A stretch of DNA of 64,000 nucleotides. Origin: Bauldia sp. (GTDB taxonomy: Bacteria; Pseudomonadota; Alphaproteobacteria; Rhizobiales; Kaistiaceae). Every line of letters starts with the position of its first letter. Position 1 is the stretch's first letter. A program made the translations under genes and the position numbers. Positions 1 to 64,000 of this stretch are shown here, in pieces. The notes beneath the pieces are model-generated. The model made no database searches. It was not told where the DNA came from and saw nothing but the letters and a program-made list of their open reading frames with translations. The stretch spans positions 1-64,000 of the forward strand of contig JADLGL010000082.1 in the NCBI GenBank assembly GCA_020849325.1, given 5' to 3'.

Positions 1-242
1 GAGAGATCGAGGCCGAGCCCGGTGGCGCTCCGCGTGAAGCGCGCTTCCACGCCCTGTTCGGTGGTGCGGCTCATGATGCAGCGGTCGAAGGTGACGCCGT
101 CGATGAGGCTCACCTGGATCAGCCACGGGCCGATCTCGACGCCGGTCGCCGGCGCGTCGGTGGCGACATTGGCCGGCGGCGTCTGGGCGATGGCGGCGGT
201 GGTGGAAAGCGCTACGGCAGCCAGGAGAAACGGAACACGCAT
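1..242 (-). CDS. Putative secreted protein, partial (runs off left edge)
   Basis: Reverse strand reads MRVPFLLAAVALSTTAAIAQTPPANVATDAPATGVEIGPWLIQVSLIDGVTFDRC..., with a signal peptide; open to the window edge. Confidence 0.6.
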   Translation of the reverse strand, partial: MRVPFLLAAVALSTTAAIAQTPPANVATDAPATGVEIGPWLIQVSLIDGVTFDRCIMSRTTEQGVEARFTRSATGLGLDL

Positions 243-389
243 CGGGCGACTCCCGTGTCGGTGGATCGGTAGCGGACCAACGCCGGGGTGTGACGCGGGT
301 TCCTAGAGCATGATCCGAAGGAGGGGCTGCCGGTTCTTCGATGAAGATCAGGCTCCATCAAGGACAAAGGCGACGAGCGTGTTCCGACT

Positions 390-1259
390 TCAACGGGTCA
401 CGCTCTGGCCGCGGAAGACGAGGGTCAGCCAGCCGTCGCGGACGATCGAGCGCTGGAGGCGCAAACCGCGCGAGCGGTAGCGGGCGATGATGAAGCGCCG
501 CTGCTGCGGGATGAGGCCCGAGAGCACCACCGTGCCGCCGGAGGCGAGCCGGCGCGCGACGTCCGTGGCGAGCGCGCCGAGCGGGCCGGCGAGGATGTTG
601 GCGACGATGAGATCGAACCTGCCGTCGCGGAGGAGCGGGTGGCGGAAGCCTGCCGCAGTCACCGCTTCGACCGAGCCGCCGACGTGGTTGAGGCGCGCAT
701 TGGAGTTGGCGATCCGCACCGCGACGGGATCGATGTCGCTCGCCAGCACCGGAACGCCCCAGGCTTTCGCCATCGCGATCGCCAGCACGCCCGAACCCGT
801 GCCGAGGTCGAGCGGCGCGCGGAAGCGGCGCGTGCGGCCGAGCCGGTCCAGGACTTCGAGGCAGCCGGCGGTCGTGCCGTGGTGGCCGGTGCCGAACGCC
901 TGCGCCGCCTCGATCTCGACGCCGATTTCGTTGGCGCGGCGCTTTCCGCGGTCGTGGCTGCCGTGGACGAGGAAGCGGCCGGCGCGGACCGGCGGCAGGC
1001 CGCGGAGGCTCTCGGCGACCCAGTCGACATTGGGGAGCTCGCCGATCTCGACCTCGAGCCCGTGACTGAGGGCGACGCCGAAGACGGCATCGGCGAGGTC
1101 CGGGCGCTCGCCGTCCCAGTAGGCCGAGACCGGCCAGCCGTCCGGCTCCTCGAACCAGGAGACGGCGACGTCCTCGCCGGCGGCGGCTTCGATCGCATCG
1201 GCGACGAGCCGGGCGGCTTCGGCGCTCGGGGCGGGCATGATGGCGCGGTATTGGGCCAT
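390..1259 (-). CDS. prmA: Ribosomal protein L11 methyltransferase
   Basis: SAM-MTase motifs (EAAQAFGTGHHGTTAGCLEVLDRL, LDLGTGSGVLAIAMAKA, DLIVANILAGPL) typical of PrmA; start could also be at 1295. Confidence 0.93.
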   Translation of the reverse strand: MAQYRAIMPAPSAEAARLVADAIEAAAGEDVAVSWFEEPDGWPVSAYWDGERPDLADAVFGVALSHGLEVEIGELPNVDWVAESLRGLPPVRAGRFLVHGSHDRGKRRANEIGVEIEAAQAFGTGHHGTTAGCLEVLDRLGRTRRFRAPLDLGTGSGVLAIAMAKAWGVPVLASDIDPVAVRIANSNARLNHVGGSVEAVTAAGFRHPLLRDGRFDLIVANILAGPLGALATDVARRLASGGTVVLSGLIPQQRRFIIARYRSRGLRLQRSIVRDGWLTLVFRGQSVTR

Positions 1260-1385
1260 GTCGAAACTCCGCCGGCGCGGCCGGCCGGCGGGCATCTTCT
1301 AGATCATGAATCCGAGCGGGCGATACGGGGTTCTTCGAAGAGACGGCGCTTCGGAGGGACGCCTCTCTTCGTCGCGCGATTCAAC

Positions 1386-1552
1386 TAGAAGCTGAACCTC
1401 TCCCCTGTGGTCCCTGCGGGAGGTCGAACCGGCGCTTCGCCGGTTCGGGTGGGGGTGAGTAGCACGCGAGGCGCCGGCATCGAGGCCGCGACCCCTCCGA
1501 AGGCGGCGGCGCTCCGCGTGCCGCCTTCCGCCTCCCGGCAAAGGGGAGGCTC
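1386..1552. repeat. Intergenic palindromic/mosaic repeat
   Basis: GC-rich 'cctctcccctgtggtccctgcgggagg...cttccgcctcccggcaaaggggaggctca' between genes, resembling rhizobial intergenic repeats. Confidence 0.45.
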
Positions 1553-1592
1553 ACGATGACGGATGATCGCCACCGCCCAGCCCATCGGATTC

Positions 1593-1925
1593 CTACCGCG
1601 GCGTGGTCCCCCGTTTCCCACGCGCGATCTCGGTCGCGAGTGCGTCGAAGCGGTGGGTCCAGAAGGCGCGGAAGCGGTCGAGCCAGGCGTCGACTTCGGC
1701 GAGCGGAGCGGGGTCGATGGCATAGAGCCGGCGGGCGCCGGCCGGACGGACGGTGGCGAAGCCGGATTCGCGCAGCACCTTCAGGTGCTGGCTCACCGCC
1801 GCCTGGGTGATGCCGAACTCCCGCCCGACGACTTCGACGACCTCGCCAGAGGCGTGCTCCCGCTCCGCGAGGAGTTCGAGGATGCGCCGCCGGACGGGGT
1901 CGCCGAGGACGTCGAAGGCGTGCAT
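1593..1925 (-). CDS. ArsR-family HTH transcriptional regulator
   Basis: MHAFDVLGDPVRRRILELLAEREHASGEVVEVVGREFGITQAAVSQHLKVLRESGFATVRPAGARRLYAIDPAPLAEVDAWLDRFR. Confidence 0.92.
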   Translation of the reverse strand: MHAFDVLGDPVRRRILELLAEREHASGEVVEVVGREFGITQAAVSQHLKVLRESGFATVRPAGARRLYAIDPAPLAEVDAWLDRFRAFWTHRFDALATEIARGKRGTTPR

Positions 1926-2570
1926 TCAGCCCCCGGGCGCCGCTTCGCCGGTGTAGAATTTCCGGCTGTTCTCGGCCGAGGCAAACGCTTCGTCGCGCGC
2001 GGTGCCCGCGGCGATGTCGGCGCGGCCCCACGCTTCGCTCGCCTCGCGGATATAGGCGAGGCCCTCGGGCGATGCCGGCCACTCCGCCGCGGCCTGACCC
2101 GGCCGCGCGGCGTCGGGGTTGGCGAGATGGAGGCCAAAACCCATGAAGGCGAGGTCCCAGCCGATGCCGACGGCGCCGGCTCCATACTGCGGCCACATCG
2201 GGTTGAGCTCGGCGCTGTGCTCCAGCGTCAGGCGTGTGCCGTTGCCCTCGGGCGCGAGGGTCAGCACCACCCAGGAGACGCCGCCGCCGAACTCCCAGGT
2301 TGCGGCGATGCGGCGGTGCGGATCGCACGCGGTGATCGTGCCGCCGGCATTGCCGGTGAACTGGTAGCGGCCGCCGAGTTTCAGGTCGCCGGTCACCGGC
2401 AGGAAGGAACGCGCCAGGCGCTCCGGTCGGGTGAGGGCGTCCCAGAGATCCGGGGCGTCCGTATCGTATACGCGGGAAAGGACGACCGCCTTGCCGGGCT
2501 TGCCGTCGATCTCGACGTTCTTGACCTCGTGGACCGTGCCGCGCAGGCCGGCAATCAGGGGGGAATTCAC
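1926..2570 (-). CDS. SRPBCC / AHSA1-like domain protein
   Basis: SRVYDTDAPDLWDALTRPERLARSFLPVTGDLKLGGRYQF...; directly abuts the downstream arsR gene. Confidence 0.88.
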   Translation of the reverse strand: MNSPLIAGLRGTVHEVKNVEIDGKPGKAVVLSRVYDTDAPDLWDALTRPERLARSFLPVTGDLKLGGRYQFTGNAGGTITACDPHRRIAATWEFGGGVSWVVLTLAPEGNGTRLTLEHSAELNPMWPQYGAGAVGIGWDLAFMGFGLHLANPDAARPGQAAAEWPASPEGLAYIREASEAWGRADIAAGTARDEAFASAENSRKFYTGEAAPGG

Positions 2571-2589
2571 GCGCGCGTCTCCGTGTTCA

Positions 2590-2623
2590 TATCAATGGAC
2601 GCTTATATAAGCATCGACTGATA
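2590..2623. promoter_or_regulatory. Candidate ArsR operator overlapping a promoter
   Basis: TATCAATGGAC-GCTTATATAAGC-ATCGACTGATA: perfect 12-bp core palindrome with imperfect arms, 20 nt upstream of the SRPBCC start; reverse strand reads TCGACA-17 bp-TATATA. Confidence 0.6.
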
Positions 2624-2658
2624 CAATGTCGAGGGTGCGCGTGGGCGGAGCGCCGCCG

Positions 2659-3390
2659 TCACGGGACGACGACGCGGAAGCTCCCCTGGAAGGCGCCCCA
2701 TGGATTGGTCGAGATGCCGTTGCGGACCATGCCCTGGTAGGCCGACTGGCCGGCAGCGATCTCGATGGTGACGAGGCCGCCGGTGGTGGAGATCGCGCCG
2801 GCATGAACGCCCGCGGCGCAGATCGAGGAATCGTCGGTGTAAGGGCCGGCGCCCCACACGGCGGCCGGCGTCGCGTCGCCGAGGGCGGGGCAGATGAAGC
2901 CGTAGCGCGTGCCGTTGTTGCCGCGGAGCGTGCGGGCGTTGTCGCCCCAGGTGATCCGCTCGGTGGTCGCGGCCGGAGGCGTGCGGACCGGGCAGCCGAA
3001 CTCCATGCATTCGGCGAGGAAATCGCGGATGTCCGAGCCGAGATTGGGGCGGCTCGTATTGACGTTGATGACGACGAGGACGCGCTTCGCGCCGGGGGCA
3101 TCCACCTCGGGGGTGTCGTCGTCGGCGACGCAATAGACCCAGAGGTTGAGGTCGTCGGCGCCGGCTTCGACGTACCAGGTGTCTTCGCCGGTCACGATGC
3201 CGCCGAGACCGAAGCCGGAAATGGCGGCGTTCACGGCGGTGCGGGCATCGGCGAGGCACGCGGCGGGCGAGACGGCGGACCAGCGGAAATTGTTGTAGGT
3301 CTCGACCGCCTGCTGCGCCGACGCGCCGCCGGACGACGCCCCGAAGGCGAGCGCGGCGACGAGCGCCAGGGCTGCGGATCTCAAGGACAT
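2659..3390 (-). CDS. Secreted LCCL-domain protein
   Basis: Signal peptide MSLRSAALALVAALAFGASSGGASAQ; C-terminal VWGAGPYTDDSSICAAGVHAGAISTTGGLVTIEIAAGQSAYQGMVRNGISTNPWGAFQGSF matches the LCCL pattern. Confidence 0.8.
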   Translation of the reverse strand: MSLRSAALALVAALAFGASSGGASAQQAVETYNNFRWSAVSPAACLADARTAVNAAISGFGLGGIVTGEDTWYVEAGADDLNLWVYCVADDDTPEVDAPGAKRVLVVINVNTSRPNLGSDIRDFLAECMEFGCPVRTPPAATTERITWGDNARTLRGNNGTRYGFICPALGDATPAAVWGAGPYTDDSSICAAGVHAGAISTTGGLVTIEIAAGQSAYQGMVRNGISTNPWGAFQGSFRVVVP

Positions 3391-3567
3391 TTCGGATACC
3401 CCCCCGCCACGCACCCGGTTCGCCCGCGCGCCGGACCGTGGATGCTCCGGACCATAAACGGGGCGGCAACGCCTTGACAAATAGATTGGCGAGGCAACGG
3501 AATCCGCCCCTCGACCGTTGACGAGGCGACGCCGTCGCCCGCTTGTTCCTGCGTTTCGGAGGCTCGC

Positions 3568-4509
3568 ATGCCTGCGCGTGCTTACTGGTCGGGGCAGATT
3601 CGTCTCGCCCTCGTGTCGATCCCGGTGCAGCTGTTCTCGGCGACCAAGACCGCCGCGCGGGTGTCGTTCAACCAGATCCACCGCGATAGCGGGAAGCGCA
3701 TCCGCTACGACAAGGTGGTGCCCGGCGTCGGCTCGGTGGAGCCCGACCAGATCATCAAGGGCTACGAGATCGAGAAGGGCAAATACGTCCTGTTCGAGGA
3801 CGACGAGATCGAGAACCTCAAGATGGAGGCGAAGCGGACGATCGACCTCGTCCAGTTCGTCGACGAGGACGAGATCGACCCGGTCTATTTCGACAAGCCG
3901 CTCTACGTCGCGCCCGATGACGACGACGTTGCCGGCGAGGCCTATGTCGTCATCCGCGATGCGCTGAAGAAGACCGGCAAGGTGGGGCTCGGCCAGATGG
4001 TCGTCCGCGGCAAGGCGAGCGTCGTGGCGCTGAAGCCATACGGGAAAGGCCTCATCATCGAGACGCTCCGCTACGAGGACGAGATCGCGAAGGCCGACCA
4101 GTTCTACGACAGCGTGCCGAACGTGAAGCCCGACGAGGAACTCACCGGCATGGCCGAGGACCTCATCAAGCGGAAGGCAAAGCCGTTCGATCCGAAGGCG
4201 TTCAAGGACCCGTACGACGCGAAGCTGCGCGAGCTGATCCAGGCCAAGATCGACGAACGGCCGCTCGAGGAGGTCGACGAGCCGGAGGTCGGCGCGCAGG
4301 TCATCAACCTCATGGACGCCCTCAAGCGCTCGATGGAGAGCGCCGGCGCCGCGAACCGGAAGCCGAAGAAGGCCGCCGCCAAGTCGGCCGAGCCGGCCGA
4401 GGAGAAGAGCGAGCAGGCCGCTCCGAAGCGCGCCGGGAAGGCCAAGGCGCCCGCGAAAGCCGCTGCGGAGGAGAAGAAGCCCGCCGCGAAGAGCCGCAAG
4501 GCGGCGTAG
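3568..4509 (+). CDS. ku: Ku protein (NHEJ)
   Basis: MPARAYWSGQIRLALVSIPVQLFSATKTAARVSFNQIHRDSGKRIRYDKVV; Lys/Ala-rich C-terminal tail. Confidence 0.97.
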   Translation: MPARAYWSGQIRLALVSIPVQLFSATKTAARVSFNQIHRDSGKRIRYDKVVPGVGSVEPDQIIKGYEIEKGKYVLFEDDEIENLKMEAKRTIDLVQFVDEDEIDPVYFDKPLYVAPDDDDVAGEAYVVIRDALKKTGKVGLGQMVVRGKASVVALKPYGKGLIIETLRYEDEIAKADQFYDSVPNVKPDEELTGMAEDLIKRKAKPFDPKAFKDPYDAKLRELIQAKIDERPLEEVDEPEVGAQVINLMDALKRSMESAGAANRKPKKAAAKSAEPAEEKSEQAAPKRAGKAKAPAKAAAEEKKPAAKSRKAA

Positions 4510-4603
4510 GACCGGTCGACCTCACCATTTCAGACTGTCGTCCGGGGCCGTGCAGCGGAACCCGGGACCTTTTCGCCTGGCACGGCCGGGGTTCCACGCC
4601 GGC

Positions 4604-4668
4604 CTGTGCGCCGCCGTGCCATGAGAACAAGGTTTCGGCTCTCCGCTTCGCTCCGGCCGGAACGAGGA
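4604..4668. repeat. Dispersed repeat, copy A
   Basis: Nearly the same ~65-bp sequence as 36018-36082, including ttyCGGCTCTCCGCTTCGCTCCGGCCGGAACGA. Confidence 0.75.
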
Positions 4669-4754
4669 CTTTTGTTGGACGAGGAGTACGTGCCCCATCG
4701 GCAGGTGCCGAACGCCGCTCCGCAGCGTTATCGTAGCGCGACCGCGGAGCTGAC

Positions 4755-7664
4755 ATGGCCGACGATCTCCTCAAAACCTACCGCGAGAAGCGGAACTTCA
4801 GGAAGACCGCCGAGCCCGGCGGTGGCGCGCAGAAGCGGAAGGCCGGTGGCAACCGCTATCTCATCCAGAAGCACGCGGCGACGCGGCTTCATTTCGACCT
4901 CCGGCTCGAGAAGGACGGCGTCCTGAAAAGCTGGGCGGTGACGCGCGGCCCGAGCCTCGACCCCGCCGACAAGCGCCTCGCCGTCCGCACCGAAGACCAT
5001 CCGCTCGACTATGGCGACTTCGAGGGCACGATCCCGAAGGGCGAGTATGGCGGCGGCACGGTGATGCTGTGGGACGAGGGCACCTGGGAACCGCTGCCGG
5101 GCGAGGACAAGCTCGATGAGGGGAAGCTGAAATTCCGCCTCGACGGCGCGCGCCTCAAGGGCAACTGGATGCTCGTCCGCCTCAAGAACAACAGGGACAA
5201 GAAAAGCCGGGCGGAAAACTGGCTCCTCTTCAAGGAGCGCGACGGTTTTGCCTCCACCGAGGGCGTCCCCATCGTCGAGCGGGCGATGACGTCGGTCCGG
5301 TCAGGGCGGACGATGGAGGAGATCGCCGAAGGCAACGACGAGTGGACCCGCGCCGGGCGGCGGACGAAGGAGCCGGCCGCCGACGCCGCCGCGAAGAAGG
5401 CGGCGCGGGCACCGGACGCCTCCATCGCGATGCCGAAATTCGTCGATCCGATGATGGCGACGCTCGTCGATGCCGCGCCTGCCGGCGACGAGTGGGTGCA
5501 CGAGATCAAGTATGACGGCTACCGCGCGATCGCGGCCATGGCCGGCGGCCGCGTGAAGATTTTCACCCGCAACGGCCTCGACTGGACGGACCGATTTGCC
5601 GGCCTCGTGCCGGCGATCGCGGACCTGCCGGCGAAGTCCGCGCTCCTCGACGGCGAGGTGGCGGTGCCGGGCGCGGACGGGCAGACCGACTTCGCGGCGC
5701 TCCAGCAAGCGATGGGGAACGAGGGGCGGGGCAGGGGCCTCGTCTACCACCTCTTCGACCTCCTCGAACTCGACGGCGCGGATCTCCGGAAGCTGCCGCT
5801 CCTCGAACGGAAGGCGAAGCTGGCAGAACTCCTCCGCGGCAGCCCGAAAGCCGGGCCGCTCCTCTATTCCGACCACGTCCTCGGCCACGGCGTCGAGGTC
5901 TACGCCCACGCCGAGAAGATGAAGCTCGAAGGCATCGTCTCGAAGCGGGCGGATTCGATCTACCGCTCCGAGCGATCGAAGGCGTGGCTCAAGGTGAAGA
6001 CCGGCAGCGACGACGAGTTTCTGGTCGTCGGCTGGGAGCCGTCGCCGGTGAAGGGCAAGCACTTCGCGGCGCTGCTTCTGGCGACCCGCGAGGGCCGGAA
6101 GCTGGTGTATCGCGGCAAAGTCGGCTCGGGGTTCGGCGCGCGGGAGCAGGAGCAACTGTGGCCCGAGATCGAGAAGCGGGCGGTGAAGGATGCGCCCGTC
6201 GAGGTGCCGAAGGAGTTCGTCCGCAACGCGAAATTCGTGAAGCCGGAGCTGGTGGTGACGGTCGCCTATCGCGGCATCTCGTCGGACGACCTGTTGCGCC
6301 AGGCGAGCTTCAAGGGGCTGCGGCGGGACAAGGGCGCGAAGGAGGTGGATGCGCTCGACGAGGCGATGCCGGTTCGGGAGGTGGAAGGCGGGGAGGTGGA
6401 GGGCGGGGACTCCGGAATTGAACCGCGTGGGAAGCCCGCACGGTCCAGGCGTGGCGCGAAAGCCGCCCCGCGGGTTGGGGTTGGGGCGGAGAGAGCCGTG
6501 GAGACCGAGATGGTGGCAAAGCCGAAACGGAGATCCAGCTCCCCCCTTGTGGGGGAGCCGGCTTCGCGAGGCGGAGCCGACGCGAAACCGGAGGGGGAAG
6601 GGCCGCGCCGCAAATCCGGGGCGGGGGAGGAGGACAGTCCCCACCCCAACCCGTCGCGCGCCGCGCGCCGCGTTGGACCTCCGCACAAGGGTGAGGTCGA
6701 AGAGACGGCCGAAGCGGAGCACGCCAGGCAGGCCTCCGCGCCTCCCAAGCGAAAGCTCAGCATCATCACCATCGAGCGGGACAAGGACGCGAACGCGATC
6801 CAGATCGAGGGGGTGAAGGTCACCAACCCCAACCGCATCCTCTTCCCCGACAAAAAGATCACGAAGCGGCAGCTGATCGAGTACCAGCTCGCGATCGCGG
6901 ACCGCATCCTGCCGCACATCGCCGGCCGGCCGCTCAGCCTCGTGCGCTGCCCGCGCGGCGCCGGGGAGGACTGTTTCTACCAGAAGCACGCCAGCGAGGG
7001 TTTCCCGACCGAGTTCAGGCCGATCGAGATCGCCGAACGCGACGGGACCGACACCTACCTCTACATCGAAGACAGACAGGGCCTCGTCGCCGCCGTGCAG
7101 ATGGGCGCGCTCGAGCTCCACGTCTGGGGCAGCCACGTGAAGACGCTGGAGAAGCCCGACCGCCTCGTCTTCGATTTCGACCCCGACGAGGCCATCCCGT
7201 TCCAGGCAGTGAAGGACGGCGCGCTCGAGATGCGCGACCGGCTGAAGGCGCTGAAGCTCGACTCCTTCTGCATGACGACCGGTGGCAAGGGCCTCCACGT
7301 CGTCGTCCCGCTGATGCCAAAGCACGGCTGGGACCACATCCGCGGCTTTGCCGAGGCGATGGCGCGGATCATGGCGCAGGAGGACCCGAAGCGTTACCTC
7401 GCCGTGATGTCGAAGAAGGAACGGAAAGGCCGCATCTTCATCGACTACCTCCGCAACGGGAGAGGCGCGACCGCCATCGGCCCGTACTCGACCCGTGCGC
7501 GGAAGGGCGCGCCGATCGCGTGGCCGGTGACCTGGAAGGCGCTCGACACGCTGGAGAACGCGCACCCGGTGACGGTGGATGGGTATGCCGAGCGGCTCAG
7601 GGAGGAGAGGGGGGATCCGTGGCTGGGGTATTTCGAGGTGCGGCAGGTGTTGCCGTTGGGGTAA
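4755..7664 (+). CDS. ligD: ATP-dependent DNA ligase LigD (phosphoesterase-ligase-polymerase)
   Basis: PE domain (HFDLRLEKDGVLKSWAVTRGPSLDP), ligase motif KYDGYRAIA, C-terminal primase/polymerase domain (LVFDFDPDEAIPFQAVK...TGGKGLHVVVPL). Confidence 0.97.
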   Translation: MADDLLKTYREKRNFRKTAEPGGGAQKRKAGGNRYLIQKHAATRLHFDLRLEKDGVLKSWAVTRGPSLDPADKRLAVRTEDHPLDYGDFEGTIPKGEYGGGTVMLWDEGTWEPLPGEDKLDEGKLKFRLDGARLKGNWMLVRLKNNRDKKSRAENWLLFKERDGFASTEGVPIVERAMTSVRSGRTMEEIAEGNDEWTRAGRRTKEPAADAAAKKAARAPDASIAMPKFVDPMMATLVDAAPAGDEWVHEIKYDGYRAIAAMAGGRVKIFTRNGLDWTDRFAGLVPAIADLPAKSALLDGEVAVPGADGQTDFAALQQAMGNEGRGRGLVYHLFDLLELDGADLRKLPLLERKAKLAELLRGSPKAGPLLYSDHVLGHGVEVYAHAEKMKLEGIVSKRADSIYRSERSKAWLKVKTGSDDEFLVVGWEPSPVKGKHFAALLLATREGRKLVYRGKVGSGFGAREQEQLWPEIEKRAVKDAPVEVPKEFVRNAKFVKPELVVTVAYRGISSDDLLRQASFKGLRRDKGAKEVDALDEAMPVREVEGGEVEGGDSGIEPRGKPARSRRGAKAAPRVGVGAERAVETEMVAKPKRRSSSPLVGEPASRGGADAKPEGEGPRRKSGAGEEDSPHPNPSRAARRVGPPHKGEVEETAEAEHARQASAPPKRKLSIITIERDKDANAIQIEGVKVTNPNRILFPDKKITKRQLIEYQLAIADRILPHIAGRPLSLVRCPRGAGEDCFYQKHASEGFPTEFRPIEIAERDGTDTYLYIEDRQGLVAAVQMGALELHVWGSHVKTLEKPDRLVFDFDPDEAIPFQAVKDGALEMRDRLKALKLDSFCMTTGGKGLHVVVPLMPKHGWDHIRGFAEAMARIMAQEDPKRYLAVMSKKERKGRIFIDYLRNGRGATAIGPYSTRARKGAPIAWPVTWKALDTLENAHPVTVDGYAERLREERGDPWLGYFEVRQVLPLG
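6538..6698. repeat. Palindromic repeat embedded in-frame in ligD
   Basis: Imperfect terminal inverted repeat CTCCCCCCTTGTGGGGGAG ... CCTCCGCACAAGGGTGAGG; translates as SSPLVGEPASRGGADAKPEGEG...PHPNPSRAARRVGPPHKGEVE. Confidence 0.65.
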
Positions 7665-7730
7665 GGCGGGTGCAGAACCATCTGGTGTTCCGTGCTGGTG
7701 GCCGCACCAGAGCCTTCGTTGGTGTCCAGA

Positions 7731-8426
7731 ATGCCGCTGATTGAGTATGAGATAGTCACAGCCGACATTGTTATGAATCAAGTTTTCCACCGACCGATCT
7801 TCGACTGGGAGAGGGCGGCCCGGAAATTCTTTGCGACGGTTTACGATGCAATTAGCCCCAAGTATCCCATCTCGGCGCGTGAGCTATCCCTAAGCCAGAG
7901 CATCGTACTTAGCGATGTATCGTCGCGATACAGCATTTTTGGCGGAAATAGTTCGGTCTATCTTAATCCGGACAAAGTCGGAGCGAACTTCGTTGGTATT
8001 CAGTCGCGCGATATTGAGACAGCGATGGATATACAAACCGCGGTTCAGGAACGCTTCGACAGCGAATTTCCGGAGTGTATGGTGAGATCAGTCGAATATC
8101 GTTGGGTAGGCCATGTGAGGTTAAGAGATCGCGCGGTTGGCGATTATCTCGCGACCTTCGCCCCACAGCTTTCCGGCAGGCCCGAGATTACTGATTTCGC
8201 GTACAAGCCTGGGATCAGGTTTAGACTGTCGCGTGCGCAACCTACGGCCGAGTTCGAGCTTACAGCAGAGAGGAGCTTGGCGTTCGACGACGCACTGTTC
8301 ATATCGCGAGCTATAAGTCTCGGGCTTCCCGACGGGCCTGGAACCTTCGCCAAGCGCTTAGCACTCCTTGTCGAGTTTGATGAAATCGGTCTGCGCTGCG
8401 CCAATCTCACATCGAGTCGAACATGA
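7731..8426 (+). CDS. Uncharacterised protein, first gene of RES/Xre cassette
   Basis: ORF MPLIEYEIVTADIVMNQVFHRPIFDWERAARKFFATVYDAISPKY...; AT-richer than flanks; 4-nt overlap with next gene; start uncertain (GTG 7692 possible). Confidence 0.7.
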   Translation: MPLIEYEIVTADIVMNQVFHRPIFDWERAARKFFATVYDAISPKYPISARELSLSQSIVLSDVSSRYSIFGGNSSVYLNPDKVGANFVGIQSRDIETAMDIQTAVQERFDSEFPECMVRSVEYRWVGHVRLRDRAVGDYLATFAPQLSGRPEITDFAYKPGIRFRLSRAQPTAEFELTAERSLAFDDALFISRAISLGLPDGPGTFAKRLALLVEFDEIGLRCANLTSSRT

Positions 8427-8983
8427 TCGGGGTAGCTGCGCCTACGTTTGATGATTTGCGACGCTCTCGCATCAGCCAGTTGCAGTCCAGGCTGGAGCAA
8501 TCAGCAGTCCCGCGGTTCGATGCTCTGCTCCCCCCGAAAATTGGTAAGAACGTTGGAGAAGACGTAGATTATCGGGTAGCTCAGTCTGAGCCTCGACGAG
8601 GCTCCTGGTCGCTTTTTAGTGTCCCGCGCACGCCCTCGGCAAATATTCGGGCCTTTCTGAACACCGCGAACCGGTGGGGCCTCTCAAGGGGTGAGCAAGA
8701 GGTGCTGCTTGGCTATTCTGGTGCCCCGTTAGACGCGGCAAGGGTCTTGGACGGCCGCGCCGCTATGCTTGGACAAGACGCAAAGGACAGGGTCACTTAC
8801 GTTCTTGCTATATCATTGGCAATCGCGCGTGTTCTGCGGGATGGAGAAGCGGCCGAGCGCGGTTGGTTGCGATCAGCCCGCACCTCTTTTGAGGGAAAGT
8901 CTGCACTCCAGTTGATGCTCTCCGGAAGAATGGAGGACCTGCTGCGTGTCCGACAGATGGCCAAAGATGAATGGGGTCCGTGA
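8423..8983 (+). CDS. MbcA/ParS/Xre-type antitoxin (DUF2384-like toxin-binding domain)
   Basis: C-terminus RGWLRSARTSFEGKSALQLMLSGRMEDLLRVRQMAKDEW; immediately upstream of a RES-domain gene. Confidence 0.75.
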   Translation: MIGVAAPTFDDLRRSRISQLQSRLEQSAVPRFDALLPPKIGKNVGEDVDYRVAQSEPRRGSWSLFSVPRTPSANIRAFLNTANRWGLSRGEQEVLLGYSGAPLDAARVLDGRAAMLGQDAKDRVTYVLAISLAIARVLRDGEAAERGWLRSARTSFEGKSALQLMLSGRMEDLLRVRQMAKDEWGP

Positions 8984-9565
8984 GTGGGCATTGGACAGTT
9001 CGATGTGCTTAGAGTGTCGTTTCCACCGCGAGATGTGAGACAAGAGTTAGAGGATCGGGGCGTTGACGATGAAGCAATATCCGAAATTCTACCCGAACTA
9101 GCGAGAGAGCTATCGAATGTTAACAATTTGAATGCTTTGATCGATTATTGTTTTGATCATCCCTCGGCTGGTCGATTTAGTGACGGTACCTTCGGTGTAT
9201 TTTACTCAGCACTAGAGGAGGAGACAGCGATTGCTGAGAAACGGTATCATGCCTCAGCAAAGGCGGCAGAGGATGGCTTGTCGAGGACATTTGTATTGAT
9301 GCGATGCTTCTTCGACGGTGAGTACGAAGAGCTTGTCGGCCAGGAAGAGATATCGCCGTACTTAGTGGCTGACGATGGGTATCCGGCGTGTTGCGAGCGA
9401 GCACGGGAGTCTATCGCTCGCGGAGTACAATGCTTCCTCACCGGTTCAGCGAGGCGACCGGGAGGTGTTTGTTCCCCAGTCTTTGTTCGCTCCTCGCTGA
9501 CAGGACCAGTCATTTTGCGTCAAGTCGTGCTGGTTCGCCAGGACGGCGGCTGGATGCTGATCTGA
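8984..9565 (+). CDS. RES-domain toxin
   Basis: GRFSDGTFGVFYSALEEETAIAEKRYH and GSARRPGGVCSPVFVR match RES R...E...S motifs; GTG start directly after the antitoxin stop. Confidence 0.78.
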   Translation: MGIGQFDVLRVSFPPRDVRQELEDRGVDDEAISEILPELARELSNVNNLNALIDYCFDHPSAGRFSDGTFGVFYSALEEETAIAEKRYHASAKAAEDGLSRTFVLMRCFFDGEYEELVGQEEISPYLVADDGYPACCERARESIARGVQCFLTGSARRPGGVCSPVFVRSSLTGPVILRQVVLVRQDGGWMLI

Positions 9566-10523
9566 GCCCGGTTGTGGGGCAGTCGATCACCAGCTTTCCT
9601 CTGACTCTTGTGGTCTCCAGCGCCCGTATCGCCTCCGGCACCTCGCCAAACCCGTACCGCCGCTCGATCGCCGGCCGCAGCTTCCCTGCCTCGGCCAGCG
9701 CCCCGATCTCCGCGAGGTTCGCCGCGGTCGACTTTGCGTTGATCTGCCGGATCGCCTTGCCGCCGCGGAGGCCGACGCCGATCAGTTTGCCCATCGAGGA
9801 GAAGCCTGTGACGGCGCAGGCGCCGCCGGGGGCGAGGGCGCGGCGGAGCTCGCGCACGGAGCGGTTGCCGACGGCGTCGAGGATGCGGTCGAAGGGGCCG
9901 GCTTTGGTGAAATCGGTCCTGGTGTAGTCGATGACGGCGTCGGCGCCGAGGGCGCGGACGAAGTCGAGATTGCGGGTGGAGGTGACGCCGGTGACGTGCG
10001 CGCCGAAGGCTTTCGCGAGCTGGACGGCGAAATGGCCGACGCCGCCCGAGGCGCCGTTGACGAGGACGCGGCTGCCGGGGCGGACCGGGCCGTGGTGGCG
10101 GAAGCCTTCGAGGGCGGTGACGCCGGCCATCGGCAGCGCGGCGGCGTCATCGAAGGAAACGGATGCCGGCTTCCGGGCGAGCACCGAGACCGGGACGACG
10201 ACGTATTCGGCGTAGCATCCGAAATTGTGGTCGAGCGTGTTGCCGAACACCGCGTCGCCCACCGCGTAACCGGTGACGCCGGGGCCGAGCGCCTCGATCG
10301 TGCCGGCGACGTCACCGCCGATGATGGTGTTCTTCGGCCTGAAGAGGCCGAGCGTCAGGCGGGAGAAGGCGGGCGTCGCGCGGAGGACGTGCCAGTCGGC
10401 TGCGTTCGCGGACGCCGCCACCATCTTCACCAGCACCGCGCCGGGGCCGGGGACGGGCTTCGGCACGTCCCGCAGCTGCATCACTTCCGGACCGCCATAA
10501 CGCTCCGACACCCACGCCTTCAT
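9510..10523 (-). CDS. Zinc-type MDR alcohol dehydrogenase / quinone reductase
   Basis: MKAWVSERYGGPEVMQLRDVPKPVPGPGAVLVKMVAASANAADWHVLR...VLVNGASGGVGHFAVQLAKAFGAHVTGVTS. Confidence 0.9.
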   Translation of the reverse strand: MKAWVSERYGGPEVMQLRDVPKPVPGPGAVLVKMVAASANAADWHVLRATPAFSRLTLGLFRPKNTIIGGDVAGTIEALGPGVTGYAVGDAVFGNTLDHNFGCYAEYVVVPVSVLARKPASVSFDDAAALPMAGVTALEGFRHHGPVRPGSRVLVNGASGGVGHFAVQLAKAFGAHVTGVTSTRNLDFVRALGADAVIDYTRTDFTKAGPFDRILDAVGNRSVRELRRALAPGGACAVTGFSSMGKLIGVGLRGGKAIRQINAKSTAANLAEIGALAEAGKLRPAIERRYGFGEVPEAIRALETTRVRGKLVIDCPTTGLRSASSRRPGEPARLDAK

Positions 10524-10689
10524 TGCCCGCTCCATGCTGGTCGCGCGGGAGGGTAGCCGGGGAGGGGTGACGGGGGGAAGGCGGGGTTGCTGGGGGCGTG
10601 TCGCCCTGCGCCTGCCACAAACCCAGGCTGACGCCTCCGGGAATGACGGGCGATAGGTCGACCCACGTTTGTCTCCGGTGCGCATTTGC

Positions 10690-10880
10690 GTCGGGCCCTT
10701 CTCCCCGCGGGGCGGGGAGAAGGCTTCAGCCCTTGTCGAGGCGTAGCCGAGCTAGGGCTGGAGGATGAGGGGGTCTCTCGATCCGGCGTATGGGGCGCGA
10801 CCCCCTCACCCTCCCTTGCTAGCCTCGCCTGCGGCTCGGCAAGCGCGGGAGCCCTCTCCCCGCCCGCGGGGCGAGGGGAC
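10690..10880. repeat. Intergenic palindromic/mosaic repeat
   Basis: ccttctccccgcggggcggggagaagg...gaccccctcaccctccc...ccctctccccgcccgcggggcgagggga. Confidence 0.55.
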
Positions 10881-10953
10881 TGCGAGCCCGGTCGATGGGA
10901 GGCGATGACCGAGGGCCAGTGGGAGAGAAGAACGGGCCGGCCCCACGTGCCGG

Positions 10954-11352
10954 CTACTCCACGATCTTCCAGTATGAGTCCTTCGCGATCACGAGGCCGT
11001 CCCGGAAGGTGTAGAAGTCGCAGCCATGGACGTGCCTGCGCGTGCCGTCGCGGGTCGTGCCGGTGAGGGTCCACTTCGACATGCCCGTGCCGGCGGCAAG
11101 ATCGACGAAGTGGCGGGCGTCGCCATAGTGGACGTCAGGCAGGCCTTCGAAGCGGGTGGCGAGCGCGGCGCGGACGGCGGGTTTGCCGGTGAAGCGGGCG
11201 CCGAAGGGCTCGCTGCCGCGCGGCATCTCCAGCACGCAGTCCTCGGCGAAGAACGCCATGATGCGGTCGAGGTCGTGGGCGTTGAAGGCGTCGCACAGCG
11301 CCGCGAGGGTCGAGCGGATCTCCGCCTCGCGGGGGTTGTCCGCCCGGATCAC
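10954..11352 (-). CDS. Nuclear transport factor 2 / SnoaL-like protein
   Basis: IRSTLAALCDAFNAHDLDRIMAFFAEDCVLEMPRGSEPFGARFTGKPAVRAALATRFEGLPDVHYGDARHFV. Confidence 0.88.
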   Translation of the reverse strand: MIRADNPREAEIRSTLAALCDAFNAHDLDRIMAFFAEDCVLEMPRGSEPFGARFTGKPAVRAALATRFEGLPDVHYGDARHFVDLAAGTGMSKWTLTGTTRDGTRRHVHGCDFYTFRDGLVIAKDSYWKIVE

Positions 11353-11380
11353 GACAAGTTCCGCCGCGTCGTGCCGCCGG

Positions 11381-11650
11381 CTAGAACGACCCCGCGCCGC
11401 GCTTCGGTTTCGGCGCGGTGGCCTTGGCGGGCTTGGCCGATTTGCCCTTGGCAGCGGGCTTCCTGGCGGCTTTCGTCGCCTCCGCTTCGGCCGCGAGCTT
11501 CGCGTCGCGCTCGAGGCGGAGGGCGCGCAGCCGCTCGGTGTTCCGGTCGGTCTGGATGGCCTTGTCCTGGTAGTCCTTCATCGCGCTCGCGCCCGAGAAG
11601 GCGGCGTCCGTGGCGCGCTTGGCGCGATCGCTCTTGCTGGTGGTGGCCAT
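11381..11650 (-). CDS. Small Ala/Lys-rich hypothetical protein
   Basis: MATTSKSDRAKRATDAAFSGASAMKDYQDKAIQTDRNTERLRALRLERDAKLAAEAEATKAARKPAAKGKSAKPAKATAPKPKRGAGSF. Confidence 0.6.
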   Translation of the reverse strand: MATTSKSDRAKRATDAAFSGASAMKDYQDKAIQTDRNTERLRALRLERDAKLAAEAEATKAARKPAAKGKSAKPAKATAPKPKRGAGSF

Positions 11651-12112
11651 CCGAAGCACTCCCGCAGGGTCCGCAGGCTGCTCCTGCAAAACGACTGTAG
11701 CACGTCATAACCCGCCCGCGCGTTGCGCGCGAGCACGACGCCCCCGCCGCGACGCAGGGATGTCGGCCGGCGGGGGAGGAGGAGATATTTGCCCGGTGCA
11801 GAAGCCGGGATCGTCCGGCCTGTCCGCTCACGAGCGCGGCGCATCGGTTTCGCTTCTCGTGTTGCCGCGGGTCGCCGCGAACCGCGCCCACCAACCCGCC
11901 ATGTGACGCAGCGCGCGGGGCTCGAAGGGCGTTGATCGGAGGTGCCATGTCCGTCATTGTCGGCGGGCGTGCGGCCGTGGGGTCTTCCGGCCGCGCGTTG
12001 TGCAGGGGCGAATGCGGAGGAAGCCCGTTTTGTCTGTTCCGGCGCACGAGGGTGCGTGGGCGTTCCGCGAGTGCCCCGAGCGACGGCCGCGCTGCCGGAG
12101 CCGGACCGCCTG

Positions 12113-13585
12113 ATGCGCGAGACGGTCCGCTTCGTCCGGAACGGAAGGGTCGTCGAGACGGCGGCGCCGCCGGATCTCACGCTCCTCGGCTGGCTGCGCG
12201 GTTCCGGCTCGACCGGCGCCAAGGACGGCTGCTCCGAGGGCGCCTGCGGTGCCTGCACAATCGCCATCGGGCGGGCTTCGGGCGATGGCGTCACCTATGA
12301 GACCGTCGCCGCGTGCTCGGTGCTCCTCGCGCAGGTCGACGGGGTCGAGATCGTCGCGGTCGAGGACATTGCGGCGGAGGACGGCACGCTCCATCCGGTG
12401 CAGCGGGCGATGCTCGCCGCGCGCGCCGCGCGCTGCGGTTTCTGCGCTCCCGGCGCCACGATGAGCCTCTTTGCGCTCTACCAGAACACCGATGGCGACC
12501 TCTCGGCCGACGCCGCCGGCGCCGCGCTGCAGGGCCATGTCTGCCGCTGCGGGAGCTATCGCGCGATGGTCGCGGCCGCCGTCACGGCGGGCGGCAACCG
12601 GAGCCAGACGCGCCACGATCGCCTCGGGAGCACCACGGCGGCGCTCCTCGCCGATCTCGCCGCCGACGAGGAGCTGCGGAGCGATGCGACCGCCTTCGTG
12701 GCCGCGCCCAGAACCGTCGATGCCGCGGCGCTCCTGTGGGCGGAGCATCGCGATGCGGTGCTCGTCGCCGGCGGCTCGCTCGCGGTACCGGCGCTGGCGC
12801 GGCAGGCGCGGCGGCCGCAGAAGGTGATCCTCCTGGGCCGGGCGGTCGAGCTCGCCGAGATCGAGGATACGGCAGAAACGCTGTCGATCGGCGCCGCGGC
12901 AACGCTTTCGGCGGTGCGGTTCCACCTCGCGGCGATCGACCCGGACCTCGGTGTCCTCGTCGACCGGATCGGCGGGCCGCAGCTCCGGAGCGTCGCCACC
13001 ATCGGCGGCAACCTCGCCGCCGGCGGCCGCGGCGCGGACCTGGCGGCAGCGCTGATCGCGCTCGACGCGGCGATCGTGCTCCGCCAGGGGCTCGCCGAGC
13101 GCATCGTCGCCGCCGACGCGTTCTTCCAGGACGACGGGAAGCAGGATCGCGGCCCCACCGAGCTCGTCGCCCGCATCGTCGTTCCGAAGCCGCGTCCCGG
13201 CGCGACGTTCCGGGCCTTCAAGGTCGCAAAGCGCTACGACCTCGCGCCGGCGACGGTGACGGCGGCGTTCCACTTCGTCATCGACCACGGCCAGATCGCG
13301 ATGGCGCGCATCGCCTATGGCGGGCTGGGGCCCGCGCCGCGGCGGGCGGTGGCGGTCGAGGCCTCGCTCGCCGGCGTCCAGGCGCTCGACCGCTCGGCCT
13401 GGGCGCGGGCGTTCGCGGCGCTCCGCCAGGATTTTGCGCCGCTCTCCGACCAGCGCGGCTCGGCGCGCTACCGGATGGAGACGGGGCAGGCGCTTCTCGG
13501 CAAGGCGCTGATCGAGGCCGGCAGCAATTCCGACCGGCGCACGCGCCTCGCCGGGTTCCGGGACACGGCCGATGTCTTCGGCTGA
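12113..13585 (+). CDS. xdhA: Xanthine dehydrogenase small subunit-like (2Fe-2S + FAD)
   Basis: CSEGACGACT, CGFCAPG and CRC 2Fe-2S motifs; FAD region GGPQLRSVATIGGNLAAGGRGADLAAALIAL. Confidence 0.88.
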   Translation: MRETVRFVRNGRVVETAAPPDLTLLGWLRGSGSTGAKDGCSEGACGACTIAIGRASGDGVTYETVAACSVLLAQVDGVEIVAVEDIAAEDGTLHPVQRAMLAARAARCGFCAPGATMSLFALYQNTDGDLSADAAGAALQGHVCRCGSYRAMVAAAVTAGGNRSQTRHDRLGSTTAALLADLAADEELRSDATAFVAAPRTVDAAALLWAEHRDAVLVAGGSLAVPALARQARRPQKVILLGRAVELAEIEDTAETLSIGAAATLSAVRFHLAAIDPDLGVLVDRIGGPQLRSVATIGGNLAAGGRGADLAAALIALDAAIVLRQGLAERIVAADAFFQDDGKQDRGPTELVARIVVPKPRPGATFRAFKVAKRYDLAPATVTAAFHFVIDHGQIAMARIAYGGLGPAPRRAVAVEASLAGVQALDRSAWARAFAALRQDFAPLSDQRGSARYRMETGQALLGKALIEAGSNSDRRTRLAGFRDTADVFG

Positions 13586-15851
13586 GCCCGTGCCAACCGA
13601 TGCCGCCGAGCTTCGCCGCCTCCGCGCCGAGGCGCGCCACGTGACGGGGAAGGCGACGTTCGCGGGTGATCGCGACGATCCGCCGGGGACGCTGCACCTT
13701 GCCATCGGCCGCGCCCCCATGTCGGCCGGGCGGATCAGCCGGCTCGACCTCGACGAGGCGCGGAAGGCCGCCGGCGTCCTCGCGGTCCTCACGGCCGAGG
13801 ACATCCCGGCGCGCCGCTTCTGGAACGCCGCCGGCGACCTGCCGCTGATCGCCTCGGGCGAGGTCGGCTTCCACGGCGAGGTGGTGTTCCTGGTCGTTGC
13901 CGGGACGCGCGAAGCGGCGCGGCGCGCGGCGCTCCTCGGCCGCGTCGGCGCCTCGCCGGCGATCCCGCTCACCGACCTCGACGACGCGCTCGCCCATGAC
14001 GCGACGCTCCAGCGCGACCAGGTGCTGTCGCGCGGCGACGCGCCGGCCGAGATCCAGCGCTGCGATCGCCGGCTGATCGGGCAGCTCCGGGTCGGCGGGC
14101 CGGCCCATTTCGATGCCGAACCGCACACGGCCGTGGCGATCCCGACCGAGGACGGCGGCCTTCTCGTCCGCGCCTCCACCGAGGACGCGCCGGCGATCCG
14201 CCGCGCGGTCGCGGCTACGCTCGATCTCGACATGGCGGCGATCACCGTCGAGACCGGGCGTATCGCCGGCGGCGCCGGCAGCCGGCGGGCGAATTCGGTG
14301 CAATGGGCGACGCTTGCCGCGCTCGCCGCGTTCCGGACCGGGCAGCCGTGCCGCCTCCAGCTCGACCGGAGCGACGACCTCGCGACGAACGGCGGCCGTC
14401 CGGATTTCCGCATCAGCTACGCCGTCGGCTTCACCGACACGGGTCTGGTGAAGGGCGTCGACCTCGTGTTCGCCGGCGGCTGCGGGCGGGGGATCGACGG
14501 CGGTCCGGCGATGATCGACCGGGCGATGCTGAACGCCGACAACGCCTATTTCTACCCGTCCTTCCGCATCGTCGGCCGGAGCATGCGGGCGAACAACGCG
14601 CCTGCCGGCTTCTACCGCGGCGCCGGGGCCGAAGGGGTGCTGGCGGCCGAACGGATCATGGACCATATCGCGGTGTCGCTCGGCGTGGACCCGCTCGACG
14701 TCCGCAAAGCCAGCATCTTCACCGGCGCCAAGGATCGCTCGCTGGCGGGCCTCCAGACCGAGTCGTCGATCCTCGGCCCGCTCCTCAACGAACTCGAGCG
14801 CACCAGCGTCTACCGCAAGCGGCGGAAGGACATCGCCGCGTTCAACCAGTCGAGCCCGATCCTCAAGAAAGGCATCGCGCTCGTGCCGCTGAAATACGGC
14901 GTCGGCTCGGGCGCGGACAACGATGCCGCGGCGGCCGTCGCCGTCGAGGCGGACGGGTCGATCCGCGTTGCCCACAGTGGCGTGGAAGTGGGGCAGGGGC
15001 TCGACCGCCGGGTGCGGCAGGTGGTGGCGAGCGAGTTCGGCCTTGCCATGGACCGCGTCGTCCTTGCCGATCGCGGCGCGCCGCCGGCGTCGGGGCCGTC
15101 GTCGACCGACCAGGTGCTCCTCGCCGCGATCGACGCCTGCCGCACGATCCGTGCCGCGCTCCACGATTTCATCGAGGAGACGATGCATGTCGACCGCGAG
15201 CGCGTCGAATTCCGCGACGGACAGATGAAGCTCGGCCACCGCGCGATGTCGTTCGCCGAGCTCGCGGGTCTCGCGGCTTCGGCGCGGGTGAAGCTGGCGG
15301 CGACGGGCACGCACCGGACGGCGGAGATCGACTGGGACGCCGAGAAGGCCACCGGCCGGCCGTTCCACTATCACACCTACGCCGCCGCCTGCGCCGAGGT
15401 GACGATCGACGTGATGACCGGCGAGCGACGGATCGACCGCGTCGACATCCTCCACGACGTCGGCCGGCCGATCGATCCCGCGGGCGACACGGCGCTGATC
15501 GAGGCCGGCTTCATGCTCGGCGTCGGCTGGCTGACGACGGAGGAGCAGCTCCACGATTCCGCCGCGATGCTGACGACCGGCGACGCGCTCGGCTATTTCG
15601 TGCCGACCATCGCGGACATGCCGGCCGATTTCCGGGTGGCGTTCTTCCAGTCCGGCGGCAACCGCGAGGAGACCGCGTTCCGCTCCGAGGACATCGCCGA
15701 TGCGGCGATCCTGCCGGCGATCGCCGTCTTCTGCGCCATCGCCGATGCGATCGGCAGCCTCCGCCCCGGCACCATGCCGCGCCTCGCGGCGCCAGCGACG
15801 CCGGAAGCGGTCATGCGCGCCATCCGCGCCCTGGCGGACGGTGAGGTGTAG
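13572..15851 (+). CDS. xdhB: Xanthine dehydrogenase large (molybdopterin) subunit-like, divergent
   Basis: ARHVTGKATFAGDRDDPPGTLHLAIGRAPMSAGRI..., GVEVGQGLDRRVRQVVASEFGL..., RIDRVDILHDVGRPIDPAGD; several active-site motifs altered. Confidence 0.82.
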   Translation: MSSAEPVPTDAAELRRLRAEARHVTGKATFAGDRDDPPGTLHLAIGRAPMSAGRISRLDLDEARKAAGVLAVLTAEDIPARRFWNAAGDLPLIASGEVGFHGEVVFLVVAGTREAARRAALLGRVGASPAIPLTDLDDALAHDATLQRDQVLSRGDAPAEIQRCDRRLIGQLRVGGPAHFDAEPHTAVAIPTEDGGLLVRASTEDAPAIRRAVAATLDLDMAAITVETGRIAGGAGSRRANSVQWATLAALAAFRTGQPCRLQLDRSDDLATNGGRPDFRISYAVGFTDTGLVKGVDLVFAGGCGRGIDGGPAMIDRAMLNADNAYFYPSFRIVGRSMRANNAPAGFYRGAGAEGVLAAERIMDHIAVSLGVDPLDVRKASIFTGAKDRSLAGLQTESSILGPLLNELERTSVYRKRRKDIAAFNQSSPILKKGIALVPLKYGVGSGADNDAAAAVAVEADGSIRVAHSGVEVGQGLDRRVRQVVASEFGLAMDRVVLADRGAPPASGPSSTDQVLLAAIDACRTIRAALHDFIEETMHVDRERVEFRDGQMKLGHRAMSFAELAGLAASARVKLAATGTHRTAEIDWDAEKATGRPFHYHTYAAACAEVTIDVMTGERRIDRVDILHDVGRPIDPAGDTALIEAGFMLGVGWLTTEEQLHDSAAMLTTGDALGYFVPTIADMPADFRVAFFQSGGNREETAFRSEDIADAAILPAIAVFCAIADAIGSLRPGTMPRLAAPATPEAVMRAIRALADGEV

Positions 15852-15928
15852 CCGGCCGGCTGCCTGCCACGTGCGCGGAACGTTGGGAGAGGCAGCCAGC
15901 CAGTGGAATCGGTCGAACGACGAAGCGA

Positions 15929-16561
15929 CTACGGACCGGGCGCGGCGCCGGGGCCGGGGATGGTGATGCCGCCGACGCCGCCGGGCGCGGCGGGGGCGCC
16001 GGCTGCTGCGGCGGCGCTGGCGAGGGCGGCGATGATCGAGTCCTTCATGTCGACCGAGTCCGTGTTGACCACGAGGCCCTGCGTCGAGTGGTAGAGGAAG
16101 GCGAGGCGGACCGCGATCCGGTTCACCTCCGTCATGTACGCGTCGAGAATGTCGACGATGAACACCGTCTCGCCGTCGACGGTCGTCGCCGCCGTCACAA
16201 CGGTGCCGACGTCGATGCCGTCGGTCGTGAGGACACGGGCGCCGGTGAGGTCGGGCGCGTTGATGATGATGAACGCCGTCGGCGGGCAGGGGAGGCCGAC
16301 ATAGTCGGCCGGGATCGTGCAGCCGGTGCCGGTGGCGCGGAGCTGTGTCTGGCCGACGGGAACGCCGTTCGGGTTGATGCGGGCGTTGGGGTTGGCGAAG
16401 GGATTCTCGTCGACATTGGCAGCAGCGTCTTCCGGCGTGCCGACGATCACGTCGATGCCGTCATCGTCGTCGGCGGGGCCGATCTGGACGTCGATGGCGA
16501 AGGCCGGCCGGACGAAGAGTGCCGCCGCGAGCGCCGCGGCGATGGCGATGGAGCGGTTCAT
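15929..16561 (-). CDS. Putative secreted protein
   Basis: MNRSIAIAAALAAALFVRPAFAIDVQIGPADDDDGIDVIVGTPEDAAANVDENPFANPNARINPNGVPVG...; signal peptide. Confidence 0.65.
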   Translation of the reverse strand: MNRSIAIAAALAAALFVRPAFAIDVQIGPADDDDGIDVIVGTPEDAAANVDENPFANPNARINPNGVPVGQTQLRATGTGCTIPADYVGLPCPPTAFIIINAPDLTGARVLTTDGIDVGTVVTAATTVDGETVFIVDILDAYMTEVNRIAVRLAFLYHSTQGLVVNTDSVDMKDSIIAALASAAAAAGAPAAPGGVGGITIPGPGAAPGP

Positions 16562-16827
16562 GACGAACTCCCTGTTGTCCTGTCCGACGGAACTCTTGTC
16601 CTTGCGGTCCCGGTTGGGCGCGGACGGTGGCGCGCTTCGACCGCCGCTGCAAGAGGCGGCGGCGATCGGGCGGGCATTCCGGCCGACGTTCCCGCCCGTT
16701 CTGGCGCCAACGGCACGGCCGGACCGACACGTCACGATGATTTGACGCCGGGCAGACCCATGGACGACGGCATGACCGCGCTTCGGCCTTCGTCTAGCCT
16801 GAGCGCGACCGACAGGCGGAGAACGAT

Positions 16828-17361
16828 TTGAGCGCGACGGACCGGGACTACGTCATCCGCGATGCGACGAAGGCGGACCTTCCCGCGATCCTCGCGATCC
16901 ACAACGACGTCGTCCTGAACACGACCTCGATCTACGACCGCCACCTCTCGACGCTCGAGCAGCGCGGAGCGTGGTTCGAGGATCGGCGGCGGGCCGGCTT
17001 TCCCATCCTCGCGCTCGAGACCGGCGGCGTGATGGTCGGATACTCCTCCTTCGGCGAATGGCGCTCGCGCTGGGGCTATCGCTTCAGCGTCGAGAACTCG
17101 GTCCATGTCCGCGCCGACTGCCGCGGGCGCGGGTTTGGCAGCGCGCTCATCGAGGCGCTGTTCCCGCTCGCCATCGAGCGGCGCGTGCGCGCGATGGTGG
17201 CGCACATCGACAGCGCAGCCGAAGCCTCGCTCCACGTCCACCGGAAACTCGGCTTCGCCGTCGTCGGAACGTTTCGCGAGGTCGGGCGCATGCACGGCCG
17301 CTGGCTCGACATCGTCGCGATGGAAAAGCTGTTCCCGACCGAACCGGGGGACGGAGAGTAG
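16828..17361 (+). CDS. GNAT N-acetyltransferase (phosphinothricin acetyltransferase-like)
   Basis: YVIRDATKADLPAILAIHNDVVLNTTSIYD...SVHVRADCRGRGFGSALIEALFPLA. Confidence 0.92.
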   Translation: MSATDRDYVIRDATKADLPAILAIHNDVVLNTTSIYDRHLSTLEQRGAWFEDRRRAGFPILALETGGVMVGYSSFGEWRSRWGYRFSVENSVHVRADCRGRGFGSALIEALFPLAIERRVRAMVAHIDSAAEASLHVHRKLGFAVVGTFREVGRMHGRWLDIVAMEKLFPTEPGDGE

Positions 17362-17421
17362 AATCGGGCACGCTCCGCACTCAGGCACGACGAGCGGTCG
17401 CTCCGGGAACGATCCGGTGCG

Positions 17422-17658
17422 TCAACCGCCGGTCCAGAACCTCGGCCAGTCCCTGACCGGTTCGGCGGGCGGCAGGCCGACGTCGCGGCGCAGCGACGCC
17501 GGCACCGAACCGGCGTCGAGGTGGACGACGTCTGTCCGCCGCGTCCGCAGGCGGACGAGGAGAGCGACGATCCCGACGGCCACGATGGCGACGCCGACGA
17601 CGGCTCCTGACTGGCCTTCCGGCCGTTCCTTCCGTTCTTCCGAGATGACGATCGACAT
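17422..17658 (-). CDS. Small single-TM hypothetical protein
   Basis: MSIVISEERKERPEGQSGAVVGVAIVAVGIVALLVRLRTRRTDVVHLDAGSVPASLRRDVGLPPAEPVRDWPRFWTGG. Confidence 0.5.
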   Translation of the reverse strand: MSIVISEERKERPEGQSGAVVGVAIVAVGIVALLVRLRTRRTDVVHLDAGSVPASLRRDVGLPPAEPVRDWPRFWTGG

Positions 17659-18049
17659 GGTTGTCCCGCCGCGCGCACGCGTCAGCGGCCTCTTCCTGAA
17701 GGCACCGGGAGCGGAACGCGGAGCGCGGACGGACGAAGGACCGTCGGCGTGCCACGAACCGCAGTTGCGTTGGAGTAGAGGGGAGTCCGAAGCCGGCTCT
17801 AGGGGAGCCGGAATGACGCTCTTACGAGAAGCGTCGCCACGTCATTCGACGATACGTCGAACCCGACCCTGCAAGGTGGTGGGCGTTGCTGCATTTATTC
17901 ATGCTGGCCCCCTTTCCTGCGAGGGTTCTGATCGGACGGGGCTCAGTAGAGCATGACTGCGAGATTCGCCAGTGCTCCACTACGCGAGAGAGCATGCTTT
18001 TCTGTGCTGTGTCCCATCTGCAACGATCGTTGCTTCCGTGGGCCGACGC

Positions 18050-18885
<836 letters not shown>

Positions 18886-18889
<4 letters not shown>

Positions 18890-19728
18890 GGCGCGGCCGG
18901 CCCGTCGGGGGTGAAGTCGGCAACCACCGGCAGCCGGTCGCCGGTGGCGTTCTCGGGAAGGGCGGCGAGGAGGCCTTTGGTGTAGGGGCTCTTCGGGTTG
19001 GCGAAGAGGTCGAGGACGTTCGCTTCCTCCATCCGCCGGCCCTTGTACTGGACGATCACCCGGTCCGCCGTCTCGGCGACGACGCCCATGTCGTGGGTGA
19101 TGATGATCATGCCCATGCCCTCCTCGGCCTGGAGCTGCATCAGGAGCTCGAGGATCTGCTTCTGGATCGTCACGTCGAGCGCGGTCGTCGGCTCGTCGGC
19201 GATGAGAAGCTTCGGCCGGCAGGAGATCGCCATGGCGATCATCACGCGCTGGCACTGGCCGCCGGACATCTGGTGCGGGAACGACTTCATCCGGTGGATG
19301 GGGTCGGCGATCCGGACTTCCTCGAGGAGCTCCACGATCCGCTTCCGCCGCGCGCCGCGCCGCATGCCGAGGTGGTATTTCAGCACCTCGCCGATCTGGT
19401 AGCCGACGGTGAAGCAGGGATTGAGGCTCGCCATCGGCTCCTGGAAGATCATGGCGATGTCCTTGCCGATGATCTGCCGCCGCTGGCGCGGCGTCATCGC
19501 CAGCATGTCGCGGCCTTCGAAGACGATGCGGTCCGCCTTCACGGTCGCCGACGGCGGCAGGAGGCCCATGATGGCGAGCATCGCCACCGATTTGCCGGAG
19601 CCGCTTTCGCCCACGATCGCGAGCACCTCGCGCTGGTCGACGCGGTACGAGATGCCGTCGAGCGCCACGAACGGTCCGCTCGCGGTCCTGAAGGTGACGG
19701 TGAGGTTGTCTACTTCGAGGAGCGCCAT
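18886..19728 (-). CDS. Oligo/dipeptide ABC transporter ATP-binding protein (D-type)
   Basis: [57 protein letters not shown]. Confidence 0.93.
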
Positions 19729-19733
19729 GTCGG

Positions 19734-20660
19734 TCAGCTCCGCTTCAGGCGCGGATCGAGCGCGTCTCTGAGGCCGTCGCCGACGAGGTTGACCGCGAAC
19801 ACGGTGATCAGGATGGCAAGGCCGGGGAAGGTGGCGAGCCACCAGTCGGTGAGGATGAATTCGCGGTCGGCCGCCAGCATCGCGCCCCATTCCGGCGTTG
19901 GCGGCTGGGCGCCGACGCCGAGGAAGCCGAGCGCCGCCGCCTCGAGGACGGCGGTGGAGAAGCTGAGCGTCGCCTGCACGATCAGCGGCGCAAAAATGTT
20001 CGGGAGGATCGTCACGAACATCTGGCGGAGATGGCTCGCGCCGGCGACCTGCGCCGACGTGACGTAGTCGCGCGACTTCTCGACCCGCACGGCGGCGCGG
20101 GCGAGGCGGGCGAAATGGGGCTGGAGAACGACCGCGACGGCGATCATCGCGTTCATGAGGCTCGGCCCGAGGATCGCGACGAGGACGAGCGCGAGAAGGA
20201 TCGACGGGAACGACAGGATCACGTCCATCACGCGCATGATGACGATGTCGGTCTTGCCGCCGAAATAGCCGGCGACGAGCCCCAGAAGGACGCCGCCGAG
20301 AAGCGACAGCACCACCACCACCACGCCGATCAGGAGCGAATAGCGTGCTCCGTAGATGAGCCGGGAGAGGACGTCGCGGCCGATGCCGTCGGTGCCGAGG
20401 AGGAACTGCGGGACGCCGCCTTCCTGCCATGCCGGCGGCGTCCGGAAGTGATCGTAGAAGATCTGATCGAAGCCGAATGGGGCGATCAGCGGCGCGAAGA
20501 CGGCGATGAGGATGAGCAGCGCGAAGACGACGAGGCCGATCACCGCGCCGCGGTTCTGGCGGAAGGTGAACCAGAACTCGCCGATCGCTTTCCGGCGCGC
20601 CGGCCAGGGCGACCGGGCGCGCGGTGGCGTGGGGGCGGGCGGTACCGTGGCGTCCGTCAC
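19734..20660 (-). CDS. Oligo/dipeptide ABC transporter permease (C-type)
   Basis: FLLGTDGIGRDVLSRLIYGARYSLLIGVVVVVLSLLGGVLLGLVAGYFGG. Confidence 0.93.
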   Translation of the reverse strand: MTDATVPPAPTPPRARSPWPARRKAIGEFWFTFRQNRGAVIGLVVFALLILIAVFAPLIAPFGFDQIFYDHFRTPPAWQEGGVPQFLLGTDGIGRDVLSRLIYGARYSLLIGVVVVVLSLLGGVLLGLVAGYFGGKTDIVIMRVMDVILSFPSILLALVLVAILGPSLMNAMIAVAVVLQPHFARLARAAVRVEKSRDYVTSAQVAGASHLRQMFVTILPNIFAPLIVQATLSFSTAVLEAAALGFLGVGAQPPTPEWGAMLAADREFILTDWWLATFPGLAILITVFAVNLVGDGLRDALDPRLKRS

Positions 20661-20669
20661 GCGATCACC

Positions 20670-21680
20670 TCAGCTCCGATACCTGATGGCCGGGTTGATC
20701 AGCCCGTAGAGGACGTCGACGATGATGTTGACCACCATCACGACGAGGGCGATCAGGATCAGGCCGCCCTGCACCGCCGGATAGTCGCGCTGCGACAGGG
20801 AATCGAGCATCCATTTGCCGATGCCCGGCCACGAGAAGATGTGCTCGGTGAGGATCGCGCCGGCGAGGAGAAGGCCGGTCTGGAGGCCGATCGTCGTGAC
20901 CACGGGGATGAGGGCATTCCGGAGCGCATGGACGCCGATGACCCGTCGCGGCGGCAGACCCTTCGCGCGGGCCGTGCGGATGTAGTCCTCGCTGAGGACC
21001 TCGAGCATCGCCGAGCGCGTCTGGCGGGCGATCACCGCGAGCGGGATCGTGCCGAGCACGATCGTCGGCAGGATGAGATGGCTCACGGCCGAACTGAACG
21101 CGCCGCGCTGCCCCGAGATGAGGGCGTCGATCGTCATGAAGCCGGTGACGGAATCGAAGAAGTAGCGAAGGCCGATCCGACCATCGATGGGCGTCCAGCC
21201 GAGCGTGGTCGAGAAGATGACGATGAGGAGGAGGCCCCACCAGAAGATCGGCATCGAATAGCCGGCGAGCGCGATGCCCATCGCGCCCTGGTCGAACAGC
21301 GAGCCCCGCTTCACCGCGGCGATGATGCCGGCCGGAATGCCGATGATGACGGCGAAGGTGACGGCAAAGAGGGACAGTTCCACCGTCGCCGGGAAGAGGG
21401 CGAAGAAATCGTGGAGGACCGGGCTCTTGGTGGCGATCGAGGTGCCGAAATCGCCGCCGAGGAGGTGCCAGACATAGTCGAAATACTGGACGATCAGCGG
21501 GCGGTCGAAGCCGAACTGCTCGTTCAGCATCGCGTAGCGCTCGGGGGAGACGCCGCGTTCGCCGGACAGCAGGAGGACCGGATCGCCCTTCAGGAGCCGC
21601 GGGAACAGGAAGGCGATGACCGTGATCCCGAAGAACGTCGGAACGATCAGCGCGAGCCGGGAAAGCAGGAAACGAAACAT
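20670..21680 (-). CDS. Oligo/dipeptide ABC transporter permease (B-type)
   Basis: MFRFLLSRLALIVPTFFGITVIAFLFPRLLKGDP...IRTARAKGLPPRRVIGVHALRNALIPVVTTIGLQTGLLLAGAILTEHIFSWPGIGKW. Confidence 0.94.
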   Translation of the reverse strand: MFRFLLSRLALIVPTFFGITVIAFLFPRLLKGDPVLLLSGERGVSPERYAMLNEQFGFDRPLIVQYFDYVWHLLGGDFGTSIATKSPVLHDFFALFPATVELSLFAVTFAVIIGIPAGIIAAVKRGSLFDQGAMGIALAGYSMPIFWWGLLLIVIFSTTLGWTPIDGRIGLRYFFDSVTGFMTIDALISGQRGAFSSAVSHLILPTIVLGTIPLAVIARQTRSAMLEVLSEDYIRTARAKGLPPRRVIGVHALRNALIPVVTTIGLQTGLLLAGAILTEHIFSWPGIGKWMLDSLSQRDYPAVQGGLILIALVVMVVNIIVDVLYGLINPAIRYRS

Positions 21681-21740
21681 GCACCGGCCGGGAAGGGCGG
21701 GCGCCGGCGCGACTGGCCGGCGCCCGCCTGGTTCAGGTGG

Positions 21741-23336
21741 CTACTGGACGGTGACCGTCGCGAACTCGTGGATCGCGAACGGGTTCATCACATAGCCCTG
21801 GACGTTGCTGCGGACCGGCATGACGGCCACCGAGTGGGCGATCGGGGCCCACGGCGCTTCGGCGTGGAAGATCTCCTGCGCCTGCATGTAGAGGGCGGCA
21901 CGCTCGTCCTGGTCGGCGACGGTCTTCGCCTGCTGGACGAGTGCGTCGAACTCCGCGTTGCACCACTGGGCCCGGTTGGCGCCGCCGACCGCATCGCAGC
22001 CGAGAAGGACGGCGAGGAAGTTGTCGGGGTCGCCGTTGTCGCCGTTCCAGCCGAGGAGGACGGCACCGTCGCGCGTGACCTCCTGCGAGCGGGCGAGGTA
22101 CTCACCCCACTCGTAGCTCACGATGTTGACCGTGACGCCGACCGCGGCGAAGTCCGCCTGGATCAGCTCCGCCATGCGGCGGGCGTTCGGGTTGTACGGA
22201 CGGCTGACCGGCATCGCCCACACGTTCATCGTGAGGTTGGTGACGCCGGCGGCCTCGAGCATCGCCCGAGCAGCGGTCGGGTTGTATTCCCAGTCCTGGA
22301 TGTTGGTGTTGTAGGACCACATCGTCGGCGGGATCGGGTTGATAGCGGCCTGGCCGAAGCCCTGGTACACCGCCTCGAGGATGGCCGGCTTGTTGATGGC
22401 CATGTTGAGGGCGGTACGGACCTGCGGGTTGTCGAACGGCGCCTGCTGGGTGTTGTAGGCGAGGAAGCCGACGTTGAGGCCTTCCTGCTGCTCCAGCACG
22501 ATGTTCGGGTTCGCCGCCAGCATCGCGATGTCGGCCGGGTTCGGATACGGCATGATATCGCACTCGCCCGCGATCAGCTTCTGGGCGCGGACCGAGGCGT
22601 CGACGGTGATCGAGAAGATGAGGTTCTCGACGCCGGCCGGGGTGCCCCAGTAGTCGTCGAACCGCGCGTAGCGGATCGTGGCGTCCTGCTGGTAGGCGAC
22701 GAACTCGAACGGCCCGGTGCCGATCGGCATCTGGTTGAATTGCACCATGTTGCCGGCCGCCTGAAGCTGGTCGGCGTATTCCTTCGAGACGATCGAGGCG
22801 AAGTCCATGCCCATGTTGGCGATGAACGGAGCCTCGGGCCGGGTGAGGTGGAAGGCGACGGTGAGGTCGTCGACGCGCTCGATGCTGGCGATGAGGTCCG
22901 GCATCGACATGGCGTTGTAGTACTCCCACGAGATGCCGGGCGAGTACTGGTACCAGGGGCTCGACTGATCGCTCTGCCGCGTGAAGGAGAAGATCACGTC
23001 GTCGGCGTTGAGGTCACGCGTCGGCGTGAAATAGCCGGTCGTGTGGAACTTCACGCCCGGCTTGATGTGGAAGGTGTAGGTGAGGCCGTCGTCCGACACG
23101 TCCCAGCTCTCGGCGAGGCCGAGGCCGGGGACGACGGAGGTCGTGCCGGGCTCGAAATGGACCAGGCGGTCATAGACCGGACGGGTGGCATCGAAAGTGG
23201 TGCCGGCCGTGAAGGGGCCGGGATCGAAACCTTCCGGCGAGCCTTCCGAGCAGTACACCAGCGTCTGGGCGAGGGCGCCGCCGGAAATCAGGGTGGCGAA
23301 GGCCGTCGCCGCAAACAGAGCAACTGTTTTTCGCAT
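21741..23336 (-). CDS. ABC transporter peptide-binding protein (SBP family 5)
   Basis: Signal peptide MRKTVALFAATAFATLISGGALAQ; TLVYCSEGSPEGFDPGPFTAGTTFDATRPVYDRLVHFEPGT. Confidence 0.94.
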   Translation of the reverse strand: MRKTVALFAATAFATLISGGALAQTLVYCSEGSPEGFDPGPFTAGTTFDATRPVYDRLVHFEPGTTSVVPGLGLAESWDVSDDGLTYTFHIKPGVKFHTTGYFTPTRDLNADDVIFSFTRQSDQSSPWYQYSPGISWEYYNAMSMPDLIASIERVDDLTVAFHLTRPEAPFIANMGMDFASIVSKEYADQLQAAGNMVQFNQMPIGTGPFEFVAYQQDATIRYARFDDYWGTPAGVENLIFSITVDASVRAQKLIAGECDIMPYPNPADIAMLAANPNIVLEQQEGLNVGFLAYNTQQAPFDNPQVRTALNMAINKPAILEAVYQGFGQAAINPIPPTMWSYNTNIQDWEYNPTAARAMLEAAGVTNLTMNVWAMPVSRPYNPNARRMAELIQADFAAVGVTVNIVSYEWGEYLARSQEVTRDGAVLLGWNGDNGDPDNFLAVLLGCDAVGGANRAQWCNAEFDALVQQAKTVADQDERAALYMQAQEIFHAEAPWAPIAHSVAVMPVRSNVQGYVMNPFAIHEFATVTVQ

Positions 23337-23641
23337 ACGCGAGTCTCCCCATTTTTGTCTGGCGCACCGAGGCCGGCGCCAGCGTGGTGCGCCACAAAAG
23401 CCCGGATTCCGCCGCAACGCAACAGAGGCGCTCCGGACCGGGGTGGTCGTCCGTGCCACCATGGGGCAGTTTCGGGCGATACCGTTGCGTGGCTACGGGT
23501 CCTGCGCGGAAAGCCGTTCCCCACCCGCCACAATGCCCGTGCCCCTCGCCAGCGCGTGCCCGCGAAGGGGCTTCCGGTGGCCACCGGACGGCAAATCGGC
23601 TAGGCACGCGGCACCGGCGGACGCTTCGGCGATGCGGAGCC

Positions 23642-23731
23642 GGACGGGTGGCCGAGTGGTTTAAGGCAGCGGTCTTGAAAACCGCCGGGCGGGCAACCGT
23701 CCCGTGGGTTCGAATCCCACCCCGTCCGCCA
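23642..23731 (+). tRNA. tRNA-Ser (anticodon UGA)
   Basis: GGACGGG/CCCGTCC acceptor stem, anticodon loop CTTGAAA, long variable arm, GGTTCGAATCC T-arm, encoded G-CCA end. Confidence 0.95.
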
Positions 23732-23947
23732 ACCATGAGTTTCTATTCCGTTGGCAATCAGCAATGGCCAGGGGAATTCTGACAAGCGAATACCCTTCTG
23801 CGGCGGGCGCTTCTTTGCCGCCCATAACTTCACTCGATGGCCTTCGCCGCCGCGTTTTCCGATGGCAAGGCCCTCAGCCTTGCACTAACGAGGGCCAGGG
23901 GTGCCGCAACTTCGGCCGCCCGCCAGAGCGAGACGCGTGCCCGCCCC

Positions 23948-24904
23948 ATGCCTTCGCTGCCTTCGCTCGCCATCGTGATCCCGTGCCGTGACTCCGAACG
24001 CTGGCTGCGCCGGGCGATCGACAGCGTGCTGGCGCAGGGCGCCGACTGCGCGGAGCTGATCGTGATCGACGACGGGTCGACCGACCGCAGCCTCGACGTC
24101 GTGCGGTCCTATGGCGAGAGACTGTCGTGGCGGTCGGGTCCCGGCCGCGGCGCGTGCGCGGCCCGGAACGCCGGGCTTGCGCTGGCGACCGCCGACTACG
24201 TGATGTTCCTGGACGCCGACGACTACGTCGAGGGACCGCTTCTCGCCGGTGTCCGGAGAAGCGCGGCAGACGGTCGTCCCGATCTCGTGGTGTCGCGGTG
24301 GACCACCGAGACGAAGGGCGTCAGGACCGATGCCGGTCCGGTACGGACGCCGGCCGAGGCAAAACGGGAGTTCCTCCGCTACAACGTCCAGACGGCGTCG
24401 CTTGCCTTCGAGCGCCGCTTCCTCGACCGCATCGGCGGCTGGAACGACGCCGTGCTCCTTCGCCAGGACGTCGAGGTCGCGCTCCGGGCGCTCCTCCACC
24501 AGCCCCGGATCGCCGTCAACCCGGAGGGTATCGCCGTCTGGGTCAGCCATCCCGGCCACGCCGGGGTCAGCCGGCGCGACGACCGGGCGGCGTGGGCATC
24601 GGTCCTCGGCTGGTACGACGACCATTGCCGGCGGCTCGGCGTCCGGTCCGATCCGGAGTTCGCCGGGGAGTACGCGGCGCGGTACTACCATCTCGCCAGC
24701 CGCTGCTACACCCGCGGCTGGGCCGATCTCGGCGACGAGGCGCTCCGGTCGTCGCGCGCGCTCGGTCTCAGGGGGCACCTCGGCGATCTCCGGCACCGCG
24801 TGCTGAGCCGGGTCTTCGGACTGAGGCGCCGGGTCACGGTTCTGCCGGCCGCCAAGCGGCGGCTGCGCGCGGCAATACGGCGGATACGCCGGGCACAGGC
24901 TTGA
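23948..24904 (+). CDS. Glycosyltransferase family 2
   Basis: SLAIVIPCRDSERWLRRAIDSVLAQGADCAELIVIDDGSTDRSLDVV...DYVMFLDADDYVEGPLL. Confidence 0.93.
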   Translation: MPSLPSLAIVIPCRDSERWLRRAIDSVLAQGADCAELIVIDDGSTDRSLDVVRSYGERLSWRSGPGRGACAARNAGLALATADYVMFLDADDYVEGPLLAGVRRSAADGRPDLVVSRWTTETKGVRTDAGPVRTPAEAKREFLRYNVQTASLAFERRFLDRIGGWNDAVLLRQDVEVALRALLHQPRIAVNPEGIAVWVSHPGHAGVSRRDDRAAWASVLGWYDDHCRRLGVRSDPEFAGEYAARYYHLASRCYTRGWADLGDEALRSSRALGLRGHLGDLRHRVLSRVFGLRRRVTVLPAAKRRLRAAIRRIRRAQA

Positions 24905-24961
24905 TTCGGGCCTGGCCGAAGCCGCTTCCGCGGCTATGGCCGGGCGGGGGGGAACGCCTTC

Positions 24962-26000
24962 GTGACGACGCGACGCGTGATACGCCTGCAGCCGAGCGGC
25001 GGCCTCGGCAACCGCATGTTCCAGCTGATGTTCGCCGAGACCATCCGTCTCGCGGCGCCCGACGTCCTCGTGACCGGATACGCGCTGCCTGAATGGGGCC
25101 TCGCCGGGCCGGCGGGCGTCCCGAAGCCGGGGCCGTTCGGACTGGTGTGCCGGGGGCACGTCCAGCCCCATGAAGACATCAAGCGGCTCTTCCGGACCCT
25201 GCCGCAGATCGACCTCTACATGACGTCGCTGGCGCTCCGCTGCGTGTATTTTCGTGGTCACCGCGCGCATTTCGACGGCTATTTCCGCAGCGCGGCCGAG
25301 CCCTATCCGGTCGCGGACACCGAGCTTCTGATCAGCATCCGGCTCGGCGACATCCTGCAGCCGACCCACCTCAACTACATGCCGCTGCCGCTCCGCTGGT
25401 ACGAGCAGATCGTCGACGAGACCGGGCTGTCGCCGGCATTTCTCGGCCAGATGGGCGACGATCCCTACAGCGCGGCCCTCCGCCGGCGTTTCCCGCGGGC
25501 CCGGTTCCTGCCGACCGGGGCGGCGGGGCGGGATTTCGCGACCGCTGCGGTCCGCCCGGCACGTGGCGGTCGCGGTCTCGACGTTCTCGTGGCTGGCGAC
25601 GTGGCTCTCCCCACGCGCCGAGACGATCGCACTGCCGGTCGCCGGGCTGTTCCACCCCGCGGCGCGGCCCGACATCGATCTCCTGCCGATCGACGACCAG
25701 CGCTACCGGCTCTACTGGTCGGAGGTCCGGACCTGGGGCGCGACGCCGGAGGAGCTGCGGCGCCTCATCGACGACACCCGGCCGTTCGAGCGCATCACGC
25801 CCGAGGCGCTGGCGGCGAGAATCCCCTCCGTGGGGACCGACGGCACCAGCCTCGTGGCCGATGCCGCCGGCGAGATGCCGACGGATCCGGAGGCGTTTCT
25901 CCCGCTCGGGACGATCCCCGGCCAGGAACCGCCAAAGGAGAAGCCGTCAGCGCTGCTGAGCGCTCTCCGCAACAGGCTGCGCCGCGGCGGATTCTCCTGA
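24962..26000 (+). pseudogene. Alpha-1,2-fucosyltransferase-like (GT11) gene with a frameshift
   Basis: GGLGNRMFQLMFAETIRLA and LLISIRLGDI in frame 1; HVAVAVSTFSWLATWLSPRAETIALP continues in another frame after about 25540. Confidence 0.65.
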
Positions 26001-26085
26001 GGCGCGACGCTCGGCTCGGTGCGTAGCCGGCGGAACCAAAAGCCCGCGAATCTGTTTCCTCCGAGTAGAGATCATGGAGGTCAAA

Positions 26086-26169
26086 ATGCTTCGTGCAGGT
26101 ATTCTTTGGCTGCTCGGCGTCCCGGTGTTCGTCATCATCCTCCTGGCGGTATTCACGAACATAATCTGA
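26086..26169 (+). CDS. 27-aa single-pass membrane microprotein
   Basis: MLRAGILWLLGVPVFVIILLAVFTNII; SD 'ggagg' about 8 nt upstream of ATG. Confidence 0.55.
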   Translation: MLRAGILWLLGVPVFVIILLAVFTNII

Positions 26170-26355
26170 GACTAGAGCCGGGCTTCCGACGCCACGCGAA
26201 CCGAGGCGCCGGGCGCCGGTGTGTGGGCGCCCCTCCATAAGGCACGGATCCGATTGGGGGAACATGCCGCGGCCGCGCTAACCGTAAAATCAGCAAAACT
26301 ACGTACATCTCTCGTTCACCGCAAAAATACACGTTATGTTGTCGCGACTTACCTA

Positions 26356-27573
26356 ATGATGCGCCCGGGATGGCCATCGCAGGCCGAGTGTGTTCAGTCG
26401 CGTGGTGTTCGAGTGTCAGTAACGACGCAGGAAGTCGCCGCCGCAAAGGCGTTTCTCTCCGAGCTTCCGCTCGGCATCGCCTCCGCTACAGGCATCGCTG
26501 CCGTCAGGACCCTTCTCGCCAGTCACGAAAACCTCGAACTGCTCGTCCGGTCCGCCACCAGCGCCGCCGGCACCGATGGTTCGCCGGTTCCCGGCGACAT
26601 CATGGGCGCGATGACGGCGCGCGTCGCAAAACTCAAGGAAGCGCTCGAGGCCCGCGGGGCCGAGGCGGCTCTCCTCAAGGACCGGAACGCCGCAACCGAG
26701 CTCCGCCTGCAGCAGGCGCTGGAGGAGGTTCGGAAGCGGGACGATACGACCAAGCTCCTCGAGGAGGAGCGGCAGCGGGCCGGAAAGGCGGAGTCCAGCC
26801 TTCGCCGCGCCGAGGAGAGGCTGCGCGATATTGCCGTCGAGACGGGCAATGCCGCCCGGCGGATCACCGAGCTCGAACAGCTGTGCAATGCGGCGGAAGC
26901 GGCGTCCGAGCGCGAAGCGAAGCGCGCGGACGCTGCGGAGGCCGCCGACCGCGGCGCCCGCGAGACCGTCGCCGAACGGGACGCAGCGATCGCGGCGCTC
27001 CGCGCCCGCGCCGCCGAACAGGCGGGTGCCGCGGCGGAGAGCGGCCTTGCACTGGAGCGTCGGCTCGCCGCGCTGGCCACCGTGGTCGGCGAGCGCGATC
27101 AGGAGATCGCGAAGCTCGGAACAGAGCTCGCCGCGGAGCGGGAGCGCACCGACGAACTGATCCGTTCCGGCGAAGCGCAGTCGAGCTACGCCGCCACGCA
27201 GCAGGCGCTCGTCGAATCCCTCCGCCGCGACCTCGAGGAGCGCGGGCGCGAGGCCGCCTCGCTCACGGATCGGGTGGAGACGGCCGGGCGGGCGCTCCGT
27301 GAGGCGCGAGCCCGCACGACCGAACTTCAGGACGCCCTGACGCCCTTCGCCGAAATGGCCGAATCCTACGACCTCGCCGACGCCGCCTGGGTGGTCGATT
27401 CGGGCTGGTGCGAGGATCGGAAGCACCGGATCGTCGTCGCGGATTTCCGCGCCGCCCGGTCCGCCGCACTCGGCGCGCCGACGGCGTCCGGATCGCCGCT
27501 CGCGCCCGATCTCGTCGGCGACAGGGAAGCCGTCGTGCCGACCGGGCCGGTGCGGGAGAAGACGTCGCCCTGA
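26356..27573 (+). CDS. Coiled-coil-rich hypothetical protein
   Basis: Long Glu/Arg/Ala-rich heptad-like region (ATELRLQQALEEVRKRDDTTKLLEEERQRAGKAESSLRRAEERL...); start uncertain (GTG 26413 possible). Confidence 0.65.
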   Translation: MMRPGWPSQAECVQSRGVRVSVTTQEVAAAKAFLSELPLGIASATGIAAVRTLLASHENLELLVRSATSAAGTDGSPVPGDIMGAMTARVAKLKEALEARGAEAALLKDRNAATELRLQQALEEVRKRDDTTKLLEEERQRAGKAESSLRRAEERLRDIAVETGNAARRITELEQLCNAAEAASEREAKRADAAEAADRGARETVAERDAAIAALRARAAEQAGAAAESGLALERRLAALATVVGERDQEIAKLGTELAAERERTDELIRSGEAQSSYAATQQALVESLRRDLEERGREAASLTDRVETAGRALREARARTTELQDALTPFAEMAESYDLADAAWVVDSGWCEDRKHRIVVADFRAARSAALGAPTASGSPLAPDLVGDREAVVPTGPVREKTSP

Positions 27574-27664
27574 CGCCGGCGGATACGGAGCGCCGCAGCG
27601 CCGGCCGGCCCGGTCGCCGCCCGGCCGCCTCTCCGGATTTGCTGCGGCGCTGGCCCCTGCGATC

Positions 27665-28156
27665 CTACGGAACGCCGGGCACCATCTCCTCGGCCATGTC
27701 GACTTCGACGCCATCGGGATCGACGACCATGCCGACGCTGCAGGCGGTGGCGCCCTCGGAGTGGTCGCAGACCGCCCGCATCATTGCGATCAGCCCTTCG
27801 AGCGAGGGGGCGCCGCAGACCGGGTGGTTGCTGTGGAAGTCCGACGTCCACACCGTGACGACGCCCGCCCAGCGCGCCGGGAAACACCAGGTCGTGCGGT
27901 AGCAGTCCTGACCGTTGCCTTCGACGCGGCAGAGGTCGCGGGCGCAATCGAGCGCGGTGACCGGATCATCGGCGCGGCAGGTCCACGTGCCTTCCTCGGC
28001 CTGGGCGAAGCCGACGCCCGCCGGTCCCGTCTGCGCCAGCGACGGCAGGGCGACGACGAGCGCCAGGAGGAGAGGGAGGGCGAACGACAGCCATGCTCTT
28101 CGCTCGACGCCGCGGGCGACGGCCCGACCCTTCGCAAACCGCACAGGAACTCGCAT
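27665..28156 (-). CDS. Secreted Cys-rich hypothetical protein
   Basis: N-terminal hydrophobic segment LSFALPLLLALVVALPSLAQ; regularly spaced Cys (TWTCRADDPVTALDCARDLCRVEGNGQDCYRTTWCFP). Confidence 0.6.
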   Translation of the reverse strand: MRVPVRFAKGRAVARGVERRAWLSFALPLLLALVVALPSLAQTGPAGVGFAQAEEGTWTCRADDPVTALDCARDLCRVEGNGQDCYRTTWCFPARWAGVVTVWTSDFHSNHPVCGAPSLEGLIAMMRAVCDHSEGATACSVGMVVDPDGVEVDMAEEMVPGVP

Positions 28157-28314
28157 TGCAGCACCCTCGTTCTTCCCAGCCTGCCGTCGACGTTAGGGCA
28201 CGGGCGACGCCCATGGAAGGCGCGTGCCGCCTTCCGCGGCGCACCTGTCCCTTCCGGCAGGTGGCCGGACAGCGGTCGCCCGCCGCACAAGAGCGGCAGG
28301 GAGGAACGGGAACG

Positions 28315-28626
28315 ATGCAGCCGTTGGACTATCTGGTTTCGCCCGGCGCGGAAGGCTGGGTGGTGACGGCGAACGGGATCGACTGCGGCGTCGTCGCCGA
28401 CCGGAGCACGGCCCTTCGGCAGGCGCTCCGCTGGGCGCGGCGGACCGGCGAGGAGTACGGCAGGCACGCTCGCGTCCTCGTCGACGACGGCCTCGGGCCC
28501 CGTCAGGCGTGGGAGTGCGCGTCCGCCGTGCCGGCGCTCCGGATCGCCGCCGCGGCGATGCACCGGCCGTCGGCGTATTTTGTCCGCGAACTGGCGGAAT
28601 TCCGCCCTCTTTACATATGCGGCTGA
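28315..28626 (+). CDS. Small DUF2188-like protein
   Basis: DYLVSPGAEGWVVTANGIDCGVVADRSTALRQALRWARRTGEEYGRHARVLVDDGLG. Confidence 0.5.
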   Translation: MQPLDYLVSPGAEGWVVTANGIDCGVVADRSTALRQALRWARRTGEEYGRHARVLVDDGLGPRQAWECASAVPALRIAAAAMHRPSAYFVRELAEFRPLYICG

Positions 28627-28679
28627 CGGGCTGACAACGGCGATGATGTCCCCTCCAGCCGGGACCGTCGGGACGCCGG

Positions 28680-29732
28680 ATGGCCCATACGCACGACGAT
28701 CACGGTCACGATCATGATCACGATGATCACGACCATGACCACCACCACGGTCACGACCATGACCACCATGCTCACGGGCATGCTGCGCGGAGCCATGCCG
28801 GGCACGGTCATGCGGGCCATCATCATGGCATTGGCGCCGAGGCCGGCGACCGCCAGCTCTTTGTGGCCATTGCGATCAATGGCCTTCTGACGCTCGTCCA
28901 GATCGTCGGCGGGATCGTCGCCGGCAGCCTTGCGCTGATCGCCGACGCGATCCACAATCTCTCCGACGCCGTCTCGCTCGTGATCGCGTATTTCGCGCGG
29001 CGCATCGCGCGGCGGCCGTCGAACGACGGCATGACCTTCGGCTATGTCCGCGCCGAGGTGATCGCCGCGCTCATCAACTACACGACGCTGATCGTGATCA
29101 GCGTCTACCTCGTCTACGAGGGGATATGGCGGCTGTTCGACCCGCAGGGCATCGACGGCTGGATCGTCGTCGCGGGCGCCGCCATCGCGCTCGTCATCGA
29201 CGCCTGGACGGCCTGGATCACGTTCCGGATGTCGAAGGACAGCGTGAACATGCGCGCGGCCTTCCTGCACAACCTCGCCGATGCCATGGGTTCGGTCGGC
29301 GTTATCGTCGCCGGAACCGTCATCATCCTCTTCGACTGGCGCATCGCGGACGCGCTCGTCACGCTCGGGATCGCCGGCTACATCCTCTGGCATGTCGGCC
29401 GCGAGATCGGGAGCGTCGTCCGCATCCTGATGCTCGGCACGCCGCCCGGCGTCGAGCCGGCGGCGGTGGCCGACGCGCTCGTCGCGATCGACGGCATCGT
29501 CGAGGCCCACCACATCCATCTGTGGCAGGTCGACGAGCGACGGAATTCGCTCGAAGCCCACCTCGTCCTCCGCCCGGACGCCATGTCCCGCTCCGAGCCG
29601 ATCAAGCGCGCGGCGAAGGCGATGCTCGCGGAGCGGTTTGCCATCGGGCATTCGACGCTCGAGGTCGAATGCGAAGGGGAGGGGTGTGTCGACGCCGAGC
29701 GCATCGGCCACAAGGTGGCGCTCGCGCACTGA
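28680..29732 (+). CDS. Cation diffusion facilitator transporter with His/Asp-rich N-terminus
   Basis: MAHTHDDHGHDHDHDDHDHDHHHGHDHDHHAHGH leader, then LALIADAIHNLSDAVSLVIAYFARRIARRPSNDGMTFGY and six-TM pattern. Confidence 0.94.
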   Translation: MAHTHDDHGHDHDHDDHDHDHHHGHDHDHHAHGHAARSHAGHGHAGHHHGIGAEAGDRQLFVAIAINGLLTLVQIVGGIVAGSLALIADAIHNLSDAVSLVIAYFARRIARRPSNDGMTFGYVRAEVIAALINYTTLIVISVYLVYEGIWRLFDPQGIDGWIVVAGAAIALVIDAWTAWITFRMSKDSVNMRAAFLHNLADAMGSVGVIVAGTVIILFDWRIADALVTLGIAGYILWHVGREIGSVVRILMLGTPPGVEPAAVADALVAIDGIVEAHHIHLWQVDERRNSLEAHLVLRPDAMSRSEPIKRAAKAMLAERFAIGHSTLEVECEGEGCVDAERIGHKVALAH

Positions 29733-30244
29733 CGCGCCGCCCGGTTTCCGCCGCCGGGTCGACATGTTGAACGAAAGGTAACGATTGTCGTCGAGAATCG
29801 CCCTGTACGACCGGACAGGCGCCGTCCGACGATTCCCGACGCGCCGGGCCGCGGTCGAATGCTGCCGGAAATCCCTGCCGATGCAATGTGTTGCGAGCCA
29901 TCCTACCCGCGGACCGACGGACGCTCGCGGTCTGGCGCGGGCTGCCGACGGCGCTCGCTCGGCCGTGATTTGGGACGCGGCGCGCCGCCATTTTGCCCGA
30001 ATCCTGCGCGACTTCGGCCTTGACCGGCCGTCTTTCGGCTGGCTCTATTCACGAGCCGTTGATCGCGCGTCCGGCGGGGACGGAACGCGCTCATCGATGA
30101 GCCGCGGCGCGGTTCGTATGTGCAATTTGCGTTCGCAGGCTTCGGCCTGACGCGGGGATCGAGGGGGCTCATGCACGCCATGCCGTCATCGGCTTGCGAA
30201 GGCCAGTCCGCCCGGGCGAAACGCCACTGCGACGGTGCCCGAGC

Positions 30245-31315
30245 ATGACGGTCGCCCGATCGCTTCGATCGGTCCTTCCCAAGGCGCTTCGCATTGCGAC
30301 GCTGGCGGGGGCAACGGCCATTCTCGCCGCCTGCAATACCAGCGACCGCGCCGGCACGTACTCATCGACCGGCACGGGCATCACCGCGGCCGGCCCCGTT
30401 CCGCATGGCGGCGGCTACGAGCTCGCCAACCAGCGGCCATACACCATCCGCGGCGTGACCTACGTTCCGACCGAGGACCCCAATTATTCGCGTACCGGCG
30501 TTGCCTCCTGGTACGGCACCGACTTCCATGGCGAACTCACCGCAAATGGCGAGCGCTACGACATGACCTCGCTGACGGCGGCGCACAAGACGCTGCCGCT
30601 GCCGAGCTATGTCCGCGTCACCAATCTCGACAACGGCGCGTCCATCGTCGTTCGCGTCAACGATCGTGGTCCGTTCGTCGACGACCGCATCATCGACATG
30701 TCGGCGCAGGCCGCGAACCTCCTCGGCTTCTATGACCGGGGCACCGCCAATGTCCGGGTCGACTATGTCGGCCGGGCGCCCCTCGAAGGCGACGATACCC
30801 AGATGCTGATGGCGACGTACGCGCCGCCGGGCGGCACGTCGAACACCGCCATCGCCTACAACGAGCAGACCCGCACGGTGACGACGTCGGCCGCGACCGG
30901 CCCGCTCCGCCGGGCGTTCAACCCCTTCCAGAACGGCGCCGCCGCGGCGGTCTTCCAGCCGACCGCGGTGCCTGCCGGACAGGACCCGCTCGCGGCGCTG
31001 ACCGACCTGCCGGTGGCGCAGGGCTACGTGGAGCCGCCGCGGCTGTCGCCGGCGCAGCAGGCGCTCCGCGACATCGCCACCGCGACACCCGCCACGACCG
31101 GAAATGTCCTCGTCCAGGTCGGCGTCTTCGGCGACCGGACCAATGTCGACCGCATCGCCGCGATCCTCGGACGCTATGGGACCGTGTCGATCACGGACAT
31201 CCCGGGTGTCGACAGGATTCTCTGGTCGGTGCGGCTGACGGTGCCGTCGGGCGCCGCGCAGGACGCCGTCGCGGCGGCCGTCCAGGCCGGCGCATCCGGC
31301 GCACACGTTCTCTAG
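30245..31315 (+). CDS. rlpA: Septal ring lytic transglycosylase RlpA family protein with C-terminal SPOR-like domain
   Basis: GVASWYGTDFHGELTANGERYDMTSLTAAHKTLPLPSYVRVTNLDNGASIVVRVNDRGPF. Confidence 0.92.
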   Translation: MTVARSLRSVLPKALRIATLAGATAILAACNTSDRAGTYSSTGTGITAAGPVPHGGGYELANQRPYTIRGVTYVPTEDPNYSRTGVASWYGTDFHGELTANGERYDMTSLTAAHKTLPLPSYVRVTNLDNGASIVVRVNDRGPFVDDRIIDMSAQAANLLGFYDRGTANVRVDYVGRAPLEGDDTQMLMATYAPPGGTSNTAIAYNEQTRTVTTSAATGPLRRAFNPFQNGAAAAVFQPTAVPAGQDPLAALTDLPVAQGYVEPPRLSPAQQALRDIATATPATTGNVLVQVGVFGDRTNVDRIAAILGRYGTVSITDIPGVDRILWSVRLTVPSGAAQDAVAAAVQAGASGAHVL

Positions 31316-31359
31316 CTTCGCCGGTTGAAGGCTGCGGCCCGCGGCCATAGCCTCCGGCG

Positions 31360-32538
31360 ATGCGTACGAGAACTACTGCGGGGCTGAAACGGCGCTTCGT
31401 CGTGCTCCTTGTGGCGATGTCGGCGTTCGCCTCCGTCGCGGCGGCGCAGACCGCCCGGCCGTTCACGACCGGGGTCGATCACGCCTTCCTCGTCGACTAC
31501 CAGACGGGCACCGTCCTCTTCCAGAAGGATGCCGACTTCCCCATGCCGCCGGCGAGCATGGCAAAGCTCATGACGATGGCGGTGGTGTTCGGCGCGATCC
31601 GTGCCGGGGAGGCGACGCTCGATGATCGCTTCCGGGTCAGCGAGAACGCGTGGCGGAAGGGGGGCGCCACGTCCGGCGGATCGACGATGTTCGCGGCCGT
31701 CGGCTCTGAGATTCGCCTCGAGGACCTCATCCGCGGCGTCATCGTCCAGTCGGGCAACGACGCCGCGATCGTGATCGCTGAAGGCCTTGCGGGCAGCGAA
31801 GACGCGTTCGCGGTTCGCATGAACGATGAAGCGACGCGGATCGGCCTTGCCGATTCCACGTTCGCCAATGCCACGGGCCTCCCCGACCCGCGCCAGCGCG
31901 TCACGGCGCGCGACCTCGCGCTGCTGGCGGCCTATATCATCCGCGAGTTTCCGGAGTTCTATGCGATCTACAGCGAACGCGAGTTCACCTGGAACGGCAT
32001 CACCCAGCGGAACCGCAATCCGCTCCTTGGCATGAACATCGGCGCCGACGGCATGAAGACCGGCTACACGGAAGAATCCGGCTACGGCCTCGTCGCGTCG
32101 ACGGTACGCGACGGGCGGCGGCTCATTGCGGTCATCAACGGGGCGGACACCGAGGCCGAGCGCGCGGCCGAAGCGCGCGCGCTTCTCGACTGGGGCTACG
32201 ATTCTTTCCGCATGGTGTCGCTGTTCCACGCCGGCGAGATTCTTGCCGAGGCGCCGGTCTTCGGTGGCGACGCGGCCTCGATCGGCCTTCGCATTGTCGA
32301 GGCCATTCCGGTGCTCCTGCCGGTGGAAGGGGCGGGGACCGTGTCGGCGCGCGTCGTCTATTCCGGTCCAATCCCCGCGCCGATCGAGGCCGGGGAGCTG
32401 GTCGGGCGGATCGAGATCCTCGTCGACGACGCCGTGGTGGCGCAGCGGCCGCTCGTCGCCGACCGCGGCGTCGGGGCGGGGACCATGCCGCAGCGCGCCC
32501 TCGACGCGCTCGGCAACCTGTTCGCGGGCGTCAGATGA
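31360..32538 (+). CDS. D-alanyl-D-alanine carboxypeptidase (PBP5/6 family)
   Basis: PPASMAKLMTM (SxxK), SGNDA (SxN), KTGYTEESGYGL (KTG). Confidence 0.95.
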   Translation: MRTRTTAGLKRRFVVLLVAMSAFASVAAAQTARPFTTGVDHAFLVDYQTGTVLFQKDADFPMPPASMAKLMTMAVVFGAIRAGEATLDDRFRVSENAWRKGGATSGGSTMFAAVGSEIRLEDLIRGVIVQSGNDAAIVIAEGLAGSEDAFAVRMNDEATRIGLADSTFANATGLPDPRQRVTARDLALLAAYIIREFPEFYAIYSEREFTWNGITQRNRNPLLGMNIGADGMKTGYTEESGYGLVASTVRDGRRLIAVINGADTEAERAAEARALLDWGYDSFRMVSLFHAGEILAEAPVFGGDAASIGLRIVEAIPVLLPVEGAGTVSARVVYSGPIPAPIEAGELVGRIEILVDDAVVAQRPLVADRGVGAGTMPQRALDALGNLFAGVR

Positions 32539-33218
32539 ACCAGAGGCCTGCAACCGCTGCCGAACGCGGCCGCTTCGTAACGTTCGAGGGCGGGGAGGGG
32601 GCCGGGAAGACCACCCAGCTGCTCCGCCTCGCCAAAAACCTCGGCGCCGCCGGGATCAGCGTGACGACGACGCGCGAGCCGGGCGGGACGCCCGCGGCCG
32701 AGGCGATCCGGAAATTCCTCCTGTCCGGGGCGGCGCGGTCGCTCGGCCCCGAGGCCGAGGCGCTCCTTTTCGCAGCCGCGCGGGCCGACCATCTCGACAA
32801 GCTGATCCGTCCGGCGCTGACGCAGGGGAGCTGGGTGCTGTGCGACCGGTTCACGGACTCGACGCGTGCCTACCAGGGCGCGGCCGGCGTCGATCCCGAC
32901 CTCATCGAGGCGCTGGAGCGCATCGCGGTGTGGCCGACCACGCCCGACCTCACCCTCATCCTCGACCTTCCCGTCGAAATCGGCCTCGTGCGGGTGGCAG
33001 CCCGCGCCGCGGCGGCCGAGATACTCCCCGACCGCTTCGAGCGCGATACCGTCGCCGAACACCAGCGCCGGCGGCGCATCTTCCTCGAGATCGCCGCGGC
33101 CGAGCCGGAGCGGTGCGTCGTCCTCGACGCGTCGCGGCCCGAGGGGGAAGTTGCCGAGATCATCTGGCGGACGGTGCGCGAGAGGCTATCGGTGGCCGAG
33201 GCGGCAATCGATGGCTGA
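32535..33218 (+). CDS. tmk: Thymidylate kinase
   Basis: RFVTFEGGEGAGKTTQLLRLAKNL...TREPGGTPAAEAIRKFLL...CDRFTDSTRAYQG. Confidence 0.96.
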   Translation: MNQRPATAAERGRFVTFEGGEGAGKTTQLLRLAKNLGAAGISVTTTREPGGTPAAEAIRKFLLSGAARSLGPEAEALLFAAARADHLDKLIRPALTQGSWVLCDRFTDSTRAYQGAAGVDPDLIEALERIAVWPTTPDLTLILDLPVEIGLVRVAARAAAAEILPDRFERDTVAEHQRRRRIFLEIAAAEPERCVVLDASRPEGEVAEIIWRTVRERLSVAEAAIDG

Positions 33219-34290
33219 CACCGACGAAATCCCTCCGCTCGATGCGCTCGAAGGCTGGCCGATGTCGGAGCAGCAATCGGCCTGGCTCGGCCGGCCGGGC
33301 GCGGAAGAGACGCTGCTGCGCGCCTATGCCGGCGGGCGGATGCACCACGCCTGGATCCTCGCCGGACCGCGCGGCATCGGCAAGGCGACGCTCGCCTTCC
33401 GCTTCGCCCGCTTCGTCCTCGCCAATCCCGATCCGGCGCCCGCGATGGCAGGCCGCGGCTCGCTCGCCATCGACCCCGCTTCGCGGACGTTCCGGCAGGT
33501 CGCGGCCGGCGCGCACCCGAACCTCCTCGTCCTCCGCCGCCCGTGGGACGACAAGGCGAAGAAGTACCGGACCCAGCTCCTCGTCGACGAAATCCGCCGC
33601 ATCCAGGGCTTTTTCGGCTCGACCGCCGGGGAAGGGGGCTGGCGTATCGCGATCGTCGATACCGCCGACGATCTCAACGACAATGCCGCGAACGCCCTCC
33701 TGAAGACGCTCGAAGAGCCGCCGGCCCGGTCGCTGTTCCTCCTCGTCGCGAGCCGGCCCGGCAAGCTTCTGCCGACCATCCGCTCGCGCTGCCGCCGGCT
33801 CGATCTCGCGCCGCTCGAGACGGACGTCATCGCCGCGGCTCTTCAGGAGGCCAACCCCGGCGCAGAACCGCAGGACGTCCGTCTCGCGGCCGTCCTCGGC
33901 AATGGCAGCCTCCGCACGGCGATCCAGCTGTTCGACGGGGAGGGGGTCGAGACGTTCCGGACCTTCCAGAGCCTCGCCTCGACGCTGCCGGACGTCGACT
34001 TCGCCGGCGTCCACTTCCTCGCCGACCGCATCAGCGCCCGCGGCAAGGAGGATGCGTTCGCCGGTTTCATGGAGGGTCTCGAAGGCTGGCTGTCGCGGCG
34101 GGTCCGTGGCGAGCCGGAGCCGGACGGCGGCCGCATCTCCGACAGCACCGCGGCAGCCTCGCTTGCGGGCTGGGCGGACGTATGGGAAAAGGCCGCGGAT
34201 TCAGCGTTCCAGGCCGAGGAATACAACCTCGACCGGAAACAGGTGGTCCTGCAGATATTCATGGCCCTCGCCCGCGCCGCCCGAATGTGA
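33211..34290 (+). CDS. holB: DNA polymerase III subunit delta'
   Basis: [26 protein letters not shown]...[35 protein letters not shown]. Confidence 0.93.
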
Positions 34291-34357
34291 CGTGTCCGAG
34301 CCCGGAGCTTCCGGGACCCGCATTGCGCCGACATTTCACGTCCGAGGCGAGAGCCCG

Positions 34358-35896
34358 ATGAACCGCCCGAAATTCTACATCACCACTGCCATCGCCTACC
34401 CCAATGGCAGCCCGCATATCGGCCACGCCTACGAAGCGCTGGCGACCGACGCGCTCGCCCGCTTCAAGCGGCTCGACGGCCATGACGTCCACTTCCTCAC
34501 CGGCACCGACGAGCACGGCATCAAGATGGTGCAGACGGCGGCGCGCGAAGGCCTGTCGGCGCGCGAGCTCGCGGACCGGAACGTGCCGAAATTCCGCGAA
34601 ATGGTGGCGGCGCTCGGCTGTTCCAACGACGATTTCATCCGCACCACCGAGCCGCGCCATCACACGGCCTCGCAGGAAATCTGGCGCCGGATGGCGGCCA
34701 ATGGCGACATCTACAAGGACGCCTATTCCGGCTGGTACTCGGTGCGCGACGAGGCCTACTACGACGAAGGCGAGACGGAAGTCCGCCCGGACGGCGTCCG
34801 CTACGGCCCGCAGGGCACGCCCGTCGAATGGGTCGAGGAGGAGAGCTATTTCTTCCGCCTCTCGGCCTACCAGGACCGGCTCCTCGCGCACTACCGCGAC
34901 AACCCCGATTTCATCGGGCCGGCCGAACGGCGGAACGAGGTGGTGAGCTTCGTCGAGGGCGGACTGCGCGACCTTTCGATCTCGCGCACGACCTTCAGCT
35001 GGGGCATCCCGGTGCCGGACGATCCGCGCCATGTGATGTATGTCTGGGTCGACGCGCTGACGAACTACATCACCGGCGTCGGCTTCCCGCACGACGTCCG
35101 GAGGCTCGAGAAATGGTGGCCGGCCGACCTCCACGTCATCGGCAAGGACATCGTGCGCTTCCATGCGGTCTACTGGCCGGCCTTCCTCATGTCGGCCCGG
35201 ATCGCGCCGCCGAAGCGTGTCTTCGCCCACGGTTTCCTGTTCAACCGCGGGGAGAAGATGTCGAAGTCGGTCGGCAACGTCGTCGACCCCTTCGCGCTGA
35301 TCGAGGCGTATGGCCGCGACCAGGTCCGCTATTTCTTCCTCCGCGAGGTGCCGTTCGGGCAGGACGGCAGCTACAGCACGGACGCCATCGTCAACCGCAT
35401 CAACGCGGACCTTGCCAACGATCTCGGCAATCTCGCGCAACGCTCGCTGTCGATGATCGCGAAGAACTGCGAGGGCAGGGCGCCGGCCCCCGGCGCGCTG
35501 ACGGAAGCCGACCGCGCGATCCTCGCCGTCGCCGACGGGCTGCTCGCGACCTGCCGGGCGGCGATGGACGGCCAGCAGATCCACCAGGCGCTTGCCGCGA
35601 TCTGGGGCGTGATCGGCGACGCCAACCGCTATTTCGCCGCCGAGGAGCCATGGAAGCTCAAGGACGATCCGGAGCGGCGGGCGACCGTCCTCTGGGTGAC
35701 GGCCGAGCTCGTCCGCATTTTCGCGATCCTCGTCCAGCCGGTCATGCCCGACGCGGCGGCGCGCTTCCTGACCTTCCTCGGCATTCCGGAGGATCAGCGG
35801 AGTTTTGCTTCGCTTGGGACGCGGCTCGTGGCCGGTACGCCGCTGCCGGCGCCATCCGGCGTGTTTCCGCGCGTGGAGCGGCCGGCGGCCTCGTAG
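34358..35896 (+). CDS. metG: Methionyl-tRNA synthetase
   Basis: [48 protein letters not shown]...[13 protein letters not shown]. Confidence 0.97.
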
Positions 35897-36017
35897 CCAC
35901 CAAGCGATCACCGTCGCAATCACAGCCAATCCCGTCGTTCCGCGGCCGCGCAGCGGGTGACGCCAATATGCAGGAACCCATTGTTCCACCGACGGGAATC
36001 GGCCGAGCTGCGGCTTG

Positions 36018-36082
36018 GTGCGCGCCGTGCCAGGGGAACGAAGGGTTCCGGCTCTCCGCTTCGCTCCGGCCGGAACGACGGA
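36018..36082. repeat. Dispersed repeat, copy B
   Basis: Near-copy of 4604-4668; TTCCGGC...GCCGGAA inverted repeat. Confidence 0.75.
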
Positions 36083-36171
36083 TTGCTTCTGGCGTGGTGA
36101 GCTCATGCTGGGCGACCAGCCATGCGCGCCCCGCGTTGACCCTTTGGCCGCCACGTGGCACGCACCGCGGC

Positions 36172-36948
36172 ATGCTCGTCGATAGTCACTGCCACCTCGA
36201 TTTCCCCGACTTCGAAGCCGACCGCACTGCCATCATCGACCGCGCGCGTGCCGCCGGCGTGGGGATCATGGTGACGATCTCGACGCGCGTCCGTCAGTTC
36301 GAACGGCTTCGCGCCATCATCGACGCCAATGACGGCATCTATGCCTCGATCGGAACGCACCCGCACAACGCCGCCGAGGAGCTCGACGTCACCACCGACG
36401 ATCTCATCGAATTCACCCGCCACCCGAAGGTCGTGGCCATCGGCGAAGCGGGGCTGGACTACCACTATGACGGCGACCCGGTCGCCCAGGCCGAAGGGCT
36501 CCGCCGCCACATCGCCGCGGCACGGATGACCGGCCTGCCGCTCGTCATCCACGCCCGCGACGCCGACGAGGACATGGCGCGGATCCTGCGGGAAGAGGCA
36601 GGGAAGGGGCCCTTCCCCGCCATTCTCCACTGCTTCTCCTCGGGCCGCGATCTCGCGATGACCGGGGTCGAGCTCGGTTTTCATGTTTCGTTCTCCGGCA
36701 TCATCACGTTCAAGCGGACGGAGGCGCTGCGCGCGATCGCGGCCGAGGTGCCGGCCGATCGGCTCCTCGTCGAAACGGATGCACCGTACCTTGCGCCGAC
36801 GCCGCATCGCGGCGCGCGCAACGAGCCGGCCTATGTTGCCGAAACCGCGAAGGTTCTCGCCGAGATCCGCGGCGTGACGCCGGAAGCGATCGCGGTGCAG
36901 ACGACCGAGAATTTCCACCGGCTGTTCCGGAAAGTACCACGGGCCTGA
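36172..36948 (+). CDS. TatD family DNase
   Basis: MLVDSHCHLDFPDFEADRTAIIDRARAAGVGIMVTIST...IGEAGLDYHYD...LLVETDAPYLAP. Confidence 0.95.
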   Translation: MLVDSHCHLDFPDFEADRTAIIDRARAAGVGIMVTISTRVRQFERLRAIIDANDGIYASIGTHPHNAAEELDVTTDDLIEFTRHPKVVAIGEAGLDYHYDGDPVAQAEGLRRHIAAARMTGLPLVIHARDADEDMARILREEAGKGPFPAILHCFSSGRDLAMTGVELGFHVSFSGIITFKRTEALRAIAAEVPADRLLVETDAPYLAPTPHRGARNEPAYVAETAKVLAEIRGVTPEAIAVQTTENFHRLFRKVPRA

Positions 36949-36956
36949 GCCGAGAG

Positions 36957-37772
36957 ATGCCCCGTCTTCGCTTCACCATCCTCGGCTGCGGTGCATCGCC
37001 CGGCGTGCCGCGCATCACCGGCGACTGGGGCGCGTGCGATCCGCGCGAGCCAAAAAACCGCCGGACGCGGACTGCGGCGCTGTTCGAGCTGTTCGGCGAC
37101 GCGCCGATGCCGACGCGGCTCGTGGTCGACACCGGACCGGACCTCCGCACGCAGCTCCTGTCGGCCGGCGTCGATGAGCTGCACGGCGTCGTCTACACCC
37201 ACGCGCATGCCGACCACGTCCACGGCATCGACGATCTCCGGGCGTACTGGATCACCGGCGGCGAGCGCCGGACGGTGACGATCTACAGCGACGACGCTAC
37301 CCAGAGCCGCCTCGACGACGGGTTCGGCTACTGTTTCCGCGCGCCGCCCGGAAGCGCCTATCCGCCGTTCCTCCGTCGCTCTCGCATCGTGGCCGGAACG
37401 CCGTTCGAGGTGCCGGGACCCGGCGGGACGATCACGGTGCTGCCGTACGACCAGGCCCATGGCGATATCCGCTCGCTCGGCATCCGCGTCGGGCCCGTGG
37501 CGTATTCGTGCGACTTCAACGACCTGCCGGCCGAGAGCGTGTCGGCCGTCTCGGGCGCCGGGCTCTGGGTGCTCGATGCGCTGCGCCGGGCGCCGCATCC
37601 GGCGCATTGCTCGGTCGCGCAGGCGACGGCGTGGGTCGAGCGCATCCGGCCGAAGCACGCCGTGTTCACGCACATGACCAACGAGCTCGACTACGGCACG
37701 CTGCACCGCGACCTGCCGCCCAACATCGAGCCGGCATATGACGGCATGCGTTTCGAATTCGACGTGGAATAA
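36957..37772 (+). CDS. MBL-fold metallohydrolase (PhnP-like)
   Basis: RFTILGCGASPGVPRITGDWGACDP...YTHAHADHVHGIDDLR. Confidence 0.93.
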   Translation: MPRLRFTILGCGASPGVPRITGDWGACDPREPKNRRTRTAALFELFGDAPMPTRLVVDTGPDLRTQLLSAGVDELHGVVYTHAHADHVHGIDDLRAYWITGGERRTVTIYSDDATQSRLDDGFGYCFRAPPGSAYPPFLRRSRIVAGTPFEVPGPGGTITVLPYDQAHGDIRSLGIRVGPVAYSCDFNDLPAESVSAVSGAGLWVLDALRRAPHPAHCSVAQATAWVERIRPKHAVFTHMTNELDYGTLHRDLPPNIEPAYDGMRFEFDVE

Positions 37773-37890
37773 CGTGAGGCTCCGTTCGGAAGCCGCTGAT
37801 CCGACAACGAAAATAAACTTCGACATGTGACCGCCGACACGATTCTCCGTGGCCATGTTAGTTCCATAATATACCTTATGCGAATCGAGG

Positions 37891-38754
37891 ATGCCGATGT
37901 CTGAGGAGATGAAGCCGTCCCGCGACATCGGCCGGCTGATCGAGATCATGGCCGCCCTCCGCCATCCCGTGACGGGCTGCCCGTGGGACCTCGAGCAGAC
38001 TTTCGCGACCATCGCGCCCTATACGATCGAGGAAGCGTACGAGGTCGCGGATGCGATCGAGCGCGGGGACATGGACGCGCTTCGCGGCGAGCTCGGCGAT
38101 CTCCTGTTCCAGAGCGTCTATCACGCGCGGCTCGCCGAGGAGACCGGTGCGTTCGCGTTCGGCGACGTGGTCGAGGCGATCACCACCAAGATGATCCGCC
38201 GCCATCCCCATGTCTTCGGCGACGCGGTAGCGACGCGCGGGTTCTGGGAGCGCTCGAAGGCCGAGGAGCGGAAGGCCAGGGCCGCGGCGGCGGGCGAGCC
38301 AGTCGGGCTCCTCGACGACGTGCCGGTCACCCTGCCCGGCCTCGCCCGTGCTGTGAAGCTGCAGAAGCGCGCCGCGACCGTCGGCTTCGACTGGACGGAC
38401 CCCGAGACGGTCCTCGACAAGGTCCGCGAGGAGACGGCCGAGATCGCGACGGAAATCGTCGCATCGCCCGTCGACGCGGATCGGGTCGAGGACGAGATTG
38501 GCGATCTTCTTTTCGCCGTCGCCAACCTTGCGCGGCACCTCGAGGTTGATCCCGACGCCGCGCTTCGCCGGACCAACGCCAAGTTCGAACGCCGCTTCCG
38601 CCACATCGAACGCCGCCTCGCCGAACAGGGCCAGCCGATCGCTACGGCCGGCCTGGAGGCGATGGAGGCGCTGTGGATCGAGGCGAAGGGTGCCGAGCGC
38701 GGCGCGTTGACGGCCGGGCTCGGCGAGCCAGCTGCAAGCCGCGACGATAGCTGA
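37891..38754 (+). CDS. mazG: Nucleoside triphosphate pyrophosphohydrolase
   Basis: LRHPVTGCPWDLEQTFATIAPYTIEEAYEVADAIERGDMDALRGELGDLLFQSVYHARLAEE. Confidence 0.96.
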   Translation: MPMSEEMKPSRDIGRLIEIMAALRHPVTGCPWDLEQTFATIAPYTIEEAYEVADAIERGDMDALRGELGDLLFQSVYHARLAEETGAFAFGDVVEAITTKMIRRHPHVFGDAVATRGFWERSKAEERKARAAAAGEPVGLLDDVPVTLPGLARAVKLQKRAATVGFDWTDPETVLDKVREETAEIATEIVASPVDADRVEDEIGDLLFAVANLARHLEVDPDAALRRTNAKFERRFRHIERRLAEQGQPIATAGLEAMEALWIEAKGAERGALTAGLGEPAASRDDS

Positions 38755-38858
38755 CGGCCCGACCTCGCATTCGCCTCCCCTCGGTTGGCCCACGTCCATA
38801 TTGCGGACGGTCGTCAAACTCGGCTATTGTATGTAATATAACTACTCGGAGTGCTGTC

Positions 38859-39104
38859 ATGGAAGAAGCGGTTTCGGCAGCGGACGCCAACCGTCGATTC
38901 TCGCGCATCCTCCGCGGCGTGCGCGAGGGGCATAGCTATGTCGTGACGAGCCATGGACGGCCCGTTGCGCGCATCGTTCCCGCCGACGAGGGGGAAGGCG
39001 TGGTTTCCGGCGCACGCGCCTCACTGCTGTCGCGCCTCGGACGCCAGCCTGTCTTCGATGCCGGGCGCTGGACACGCGACGAACTCTATGAGGACGACCG
39101 TTGA
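38859..39104 (+). CDS. Phd/YefM-family antitoxin
   Basis: VSAADANRRFSRILRGVREGHSYVVTSHGRPVARIVPA; 4-nt overlap with downstream PIN gene. Confidence 0.88.
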   Translation: MEEAVSAADANRRFSRILRGVREGHSYVVTSHGRPVARIVPADEGEGVVSGARASLLSRLGRQPVFDAGRWTRDELYEDDR

Positions 39105-39559
39105 AGGTCGCTCTCGACACGAACATCCTTGCCTATGCGGAGGGCATGAACGGCGTCGAGAAACGGGACATTGCTCTCGAGCTGGTGCGCCGGCTGCCGC
39201 AGCAGGCGACCGTCATTCCCGTTCAGGTTCTGGGCGAGCTTTTCAATGTTCTGACGCGCAAGGGCGGTAGGTCGCGAACCGACGCTCGCGAGTCGCAGCT
39301 GGGCTGGCGGGATGCCTTTCCGGTCATCGAGACCGCGCCGGATGTCATGCTGACTGCCGCCGACCTCTCAACCGCTCACCAGTTCGGCATCTGGGATGCG
39401 GTCATTCTCTCGGTCGCGTCGCACGCCGGCTGTCGGCTGCTTCTGTCTGAAGACCTTCAAGACAGTTTCACATGGGGCGGTGTGACGATCGTGAATCCCT
39501 TCGCCTTTCCCCGGCATGACCTGCTCGAATCGCTGTTGGTCATCGGCGACGACGGCTAG
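39101..39559 (+). CDS. PIN-domain toxin (VapC-like)
   Basis: MKVALDTNILAYAEG...VIPVQVLGELFNVL...FGIWDAVILSVASHAGCRLLLSEDLQD. Confidence 0.9.
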   Translation: MKVALDTNILAYAEGMNGVEKRDIALELVRRLPQQATVIPVQVLGELFNVLTRKGGRSRTDARESQLGWRDAFPVIETAPDVMLTAADLSTAHQFGIWDAVILSVASHAGCRLLLSEDLQDSFTWGGVTIVNPFAFPRHDLLESLLVIGDDG

Positions 39560-40914
39560 TGCCGCGTCTCCGGCGTGGCGGACGGGAAGCGCTTCCGGAA
39601 GGCCGTGACGGACCGGGCGGCGACGCGGACGCGGAGGTCGCTCGATCCGTCGTCGCGATCGGCGCGGTCGAGCACCTCTCCCAGTTCGTAGAGGAAATGG
39701 AGGTCTGCGAGGTCGGCGCCTTCGAGGTGCACGGCGAACACATCGCGGCCGGCGTGGAGGTGCTCTTCGATGAGGGCGAGGAGTTCGGGAATCCCCTCCC
39801 CGGTCAGCGCGGATACGCCGATCGTGGCGAGCGAGGTGCCACCCGTCGTTGCCTTCACGGCCTCGAGCGTTGCCGGCGGACGGAGGAGGTCGATCTTGTT
39901 CCAGACCTCGATGATCCGGGTCGGATCGGTCGGGTCGACGCCGAGCTGTTCGAGGACGCTGGCGACGTCGGCCGCCTGCACCTTGGTGTCGGGATGGGCG
40001 ATGTCGCGGACGTGGAGGATCACGTCGGCCTCGATGACCTCTTCCAGCGTCGCGCGGAAGGCGGCTACGAGGTGGGTCGGCAGCTCCGAGATGAAGCCCA
40101 CGGTGTCGGAGACGAGGATTTCCGTGCCGTGCGGCAGGCGCGAGCGGCGGAGCGTCGGGTCGAGTGTCGCGAAGAGGAGATCCTCGGCGCGGGTGCCGGC
40201 ATTGGTCAGCGCATTGAAGAGCGTCGATTTTCCGGCGTTGGTGTAGCCGACGAGCGCCACTACCGGCCGGTCGAGCCGCTTCCGGTTGGTCCGCTGCAGC
40301 CGGCGGCTCCGGGCGACGCCTTCGAGCTCGTGCTCGATGCGCGCGATACGTTCGTCGATCTGCCGGCGGTCGGCTTCGATCTGCGTCTCGCCGGGGCCGC
40401 CGAGGAAGCCGAAGCCGCCGCGCTGACGCTCGAGGTGGGTCCACGACCGCACGAGGCGGCTGCGCTGGTAGTTGAGGTGCGCGAGCTCCACCTGCAGCCG
40501 GCCTTCGGCCGTCTGGGCACGCTCGCCGAAGATCTCGAGGATGAGACCGGTGCGGTCGATGACCTTGGTCTTCCACTCCTTTTCGAGATTGCGCTGCTGG
40601 ACGGGCGAAAGGACGTGGTCGACCACCACGAGGCCCACCTCGTCGGCGGCCACCCTGCCCCTGATCTCGTCCACCTTGCCGGTGCCGAACAGCGTCGCCG
40701 GCCGGTACCCCGAAAGTGGCACAGCTGCGCCTTCGACGACATCGAGGCTGATGGCCGCGGCAAGGCCCACCGCCTCCTCGACCCGGCCTTCCAGCGGCCG
40801 CACCGGCTCGGCGTCGGTGGCGGCGCCGTGCCCGGAGCCGCGGAGATACGGCACGAAGACGAGCGTCCGCGTCCCGCGCGAGACGTCGCCGTGCTGCGTT
40901 CCCTGCCCCGTCAA
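39556..40914 (-). CDS. hflX: GTPase HflX
   Basis: [71 protein letters not shown]...[18 protein letters not shown]. Confidence 0.97.
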
Positions 40915-41162
40915 GTGCCGGCCGGCTCCTCGTCGTCGGGCTCGAACAGCTGCAGCGGCGTCGCCGGCATGATCGTCGAGATGGCGTGCTTGTAGACGAG
41001 CTGCGAATGGCCATCCCGTCGCAGCAGCACGCAGAAATTGTCGAACCAGGTCACCACGCCCTGAAGCTTGACGCCGTTGACGAGGAACACCGTCAGCGGG
41101 GTCTTGTGCTTGCGGACATAGTTGAGGAACGTATCCTGGAGGTTCTGAGTACGCTCCGCCAT
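40911..41162 (-). CDS. hfq: RNA chaperone Hfq
   Basis: [66 protein letters not shown]. Confidence 0.98.
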
Positions 41163-41266
41163 TCCGGTTGCTCTTTTCTGGTTGTTATTCAATGATTTGG
41201 CGTGAGTGCCTCACGGCGGCCGACCCAGCGGGATCATGCCCGAGCAATCGGTAGCCGCTGGAAGAC

Positions 41267-42163
41267 TTAGCCGATCCCGGAACCCTGCGCCACTGGCCCG
41301 CCCCACGCGGGCGCGACCCTCGTGCGGGCGATCAGAGCGGCGCGGAGGGTGGCCGCGGTAGCGCCGGGGCCGCCATTGCCGACGGGCGCGCCGTCGATCG
41401 ACAGTACCGGCGTCACGAGGGACGTCGCCGAGGTGATGAAAGCCTCGCGGGCGGCGAGCGCCTCGGCGACCGAGAAACGACGTTCGACGAGGGTCAGCCC
41501 CTGCGTCGCCGCGACCTCGAGCAGCACCGCGCGGGTGACGCCGCGGAGGATCATGGCCGTGGTCGGCGCAGTGACGAGTTCGCCCGCCGCGGTCACGATC
41601 CAGGCATTGCTCGACGAGCCTTCGTTGACGAGGCCGTCGGCACCGACGAACCACGCCTCGTTCGCGCCGGCCTCCCGCGCCGCCTGCCTGGCGAGGACGT
41701 TCGGCAGCAGCGACACGGTCTTGATGTCGACCCGCGCCCAGCGCGTCTCGGGCACGGTGACGACGGTAATCCCGGCCTCGCCCTTGATCTTCACTGCCGG
41801 CTTAGACCGCCGCGCCGTGACGACCAATGTCGGCCGCACCGACGGCACCGGGAAGGCGTGGTCACGCGGGGCGACGCCGCGCGTGACCTGCACGTAGGCG
41901 AGGCCGTCGCGAACGTGGTTCCGGCGCACGACCTCGCGGATCACGACGCCGAGCGCCGAAACGGTCATCGGCGTGGCGATCCGGAGTTCGCCCAGCGAGC
42001 GCCCCAGCCGGGCGAGATGGCGCTCGTCCTCGACGAGCCGCCCTCCCCGCACCTCGATGACATCGTAGACGGCGTCGGCGAACTGGAAGCCGCGATCCTC
42101 GATGTGGACGGCCGCTTCCGCGAGCGGGAGGTAGCGGCCGTTGACGTAGGCGATGCGGGACAT
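41267..42163 (-). CDS. D-amino-acid transaminase (class IV aminotransferase)
   Basis: AYVNGRYLPLAEAAVHIEDRGFQFADAVYDVIEVRGGRLVEDERHLARLGRSL...TSATSLVTPVLSIDG. Confidence 0.92.
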   Translation of the reverse strand: MSRIAYVNGRYLPLAEAAVHIEDRGFQFADAVYDVIEVRGGRLVEDERHLARLGRSLGELRIATPMTVSALGVVIREVVRRNHVRDGLAYVQVTRGVAPRDHAFPVPSVRPTLVVTARRSKPAVKIKGEAGITVVTVPETRWARVDIKTVSLLPNVLARQAAREAGANEAWFVGADGLVNEGSSSNAWIVTAAGELVTAPTTAMILRGVTRAVLLEVAATQGLTLVERRFSVAEALAAREAFITSATSLVTPVLSIDGAPVGNGGPGATAATLRAALIARTRVAPAWGGPVAQGSGIG

Positions 42164-42205
42164 GGGGGTTGCTCGGCAGATGGCGACGACGGCGCGCCGG
42201 CGCCG

Positions 42206-43582
42206 CTAGAAGAATTCGAGGCTCACGCGGAACATCTGCTCGACGGCGCGGACCCGCTCGGCGGCGGCATAGAGGATGACGCGATCCTTTGCCTGCACCA
42301 TGAGCCCGCCCTTCGGCATCAGCACCTTGCCGCCGCGATAGATCGCGCCGATGCGGATGCCTTCCGGCAAATCGAGGTCGCGGAGCGGGCGGCCGACGAG
42401 CGGCGACGTTTCCAGCGCTTCCGCCTCGAGCACCTCCGCCTCGCCATTGCCGATCGAGTAGACCGCGCGGATACGGCCGCGGCGGACGTGCTGGAGGACG
42501 CGCGACACGGTGACCGCGCGCGGGTTCACGACGGCGTCGATGTCGAGCCGCGGCGTCAGCCCGCCGAAGGACGGGTCGTTGACGAGGGTCATCGTCCGCT
42601 TCGCGCCGAGGCGTTTCGCCATCACGCAGGCGAGGAGGTTGATCTTGTCGTCATTGGTGACCGCGACGAGCGTATCGGTCTCCTCTATGTCGGCCTCGCG
42701 GAGAATCTCGCGGTTGAGGGCGCTGCCGTTGAGAACGATCGTGGAGCGGAGGTCTTCGGCGATCGCGATTGCCCGTTCCCGCACCGGCTCGATCACCTTC
42801 ACCCGCGTCCGCGCGCCCCGCTTTTCGAGCGCGGAAGCGACGTAGAAGCCGATGTTGCCGCCGCCGGCGATGACGACGCGCTTCGCCTCCTGCTCCTCAT
42901 GGCCGAACACCGACAGCGTGCGGCGGACGTGCTCGGCGTTGGCAACCACGTAGACGAGGTCGCCGGCAAGCATGAAATCCTCGGAATGCGGGACGCGCAG
43001 CACGCCGTTCCGGAAGATGCCCACCACGACGGCTTCGAGGTCGGGGAAAAGCTCGGACAGCTGGTCGAGCGGCGTATCGACGACCGGGCAATCCTGCCGG
43101 CATTCGACGCCGATCACGGCGACCTTGTCGTCGGCGAAGCGGACGATGTCGTCGGCGCCCGGCAGTCCGAGCCGGCGGACCACCATTTCGCCCACCTCGA
43201 CCTCGGGCGAGATGATCACGTCGATCGGCAGGTTCTCGTTCGAGAAGAGGTCGCTCCAGTGCGCCTCCCGATAGGCGGGCGAGCGGATGCGGGCGATCTT
43301 GGTCGGCACGCTGAACAGCGAGTGCGCGACCTGGCAGGCGATCATGTTCACTTCGTCGTTGAGCGTGACGGCGACGATCATGTCGGCGCCCTCCGCACCC
43401 GCTTCGGCGAGGACGTCGGGATGGGCGCCATTGCCGACGATGGCGCGCACGTCCAGCGTGTCGCGCACCGCGTGGACGAGCTGGACCTGGGTGTCGATCA
43501 CCGAGACGTCGTGCTGCTCGGCGGCAAGACGCTCCGCGATGCCGTAGCCGACCTGGCCGGCGCCGCAGATGACTACGCGCAT
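42206..43582 (-). CDS. trkA: Trk system potassium transporter TrkA
   Basis: MRVVICGAGQVGYGIAERLAAEQHDVSVIDTQ...; duplicated TrkA-N/TrkA-C architecture. Confidence 0.96.
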   Translation of the reverse strand: MRVVICGAGQVGYGIAERLAAEQHDVSVIDTQVQLVHAVRDTLDVRAIVGNGAHPDVLAEAGAEGADMIVAVTLNDEVNMIACQVAHSLFSVPTKIARIRSPAYREAHWSDLFSNENLPIDVIISPEVEVGEMVVRRLGLPGADDIVRFADDKVAVIGVECRQDCPVVDTPLDQLSELFPDLEAVVVGIFRNGVLRVPHSEDFMLAGDLVYVVANAEHVRRTLSVFGHEEQEAKRVVIAGGGNIGFYVASALEKRGARTRVKVIEPVRERAIAIAEDLRSTIVLNGSALNREILREADIEETDTLVAVTNDDKINLLACVMAKRLGAKRTMTLVNDPSFGGLTPRLDIDAVVNPRAVTVSRVLQHVRRGRIRAVYSIGNGEAEVLEAEALETSPLVGRPLRDLDLPEGIRIGAIYRGGKVLMPKGGLMVQAKDRVILYAAAERVRAVEQMFRVSLEFF

Positions 43583-43606
43583 GTCAGTGCCTGTCCCGTC
43601 GCCTGG

Positions 43607-44974
43607 TCAATCGATGCTGAGCGACTTCAGCTTCCGGTGGAGCGCCGAGCGCTCCATGCCGACGAACTCTGCGGTCCGCGAAATGTTGCCGCCGAATCGC
43701 GCCAGCTGGGCCGAAAGGTACTCCCGTTCGAAGATCTCCCGCGCTTCGCGGAGCGGCAGCGCCATCAGGTGCTCGCCGCCCTTCTTGCCGGGCGTTGCCG
43801 GCAGCATGTCCCCCACCTCGGCCGGCAGCATGTCGGCGGTGATGACATCGGCGGCGCCGCCGCGCGCGAGGATCAGGAGCCGCTCGACATTGTTGCGGAG
43901 CTGGCGGACGTTGCCGGGCCAGTCATGCGCCTGGAGGACAGCCATCGCGTCGGGCGCCACCTGGCGCGGCGGCAGGCCGGTCTGCCGCGAGATCTGCGCC
44001 ACGAAATGCTCGATCAGCGCCGGGATGTCCTCCCGGCGATCGGCGAGCGGCGGGATCTCGACGCCGACCACCGCGAGGCGGTGGTAAAGCTCGTCGCGAA
44101 GCGCGCCATTGGCGATCTCGGCTTTCAGGTTCCGCGCCGTCGAGGAGATGATCCGGACGTCGACGGTGACCTTGGAGGCCCCGCCGAGGCGCTGGAAGCT
44201 CTGCTCGACGAGGACGCGGAGCATCTTGCCCTGCGTCTCCCGCGGCATGTCGGCGATCTCGTCGAAATAGAGGGTGCCGCCATCGGCCTCCTCGAGCGCG
44301 CCGACTTTTCGCGTGCCGGTGCCGTTCATCTCGGTTCCGAACAGTTCGTGCTCCATCCGGTCGGCGACGATGGTCGCGGAATGGAGGAGCGCGAACGGCC
44401 CGGAGCTCCGTGCCGAATAGGAGTGGATGAGACGCGCCACGAGTTCTTTCCCCGAGCCCGACGGGCCGGAGATGAGGACGCGGCTGTTGGTTTTGGCGAT
44501 CTTCTCGACCTGCTGGCGGAGCTGGTTCACGGCCGGCGACGAGCCGACGAGGCCGAGCGTGTCGCCGAGCCGTTCCTGCAGTTCCCGGAGCTGGCGGCGG
44601 ACGCGGTAGGATTCGAGCGCGAGTTTCGCGACGAGGATCAGCCGGTCGGCCTTGAACGGCTTCTCGATGTAGTCGTAGGCGCCGCGCTTGATCGCCGAGA
44701 CGGCGGTCTCGACGTTGCCGTGACCGGAAATCATCACGATCGGGATGTCGTCGTAGCGGCGGCGGATCTCGTCGAGGAGAGCGAGCCCGTCCATCCGGCT
44801 GCCCTGGAGCCAGATGTCGAGGAAGACCAGCGACGGGCGCCGCTTGCCGATCTCGGCGAGCGCCTGATCGGCATCGCCGGCGACGCGCGTGCCGTGCCCC
44901 TCATCCTGGAGGATGCCCGCTACGAGCTCGCGGATGTCGGCTTCGTCGTCGACGATCAGAATGTCAGACGTCAT
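43607..44974 (-). CDS. ntrX: Nitrogen regulation response regulator NtrX
   Basis: ILIVDDEADIRELVAGILQDEGH..., AAA+ sigma54 interaction domain, C-terminal Fis-type HTH. Confidence 0.95.
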   Translation of the reverse strand: MTSDILIVDDEADIRELVAGILQDEGHGTRVAGDADQALAEIGKRRPSLVFLDIWLQGSRMDGLALLDEIRRRYDDIPIVMISGHGNVETAVSAIKRGAYDYIEKPFKADRLILVAKLALESYRVRRQLRELQERLGDTLGLVGSSPAVNQLRQQVEKIAKTNSRVLISGPSGSGKELVARLIHSYSARSSGPFALLHSATIVADRMEHELFGTEMNGTGTRKVGALEEADGGTLYFDEIADMPRETQGKMLRVLVEQSFQRLGGASKVTVDVRIISSTARNLKAEIANGALRDELYHRLAVVGVEIPPLADRREDIPALIEHFVAQISRQTGLPPRQVAPDAMAVLQAHDWPGNVRQLRNNVERLLILARGGAADVITADMLPAEVGDMLPATPGKKGGEHLMALPLREAREIFEREYLSAQLARFGGNISRTAEFVGMERSALHRKLKSLSID

Positions 44975-44977
44975 GAC

Positions 44978-47341
44978 TCACTCGGCAACGGGGGCTAGGG
45001 CGTCGTTGTCGGCGGCCGCAATGGCCGCCCGTGGGGAAAGTCTGGCTACCGCCTCGCCGGGCGAGGCGTCCTTGGACCCATCAAGTTCGGGGAAAGTAAG
45101 GCGGATCATGGCGCCGCGGCCGCCACCGGCAACGGCGGGCGCATCGAGGAGATCGATGCGGCCGGCATGGTCTTCGACGATTTTCTTCACGATGGCCAGT
45201 CCCAGGCCGGTGCCCTTCTCGCGCGTCGTCATGTAGGGCTCGAGCATCAGCTGACGGTTCTCCCGCGGCAGGCCGACGCCGTTGTCGATCACGTCGAGCA
45301 CGATCGACCGGTCGACGATCCCGGCGCGCACCTCGATCCGTCCCTTGTCGGTCCGGTCCGGTACGGCGGTGATGGCCTCCGTCGCGTTCTTGATGAGGTT
45401 CGTCAGCACCTGGGCGATGAGCCGCTCGTCGAACCGGCCGACCAGCGGATGCTCCGCCATCTGGAGCCTGATCTCGATGTCGGGGTAGCCGGTCTGCATC
45501 ATGAAGACGGCCTCGCGCAGCGACTTCCGGAGGTCGTGCGGAGCGAGCGCGGGCTTCGGCATGCGGGCGAAGGACGAGAACTCGTCGACCATGCGGCCGA
45601 TGTCGCCGACCTGCCGGATGATCGTGTCGATGCACTGGTCGAAGATATCGCGGTCGTCGACGACGGTCCGCCCGAATTTTCGCCGCAGGCGCTCGGCCGA
45701 GAGCTGGATCGGCGTCAGCGGGTTCTTGATCTCGTGCGCGATGCGGCGGGCGACGTCGGCCCAGACGGCGGTGCGCTGGGCAGTGACGAGGTCGGTGATG
45801 TCGTCGAGCGTGACGACGTAGCCGCTCGCAGCCGTCGCGCCTTCGTTGGTGACGCGGACATTGATCGTGCGCGAGCGGCCGCCGCGGGCGAGCCCGATCT
45901 GCGTCTGGTGCTCGCGCTCGCGGTCGCGCGCGCCGAACGCTGCGGCAATGGCGGGCGCGAGTTCGGGCACCAGCGTGCCGACGGGCGCGCCGATGGCGGT
46001 GGCGACGTCGAGGTCGAGGAGTCGCAGCGCCATGCGGTTGAGGATGGTCACCCTCCCCTCGCCGTCGACGCCGACGACGCCCGCCGTGACGCCCGAAAGC
46101 ACCGCCTCCATGAAGCGGCGGCGGGTATCGATCTGCTCGTTCGCCTCGAGGAGATCGCTCCGCTGGCCGCGAAGCTGCGCGGTCATCTTGTTGAAGGACG
46201 AACTGAGCGCCGCGAGATCGCCATCACGCCGGTCGACCGGAACGCCGACGTCGAGATCGCCGCTCGCGACATGATCGGACGCGGCGATGAGGCGGCCGAT
46301 CGGCGAGACGAGGCGGTTGGCGACGGCGAGGCCGAGCCAGATCGCGGTCGCCAGAACGATGAGCGCGACGCCGAAATAGATGAGGCCGAACACCGCCTGC
46401 ATGCCCGAGCGGATCGCCATCAGGCCCGCGAACTCGACGGCGTTGTCGGCCGCGAGGTTCACGTAGTTGAGGGCAAGCGGATCGAAGCGGACGACGATGT
46501 AGAGGTAGAGGCCGCCCTCGAAGACGTCGTCGAAGTTGGCGAGCTTCACGATGCCGCCGGCGAAGGCGACGATCGTCCCGTCAGCGTCCTCGATCGGCTT
46601 CGGCGGGATGATCGCGGCGCGGAGCTGGTTCGTCGCGGCCTCCGTCAGAGCCGCCGGAGGCGGACGGGGCAGCGATTGCTGGGTGCTGTAGGTGGCCTGG
46701 AGGATCGGGTCGCCGGCCTGCGAAACGAGGAATACGCCCGGCACCCCGTAGGCATCGGGCAGCGCGTCGAGGAAGTCCTGGAACGGCTCGCTGCTGAAGA
46801 CGCTGAGGAGCCCGCGATTGGCGTCGATGTCGGCTTTCATCGCGTCGATGACGGTGACGAGCGAATTCAGCTGGGTCGCGTTGTAGGTCTCGGCGACCAT
46901 CGTCGAGTTCTCGACGATCGCCTGCGTCCGGGACGAGAACCAGTGATCGACGCCCTGGGCGAAGGTGACGTTCGCGACCACTGCGACCAGGAGCGCCGGC
47001 GTGACCGCGACGATCGCGAACAGCGCGACGATGCGGATGTGAAGCCGCGCCGCCGCCTCGCCGCGCCGTCTCGCCATCCACAGGCGCGCGATCTCGATCC
47101 CGACCGCGCCGAGGAGGCAGACGAGGAGAATGCCGTTGATGACGAGCGCGAGCGTGACCGTGCCCGGCGTCGGCTCGATCGCAGTGAGGCCGAGGAAGAT
47201 GAAGAACGTCGCCGACGCGGCAAGCAGAGCGAGAACGGCGGAGGCATAGCCGAACAGGCGCACCCAGCGGTGCCCGGCCACGCCGCGCGCCGAGGGCGGC
47301 AATGGGACCGAGTCGCCGGAGACTGGTGCCGTAGTCGTCAA
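44978..47341 (-). CDS. ntrY: Nitrogen regulation sensor histidine kinase NtrY
   Basis: Multi-TM N-terminus, [41 protein letters not shown] start inferred. Confidence 0.94.
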   Translation of the reverse strand: MTTTAPVSGDSVPLPPSARGVAGHRWVRLFGYASAVLALLAASATFFIFLGLTAIEPTPGTVTLALVINGILLVCLLGAVGIEIARLWMARRRGEAAARLHIRIVALFAIVAVTPALLVAVVANVTFAQGVDHWFSSRTQAIVENSTMVAETYNATQLNSLVTVIDAMKADIDANRGLLSVFSSEPFQDFLDALPDAYGVPGVFLVSQAGDPILQATYSTQQSLPRPPPAALTEAATNQLRAAIIPPKPIEDADGTIVAFAGGIVKLANFDDVFEGGLYLYIVVRFDPLALNYVNLAADNAVEFAGLMAIRSGMQAVFGLIYFGVALIVLATAIWLGLAVANRLVSPIGRLIAASDHVASGDLDVGVPVDRRDGDLAALSSSFNKMTAQLRGQRSDLLEANEQIDTRRRFMEAVLSGVTAGVVGVDGEGRVTILNRMALRLLDLDVATAIGAPVGTLVPELAPAIAAAFGARDREREHQTQIGLARGGRSRTINVRVTNEGATAASGYVVTLDDITDLVTAQRTAVWADVARRIAHEIKNPLTPIQLSAERLRRKFGRTVVDDRDIFDQCIDTIIRQVGDIGRMVDEFSSFARMPKPALAPHDLRKSLREAVFMMQTGYPDIEIRLQMAEHPLVGRFDERLIAQVLTNLIKNATEAITAVPDRTDKGRIEVRAGIVDRSIVLDVIDNGVGLPRENRQLMLEPYMTTREKGTGLGLAIVKKIVEDHAGRIDLLDAPAVAGGGRGAMIRLTFPELDGSKDASPGEAVARLSPRAAIAAADNDALAPVAE

Positions 47342-47513
47342 ATGTCCTGTCCGAAAGCCTAGCGAACCCGCGGCCTTCGCGTGGTCGCCGACATCTGGGC
47401 GGTGGGGATTCCACCAGCAATGTGGCGAGAATGCAACAGGTTTGGCGTGCGGGCCGGCAACCGTACCGGAGAGGCGGCTGGCTGCGGATGGAACGGGCAC
47501 AGCCGGCCGGCGT

Positions 47514-48101
47514 CTATGGAGCGGTGAGCTCCCGAGACAGAAGGCTCACTGTCTGATTGAGGCCGATACCGTCCATTCTTCGCAGCAGTTCGGCTGCCGT
47601 GAGTTCGGGCTTCTGAAACCGCTCCCTCATGGCCCTGATTGCGATCACCGCTCGTTGCTGGTGGCCGGCGATCACGCCGGCGAGGAACTCATCCGTCGTC
47701 GAAACACCGATATGCAACGGCTGGAGGGCGGCCGGCGGGAAGTGCCGAACGTTCTCCGTGACGATCACGTTTGATCCGCTCGCATTCGCGGCTGCCAGGA
47801 CGTGGCGGTCGCCATCATCCGGAAGAACTATCGAGGAAGAGAGGACTCGCCCCCGCTCGACGACGGCATCCGGAAAGGCCCGGCGGATTGCGTTCAACGC
47901 ACGCGCCGCCTTCGGCAACGCTTCAGGATCACCCTTCCTGTCGAGGATCGTCGCCACGGCGCGTTCTATCTCGACGAGCGTCTGCGGGGACCATCGGGGA
48001 CGAAACATTCCCGCGGCAGCAAGACTCAGGACCAGGTTTCTCGGAAGTGCGCCGGCCAGAACGCAGGCGTCGATCGTCGCGGTGTAGGGAATCGCCCGCA
48101 C
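47514..48101 (-). CDS. PIN-domain toxin
   Basis: YTATIDACVLAGALPRNLVLSLAAAGMFRPRWSPQTLVEIERAV...DGDRHVLAAANASGSNVIVTENVRHFP. Confidence 0.87.
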   Translation of the reverse strand: MRAIPYTATIDACVLAGALPRNLVLSLAAAGMFRPRWSPQTLVEIERAVATILDRKGDPEALPKAARALNAIRRAFPDAVVERGRVLSSSIVLPDDGDRHVLAAANASGSNVIVTENVRHFPPAALQPLHIGVSTTDEFLAGVIAGHQQRAVIAIRAMRERFQKPELTAAELLRRMDGIGLNQTVSLLSRELTAP

Positions 48102-48116
48102 CGCCGGTCCGATCGC

Positions 48117-48572
48117 CTAGACGAGATCCGCGTCGATGGCCGCCAGCTCCGCCAGCGCCGCTGCCCGGTCGGCGTCCCGCTCGGTCCGATAGTCGAGAGC
48201 CGCCTCGGCGCTGATCCGCCGGTGCCGACCGACGGTCTCGTACTTCATCTTTCCCTGATCGAGGAGCTTGATGAGGTGCGGTCGAGAAACGTTCAGGAGG
48301 TCGGCTGCCTGCTGGGTCGTGAGCATGTGCCGCTTCGGCACGAGCGTGACCGCCCGCCCGCTGCCGACATGCTGCAGCAAATCGAGGAGTGCTTTCGCCA
48401 CGCCGGGTGCAAGCACTACGTCGGCCTGCCGACCCCTTTCGGCCACCAGCCGGAATCTGGTCGGCTCGTCCGGCATGATCTCGTCGGCCAGGATCATCCT
48501 CAGGCGATTTGCGCTCTCGATCTCGACGTCGGAAGGCATCCGATCATCGAAGACATGCGTTCTCGCGGCCAT
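48117..48572 (-). CDS. Excisionase-type HTH antitoxin
   Basis: MLTTQQAADLLNVSRPHLIKLLDQGKMKYETVGRHRRISAEAALDYR; directly upstream of PIN gene. Confidence 0.88.
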   Translation of the reverse strand: MAARTHVFDDRMPSDVEIESANRLRMILADEIMPDEPTRFRLVAERGRQADVVLAPGVAKALLDLLQHVGSGRAVTLVPKRHMLTTQQAADLLNVSRPHLIKLLDQGKMKYETVGRHRRISAEAALDYRTERDADRAAALAELAAIDADLV

Positions 48573-48601
48573 GCTCCCCTTCTCCGGTGCCCAGCCCGGC
48601 G

Positions 48602-48629
48602 AATATAGGATGGCGTTCCGTAAACGCAA
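48602..48629 (-). promoter_or_regulatory. Candidate promoter/operator of HTH-PIN TA pair
   Basis: Reverse strand TTGCGT-16 bp-TATATT, with inverted repeat GCGTT-tacgg-AACGC (48613-48627). Confidence 0.5.
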
Positions 48630-48685
48630 TATTCGAAACGCACCGGCTCTGTTCTGTCAGTCGAACCGATTCGCCGAGGGCAGCG

Positions 48686-50131
48686 CTACCGGCTCGAGCG
48701 GATGACCTGGATTTCGAGGTCCTGGATCTTCTTCCGCAGGGTGTTGCGGTTCACGCCGAGGAGTTCTGCCGCCTTGATCTGGTTGCCGCGGGTCGCGGCG
48801 AGCGCGGCGCTGATCAGCGGGTATTCCACCTCACGCAGGATGCGATGGTAGAGGCCGGGCGGCGGCAGGGCGTCGTGGAAGCCGTTGAAGTAGTCCGAGA
48901 GGTGCCGCTCGACGGACCTGCCGAGGGTCTCCTCCTCGCCGGTGCCACCCTCGGGTGCCGGGGGCAGCGGCGGAGTCGTGTCGAGCTCCGCCTCGATGAT
49001 CGCTTCGGTGATCACCTCCTGCGGGTAGAGCGCGGCGAGGCGGCGGATGAGGTTTTCGAGCTCGCGGATGTTGCCCGGCCAGCGGTAGCGCCGGAGGCGG
49101 TCGACGGCGGCGGTCTCGATCTGCTTCGGCGGCAGGCCTTCCTTTTCGCCGAGCGTGAAGAAATGGCGGATCAGGTCGGGGATGTCCTCGGTGCGCTCGC
49201 GGAGAGCCGGTAGCCGGATCGGAACGACGTTGAGGCGGTAGAAGAGGTCCTCGCGGAAGAGGCCCTGGTTGATGAGCGCCCGGAGGTCCTTGTTGGTCGC
49301 CGCGATGATGCGGACGTCGGTCTTGATCGGCGTCCGGCCGCCGACGGTCGTGTATTCGCCCTGCTGCAGCACGCGGAGAAGCCGCGTCTGCGCCTCCATC
49401 GGCATGTCGCCGATCTCGTCGAGGAAGAGCGTGCCGCCGTCGGCCTGCTCGAACCGGCCGGCGCTCCGCGCCTGGGCACCGGTGAAGGCTCCCTTCTCGT
49501 GGCCGAACAGTTCCGCCTCGACGAGATCGCGCGGGATCGCCGCCATGTTGATGGCGACGAACGTCCCCGTCCGGCGCTTGCCGTAATCGTGCAGCGCGCG
49601 GGCGACGAGCTCCTTGCCGGTGCCGGATTCGCCGGCGATCATCACGGTGAGGTCGGTCTGCATCAGGCGGGCGAGGATGCGGTAGATCTCCTGCATCGCC
49701 GGGGAGCGGCCGACGAGCGGGATGTTGTCGTTGACGTCGGGCCCCGCCTCGAGCCGCTTCGACTTCGGGCCGGACAGCGCGCGGCCGACGATGGCGATGA
49801 GCTCCTTGAGGTCGAACGGCTTCGGCAGGTAGTCGTAGGCGCCGCGCTCCGAGGCGCGGATCGCGGTCATGAACGTGTTCTGCGCGCTCATGACGATGAT
49901 CGGCAGGTCCGGCCGGACGCGCTTGATCCGGGGCAGGAGGTCGAACGCGTTCTCGTCGGGCATGACGACGTCCGTGATGACGAGGTCGCCATCGCCCCGG
50001 CTCACCCAGCGCCACAGCGTTGCCGCGTTCGACGTCAGCCGGACTTCGTATCCGGCCCGGGACAGCGCCTGGTTCAGGACGGTCCGGATGGCCGAGTCGT
50101 CGTCGGCGACGACGATGGTTCCGAGGGCCAT
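48686..50131 (-). CDS. ntrC: Nitrogen regulation protein NR(I), NtrC
   Basis: [38 protein letters not shown]..., AAA+ [16 protein letters not shown]-terminal Fis HTH. Confidence 0.97.
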
Positions 50132-50136
50132 GGGCG

Positions 50137-51255
50137 TCAGGTCTCCTCGATGTTCGGGTCGCCGGAGTAGGCCGGCATCAGGACCCGGAAAGTGGTTCGG
50201 CCGGGCTGGGAGTCGCATTCGATGACGCCGCCATGGTCGCCGATGATCTTGGCAACCAAAGCAAGCCCGAGGCCAGTTCCGTTGGGCTTGGTGGTCACGA
50301 ACGGATCGAAGAGATGCGGCAGGATATCGGGCGGGACGCCTGGACCGTTGTCGCGGACGCCGAATTCGAGCGGCAGCGCCACCTTGTTGGAGCTGCCCTG
50401 GACCGAGAAGCGCACGCCCGGCCGGTAGGCGGTCGAGAGCATGATCTCGCCGTGCTTGGCATCGTGGCCGATCGCTTCCGCCGCGTTCTTCACGAGGTTC
50501 AGGAACACCTGGATGAGCTGATCGCGGTTGGCATAGACGGGCGGGAGCGACGGATCATATTCCTCGAGGAACGTGACGTTACGGGCAAAGCCCGACTGGG
50601 CGAGCCGCTTCACGTGCTCGAGCACGACGTGGATGTTGACCGGCTCGCGCTCGATCGGCCGCTCGTCCGAAAACACCTCCATCCGGTCGACCAGTTTCAC
50701 GATCCGGTCGGCCTCGTCGCAGATGAGCCGCGTCAAGGCGCGGTCGTCGTCCTCGACGTTGGTCTCGAGGAGCTGCGCCGCGCCGCGGATGCCGGACAGC
50801 GGGTTCTTGATCTCGTGCGCCAGCATCGAGGCGAGCCCGGTGACGGTACGCGCCGCGCCGCGGTGGGTGAGCTGGCGGTCGATCTTCTCGGCCATGGTCC
50901 GCTCCTGCAGCATCAGGACGACCGAGCCCTCGGCCGGCGAGGCGTAGATGTCGACGATGCGCTCGACACCGGTGCGTGGCGTGCCGATGTCGACGCGATA
51001 TTCGCTGACGGCCGAATCGCGCGTCCGGACCTGCTCGATGAGCGCAAGCAGCGGGCTGCCGAACGGCACGAAGCTGTCGATGTGGCTGCGGCGCAGGACC
51101 GCGGCGGAGGTACGGAAGAAGGTCTCGGCGGCAGAATTCGCCTGGGCGATGCTGCCGTCGGGCGCGATGAGGACGACGGGGTGCGGCAGCGCGTCGAGGA
51201 GCGCTGCCGCAGGGAGGCCCTGGGCGTGGGCAACTCCGGGATCGACGGCGTTCAT
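50137..51255 (-). CDS. ntrB: Nitrogen regulation histidine kinase NtrB
   Basis: PAS domain then [22 protein letters not shown]...[40 protein letters not shown]. Confidence 0.96.
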
Positions 51256-52301
51256 GCCGCCCTCCGGACATCGCGGGGGGTGGCGGCAGCACCGCGGAGG
51301 ACTGCGATCACCTCGGCCGGATCGTCGGAACGGAACAGCCGGGCGCGGAGCGCGGTGTCCCCGCCCCCGCCGGCGGCGATGATGCGGTCGAGATACCAGC
51401 CGAGATGTTTTCGCGCCGCGCGGATTCCGACGCCGGCGCCGTAGTGGGCGAGGAGGCCGGAATAGTGCTCCGCGGCGCGCTCGGCGATTTCCGCCGCGCT
51501 CCGCGGGGCCACCGCCTCGCCGCGCGCCGCGCGGACGATGTCGCCGGGCAGCCAGGGCTGGCCGTAGGCGGCGCGGCCGAGCATGACGCCGTCGGCGCCC
51601 GACGCCGCGAGAGCGGCTTCGGCATCGGCGAGGTTGCCGATGTCGCCATTGACGATCACCGGCAGCGAGGTGGCGGCCTTCACCGCGGCAACCGCCGACC
51701 AGTCGGCGCTTCCGTCGTAGAACTGGCAACGCGTGCGGCCGTGGACGGTGATCATCTGCACGCCGGCCCGCTCGGCCCGAGCCGCGAGATCGGGCGCGTT
51801 GAGCGAGCGTTCGTCCCAGCCGAGACGCATCTTCAGCGTCACCGGTTTCGTCGTCGCTTCGACGGTGGCGATGATGAGCGTCTCGGCGTGGTCGAGGTCG
51901 CGCATCAGCGCGGAGCCGGAATAGCCCGACGTCACCTTCTTGGCCGGGCAGCCCATGTTGATGTCGATGACATCGGCGCCGGCGGCCTCGGCGGCGCGCG
52001 CACCCTCCGCCATCCACCGCGCCTCGCGGCCGGCGAGCTGGATGACGTGCGGGCCGATGCCGGTCGCCTCGCTGCGGAGGGTCGATTCCTCGTCGCCGCG
52101 GGCGAGGAGTTCGCTCGCGATCATCTCCGAGACGACGAGTCCTGCCCCTGCTTCGGCCGCGATGGCCCGGAACGGCCGGTCGCTCACGCCGGACATCGGC
52201 GCGAGGAAGACGCGGTTCGGCAGCTCCACCGGGCCGAGGCGGAGCGGTGTCGCGAGAATTGCGGCAGTTCTGCCTATTTCGTAGGCGTTGTTGTCTATCA
52301 T
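51252..52301 (-). CDS. dusB: tRNA-dihydrouridine synthase DusB (NifR3)
   Basis: [35 protein letters not shown]...[23 protein letters not shown]. Confidence 0.96.
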
Positions 52302-52429
52302 TTAGGCACTTTGGCTTGTGCCTATATCTTAACCAGTCATGCCTGAGGAGCAAGCGAAAAAGCGTTGACGCGCCGGGCGGGCTGATGCTTCGCTGGCGCC
52401 GATCCCGCCCCGCGACTGCCTCGAGAGCC

Positions 52430-53611
52430 ATGGCCAACGCCAGACCGACCGTCTTTGCCCTCCTGGTTGCCGCGGGGCGCGGCAGCAGGGCGGGTGGTCC
52501 GGTGCCGAAGCAGTACCAGGCGCTCGCCGGCCGGGCCATCCTCGCCCACACCCTCACCGCATTCCTCGACGAACCGGCGATCGACGCCGTCGCGGTCGTG
52601 ATCCATCCCGACGACGAGGCGCGCTACCGCGCGGCGGTGCCGGATCACGAAAAACTCCGTCCGCCGGTGCTCGGCGGCGGCGAGCGCCAGGAATCGGTGC
52701 GGAACGGCCTCGCCGGTCTCGGCGCGGCGCCGACCGATCTCGTGCTGATCCACGACGCGGTGCGCCCGTTTGCCTCGCGCTCGCTCCTCCGCAGCGTCAT
52801 AGAGGCGCTTGGCGACGAGGATGCCATCCTCCCTGCCCTCCCCGTCACCGACACGCTGAAGCGCGCCGACACCACCGGTCACGTCGAGGCGACCGTGCCG
52901 CGCGCCGGCCTCTACGGCGCGCAGACGCCCCAGGGGTTCCGCTTCGGCCCGATCATGGCGGCGCATGCGCGCGCGGCGGGCTCCCCGGCGTCCTTCACCG
53001 ACGACGCCTCGATCGCCGAATGGGCGGGTGTTCCGGTGCGGATCGTTCCGGGCGAGGCAGCCAACGTGAAACTCACCACCGCGGACGACATCAGAATGGC
53101 GGAAGCGCGCCTCTCCACGACCGAAACCCGTACCGGCACCGGCTACGACGTCCACGCCCTCGGTCCGGGCTCCAGCGTGATGCTGGGGGGCGTCGCGATC
53201 CCGTTCGACCGGAGCCTCGTCGGTCACTCCGATGCCGACGTCGCGCTCCATGCGCTCACCGATGCGGTGCTCGGCGCGATCGCCGACGGCGACATCGGCT
53301 CGCATTTCCCGCCGTCGGACCCGCAGTGGCGCGGTGTGTCGTCCGACCGCTTCCTGGCGCATGCCGTCGCCCGCCTCGCCGCGCGCGGCGGCGCCGTCGT
53401 CCACCTCGACCTCACGCTGATCGCCGAGGCGCCGAAGGTGGGGCCACACCGCGAGGCGATGCGGAACCGGATCGCCGCCATCTGCGGCATCGATCCCGGC
53501 CGCGTGGCGGTGAAGGCGACCACCAACGAGAAGATGGGCTTCATCGGCCGGGGCGAGGGCATCGCAGCGCTGGCCACCGCCACGGTGCGCCTCCCCGCGG
53601 GCGAGCCGTGA
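52430..53611 (+). CDS. ispDF: Bifunctional IspD/IspF
   Basis: [34 protein letters not shown] (IspD) fused to [50 protein letters not shown] (IspF). Confidence 0.97.
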
Positions 53612-54108
53612 CGGACCTCTCGCCGCTCGCCGCCGAAGCCGGCGCGCTCGTCGAGCGCTGCCGGAGCAGAGGCTTTGGCATCGCCACGGCGGAATCCTGC
53701 ACCGGCGGCCTCGTTGCCGGGGCAATCACCGAAATTCCCGGCTCGTCGGCGGTGTTCGACCGCGGCTTCGTCACCTACGCCAATGCCGCGAAGACCGATC
53801 TCCTCGGCGTGCCGGCCGAGCTCATCGACCGCGTTGGCGCCGTCAGCGCCGAGGTGGCGCTCGCGATGGCCGAAGGCGCCCTCGCCCGCTCCCAGGCCGA
53901 GATCGCCGTGGCCGTCACCGGCATCGCCGGGCCGGGCGGCGGCTCCGCCGGGAAACCGGTGGGCCTCGTCTTCTTCTGCGCCACGCGGCGCGACCGGCCG
54001 CCGATCGCAGCCGTCCGGCAATTCGGCGACATCGGGCGCTCCGCGGTGCGGCTCGCGGCATGCCACGAGGCCCTGCGGCTCCTCATGGAGCAGGCCAGCA
54101 TCGCCTGA
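53608..54108 (+). CDS. CinA C-terminal domain (nicotinamide-nucleotide amidohydrolase)
   Basis: IATAESCTGGLVAGAITEIPGSSAVFDRGFVTYANAAKTDLLGVPAELIDRVGAVSAEVA; GTG start overlapping the ispDF stop. Confidence 0.95.
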   Translation: MTDLSPLAAEAGALVERCRSRGFGIATAESCTGGLVAGAITEIPGSSAVFDRGFVTYANAAKTDLLGVPAELIDRVGAVSAEVALAMAEGALARSQAEIAVAVTGIAGPGGGSAGKPVGLVFFCATRRDRPPIAAVRQFGDIGRSAVRLAACHEALRLLMEQASIA

Positions 54109-54112
54109 GGCG

Positions 54113-54373
54113 TCAGTCGTCCGGTGGCGCGGCGCCGAAGCCGCTGATGTCGAAGGCCGGTTTGGTGGCGAGATAGGTCGTTATCAGGCCGACGAGCCTT
54201 CCCTGAACGTCCTCGATCTCGTCGCTCCGGAAGCCGCCCGCGCGCGCTTCGGCAATCAGCTCCATCGCGATCCGCTCGGCCCGCGCCGCATAGGGCTCGA
54301 TGTCCCCGCCCTCGCCGGGCCGGAGCCTGTCGGCCATCCAGACGTCGATCCAGCGGAGAAGGCGCTTTGACAT
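54113..54373 (-). CDS. Small uncharacterised protein
   Basis: MSKRLLRWIDVWMADRLRPGEGGDIEPYAARAERIAMELIAEARAGGFRSDEIEDVQGRLVGLITTYLATKPAFD. Confidence 0.6.
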   Translation of the reverse strand: MSKRLLRWIDVWMADRLRPGEGGDIEPYAARAERIAMELIAEARAGGFRSDEIEDVQGRLVGLITTYLATKPAFDISGFGAAPPDD

Positions 54374-54532
54374 GATTCCGTACGCAATCGGCAAACAGCG
54401 GCGTCAGGATACACCCTCGGGCGCCTGCGGCGGCAACCGCCAGGCTCGAACCGAAGGCCCCTCGGACTCGCGCATCGTGGCGCCGGCCGACTACTCTCCC
54501 GCCGCGGCCGGTGCCGCGCTTCGGAGGCAGCG

Positions 54533-56193
54533 TTGAACGTCGCGGATTACGTCGTCGCTTTCCTTGCCGCGATGGGGGTGAAGCACGTCTACGGCTATCC
54601 CGGCTCGCCGCTGGTGCCGCTCCTCGCGGCGTTCGAGCGGCAGGACAAAGTGCGGTTCGTGCTGATGTGGCACGAGAACGCCGCCGCGATGGCCGCCGGC
54701 GCGCATGGGCGGATCACCGGCGATCCTCGGCGTCTGCATCGCGACCTCGGGCCCCGGCGCCCTCAATGCGCTCTGCGGCGTCGTCGATTCCGATCTCGAC
54801 CGCGTACCGGTGCTCGCCCTCACCGGCTCGGTGCCGACGGCGCAGGAGGGGCACTGGGAGTTCCAGGACGTCAGCCAGGCGCAGCTCTACCGCGCCGTGC
54901 TCGCCCACAGCGCCGCCGCGACGCACCCGCACCAGCTCGTGGCGCTCCTGCGAAACTTCGTCGGCATCGCCCGGCAGGAGCAGCGCGCCGTGCACCTGTC
55001 GCTGCCGTCCGACCTCCTCGCGACGGAGATCGCGCCGGACGACCGCGTCTTCCGGCTCGACGCCGCCCACCAGCCGCGCCACCTCCGGCTGATGCCGCCG
55101 CCGATGGCGGCCGTCGAGATCGTCGCGGAGGAGATCGAGACTTATCGGCTGCCGGTCATCGTCATCGGCCGCCGGGCGCTCGGCTGCGGCGTCGCGATCG
55201 AGATGCTCGCCGAGAAGCTCGGCGCGCCGATCATCACCTCGCTCGACGGCAAGGGGATCATCGACGAGTCCCATCCCAACCTTCTCGGCGTCCTCGGTAT
55301 TTTCGGCTTCCCGGCGATGGAGGCGACGCGAAAAATCCTCCGCGAGGCCGATCTCCTCCTCGCGATGGGAATCGACACGATAAAGCCGTTCCTCACCGAC
55401 GAGGTCGACGTCCAGCGCCGGGCGTTCATCCAGTGCGAGCCCGAGGCGGCCTTCCTCACCCACGAGTACCACCGCGACCGAACGCTCGTCGGGCCCGCTC
55501 GACGCCATCGCCGACGCGCTCTGCGAGAACCTCCGCCAGCGCCCGCCGCGCGACGCCGTCACTGCCCTCGCCGCCGAACGCACGGCCTTCCGCCAGACGC
55601 TCGCGGCACCGAAGCTGGCAAAGCCCGGCGACTTCATCCATCCCCGCGATTTCCTCCTCGCCCTCAGCGCCGTCCTCCCCGAGGACGCCGCCCTAGTCTT
55701 CGACACTGGCGCCAACACGCTCTGGACGGCGCAATACCTCGAGTTGACAAGGCGCCAGCGTGTCATCGTCCCGAGCCATCTCGGCACGATGGGCTTCGCT
55801 CTCCCCGCCGCAATCGCCATGCAGCACGCGCGGCCCGGCAAGCCGGTGATCGCCCTCTGCGGCGACGGCGGTTTCCAGATGACGGTGGGCGAACTCGCCG
55901 TCGCCGTTCAGGAGCAGCTGCCGATCGTCGTCATCGTCTTCAACAACGGCGTTTTGCAGAACGTGATGGCGCAGCAGGCCGTGCCCTACGGGACGAAGCT
56001 GGTGAGCCCGGATTTCGTGGCGCTGGCGCGGGCTTATGGGGCGGATGGGGCCGAGGCTGGGGAGAACACGGCTGATGTGTTCGCCGAGGCGCTAGCGCCA
56101 AGGAGGACGCGGCCGTTCCTGATCGATCTGCGGGTAGACCCGGAGGTGCGGTTCTCAATCAGCAAGTGGGAGAATTACACCGCTCGGCTGTAG
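54533..56193 (+). pseudogene. Thiamine-pyrophosphate-dependent (acetolactate synthase-like) enzyme split over three frames
   Basis: MNVADYVVAFLAAMGVKHVYGYPGSP (frame 1), AILGVCIATSGPGALNALCGVVDSD (frame 2), FALPAAIAMQHARPGKPVIALCGDGGFQMTVGELAVAVQEQLPIVVIVFNN (frame 3). Confidence 0.8.
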
Positions 56194-56446
56194 TGCTTCA
56201 TCGTCAGCTCAACAAAACGGAGACTGACCAACGAGCTAAGCAACGCTTGCTTGAGACGGTCCGCACTCCCGCCGCTTAACGCGATCAGCCGGCATCCTTC
56301 TAGTGCCATGGTTGTGGTGTGGCCGCTGACGAACCCCACTTCGCCTCATACGCGGCTTCGTAGCCCCGCTTTCACGGGAAACGGATGGCGCCCAAATCCC
56401 ATGGACAACCGCCAGAAAAGGGGGGCCGGCCTCTTGGCGTCTGCAA

Positions 56447-56491
56447 GCCACGCTACTATTTAGCCAACTCAACTCAAAAGCGGGGCGTGGC
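56447..56491. promoter_or_regulatory. Inverted repeat upstream of HTH/CHAT operon
   Basis: GCCACGC (56447-56453) and GCGTGGC (56485-56491) flank an AT-rich segment just before the ATG at 56495. Confidence 0.3.
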
Positions 56492-56494
56492 ACG

Positions 56495-56869
56495 ATGGCC
56501 AACGAAGAGGTGTACCTTAGGGCAATTTTGGCAACGGTTGCTCGTCAAACCTACCCGCCAGACACTTTAGCTCGACTTGTCTCACCGGTTCGGAAGGCGG
56601 GTGACAAGCAGCTAGCAGCCTACAATTTGTGTGATGGCACGCGCAGTCAAACCGACATAGCCAAAGAGCTTAAACTAGACTCTGGTGCATTCAGTCGCAC
56701 AGTCAGCAGATGGATCGAGTTAGGTATCGTAGTTCGGGTCGGACAAAATCGTGACCTTAGACTAGTTCATCTGTATCCTCTCCCAGTCTCTATACGGAAG
56801 GAGCGCTCCCATGACAGACCTGACGAGCGAGCTAATCAAGAAGATGGACATACTGATCCGACTGAATAG
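56495..56869 (+). CDS. MarR-like winged-HTH protein (operon gene 1)
   Basis: DKQLAAYNLCDGTRSQTDIAKELKLDSGAFSRTVSRWIELGIVVRVGQNRDLRLVHLYPL. Confidence 0.78.
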   Translation: MANEEVYLRAILATVARQTYPPDTLARLVSPVRKAGDKQLAAYNLCDGTRSQTDIAKELKLDSGAFSRTVSRWIELGIVVRVGQNRDLRLVHLYPLPVSIRKERSHDRPDERANQEDGHTDPTE

Positions 56870-57053
56870 TCTTTCAATTGTGAAAGACCTGCCGTCTCAG
56901 AAAGACAAAATACTCATGCTTCGCAGGGCAGGCCTCGGAAACATCGAGATAGCCGAAATGCTTGATACATCAGCGAATACGGTTAGCGTTACTTTGGCTA
57001 AGGCAAAACGCTCGGCAGCACACAAACAGGAGGACGGAACCATTGGAAACTGA
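56811..57053 (+). CDS. Small sigma-region-4-like HTH protein (operon gene 2)
   Basis: KDKILMLRRAGLGNIEIAEMLDTSANTVSVTLAKAKRSA; SD ggaagga upstream; overlaps gene 1. Confidence 0.75.
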   Translation: MTDLTSELIKKMDILIRLNSLSIVKDLPSQKDKILMLRRAGLGNIEIAEMLDTSANTVSVTLAKAKRSAAHKQEDGTIGN

Positions 57054-57243
57054 GACACTGGCAAAAGAACTTGCTTCTATTAAGCGGTTACTTGTCCTAG
57101 CGCTGCTCAGCAGCGGCCTGACGCAGTCGCAGGTCGGAGGGGCACTCGGTATTGATCGGACAGGGGTCGGCCGGATGTTCCCAAAGGGAACGCTCAGCGG
57201 AATCCGCGGGAAGGCTGACAGGTCGGAACCTACTGATGGATAG
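57043..57243 (+). CDS. Micro-HTH protein (operon gene 3)
   Basis: LASIKRLLVLALLSSGLTQSQVGGALGIDRTGVGRMFPKG; TTG start with AGGAGG SD; overlaps gene 2. Confidence 0.68.
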   Translation: METETLAKELASIKRLLVLALLSSGLTQSQVGGALGIDRTGVGRMFPKGTLSGIRGKADRSEPTDG

Positions 57244-57448
57244 TCAAAACAAGGAGATGCTCGACGAGTTGCGCTTCATTCGCAAGTTACTCATACTGCA
57301 ATTGCTTGGGCAGGGTGTTAAACAGCGCCAGATCGCGGCAATGCTTGGACTGAGTGAAGCAACTGTCAGCCGCATGATACCTCGCGGGGTGACAAGAGAA
57401 TCGAAGCCCAAAGCCAGCGACAAAGTTGGGAGCAGCGATGAAAACTGA
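57236..57448 (+). CDS. Micro-HTH protein (operon gene 4)
   Basis: LRFIRKLLILQLLGQGVKQRQIAAMLGLSEATVSRMIPRG; overlaps gene 3 by 8 nt. Confidence 0.72.
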   Translation: MDSQNKEMLDELRFIRKLLILQLLGQGVKQRQIAAMLGLSEATVSRMIPRGVTRESKPKASDKVGSSDEN

Positions 57449-57632
57449 TGCCGTGCTCACGTCTATCGCGGACAACCTGGAGGCGCTCAAGAAACTCCAA
57501 ATCATGTCGTTGCTGCGTGACGGGTATTCGCAGTCGGAAATTGCACTTGCACTGGGTGTGAGCCAGCCCACTATCAGTAGGATGTTCCCAAAGGGCGCAC
57601 TTGGAAAGGAGCGCAACGGTTCCAATGGCTAA
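57438..57632 (+). CDS. Micro-HTH protein (operon gene 5)
   Basis: LEALKKLQIMSLLRDGYSQSEIALALGVSQPTISRMFPKG; overlaps gene 4 by 11 nt. Confidence 0.72.
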   Translation: MKTDAVLTSIADNLEALKKLQIMSLLRDGYSQSEIALALGVSQPTISRMFPKGALGKERNGSNG

Positions 57633-58701
57633 CCCTGCGCCCGTCATTGACGGCCACGCCAGCTTCGAGGAAATCCTTGAAAGGATGGCAGCTAAGATTG
57701 GGACCTCCGAACTAAGGCGGAGGATATTGTCAGTGATCTATGGCCGGGTGCGGCGCCCTCAGACGGTCGAGCAGATTTGTACCGCCATTGGCTCTAGCTC
57801 TGGCACTGACAAGCAACAAGTCAGAAACCACGTCAACTATCTCGCCAAGAATCACCTTGTTACCAAGGAGAAGGCAGCCGGAAACACTTATGGCTACGGA
57901 AAGATGGATTTTGTATCGGCCAATAAGGCTCGGCTTTTTCGTCTTGCCTCAAGTCCATCGGAACGAAACGCACTTCCAACAAGAAGGAGACCTGCGTCAG
58001 CGTTGATTGCGGCAACAGCCCCCACGCGGGGCCGCGCGTCCGCTATGGGGCGCCCACGGCCGCGAGCGTCTCTTGATATTCTCTACCTGACGGCGTCACC
58101 AGCATCCCAGGAGGCGCTGCGAGCAGACGCTGAGGTTCGTGCAGTGCAAAATGAGGTCCGCGGGGCGAAGTTTAGAGACCGCGTTCGTATCGCTGTTTCG
58201 CCGGCGGCGGACGCAGGTAGCCTTATGCAGGGCCTGAATGATCATCGGCCTCAGGTCGTGCATTTCTCGGGGCATGCTGGTGGGCAAGCACTCTGGATGG
58301 ACGACGGTCGTGTTGATCGTTCGGTAGGATCTGCGTTGAAGTTCGATGTGCTTGCCGAGATTCTGAACGCTACGGACGAACCGCCGGTTCTTCTAGTTCT
58401 GAATGCTTGCGATACGCTGAACGGGGCGACAGCATTGCTCTCGGCGGTGCGGTGCGTGGTTGCCATGTCTGACTCAGTGACAGATTTGGGCGCCACGGTG
58501 TTCGCGACCAAGTTCTACGGTGGGATTGGCGCCGGCCAGTCGGTCCTATCGGCCTTCAATCAGGGGCGAGCGGCCATGAAGGCGGCCACGCTAGCCGACG
58601 CCGATTTGCCAACGCTTTTGTATGGAGACGACCTCGATCCTTCGATGATTGTGCTGGTCAAGCAGCGGCGCTCTTGGAAGGTTGGTTCGTCTTACGAGTA
58701 G
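57625..58701 (+). CDS. wHTH-CHAT domain protein (caspase-like protease fold; operon gene 6)
   Basis: N-terminal wHTH (RPQTVEQICTAIGSSSGTDKQQVRNHVNYLAKNHLVTKEK); C-terminal CHAT motifs VVHFSGHA, LLVLNACDT, MSDSVTDLGATVFATKFYGGIGAGQSVLSAFNQGRAAM. Confidence 0.85.
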   Translation: MANPAPVIDGHASFEEILERMAAKIGTSELRRRILSVIYGRVRRPQTVEQICTAIGSSSGTDKQQVRNHVNYLAKNHLVTKEKAAGNTYGYGKMDFVSANKARLFRLASSPSERNALPTRRRPASALIAATAPTRGRASAMGRPRPRASLDILYLTASPASQEALRADAEVRAVQNEVRGAKFRDRVRIAVSPAADAGSLMQGLNDHRPQVVHFSGHAGGQALWMDDGRVDRSVGSALKFDVLAEILNATDEPPVLLVLNACDTLNGATALLSAVRCVVAMSDSVTDLGATVFATKFYGGIGAGQSVLSAFNQGRAAMKAATLADADLPTLLYGDDLDPSMIVLVKQRRSWKVGSSYE

Positions 58702-58711
58702 GTGGGCCCAG

Positions 58712-59239
58712 TTGTCGTTGTCATCGGCGGTTGAAGTTCGGGCCGCCTCCCCCCACAAGCAAACCCTCGTGGCGGGCCTCATGCAGTTCTACCTCCACGA
58801 CTTCTCCACCATCGGGAACAGCGCCTCCCCGCTGTACGTGGTCGATCCCGAGACCGGCGCCTTTCCGCCCTATCCCGGGCTCGAGCGCTACTGGGCCGAT
58901 CCCGGCCACCTCCCCTTCGTGATCCGGACGGCGGGTGAGGTCGCGGGGTTTGCGCTCGTCGACAGGACCTCGCGTGACGGGCGGGAGATCGACTGGGCGA
59001 TGAGCGAGTTCTTCGTGCTGCGGAAATTCCGGCGGTCGGGCGTCGGCGGCGAGGCGGTGCGGCAGATTCTCGGGATGCAGCCGGGGCGGTGGGAGGTTGC
59101 GGTGATGGAGAACAACGTCGCCGCGTGGGAGTTCTGGCCGGGCGCGATCGCCGGTGCGCCGAACGTCACGGGTTTCGAGGCACGGGCGGGTGACGGCACG
59201 ACCTGGAGCGGGCCGATCTGGAGCTTTCGGGCGGTCTGA
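58712..59239 (+). CDS. GNAT-family N-acetyltransferase
   Basis: VAGFALVDRTSRDGREIDWAMSEFFVLRKFRRSGVGGEAVRQILGMQPGRWEVAVMENNVAAWEFW; start uncertain. Confidence 0.85.
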   Translation: MSLSSAVEVRAASPHKQTLVAGLMQFYLHDFSTIGNSASPLYVVDPETGAFPPYPGLERYWADPGHLPFVIRTAGEVAGFALVDRTSRDGREIDWAMSEFFVLRKFRRSGVGGEAVRQILGMQPGRWEVAVMENNVAAWEFWPGAIAGAPNVTGFEARAGDGTTWSGPIWSFRAV

Positions 59240-59323
59240 GCGCCTGCCCTTTCCCCGCGCTGGACCGCGGTCCCGGCCGCGTGCAGAAGTACCGCGACCG
59301 ATGAAGGGGGACGGAGGACGGCA

Positions 59324-59890
59324 GTGAAGGCGCTTCGCATTCTCGCAGCCGGCATCGCACTGGCGCTGGCCGCGCCGCACTTCGCCGCCGCCCAGGCGCC
59401 GGCGGCGGCGACGCCGGAGATCCAGAACTTCATCTACAAGGGCAAATGGGGTTTCCGGCTGCCGGACGGCTGGCTGGTCAACGCGGAACTCTCCTTCCCC
59501 TACATCGCCAGCAGCCCGACCGCGGCGGCGACGATGGAACAGGGGCTCCGCATCCAGCCGGGCGACATCGCCATCGGCATCTTCCCGCAGGACCTCATGC
59601 CGGCCCTCGGCATCACCTACACGGCCTCGGCCGGGGAGCTCGCGGCGGCCCTCGCCGCCTGGCTCGGCGGGGAGATCGATCTCGTGCCGCTCGAGGGCGC
59701 GGCCGGGCCGGCGGTCTGGACCTCGCTTGTCGGCTCCGCCGCGGTGGCCGAGAATGCCCATCTCGTCGTCTACGAAAGCGGCGGCGCGGCGTTCGCGATG
59801 CTGGTGGTGACGCTCGACTTCGAGGGCACGGCGGCGGAGATCGTCCGCGGGATCATCGCGAGCACCGTCGTCCTCGGCGCGATCCCGTAG
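59324..59890 (+). CDS. Secreted hypothetical protein
   Basis: MKALRILAAGIALALAAPHFAAAQAPAAATPEIQNFIYKGKWGFRLPDGW...; signal peptide. Confidence 0.7.
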   Translation: MKALRILAAGIALALAAPHFAAAQAPAAATPEIQNFIYKGKWGFRLPDGWLVNAELSFPYIASSPTAAATMEQGLRIQPGDIAIGIFPQDLMPALGITYTASAGELAAALAAWLGGEIDLVPLEGAAGPAVWTSLVGSAAVAENAHLVVYESGGAAFAMLVVTLDFEGTAAEIVRGIIASTVVLGAIP

Positions 59891-59902
59891 GCTGCGGGGT
59901 CG

Positions 59903-60871
59903 ATGAAAGCAGCCACCTACGAGCGCTACGGCCCGCCCGAGGCAATCGCCGTCAGCGACGTGCCGGCGCCCGTTCCGAATGCGGGCGAGGTGCTGGTCCG
60001 CGTCCGCGCCGCCGCGGTGAACTCGTGGGACTGGGACCTCCTCACCGGCAACATGCTGGGAAGGACGAGTGGCCTTTTCCGGCCGAAATACCGCATCCTC
60101 GGGGCCGATGTCGCCGGCACCGTCGAGGCGGTCGGCCCCGGCGTCGCGCGCTTCCGGCCGGGCGACGCGGTGATGGGCGACCTCAGCGAGAGCGGCTGGG
60201 GCGGCTTTGCCGAATTCGTCGCCGCGGCGGAGAAATTCCTCGTACCGAAGCCCGATGCGCTTTCCTTCGCGGAGGCGGCGGCCCTGCCGCAGGCCGGCAT
60301 GCTGGCGCTCCAGGCGATGCGGAAAGCGCCGGCGCTCGGGCCGGAGCGGCGGGTGCTCATCAACGGCGCGGGCGGCGGCGTCGGCTCGTTCGCCATCCAG
60401 CTCGCGAAGCGGACCGGCGCCGAGGTGACCGCCGTCGACCACGGCAGCAAGACCGATTTCATGCGAAGCCTCGGTGCCGACCGGACGCTCGACTACACGA
60501 AGGCCAACTACGCACTCGCCGGCCGGCTGCAGGATCTCGTCGTCGAGATGGTCGCGAAGCGCCCCGCGGCGCAGCACGCCCGCGTGCTCCGGCCGGAAGG
60601 CCGCTTCGTCGTGATCGGCGGCAGCGTCCCGGCGCTGATCGGCACGACGACGATCGGCGGCATCATTTCGGCGCTCGGCCGGAAGAAGATCGGCCTTCTG
60701 GTCTACCACCCCAACGCCGCCGACCTCGCGGAGATCGCCGGCCTCGCGGCATCGGGCGCGCTCCGCGTCGCCATAGACACCGTCTATCCGCTCGAACGGA
60801 CGGGCGCGGCGCTCCGCCATGTCGGCGAGGGCAAGGCGATGGGGAAGGTCGTGGTCGAGGTGGCGGGTTAG
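59903..60871 (+). CDS. NAD(P)-dependent MDR alcohol dehydrogenase
   Basis: MKAATYERYGPPEAIAVSDVPAPVPNAGEVLVRVRAAAVNSWDWDLLTG...RVLINGAGGGVGSFAIQLAKRTGAEVTAV. Confidence 0.93.
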   Translation: MKAATYERYGPPEAIAVSDVPAPVPNAGEVLVRVRAAAVNSWDWDLLTGNMLGRTSGLFRPKYRILGADVAGTVEAVGPGVARFRPGDAVMGDLSESGWGGFAEFVAAAEKFLVPKPDALSFAEAAALPQAGMLALQAMRKAPALGPERRVLINGAGGGVGSFAIQLAKRTGAEVTAVDHGSKTDFMRSLGADRTLDYTKANYALAGRLQDLVVEMVAKRPAAQHARVLRPEGRFVVIGGSVPALIGTTTIGGIISALGRKKIGLLVYHPNAADLAEIAGLAASGALRVAIDTVYPLERTGAALRHVGEGKAMGKVVVEVAG

Positions 60872-60926
60872 CTGCCCCTGGCCGCGAAGCGGGCATCATC
60901 CTCCCGCTGTTCGTTGCGCACCACGG

Positions 60927-61754
60927 CTACCAGTTGCGCCTCTGATAGTCGGCCCAGTCGCAGTCGCCATCGGAGTCGATATCGCAATGATCGCCGGTCT
61001 GGCCTTCGAGGTACAGAATCTCGTCTTCCGGTCCGCCGATCCTGCGACTGACATCGAGCTGGAAGCCGATCGCGAACCGCTCGACGGACACGCCCGTCCA
61101 GGCATCTGGCGCTACCGGCACCCCGGGATGGTCGGCGACATGACGATGGTACAGTTCCGAGTGGACGGCATCGTGAGCGATGGTGGATGCGTACCAGGTG
61201 ATGCTGTAGAACGCCGTTTCGTCGGCGACCTCGTACCGCGGCGGGACGGCGTAGGCGACCATGCCGGTGATATCGGCCTGCTGAATGACGCCGATATAGG
61301 TCTGGATCTTATGGAAGGCGTCCGGTGCCAGGCCACGAAGGAGCCCGAGCGCGGCGATCGTCTGCGTCACAAATGCGGATGATCCCCTGATGGCGATCCC
61401 GAAGTACTCCGGCTGCCCTTTCACAGCCGGCTTCGTAGTCCCGGGCAGGGGCGCGACGATGTCCTCGGGCGCGGCAGCCAGATACCGGCTGGCAGCCCAG
61501 CCCGGACTGCGTCCGGCAGTGGCGATCGGGCACCAGTTGCCGCTGCACGTCGCCGTGACGTAAACACCGCATTCGGCCGGCAGAAGCCCGTACCGGACGG
61601 CGAAGTCAGTGCTCGGACCGGAGCGGACATTGAGCTGGCCGGGCGGTGTCACGTCGGTAACGCAATGCTCGATGCCGGGCGTCAGCTGCGCCGGCGCGGG
61701 GCTCGAAATGGCAATGCCGAGTGCGGCCAGAACGACGGCTGCCAAGCTTTTCAC
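60927..61754 (-). CDS. Secreted bacterial SH3-domain protein with EF-hand-like C-terminus
   Basis: Signal peptide; GQLNVRSGPSTDFAVRYGLLPAECGVYVTATCSGNWCPIATAGRSPGWAASRYL; DIDSDGDCDWADYQ at C-terminus. Confidence 0.78.
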   Translation of the reverse strand: MKSLAAVVLAALGIAISSPAPAQLTPGIEHCVTDVTPPGQLNVRSGPSTDFAVRYGLLPAECGVYVTATCSGNWCPIATAGRSPGWAASRYLAAAPEDIVAPLPGTTKPAVKGQPEYFGIAIRGSSAFVTQTIAALGLLRGLAPDAFHKIQTYIGVIQQADITGMVAYAVPPRYEVADETAFYSITWYASTIAHDAVHSELYHRHVADHPGVPVAPDAWTGVSVERFAIGFQLDVSRRIGGPEDEILYLEGQTGDHCDIDSDGDCDWADYQRRNW

Positions 61755-61913
61755 ACGTTCCCCTCCGCGGTGTGACGTTCAATTCCTAGGGGATGTTGCG
61801 CTGGTTTGCCATCTTGGCGGGAAGGGTCGTGGCCCGATGCAGCGTTCCCGCGCCCGCCCCGAAACCGTCCTCTTCGCGGTTGCGCTCCAGGCAGCCAGCA
61901 TCGGGTGGACGGC

Positions 61914-63053
61914 ATGAGCCAGCCGGCAGCGCGCATCGCCCGCGGCGTGGTCCGTCGCATCCGGGCTGCGCTCGGCATGCCCGACCTGCCGGGCTTCGAG
62001 GGCCGTATCCGGCGCGCCTATGGCCGCCTGCCCAAGCCGGATGCGGACGCTGCGGACGTGACGCTCATCGTCGGCCGGAAGCGGCACGGGCTCGAATCCT
62101 CCGCCTATATCCGGCTCCTCGGCCCTCTCACCCTCGGCGACAATGCCCGCCGCTTCCGGCTCCGCTTCGCCGACGCCAGCGGCGCTGCGACCGTGCCGGT
62201 CGGCGACCTGGTGATCGTGCAGCGCGAGGTGATGCCGGACGCCGCCGCCGCGGCGGCGCTGCTGGCGCGGGTGCGGAGCGCCGGGGCGCGGCTCGTCGTC
62301 GACCTCGACGACGATTTCCGGCTCCGCGACCAGAACCGCGCCGCGGCCATCGATCTCCTGCTCGGCCATGCCGACCAGGCCTGGTTCTCGACCGCCGTGC
62401 TCGCCGCGGCGCATCGGGATGCCACGGGCGATCGCGCGGAGGTGGTGCCGAACGCGCTCGATCCGCGGCTGTGGGGACCGCCGCGCGCCGCGCACCCGCG
62501 GACCGGCGGCGCTTTTCGCATCCTCTACATGGGCACGCGGACCCATGACGCGGACCTCGCGACGATCCTGCCGGCGCTCGACGCCTTCGCGGCCGAGCGC
62601 CCGGCCATGGAGCTCGTCCTCATCGGGGCGGTCACGGCTGAGCCAGGTCGGGCCTGGTGCCGCGTGCTGCCGATCCCGCCGGCGGCCGTGGAGTACCCAT
62701 CCTTCGTGCGCTGGCTGCAGCGGTCGGGGCCGTTCGACCTCGGCATCGCGCCGCTCGCCGATACGCCGTTCAACGCGGCGAAGTCGGACGTGAAACTCCT
62801 CGACTATTGCGCCCTCGGCCTGCCGTCGCTCCTCGTCGACATGGCGCCGTACCGCGATCCATCGCGGCCCGAGGGACTTGCGCTGCTGGTGCAAAGCGAT
62901 CCCGCGGCGTGGCTGGCTGCCCTCCGCGCCCATCATCCGGCCGAGGCTGCCGCGGGCCGGGCCGGGCGGCTCGACTACGTCTGGAACCAGCGGCCGCTCG
63001 CTGCCATCGCGGAACGGCAGCGGGCGCTGATCGCCGCCCTCCTCCGCCGTTAG
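61914..63053 (+). CDS. Glycosyltransferase (GT-B, group 1-like)
   Basis: GARLVVDLDDDFRL...VVPNALDPRLWG...FRILYMGTRTHDADLATILPALDAF...PFNAAKSDVKLLDYCALGLPSLLVD. Confidence 0.85.
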   Translation: MSQPAARIARGVVRRIRAALGMPDLPGFEGRIRRAYGRLPKPDADAADVTLIVGRKRHGLESSAYIRLLGPLTLGDNARRFRLRFADASGAATVPVGDLVIVQREVMPDAAAAAALLARVRSAGARLVVDLDDDFRLRDQNRAAAIDLLLGHADQAWFSTAVLAAAHRDATGDRAEVVPNALDPRLWGPPRAAHPRTGGAFRILYMGTRTHDADLATILPALDAFAAERPAMELVLIGAVTAEPGRAWCRVLPIPPAAVEYPSFVRWLQRSGPFDLGIAPLADTPFNAAKSDVKLLDYCALGLPSLLVDMAPYRDPSRPEGLALLVQSDPAAWLAALRAHHPAEAAAGRAGRLDYVWNQRPLAAIAERQRALIAALLRR

Positions 63054-63106
63054 TGGTTTGACGCGTTCGGAAGTTTCCGTGTCGGCGTCGCCCGACCTCG
63101 GCACTC

Positions 63107-63297
63107 GTGCCTTGAGTCCCTCGACCCGTCGGGGAGAGGGCTTCCGAGCTTGGCGAACCGAAGGTTCGCTTGGCGAAGAAGGGTGACGGGCAACGCCCGC
63201 AGAAACTCACCACCCAGGCCCTCTCACCCTTCTCGCGAAGGTTCGGCTTCGCCTCACCAAGCTGCGAAGGCCTCTCCCCAACGGGTAGAGGCGAATG
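63107..63297. repeat. Intergenic palindromic/mosaic repeat
   Basis: gtccctcgacccgtcggggagagggctt...gaagggtgacgggcaac...gccctctcacccttctcgcgaagg...ggcctctccccaacgggtagagg. Confidence 0.5.
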
Positions 63298-63401
63298 AGC
63301 GGTCGATCCGGGAACGATCCGTGCGCCAAACCACCGGGCCCCGGCGTTCGGCGTGCCGGCGCGGGCGTGTTATCGTGGTTCGTCGCTCGCCGCGCGGGAG
63401 G

Positions 63402-64000
63402 ATGGCAATGCAGCTGAAACGCCTTGCCGCGCTCGCGGCGTTGCTGCCGCTGGCGACGGGCGCGGCGGCGCAGGGATCGGACGCTCTCCTCCGGCTCACC
63501 GATGCGATCACGGTGTGCGATCTCGTCGACGACTTCGAGGTGGAGGAGAACGCCGGCCCGGACCTCGAGGATTGCGTCGATGCGAGCCGGGCGCTGTTCG
63601 AGGCGGCGGGCGTTCTCACCATCGCGGAGCAGGAGCGCCTCGGGCTCGGCTTCGTGGATGTGATCCGCGCCGCCCCGCCGGCCGCGACCTTCGACGAACT
63701 CGCCCCGGCCGTCGATCTCCTCGCCGACATTTTTCGGACGATGAGCTACCGCCAGTGCTGGCCCGGCCGCTCGCCGCCGACGCTCGCCGAGTGCACCGCC
63801 GCGATCCGCATCATGACGATCGCCGCGCAGGCGCTGCCTCCCGAAGCGGCCGGGACCGTCGCGATCGACATCTGCCTGGGCTCACAGGGTCGCCCGGAGT
63901 TCCAGCCTGCGGTGTTCGCGGTGGTGGACGAACTCGTCGGCCGCGCGGCGGCGGGCGGCGATCCGGTGATGCGCGGCCCGATCGACGCGGTGGCGGAACT
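63402..64000 (+). CDS. Putative secreted protein, partial (runs off right edge)
   Basis: MAMQLKRLAALAALLPLATGAAAQGSDALLRLTDAITVCDLVDDFEVEENAGPDLEDCVDAS; SD gggagg; no stop before window end. Confidence 0.65.
   Translation, partial: MAMQLKRLAALAALLPLATGAAAQGSDALLRLTDAITVCDLVDDFEVEENAGPDLEDCVDASRALFEAAGVLTIAEQERLGLGFVDVIRAAPPAATFDELAPAVDLLADIFRTMSYRQCWPGRSPPTLAECTAAIRIMTIAAQALPPEAAGTVAIDICLGSQGRPEFQPAVFAVVDELVGRAAAGGDPVMRGPIDAVAE

Follow-up and report, generated by a model that had tools for sequence, protein, structure and literature searches.

Organization of the cassette

The window, a 64,000-nucleotide stretch of a Bauldia sp. contig, carries on its + strand at 56495–58701 a 2.2 kb cassette of six overlapping genes (g1–g6). 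An earlier note on this DNA had read six consecutive overlapping frames here, and a check of the sequence found every one of them in place. The features are as follows.

56495..56869, + strand: gene 1, MarR-like winged HTH, 124 aa
56811..57053, + strand: gene 2, sigma-70 region-4-like HTH, 80 aa; 59 bp overlap with gene 1
57043..57243, + strand: gene 3, micro-HTH, 66 aa, TTG start
57236..57448, + strand: gene 4, micro-HTH, 70 aa
57438..57632, + strand: gene 5, micro-HTH, 64 aa
57625..58701, + strand: gene 6 entire, winged HTH and CHAT
57625..57990, + strand: gene 6 N-terminal part, winged HTH and PT(K/R)RR linker, residues 1–122
57991..58701, + strand: gene 6 C-terminal CHAT effector; Pfam CHAT and SAVED-CHAT 8tl0 matches
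56363..56486, no strand: segment ahead of gene 1 with a 10-nt inverted repeat at its ends (56363–56372 and 56477–56486), possible operator

The six-gene block is foreign to the Bauldia genome, since the GC3 of its genes is 0.45–0.65 versus mostly 0.85–0.93 in the adjoining genes. Its GC content of 0.49–0.61, against ~0.70 in the flanks, agrees with the AT-richness noticed earlier. The inverted repeat upstream of gene 1 may be an operator; one as long arises in 6 of 1000 dinucleotide shuffles, and none was seen in the other four array loci described below. The block is surrounded by ordinary chromosomal and housekeeping genes, and the defence context of this copy comes by relationship to other loci only. 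Genomes of the same genus are too diverged at this locus for an empty site to be recognized, and the empty-site comparison was made in Mesorhizobium.

Directly upstream of the array, a thiamine-diphosphate (acetolactate-synthase-like) gene at 54533–56193 spans three frames, with ORFs starting at 54533, 54705 and 55744, and has apparently been frameshifted twice; it looks like either a decaying gene or the product of assembly errors. Elsewhere in the window, an AT-rich pair at 8423–9565 encodes an Xre/MbcA/ParS antitoxin (1.6e-6) and a RES-domain toxin (4.1e-14) of a known toxin–antitoxin type, just behind an AT-rich segment (7692–8426) without a Pfam match, and a PIN-domain (VapC-like) protein (1.4e-11) is encoded at 39101–39559.

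The small HTH proteins

Gene 1 matches MarR_2 of Pfam (1.4e-6), and its orthologs in the other array loci are 44–57% identical to it. Gene 2 resembles region 4 of sigma-70 (Pfam Sigma70_r4_2, 1.5e-5, just under the cut-off; TIGR02937, 4.3e-7), with orthologs at 40–44% identity; region 4 alone was matched within its 80 residues and sigma region 2 is absent, so that gene 2 is not a sigma-70 factor in the sense of a protein with regions 2 and 4. Genes 4 and 5 match HTH_23 (4.9e-8 and 1.3e-6, respectively). Gene 3 gives weak Pfam HTH matches only (0.011); DNA binding by its product is predicted from its family similarity to genes 4 and 5, through which it joins the mutually related trio g3–g5 (64–70 aa). 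Of the four micro-HTH proteins counted in the earlier note, these three stand as such, while the fourth, gene 2, proves to be sigma-region-4-like.

The earlier note had named purifying selection as one test of the small frames, and they came through it: for g1–g5, pN between loci is 0.20–0.50 against a pS of 0.66–0.93 that is saturated or nearly so. The two Mesorhizobium loci give the lowest pN, and comparisons with Rhodomicrobium, the most distant locus, give the highest. The comparison between loci indicates that every small gene is under purifying selection, because the proteins of the cassette are 33–68% identical while synonymous sites are saturated. A tree of the 12 micro-HTH proteins accommodates the g3, g4 and g5 labels with only two changes, as none of 200 shuffles did; its individual branches are modestly supported. 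A recent tandem duplication of g3–g5 was considered and rejected, as orthology follows position. Judging from this tree, g3, g4 and g5 are positional orthologs that have long been maintained separately, an argument for their having different DNA targets or different positions within a complex.

Gene 6 combines a winged HTH with a CHAT domain

The reading of the last gene as an HTH fused to CHAT is upheld. Residues 121–318 match Pfam CHAT (PF12770; E = 2.4e-11, 44 bits versus a cut-off of 24), and residues 28–81 match HTH_20 (5e-5, below the cut-off), which is the best Pfam match to the N-terminal third; no TPR was found in gene 6 with Pfam, and no SAVED domain was matched in Pfam, PADLOC or NCBIfam. 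A His–Cys dyad is kept, with H217 (HFSGH; 58273–58275) and C262 (VLNAC; 58408–58410) at the positions of the catalytic pair in CHAT proteases, and is conserved in the homologs from two of the other loci, an uncultured alphaproteobacterium and Mesorhizobium G1108. The C-terminal part of gene 6 is thus a predicted caspase-like protease domain. Matches to PF20019 VMAP-M20 (E = 0.013, under the cut-off) and, partially, to the ‘chat’ model of PADLOC-DB 2.0.0 (4.8e-5) were also obtained. Structure models of gene 6 on its own and of the alternative effector described below had pLDDT values of 35 and 33, too poor for use.

The closest solved relative of the CHAT domain is that of SAVED-CHAT (PDB 8tl0, 3.5e-18; PMC11417357), a defence effector of type III CRISPR/CBASS that is activated by cA3 (PMC11229360). 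Like gene 6, SAVED-CHAT has an N-terminal control domain fused to CHAT; however, SAVED binds cyclic oligonucleotides, whereas the control domain of gene 6 is a winged HTH and the cassette has neither a Cas nor a cyclase gene. The earlier note had instead pointed to the TPR-CHAT of type III-E, a comparison that holds as an analogy only.

Distribution of the array

When 298 genomes from the same order as Bauldia were searched with gene 6, two were matched through the N-terminal HTH region only, and in both of them the neighbouring genes repeat the array and its order. Further copies turned up with a gene 1 profile, giving five array loci: the Bauldia window, Rhodomicrobium sp. R_RK_3 (L027), an uncultured alphaproteobacterium MAG (L028), Mesorhizobium loti LU (L029) and Mesorhizobium G1108 (L060). 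In all five, a winged HTH, a sigma-region-4-like HTH and one to three differentiated micro-HTHs are followed by a protein with a winged HTH and an effector part, the N-terminal winged HTH and PT(K/R)RR linker of gene 6 are common, and most gene junctions overlap or abut. The MAG has exactly the six genes of the window, HTH-CHAT included; G1108 lacks g5, as does Rhodomicrobium, which has a single micro-HTH. This gene order with overlapping starts in four other genomes is well beyond chance. The earlier note would have been undercut had gene 6 homologs never occurred beside the small HTH genes; those with the HTH N-terminus do so in 5/5 cases.

The gene 1 profile was found in 2 of 386 genomes of the class, clearly in 2 of 399 of the phylum and in 2 of 119 Mesorhizobium; a third phylum match (2e-4) was discarded as a MarR-acetyltransferase protein. 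The cassette is rare, patchy and horizontally moving among alphaproteobacteria. A scan of genome contigs with gene 6 alone as the query gave no match. A phage or plasmid origin was rejected on the absence of array-gene matches: gene 1 had none in phages, plasmids or viral contigs, and gene 2 and a micro-HTH query had none in plasmids or viral contigs. A wider spread of the sigma-region-4-like and micro-HTH genes was likewise dismissed, as weak matches elsewhere lie mostly in long frames, those inspected being IS30-type transposase and ArsR-like HTHs; the genomes searched held no further clusters of such genes.

A diverged array is present in G522, which belongs to the same genus as the MAG; there, five small HTH genes precede genes for a PDDEXK-like protein of 255 aa, AbiEi (3.9e-89) and AbiEii (by eye) (L061, G522:C487, 1841–3969). 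It may represent a second class of this system.

The effector end is exchanged

The C-termini of gene 6 fall into two families, CHAT in the window, the MAG and G1108, and another domain in M. loti LU and Rhodomicrobium, with alignment scores of 294–405 within a family and negative scores between families. In genes 1 and 2 the two Mesorhizobium loci are mutual closest relatives despite their different effectors. In this pair the replacement seems to have taken in gene 6 as a whole, because its N-terminal parts are also just 30% identical. These alignments indicate that the effector end is interchangeable while the array and the N-terminal HTH of gene 6 are retained. The alternative effector has no Pfam or PDB match and also occurs on actinobacterial plasmids, there behind unrelated N-termini. 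Its invariant residues (E28, D54, K74 and Q93) recall the PD-(D/E)XK fold, and our guess is a nuclease of that kind; an acidic residue two before K74 is absent.

CHAT as the defining gene was rejected, since CHAT homologs without the HTH N-terminus also lack the array. Those inspected are on plasmids of Agrobacterium, Sphingomonas, Curtobacterium, Shewanella, Cytobacillus and Streptomyces; they carry other N-termini and no array, so that by gene neighbourhood the array goes with the N-terminal HTH of gene 6 rather than with CHAT. The closer CHAT homologs, at about 47% identity, are among those of Agrobacterium and other plasmids. Stand-alone rhizobial CHAT proteins from chromosomes and plasmids (for example Agrobacterium pAt1D1460) have a CHAT domain about 47–51% identical to that of gene 6, but their N-terminus is Lys/Ala-rich and by eye coiled-coil-like rather than an HTH, and the inspected ones are without the array. 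The earlier note had centred an immunity or regulatory cassette on CHAT: its conflict context is sustained, and CHAT is indeed the effector end of a conserved, horizontally moving cassette, but it is not the defining part, being replaced in two loci.

Other CHAT arrangements were seen in passing: an apparent fusion (by eye) to a response-regulator receiver domain (L003, G127, 1507–2532), an island on a Ti plasmid where genes for caspase-family, TIR and winged-HTH proteins adjoin three CHAT genes (L032, pTiCFBP5877), and a gene run on a Sphingomonas parapaucimobilis plasmid encoding a caspase-family protein, an S8 peptidase, a CHAT-like protein and a TIR protein (L031, 1489–5396).

The exchange bears directly on a proteolytic relay, in which CHAT would cleave a small HTH protein such as the sigma-region-4-like gene 2 and so switch transcription, by analogy with Csx30/RpoE of type III-E. 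As in the type III-E Craspase, a CHAT with a His/Cys pair adjoins a sigma-related protein, and the TPR-CHAT of that system, a defence effector, cleaves the neighbour-encoded, RpoE-bound Csx30 (PMC9729208). However, the cassette has no TPR or Cas7-11 (no gRAMP/Cas7-11 gene was found in it, and no CRISPR-like repeat family in 55500–59500), and gene 2 offers a region-4-like HTH only, without sigma region 2. Moreover, CHAT is replaceable: in 2 of the 5 loci, M. loti LU and Rhodomicrobium, the array is kept and an unrelated domain stands in place of CHAT, so that the five loci cannot have in common a mechanism by which CHAT cleaves array proteins, a role that the earlier note had suggested for them. 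We regard the relay as improbable; cleavage of an array protein could add to the mechanism in the CHAT versions.

A variable site beside lepA

Both Mesorhizobium arrays directly adjoin lepA, at the same site and with different effectors. In G1011 this site is nearly empty, its flanks (a hydantoinase-like gene and lepA) lying 424 bp apart. G1010, G069, G105 and G136 have other small modules instead of the array. Among these are a D12 DNA methylase pair and a HipA-like/DUF3037 pair, and G136 has a type II restriction–modification system made up of a methylase and a restriction enzyme that matches PADLOC REase_II (1.2e-99). The site beside lepA is variable and used by defence-type genes. A transposase-like gene was also seen among the variable modules upstream of lepA (L100–L107).

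Small HTH genes that lie upstream of, and are coupled to, a potential toxin recall type II toxin–antitoxin systems with HTH antitoxins, and the cassette may be read as an addiction module in which gene 6 is the toxin and the small HTH proteins are repressors or antitoxins that retain it, immunity being incidental or absent. The patchy horizontal distribution and the acceptance of HipA-like modules by the lepA site speak for this. However, five differentiated HTH proteins far exceed the needs of an antitoxin, g3–g5 are maintained as separate orthologs, the effector bears an HTH of its own, and the gene 1, gene 2 and micro-HTH queries lack plasmid matches; no known antitoxin family was found among the cassette proteins above the curated cut-offs of Pfam and NCBIfam. 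An addiction module appears unlikely to us.

A purely regulatory cassette, in which gene 6 would join the HTH proteins to switch the transcription of genes elsewhere, with neither killing nor immunity, accords with the predicted DNA-binding domain in every product. The exchange of C-termini, the rarity and the variable, defence-type site would be unusual for housekeeping regulation, and we consider this quite a long shot.

A proposed conflict system

We read array plus swappable effector as the signature of an undescribed bacterial conflict system, probably one directed against phage. The conflict-type reading is supported because the variable lepA site holds a type II restriction–modification system in G136 and the diverged array of G522 stands beside AbiEi/AbiEii. 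The array proteins have weak generic HTH matches only in PADLOC-DB 2.0.0, with no specific system, and an operon of an HTH array and CHAT is not described in PADLOC (version 2.0.0), Pfam, NCBIfam, PHROGs or the open-access literature searched; the author of the earlier note likewise knew of none. Modular NTP-dependent conflict systems such as VMAP/vWA-MoxR resemble it in that various effectors, caspase-type peptidases among them, can be combined with one conserved core (PMC7159879), but the cassette has no MoxR, vWA, STAND or other NTPase, and its core is the array of small HTH proteins. No sensor, NTPase or second-messenger domain was recognisable in the cassette.

We put at about even the chance that this is a horizontally transferred conflict cassette, most likely anti-phage, in which an HTH complex restrains and triggers an exchangeable effector. 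The co-conservation and coupling of the HTH genes suggest that their products associate, and the small HTH proteins would form a hetero-oligomeric complex on DNA in which gene 6 is held through its own winged HTH. The complex would keep the effector inactive and would probably repress the operon too. An invader might upset it by titration onto foreign DNA, by an anti-repressor or anti-sigma protein, or by DNA damage or degradation, and the effector would then be freed or clustered. The freed CHAT would cleave proteins of the cell, or in the other version the putative nuclease would act, and the infected cell would stop or die.

More tentatively, and at rather less than even odds, the several differentiated micro-HTHs may be a stoichiometric tripwire tethered to DNA or RNA polymerase, firing an effector docked via the shared winged HTH, with no NTPase, nucleotide signal or guide RNA. 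This would be a category of immunity not yet described.

Swappable effectors behind a conserved core are a mark of conflict systems, and the cores described to date, to our knowledge, rely on guides, nucleotides or NTPases for sensing. The array also illustrates that very small ORFs, readily lost in annotation, can define a system. The Mesorhizobium pair, with the same site and array and a different effector, is a natural domain-swap experiment, and the cassette, at 2.2 kb, lends itself to cloning in one piece and immediate testing. If true, a core made of several tiny co-conserved HTH proteins alone would be a new way to sense an invader or to restrain an effector.
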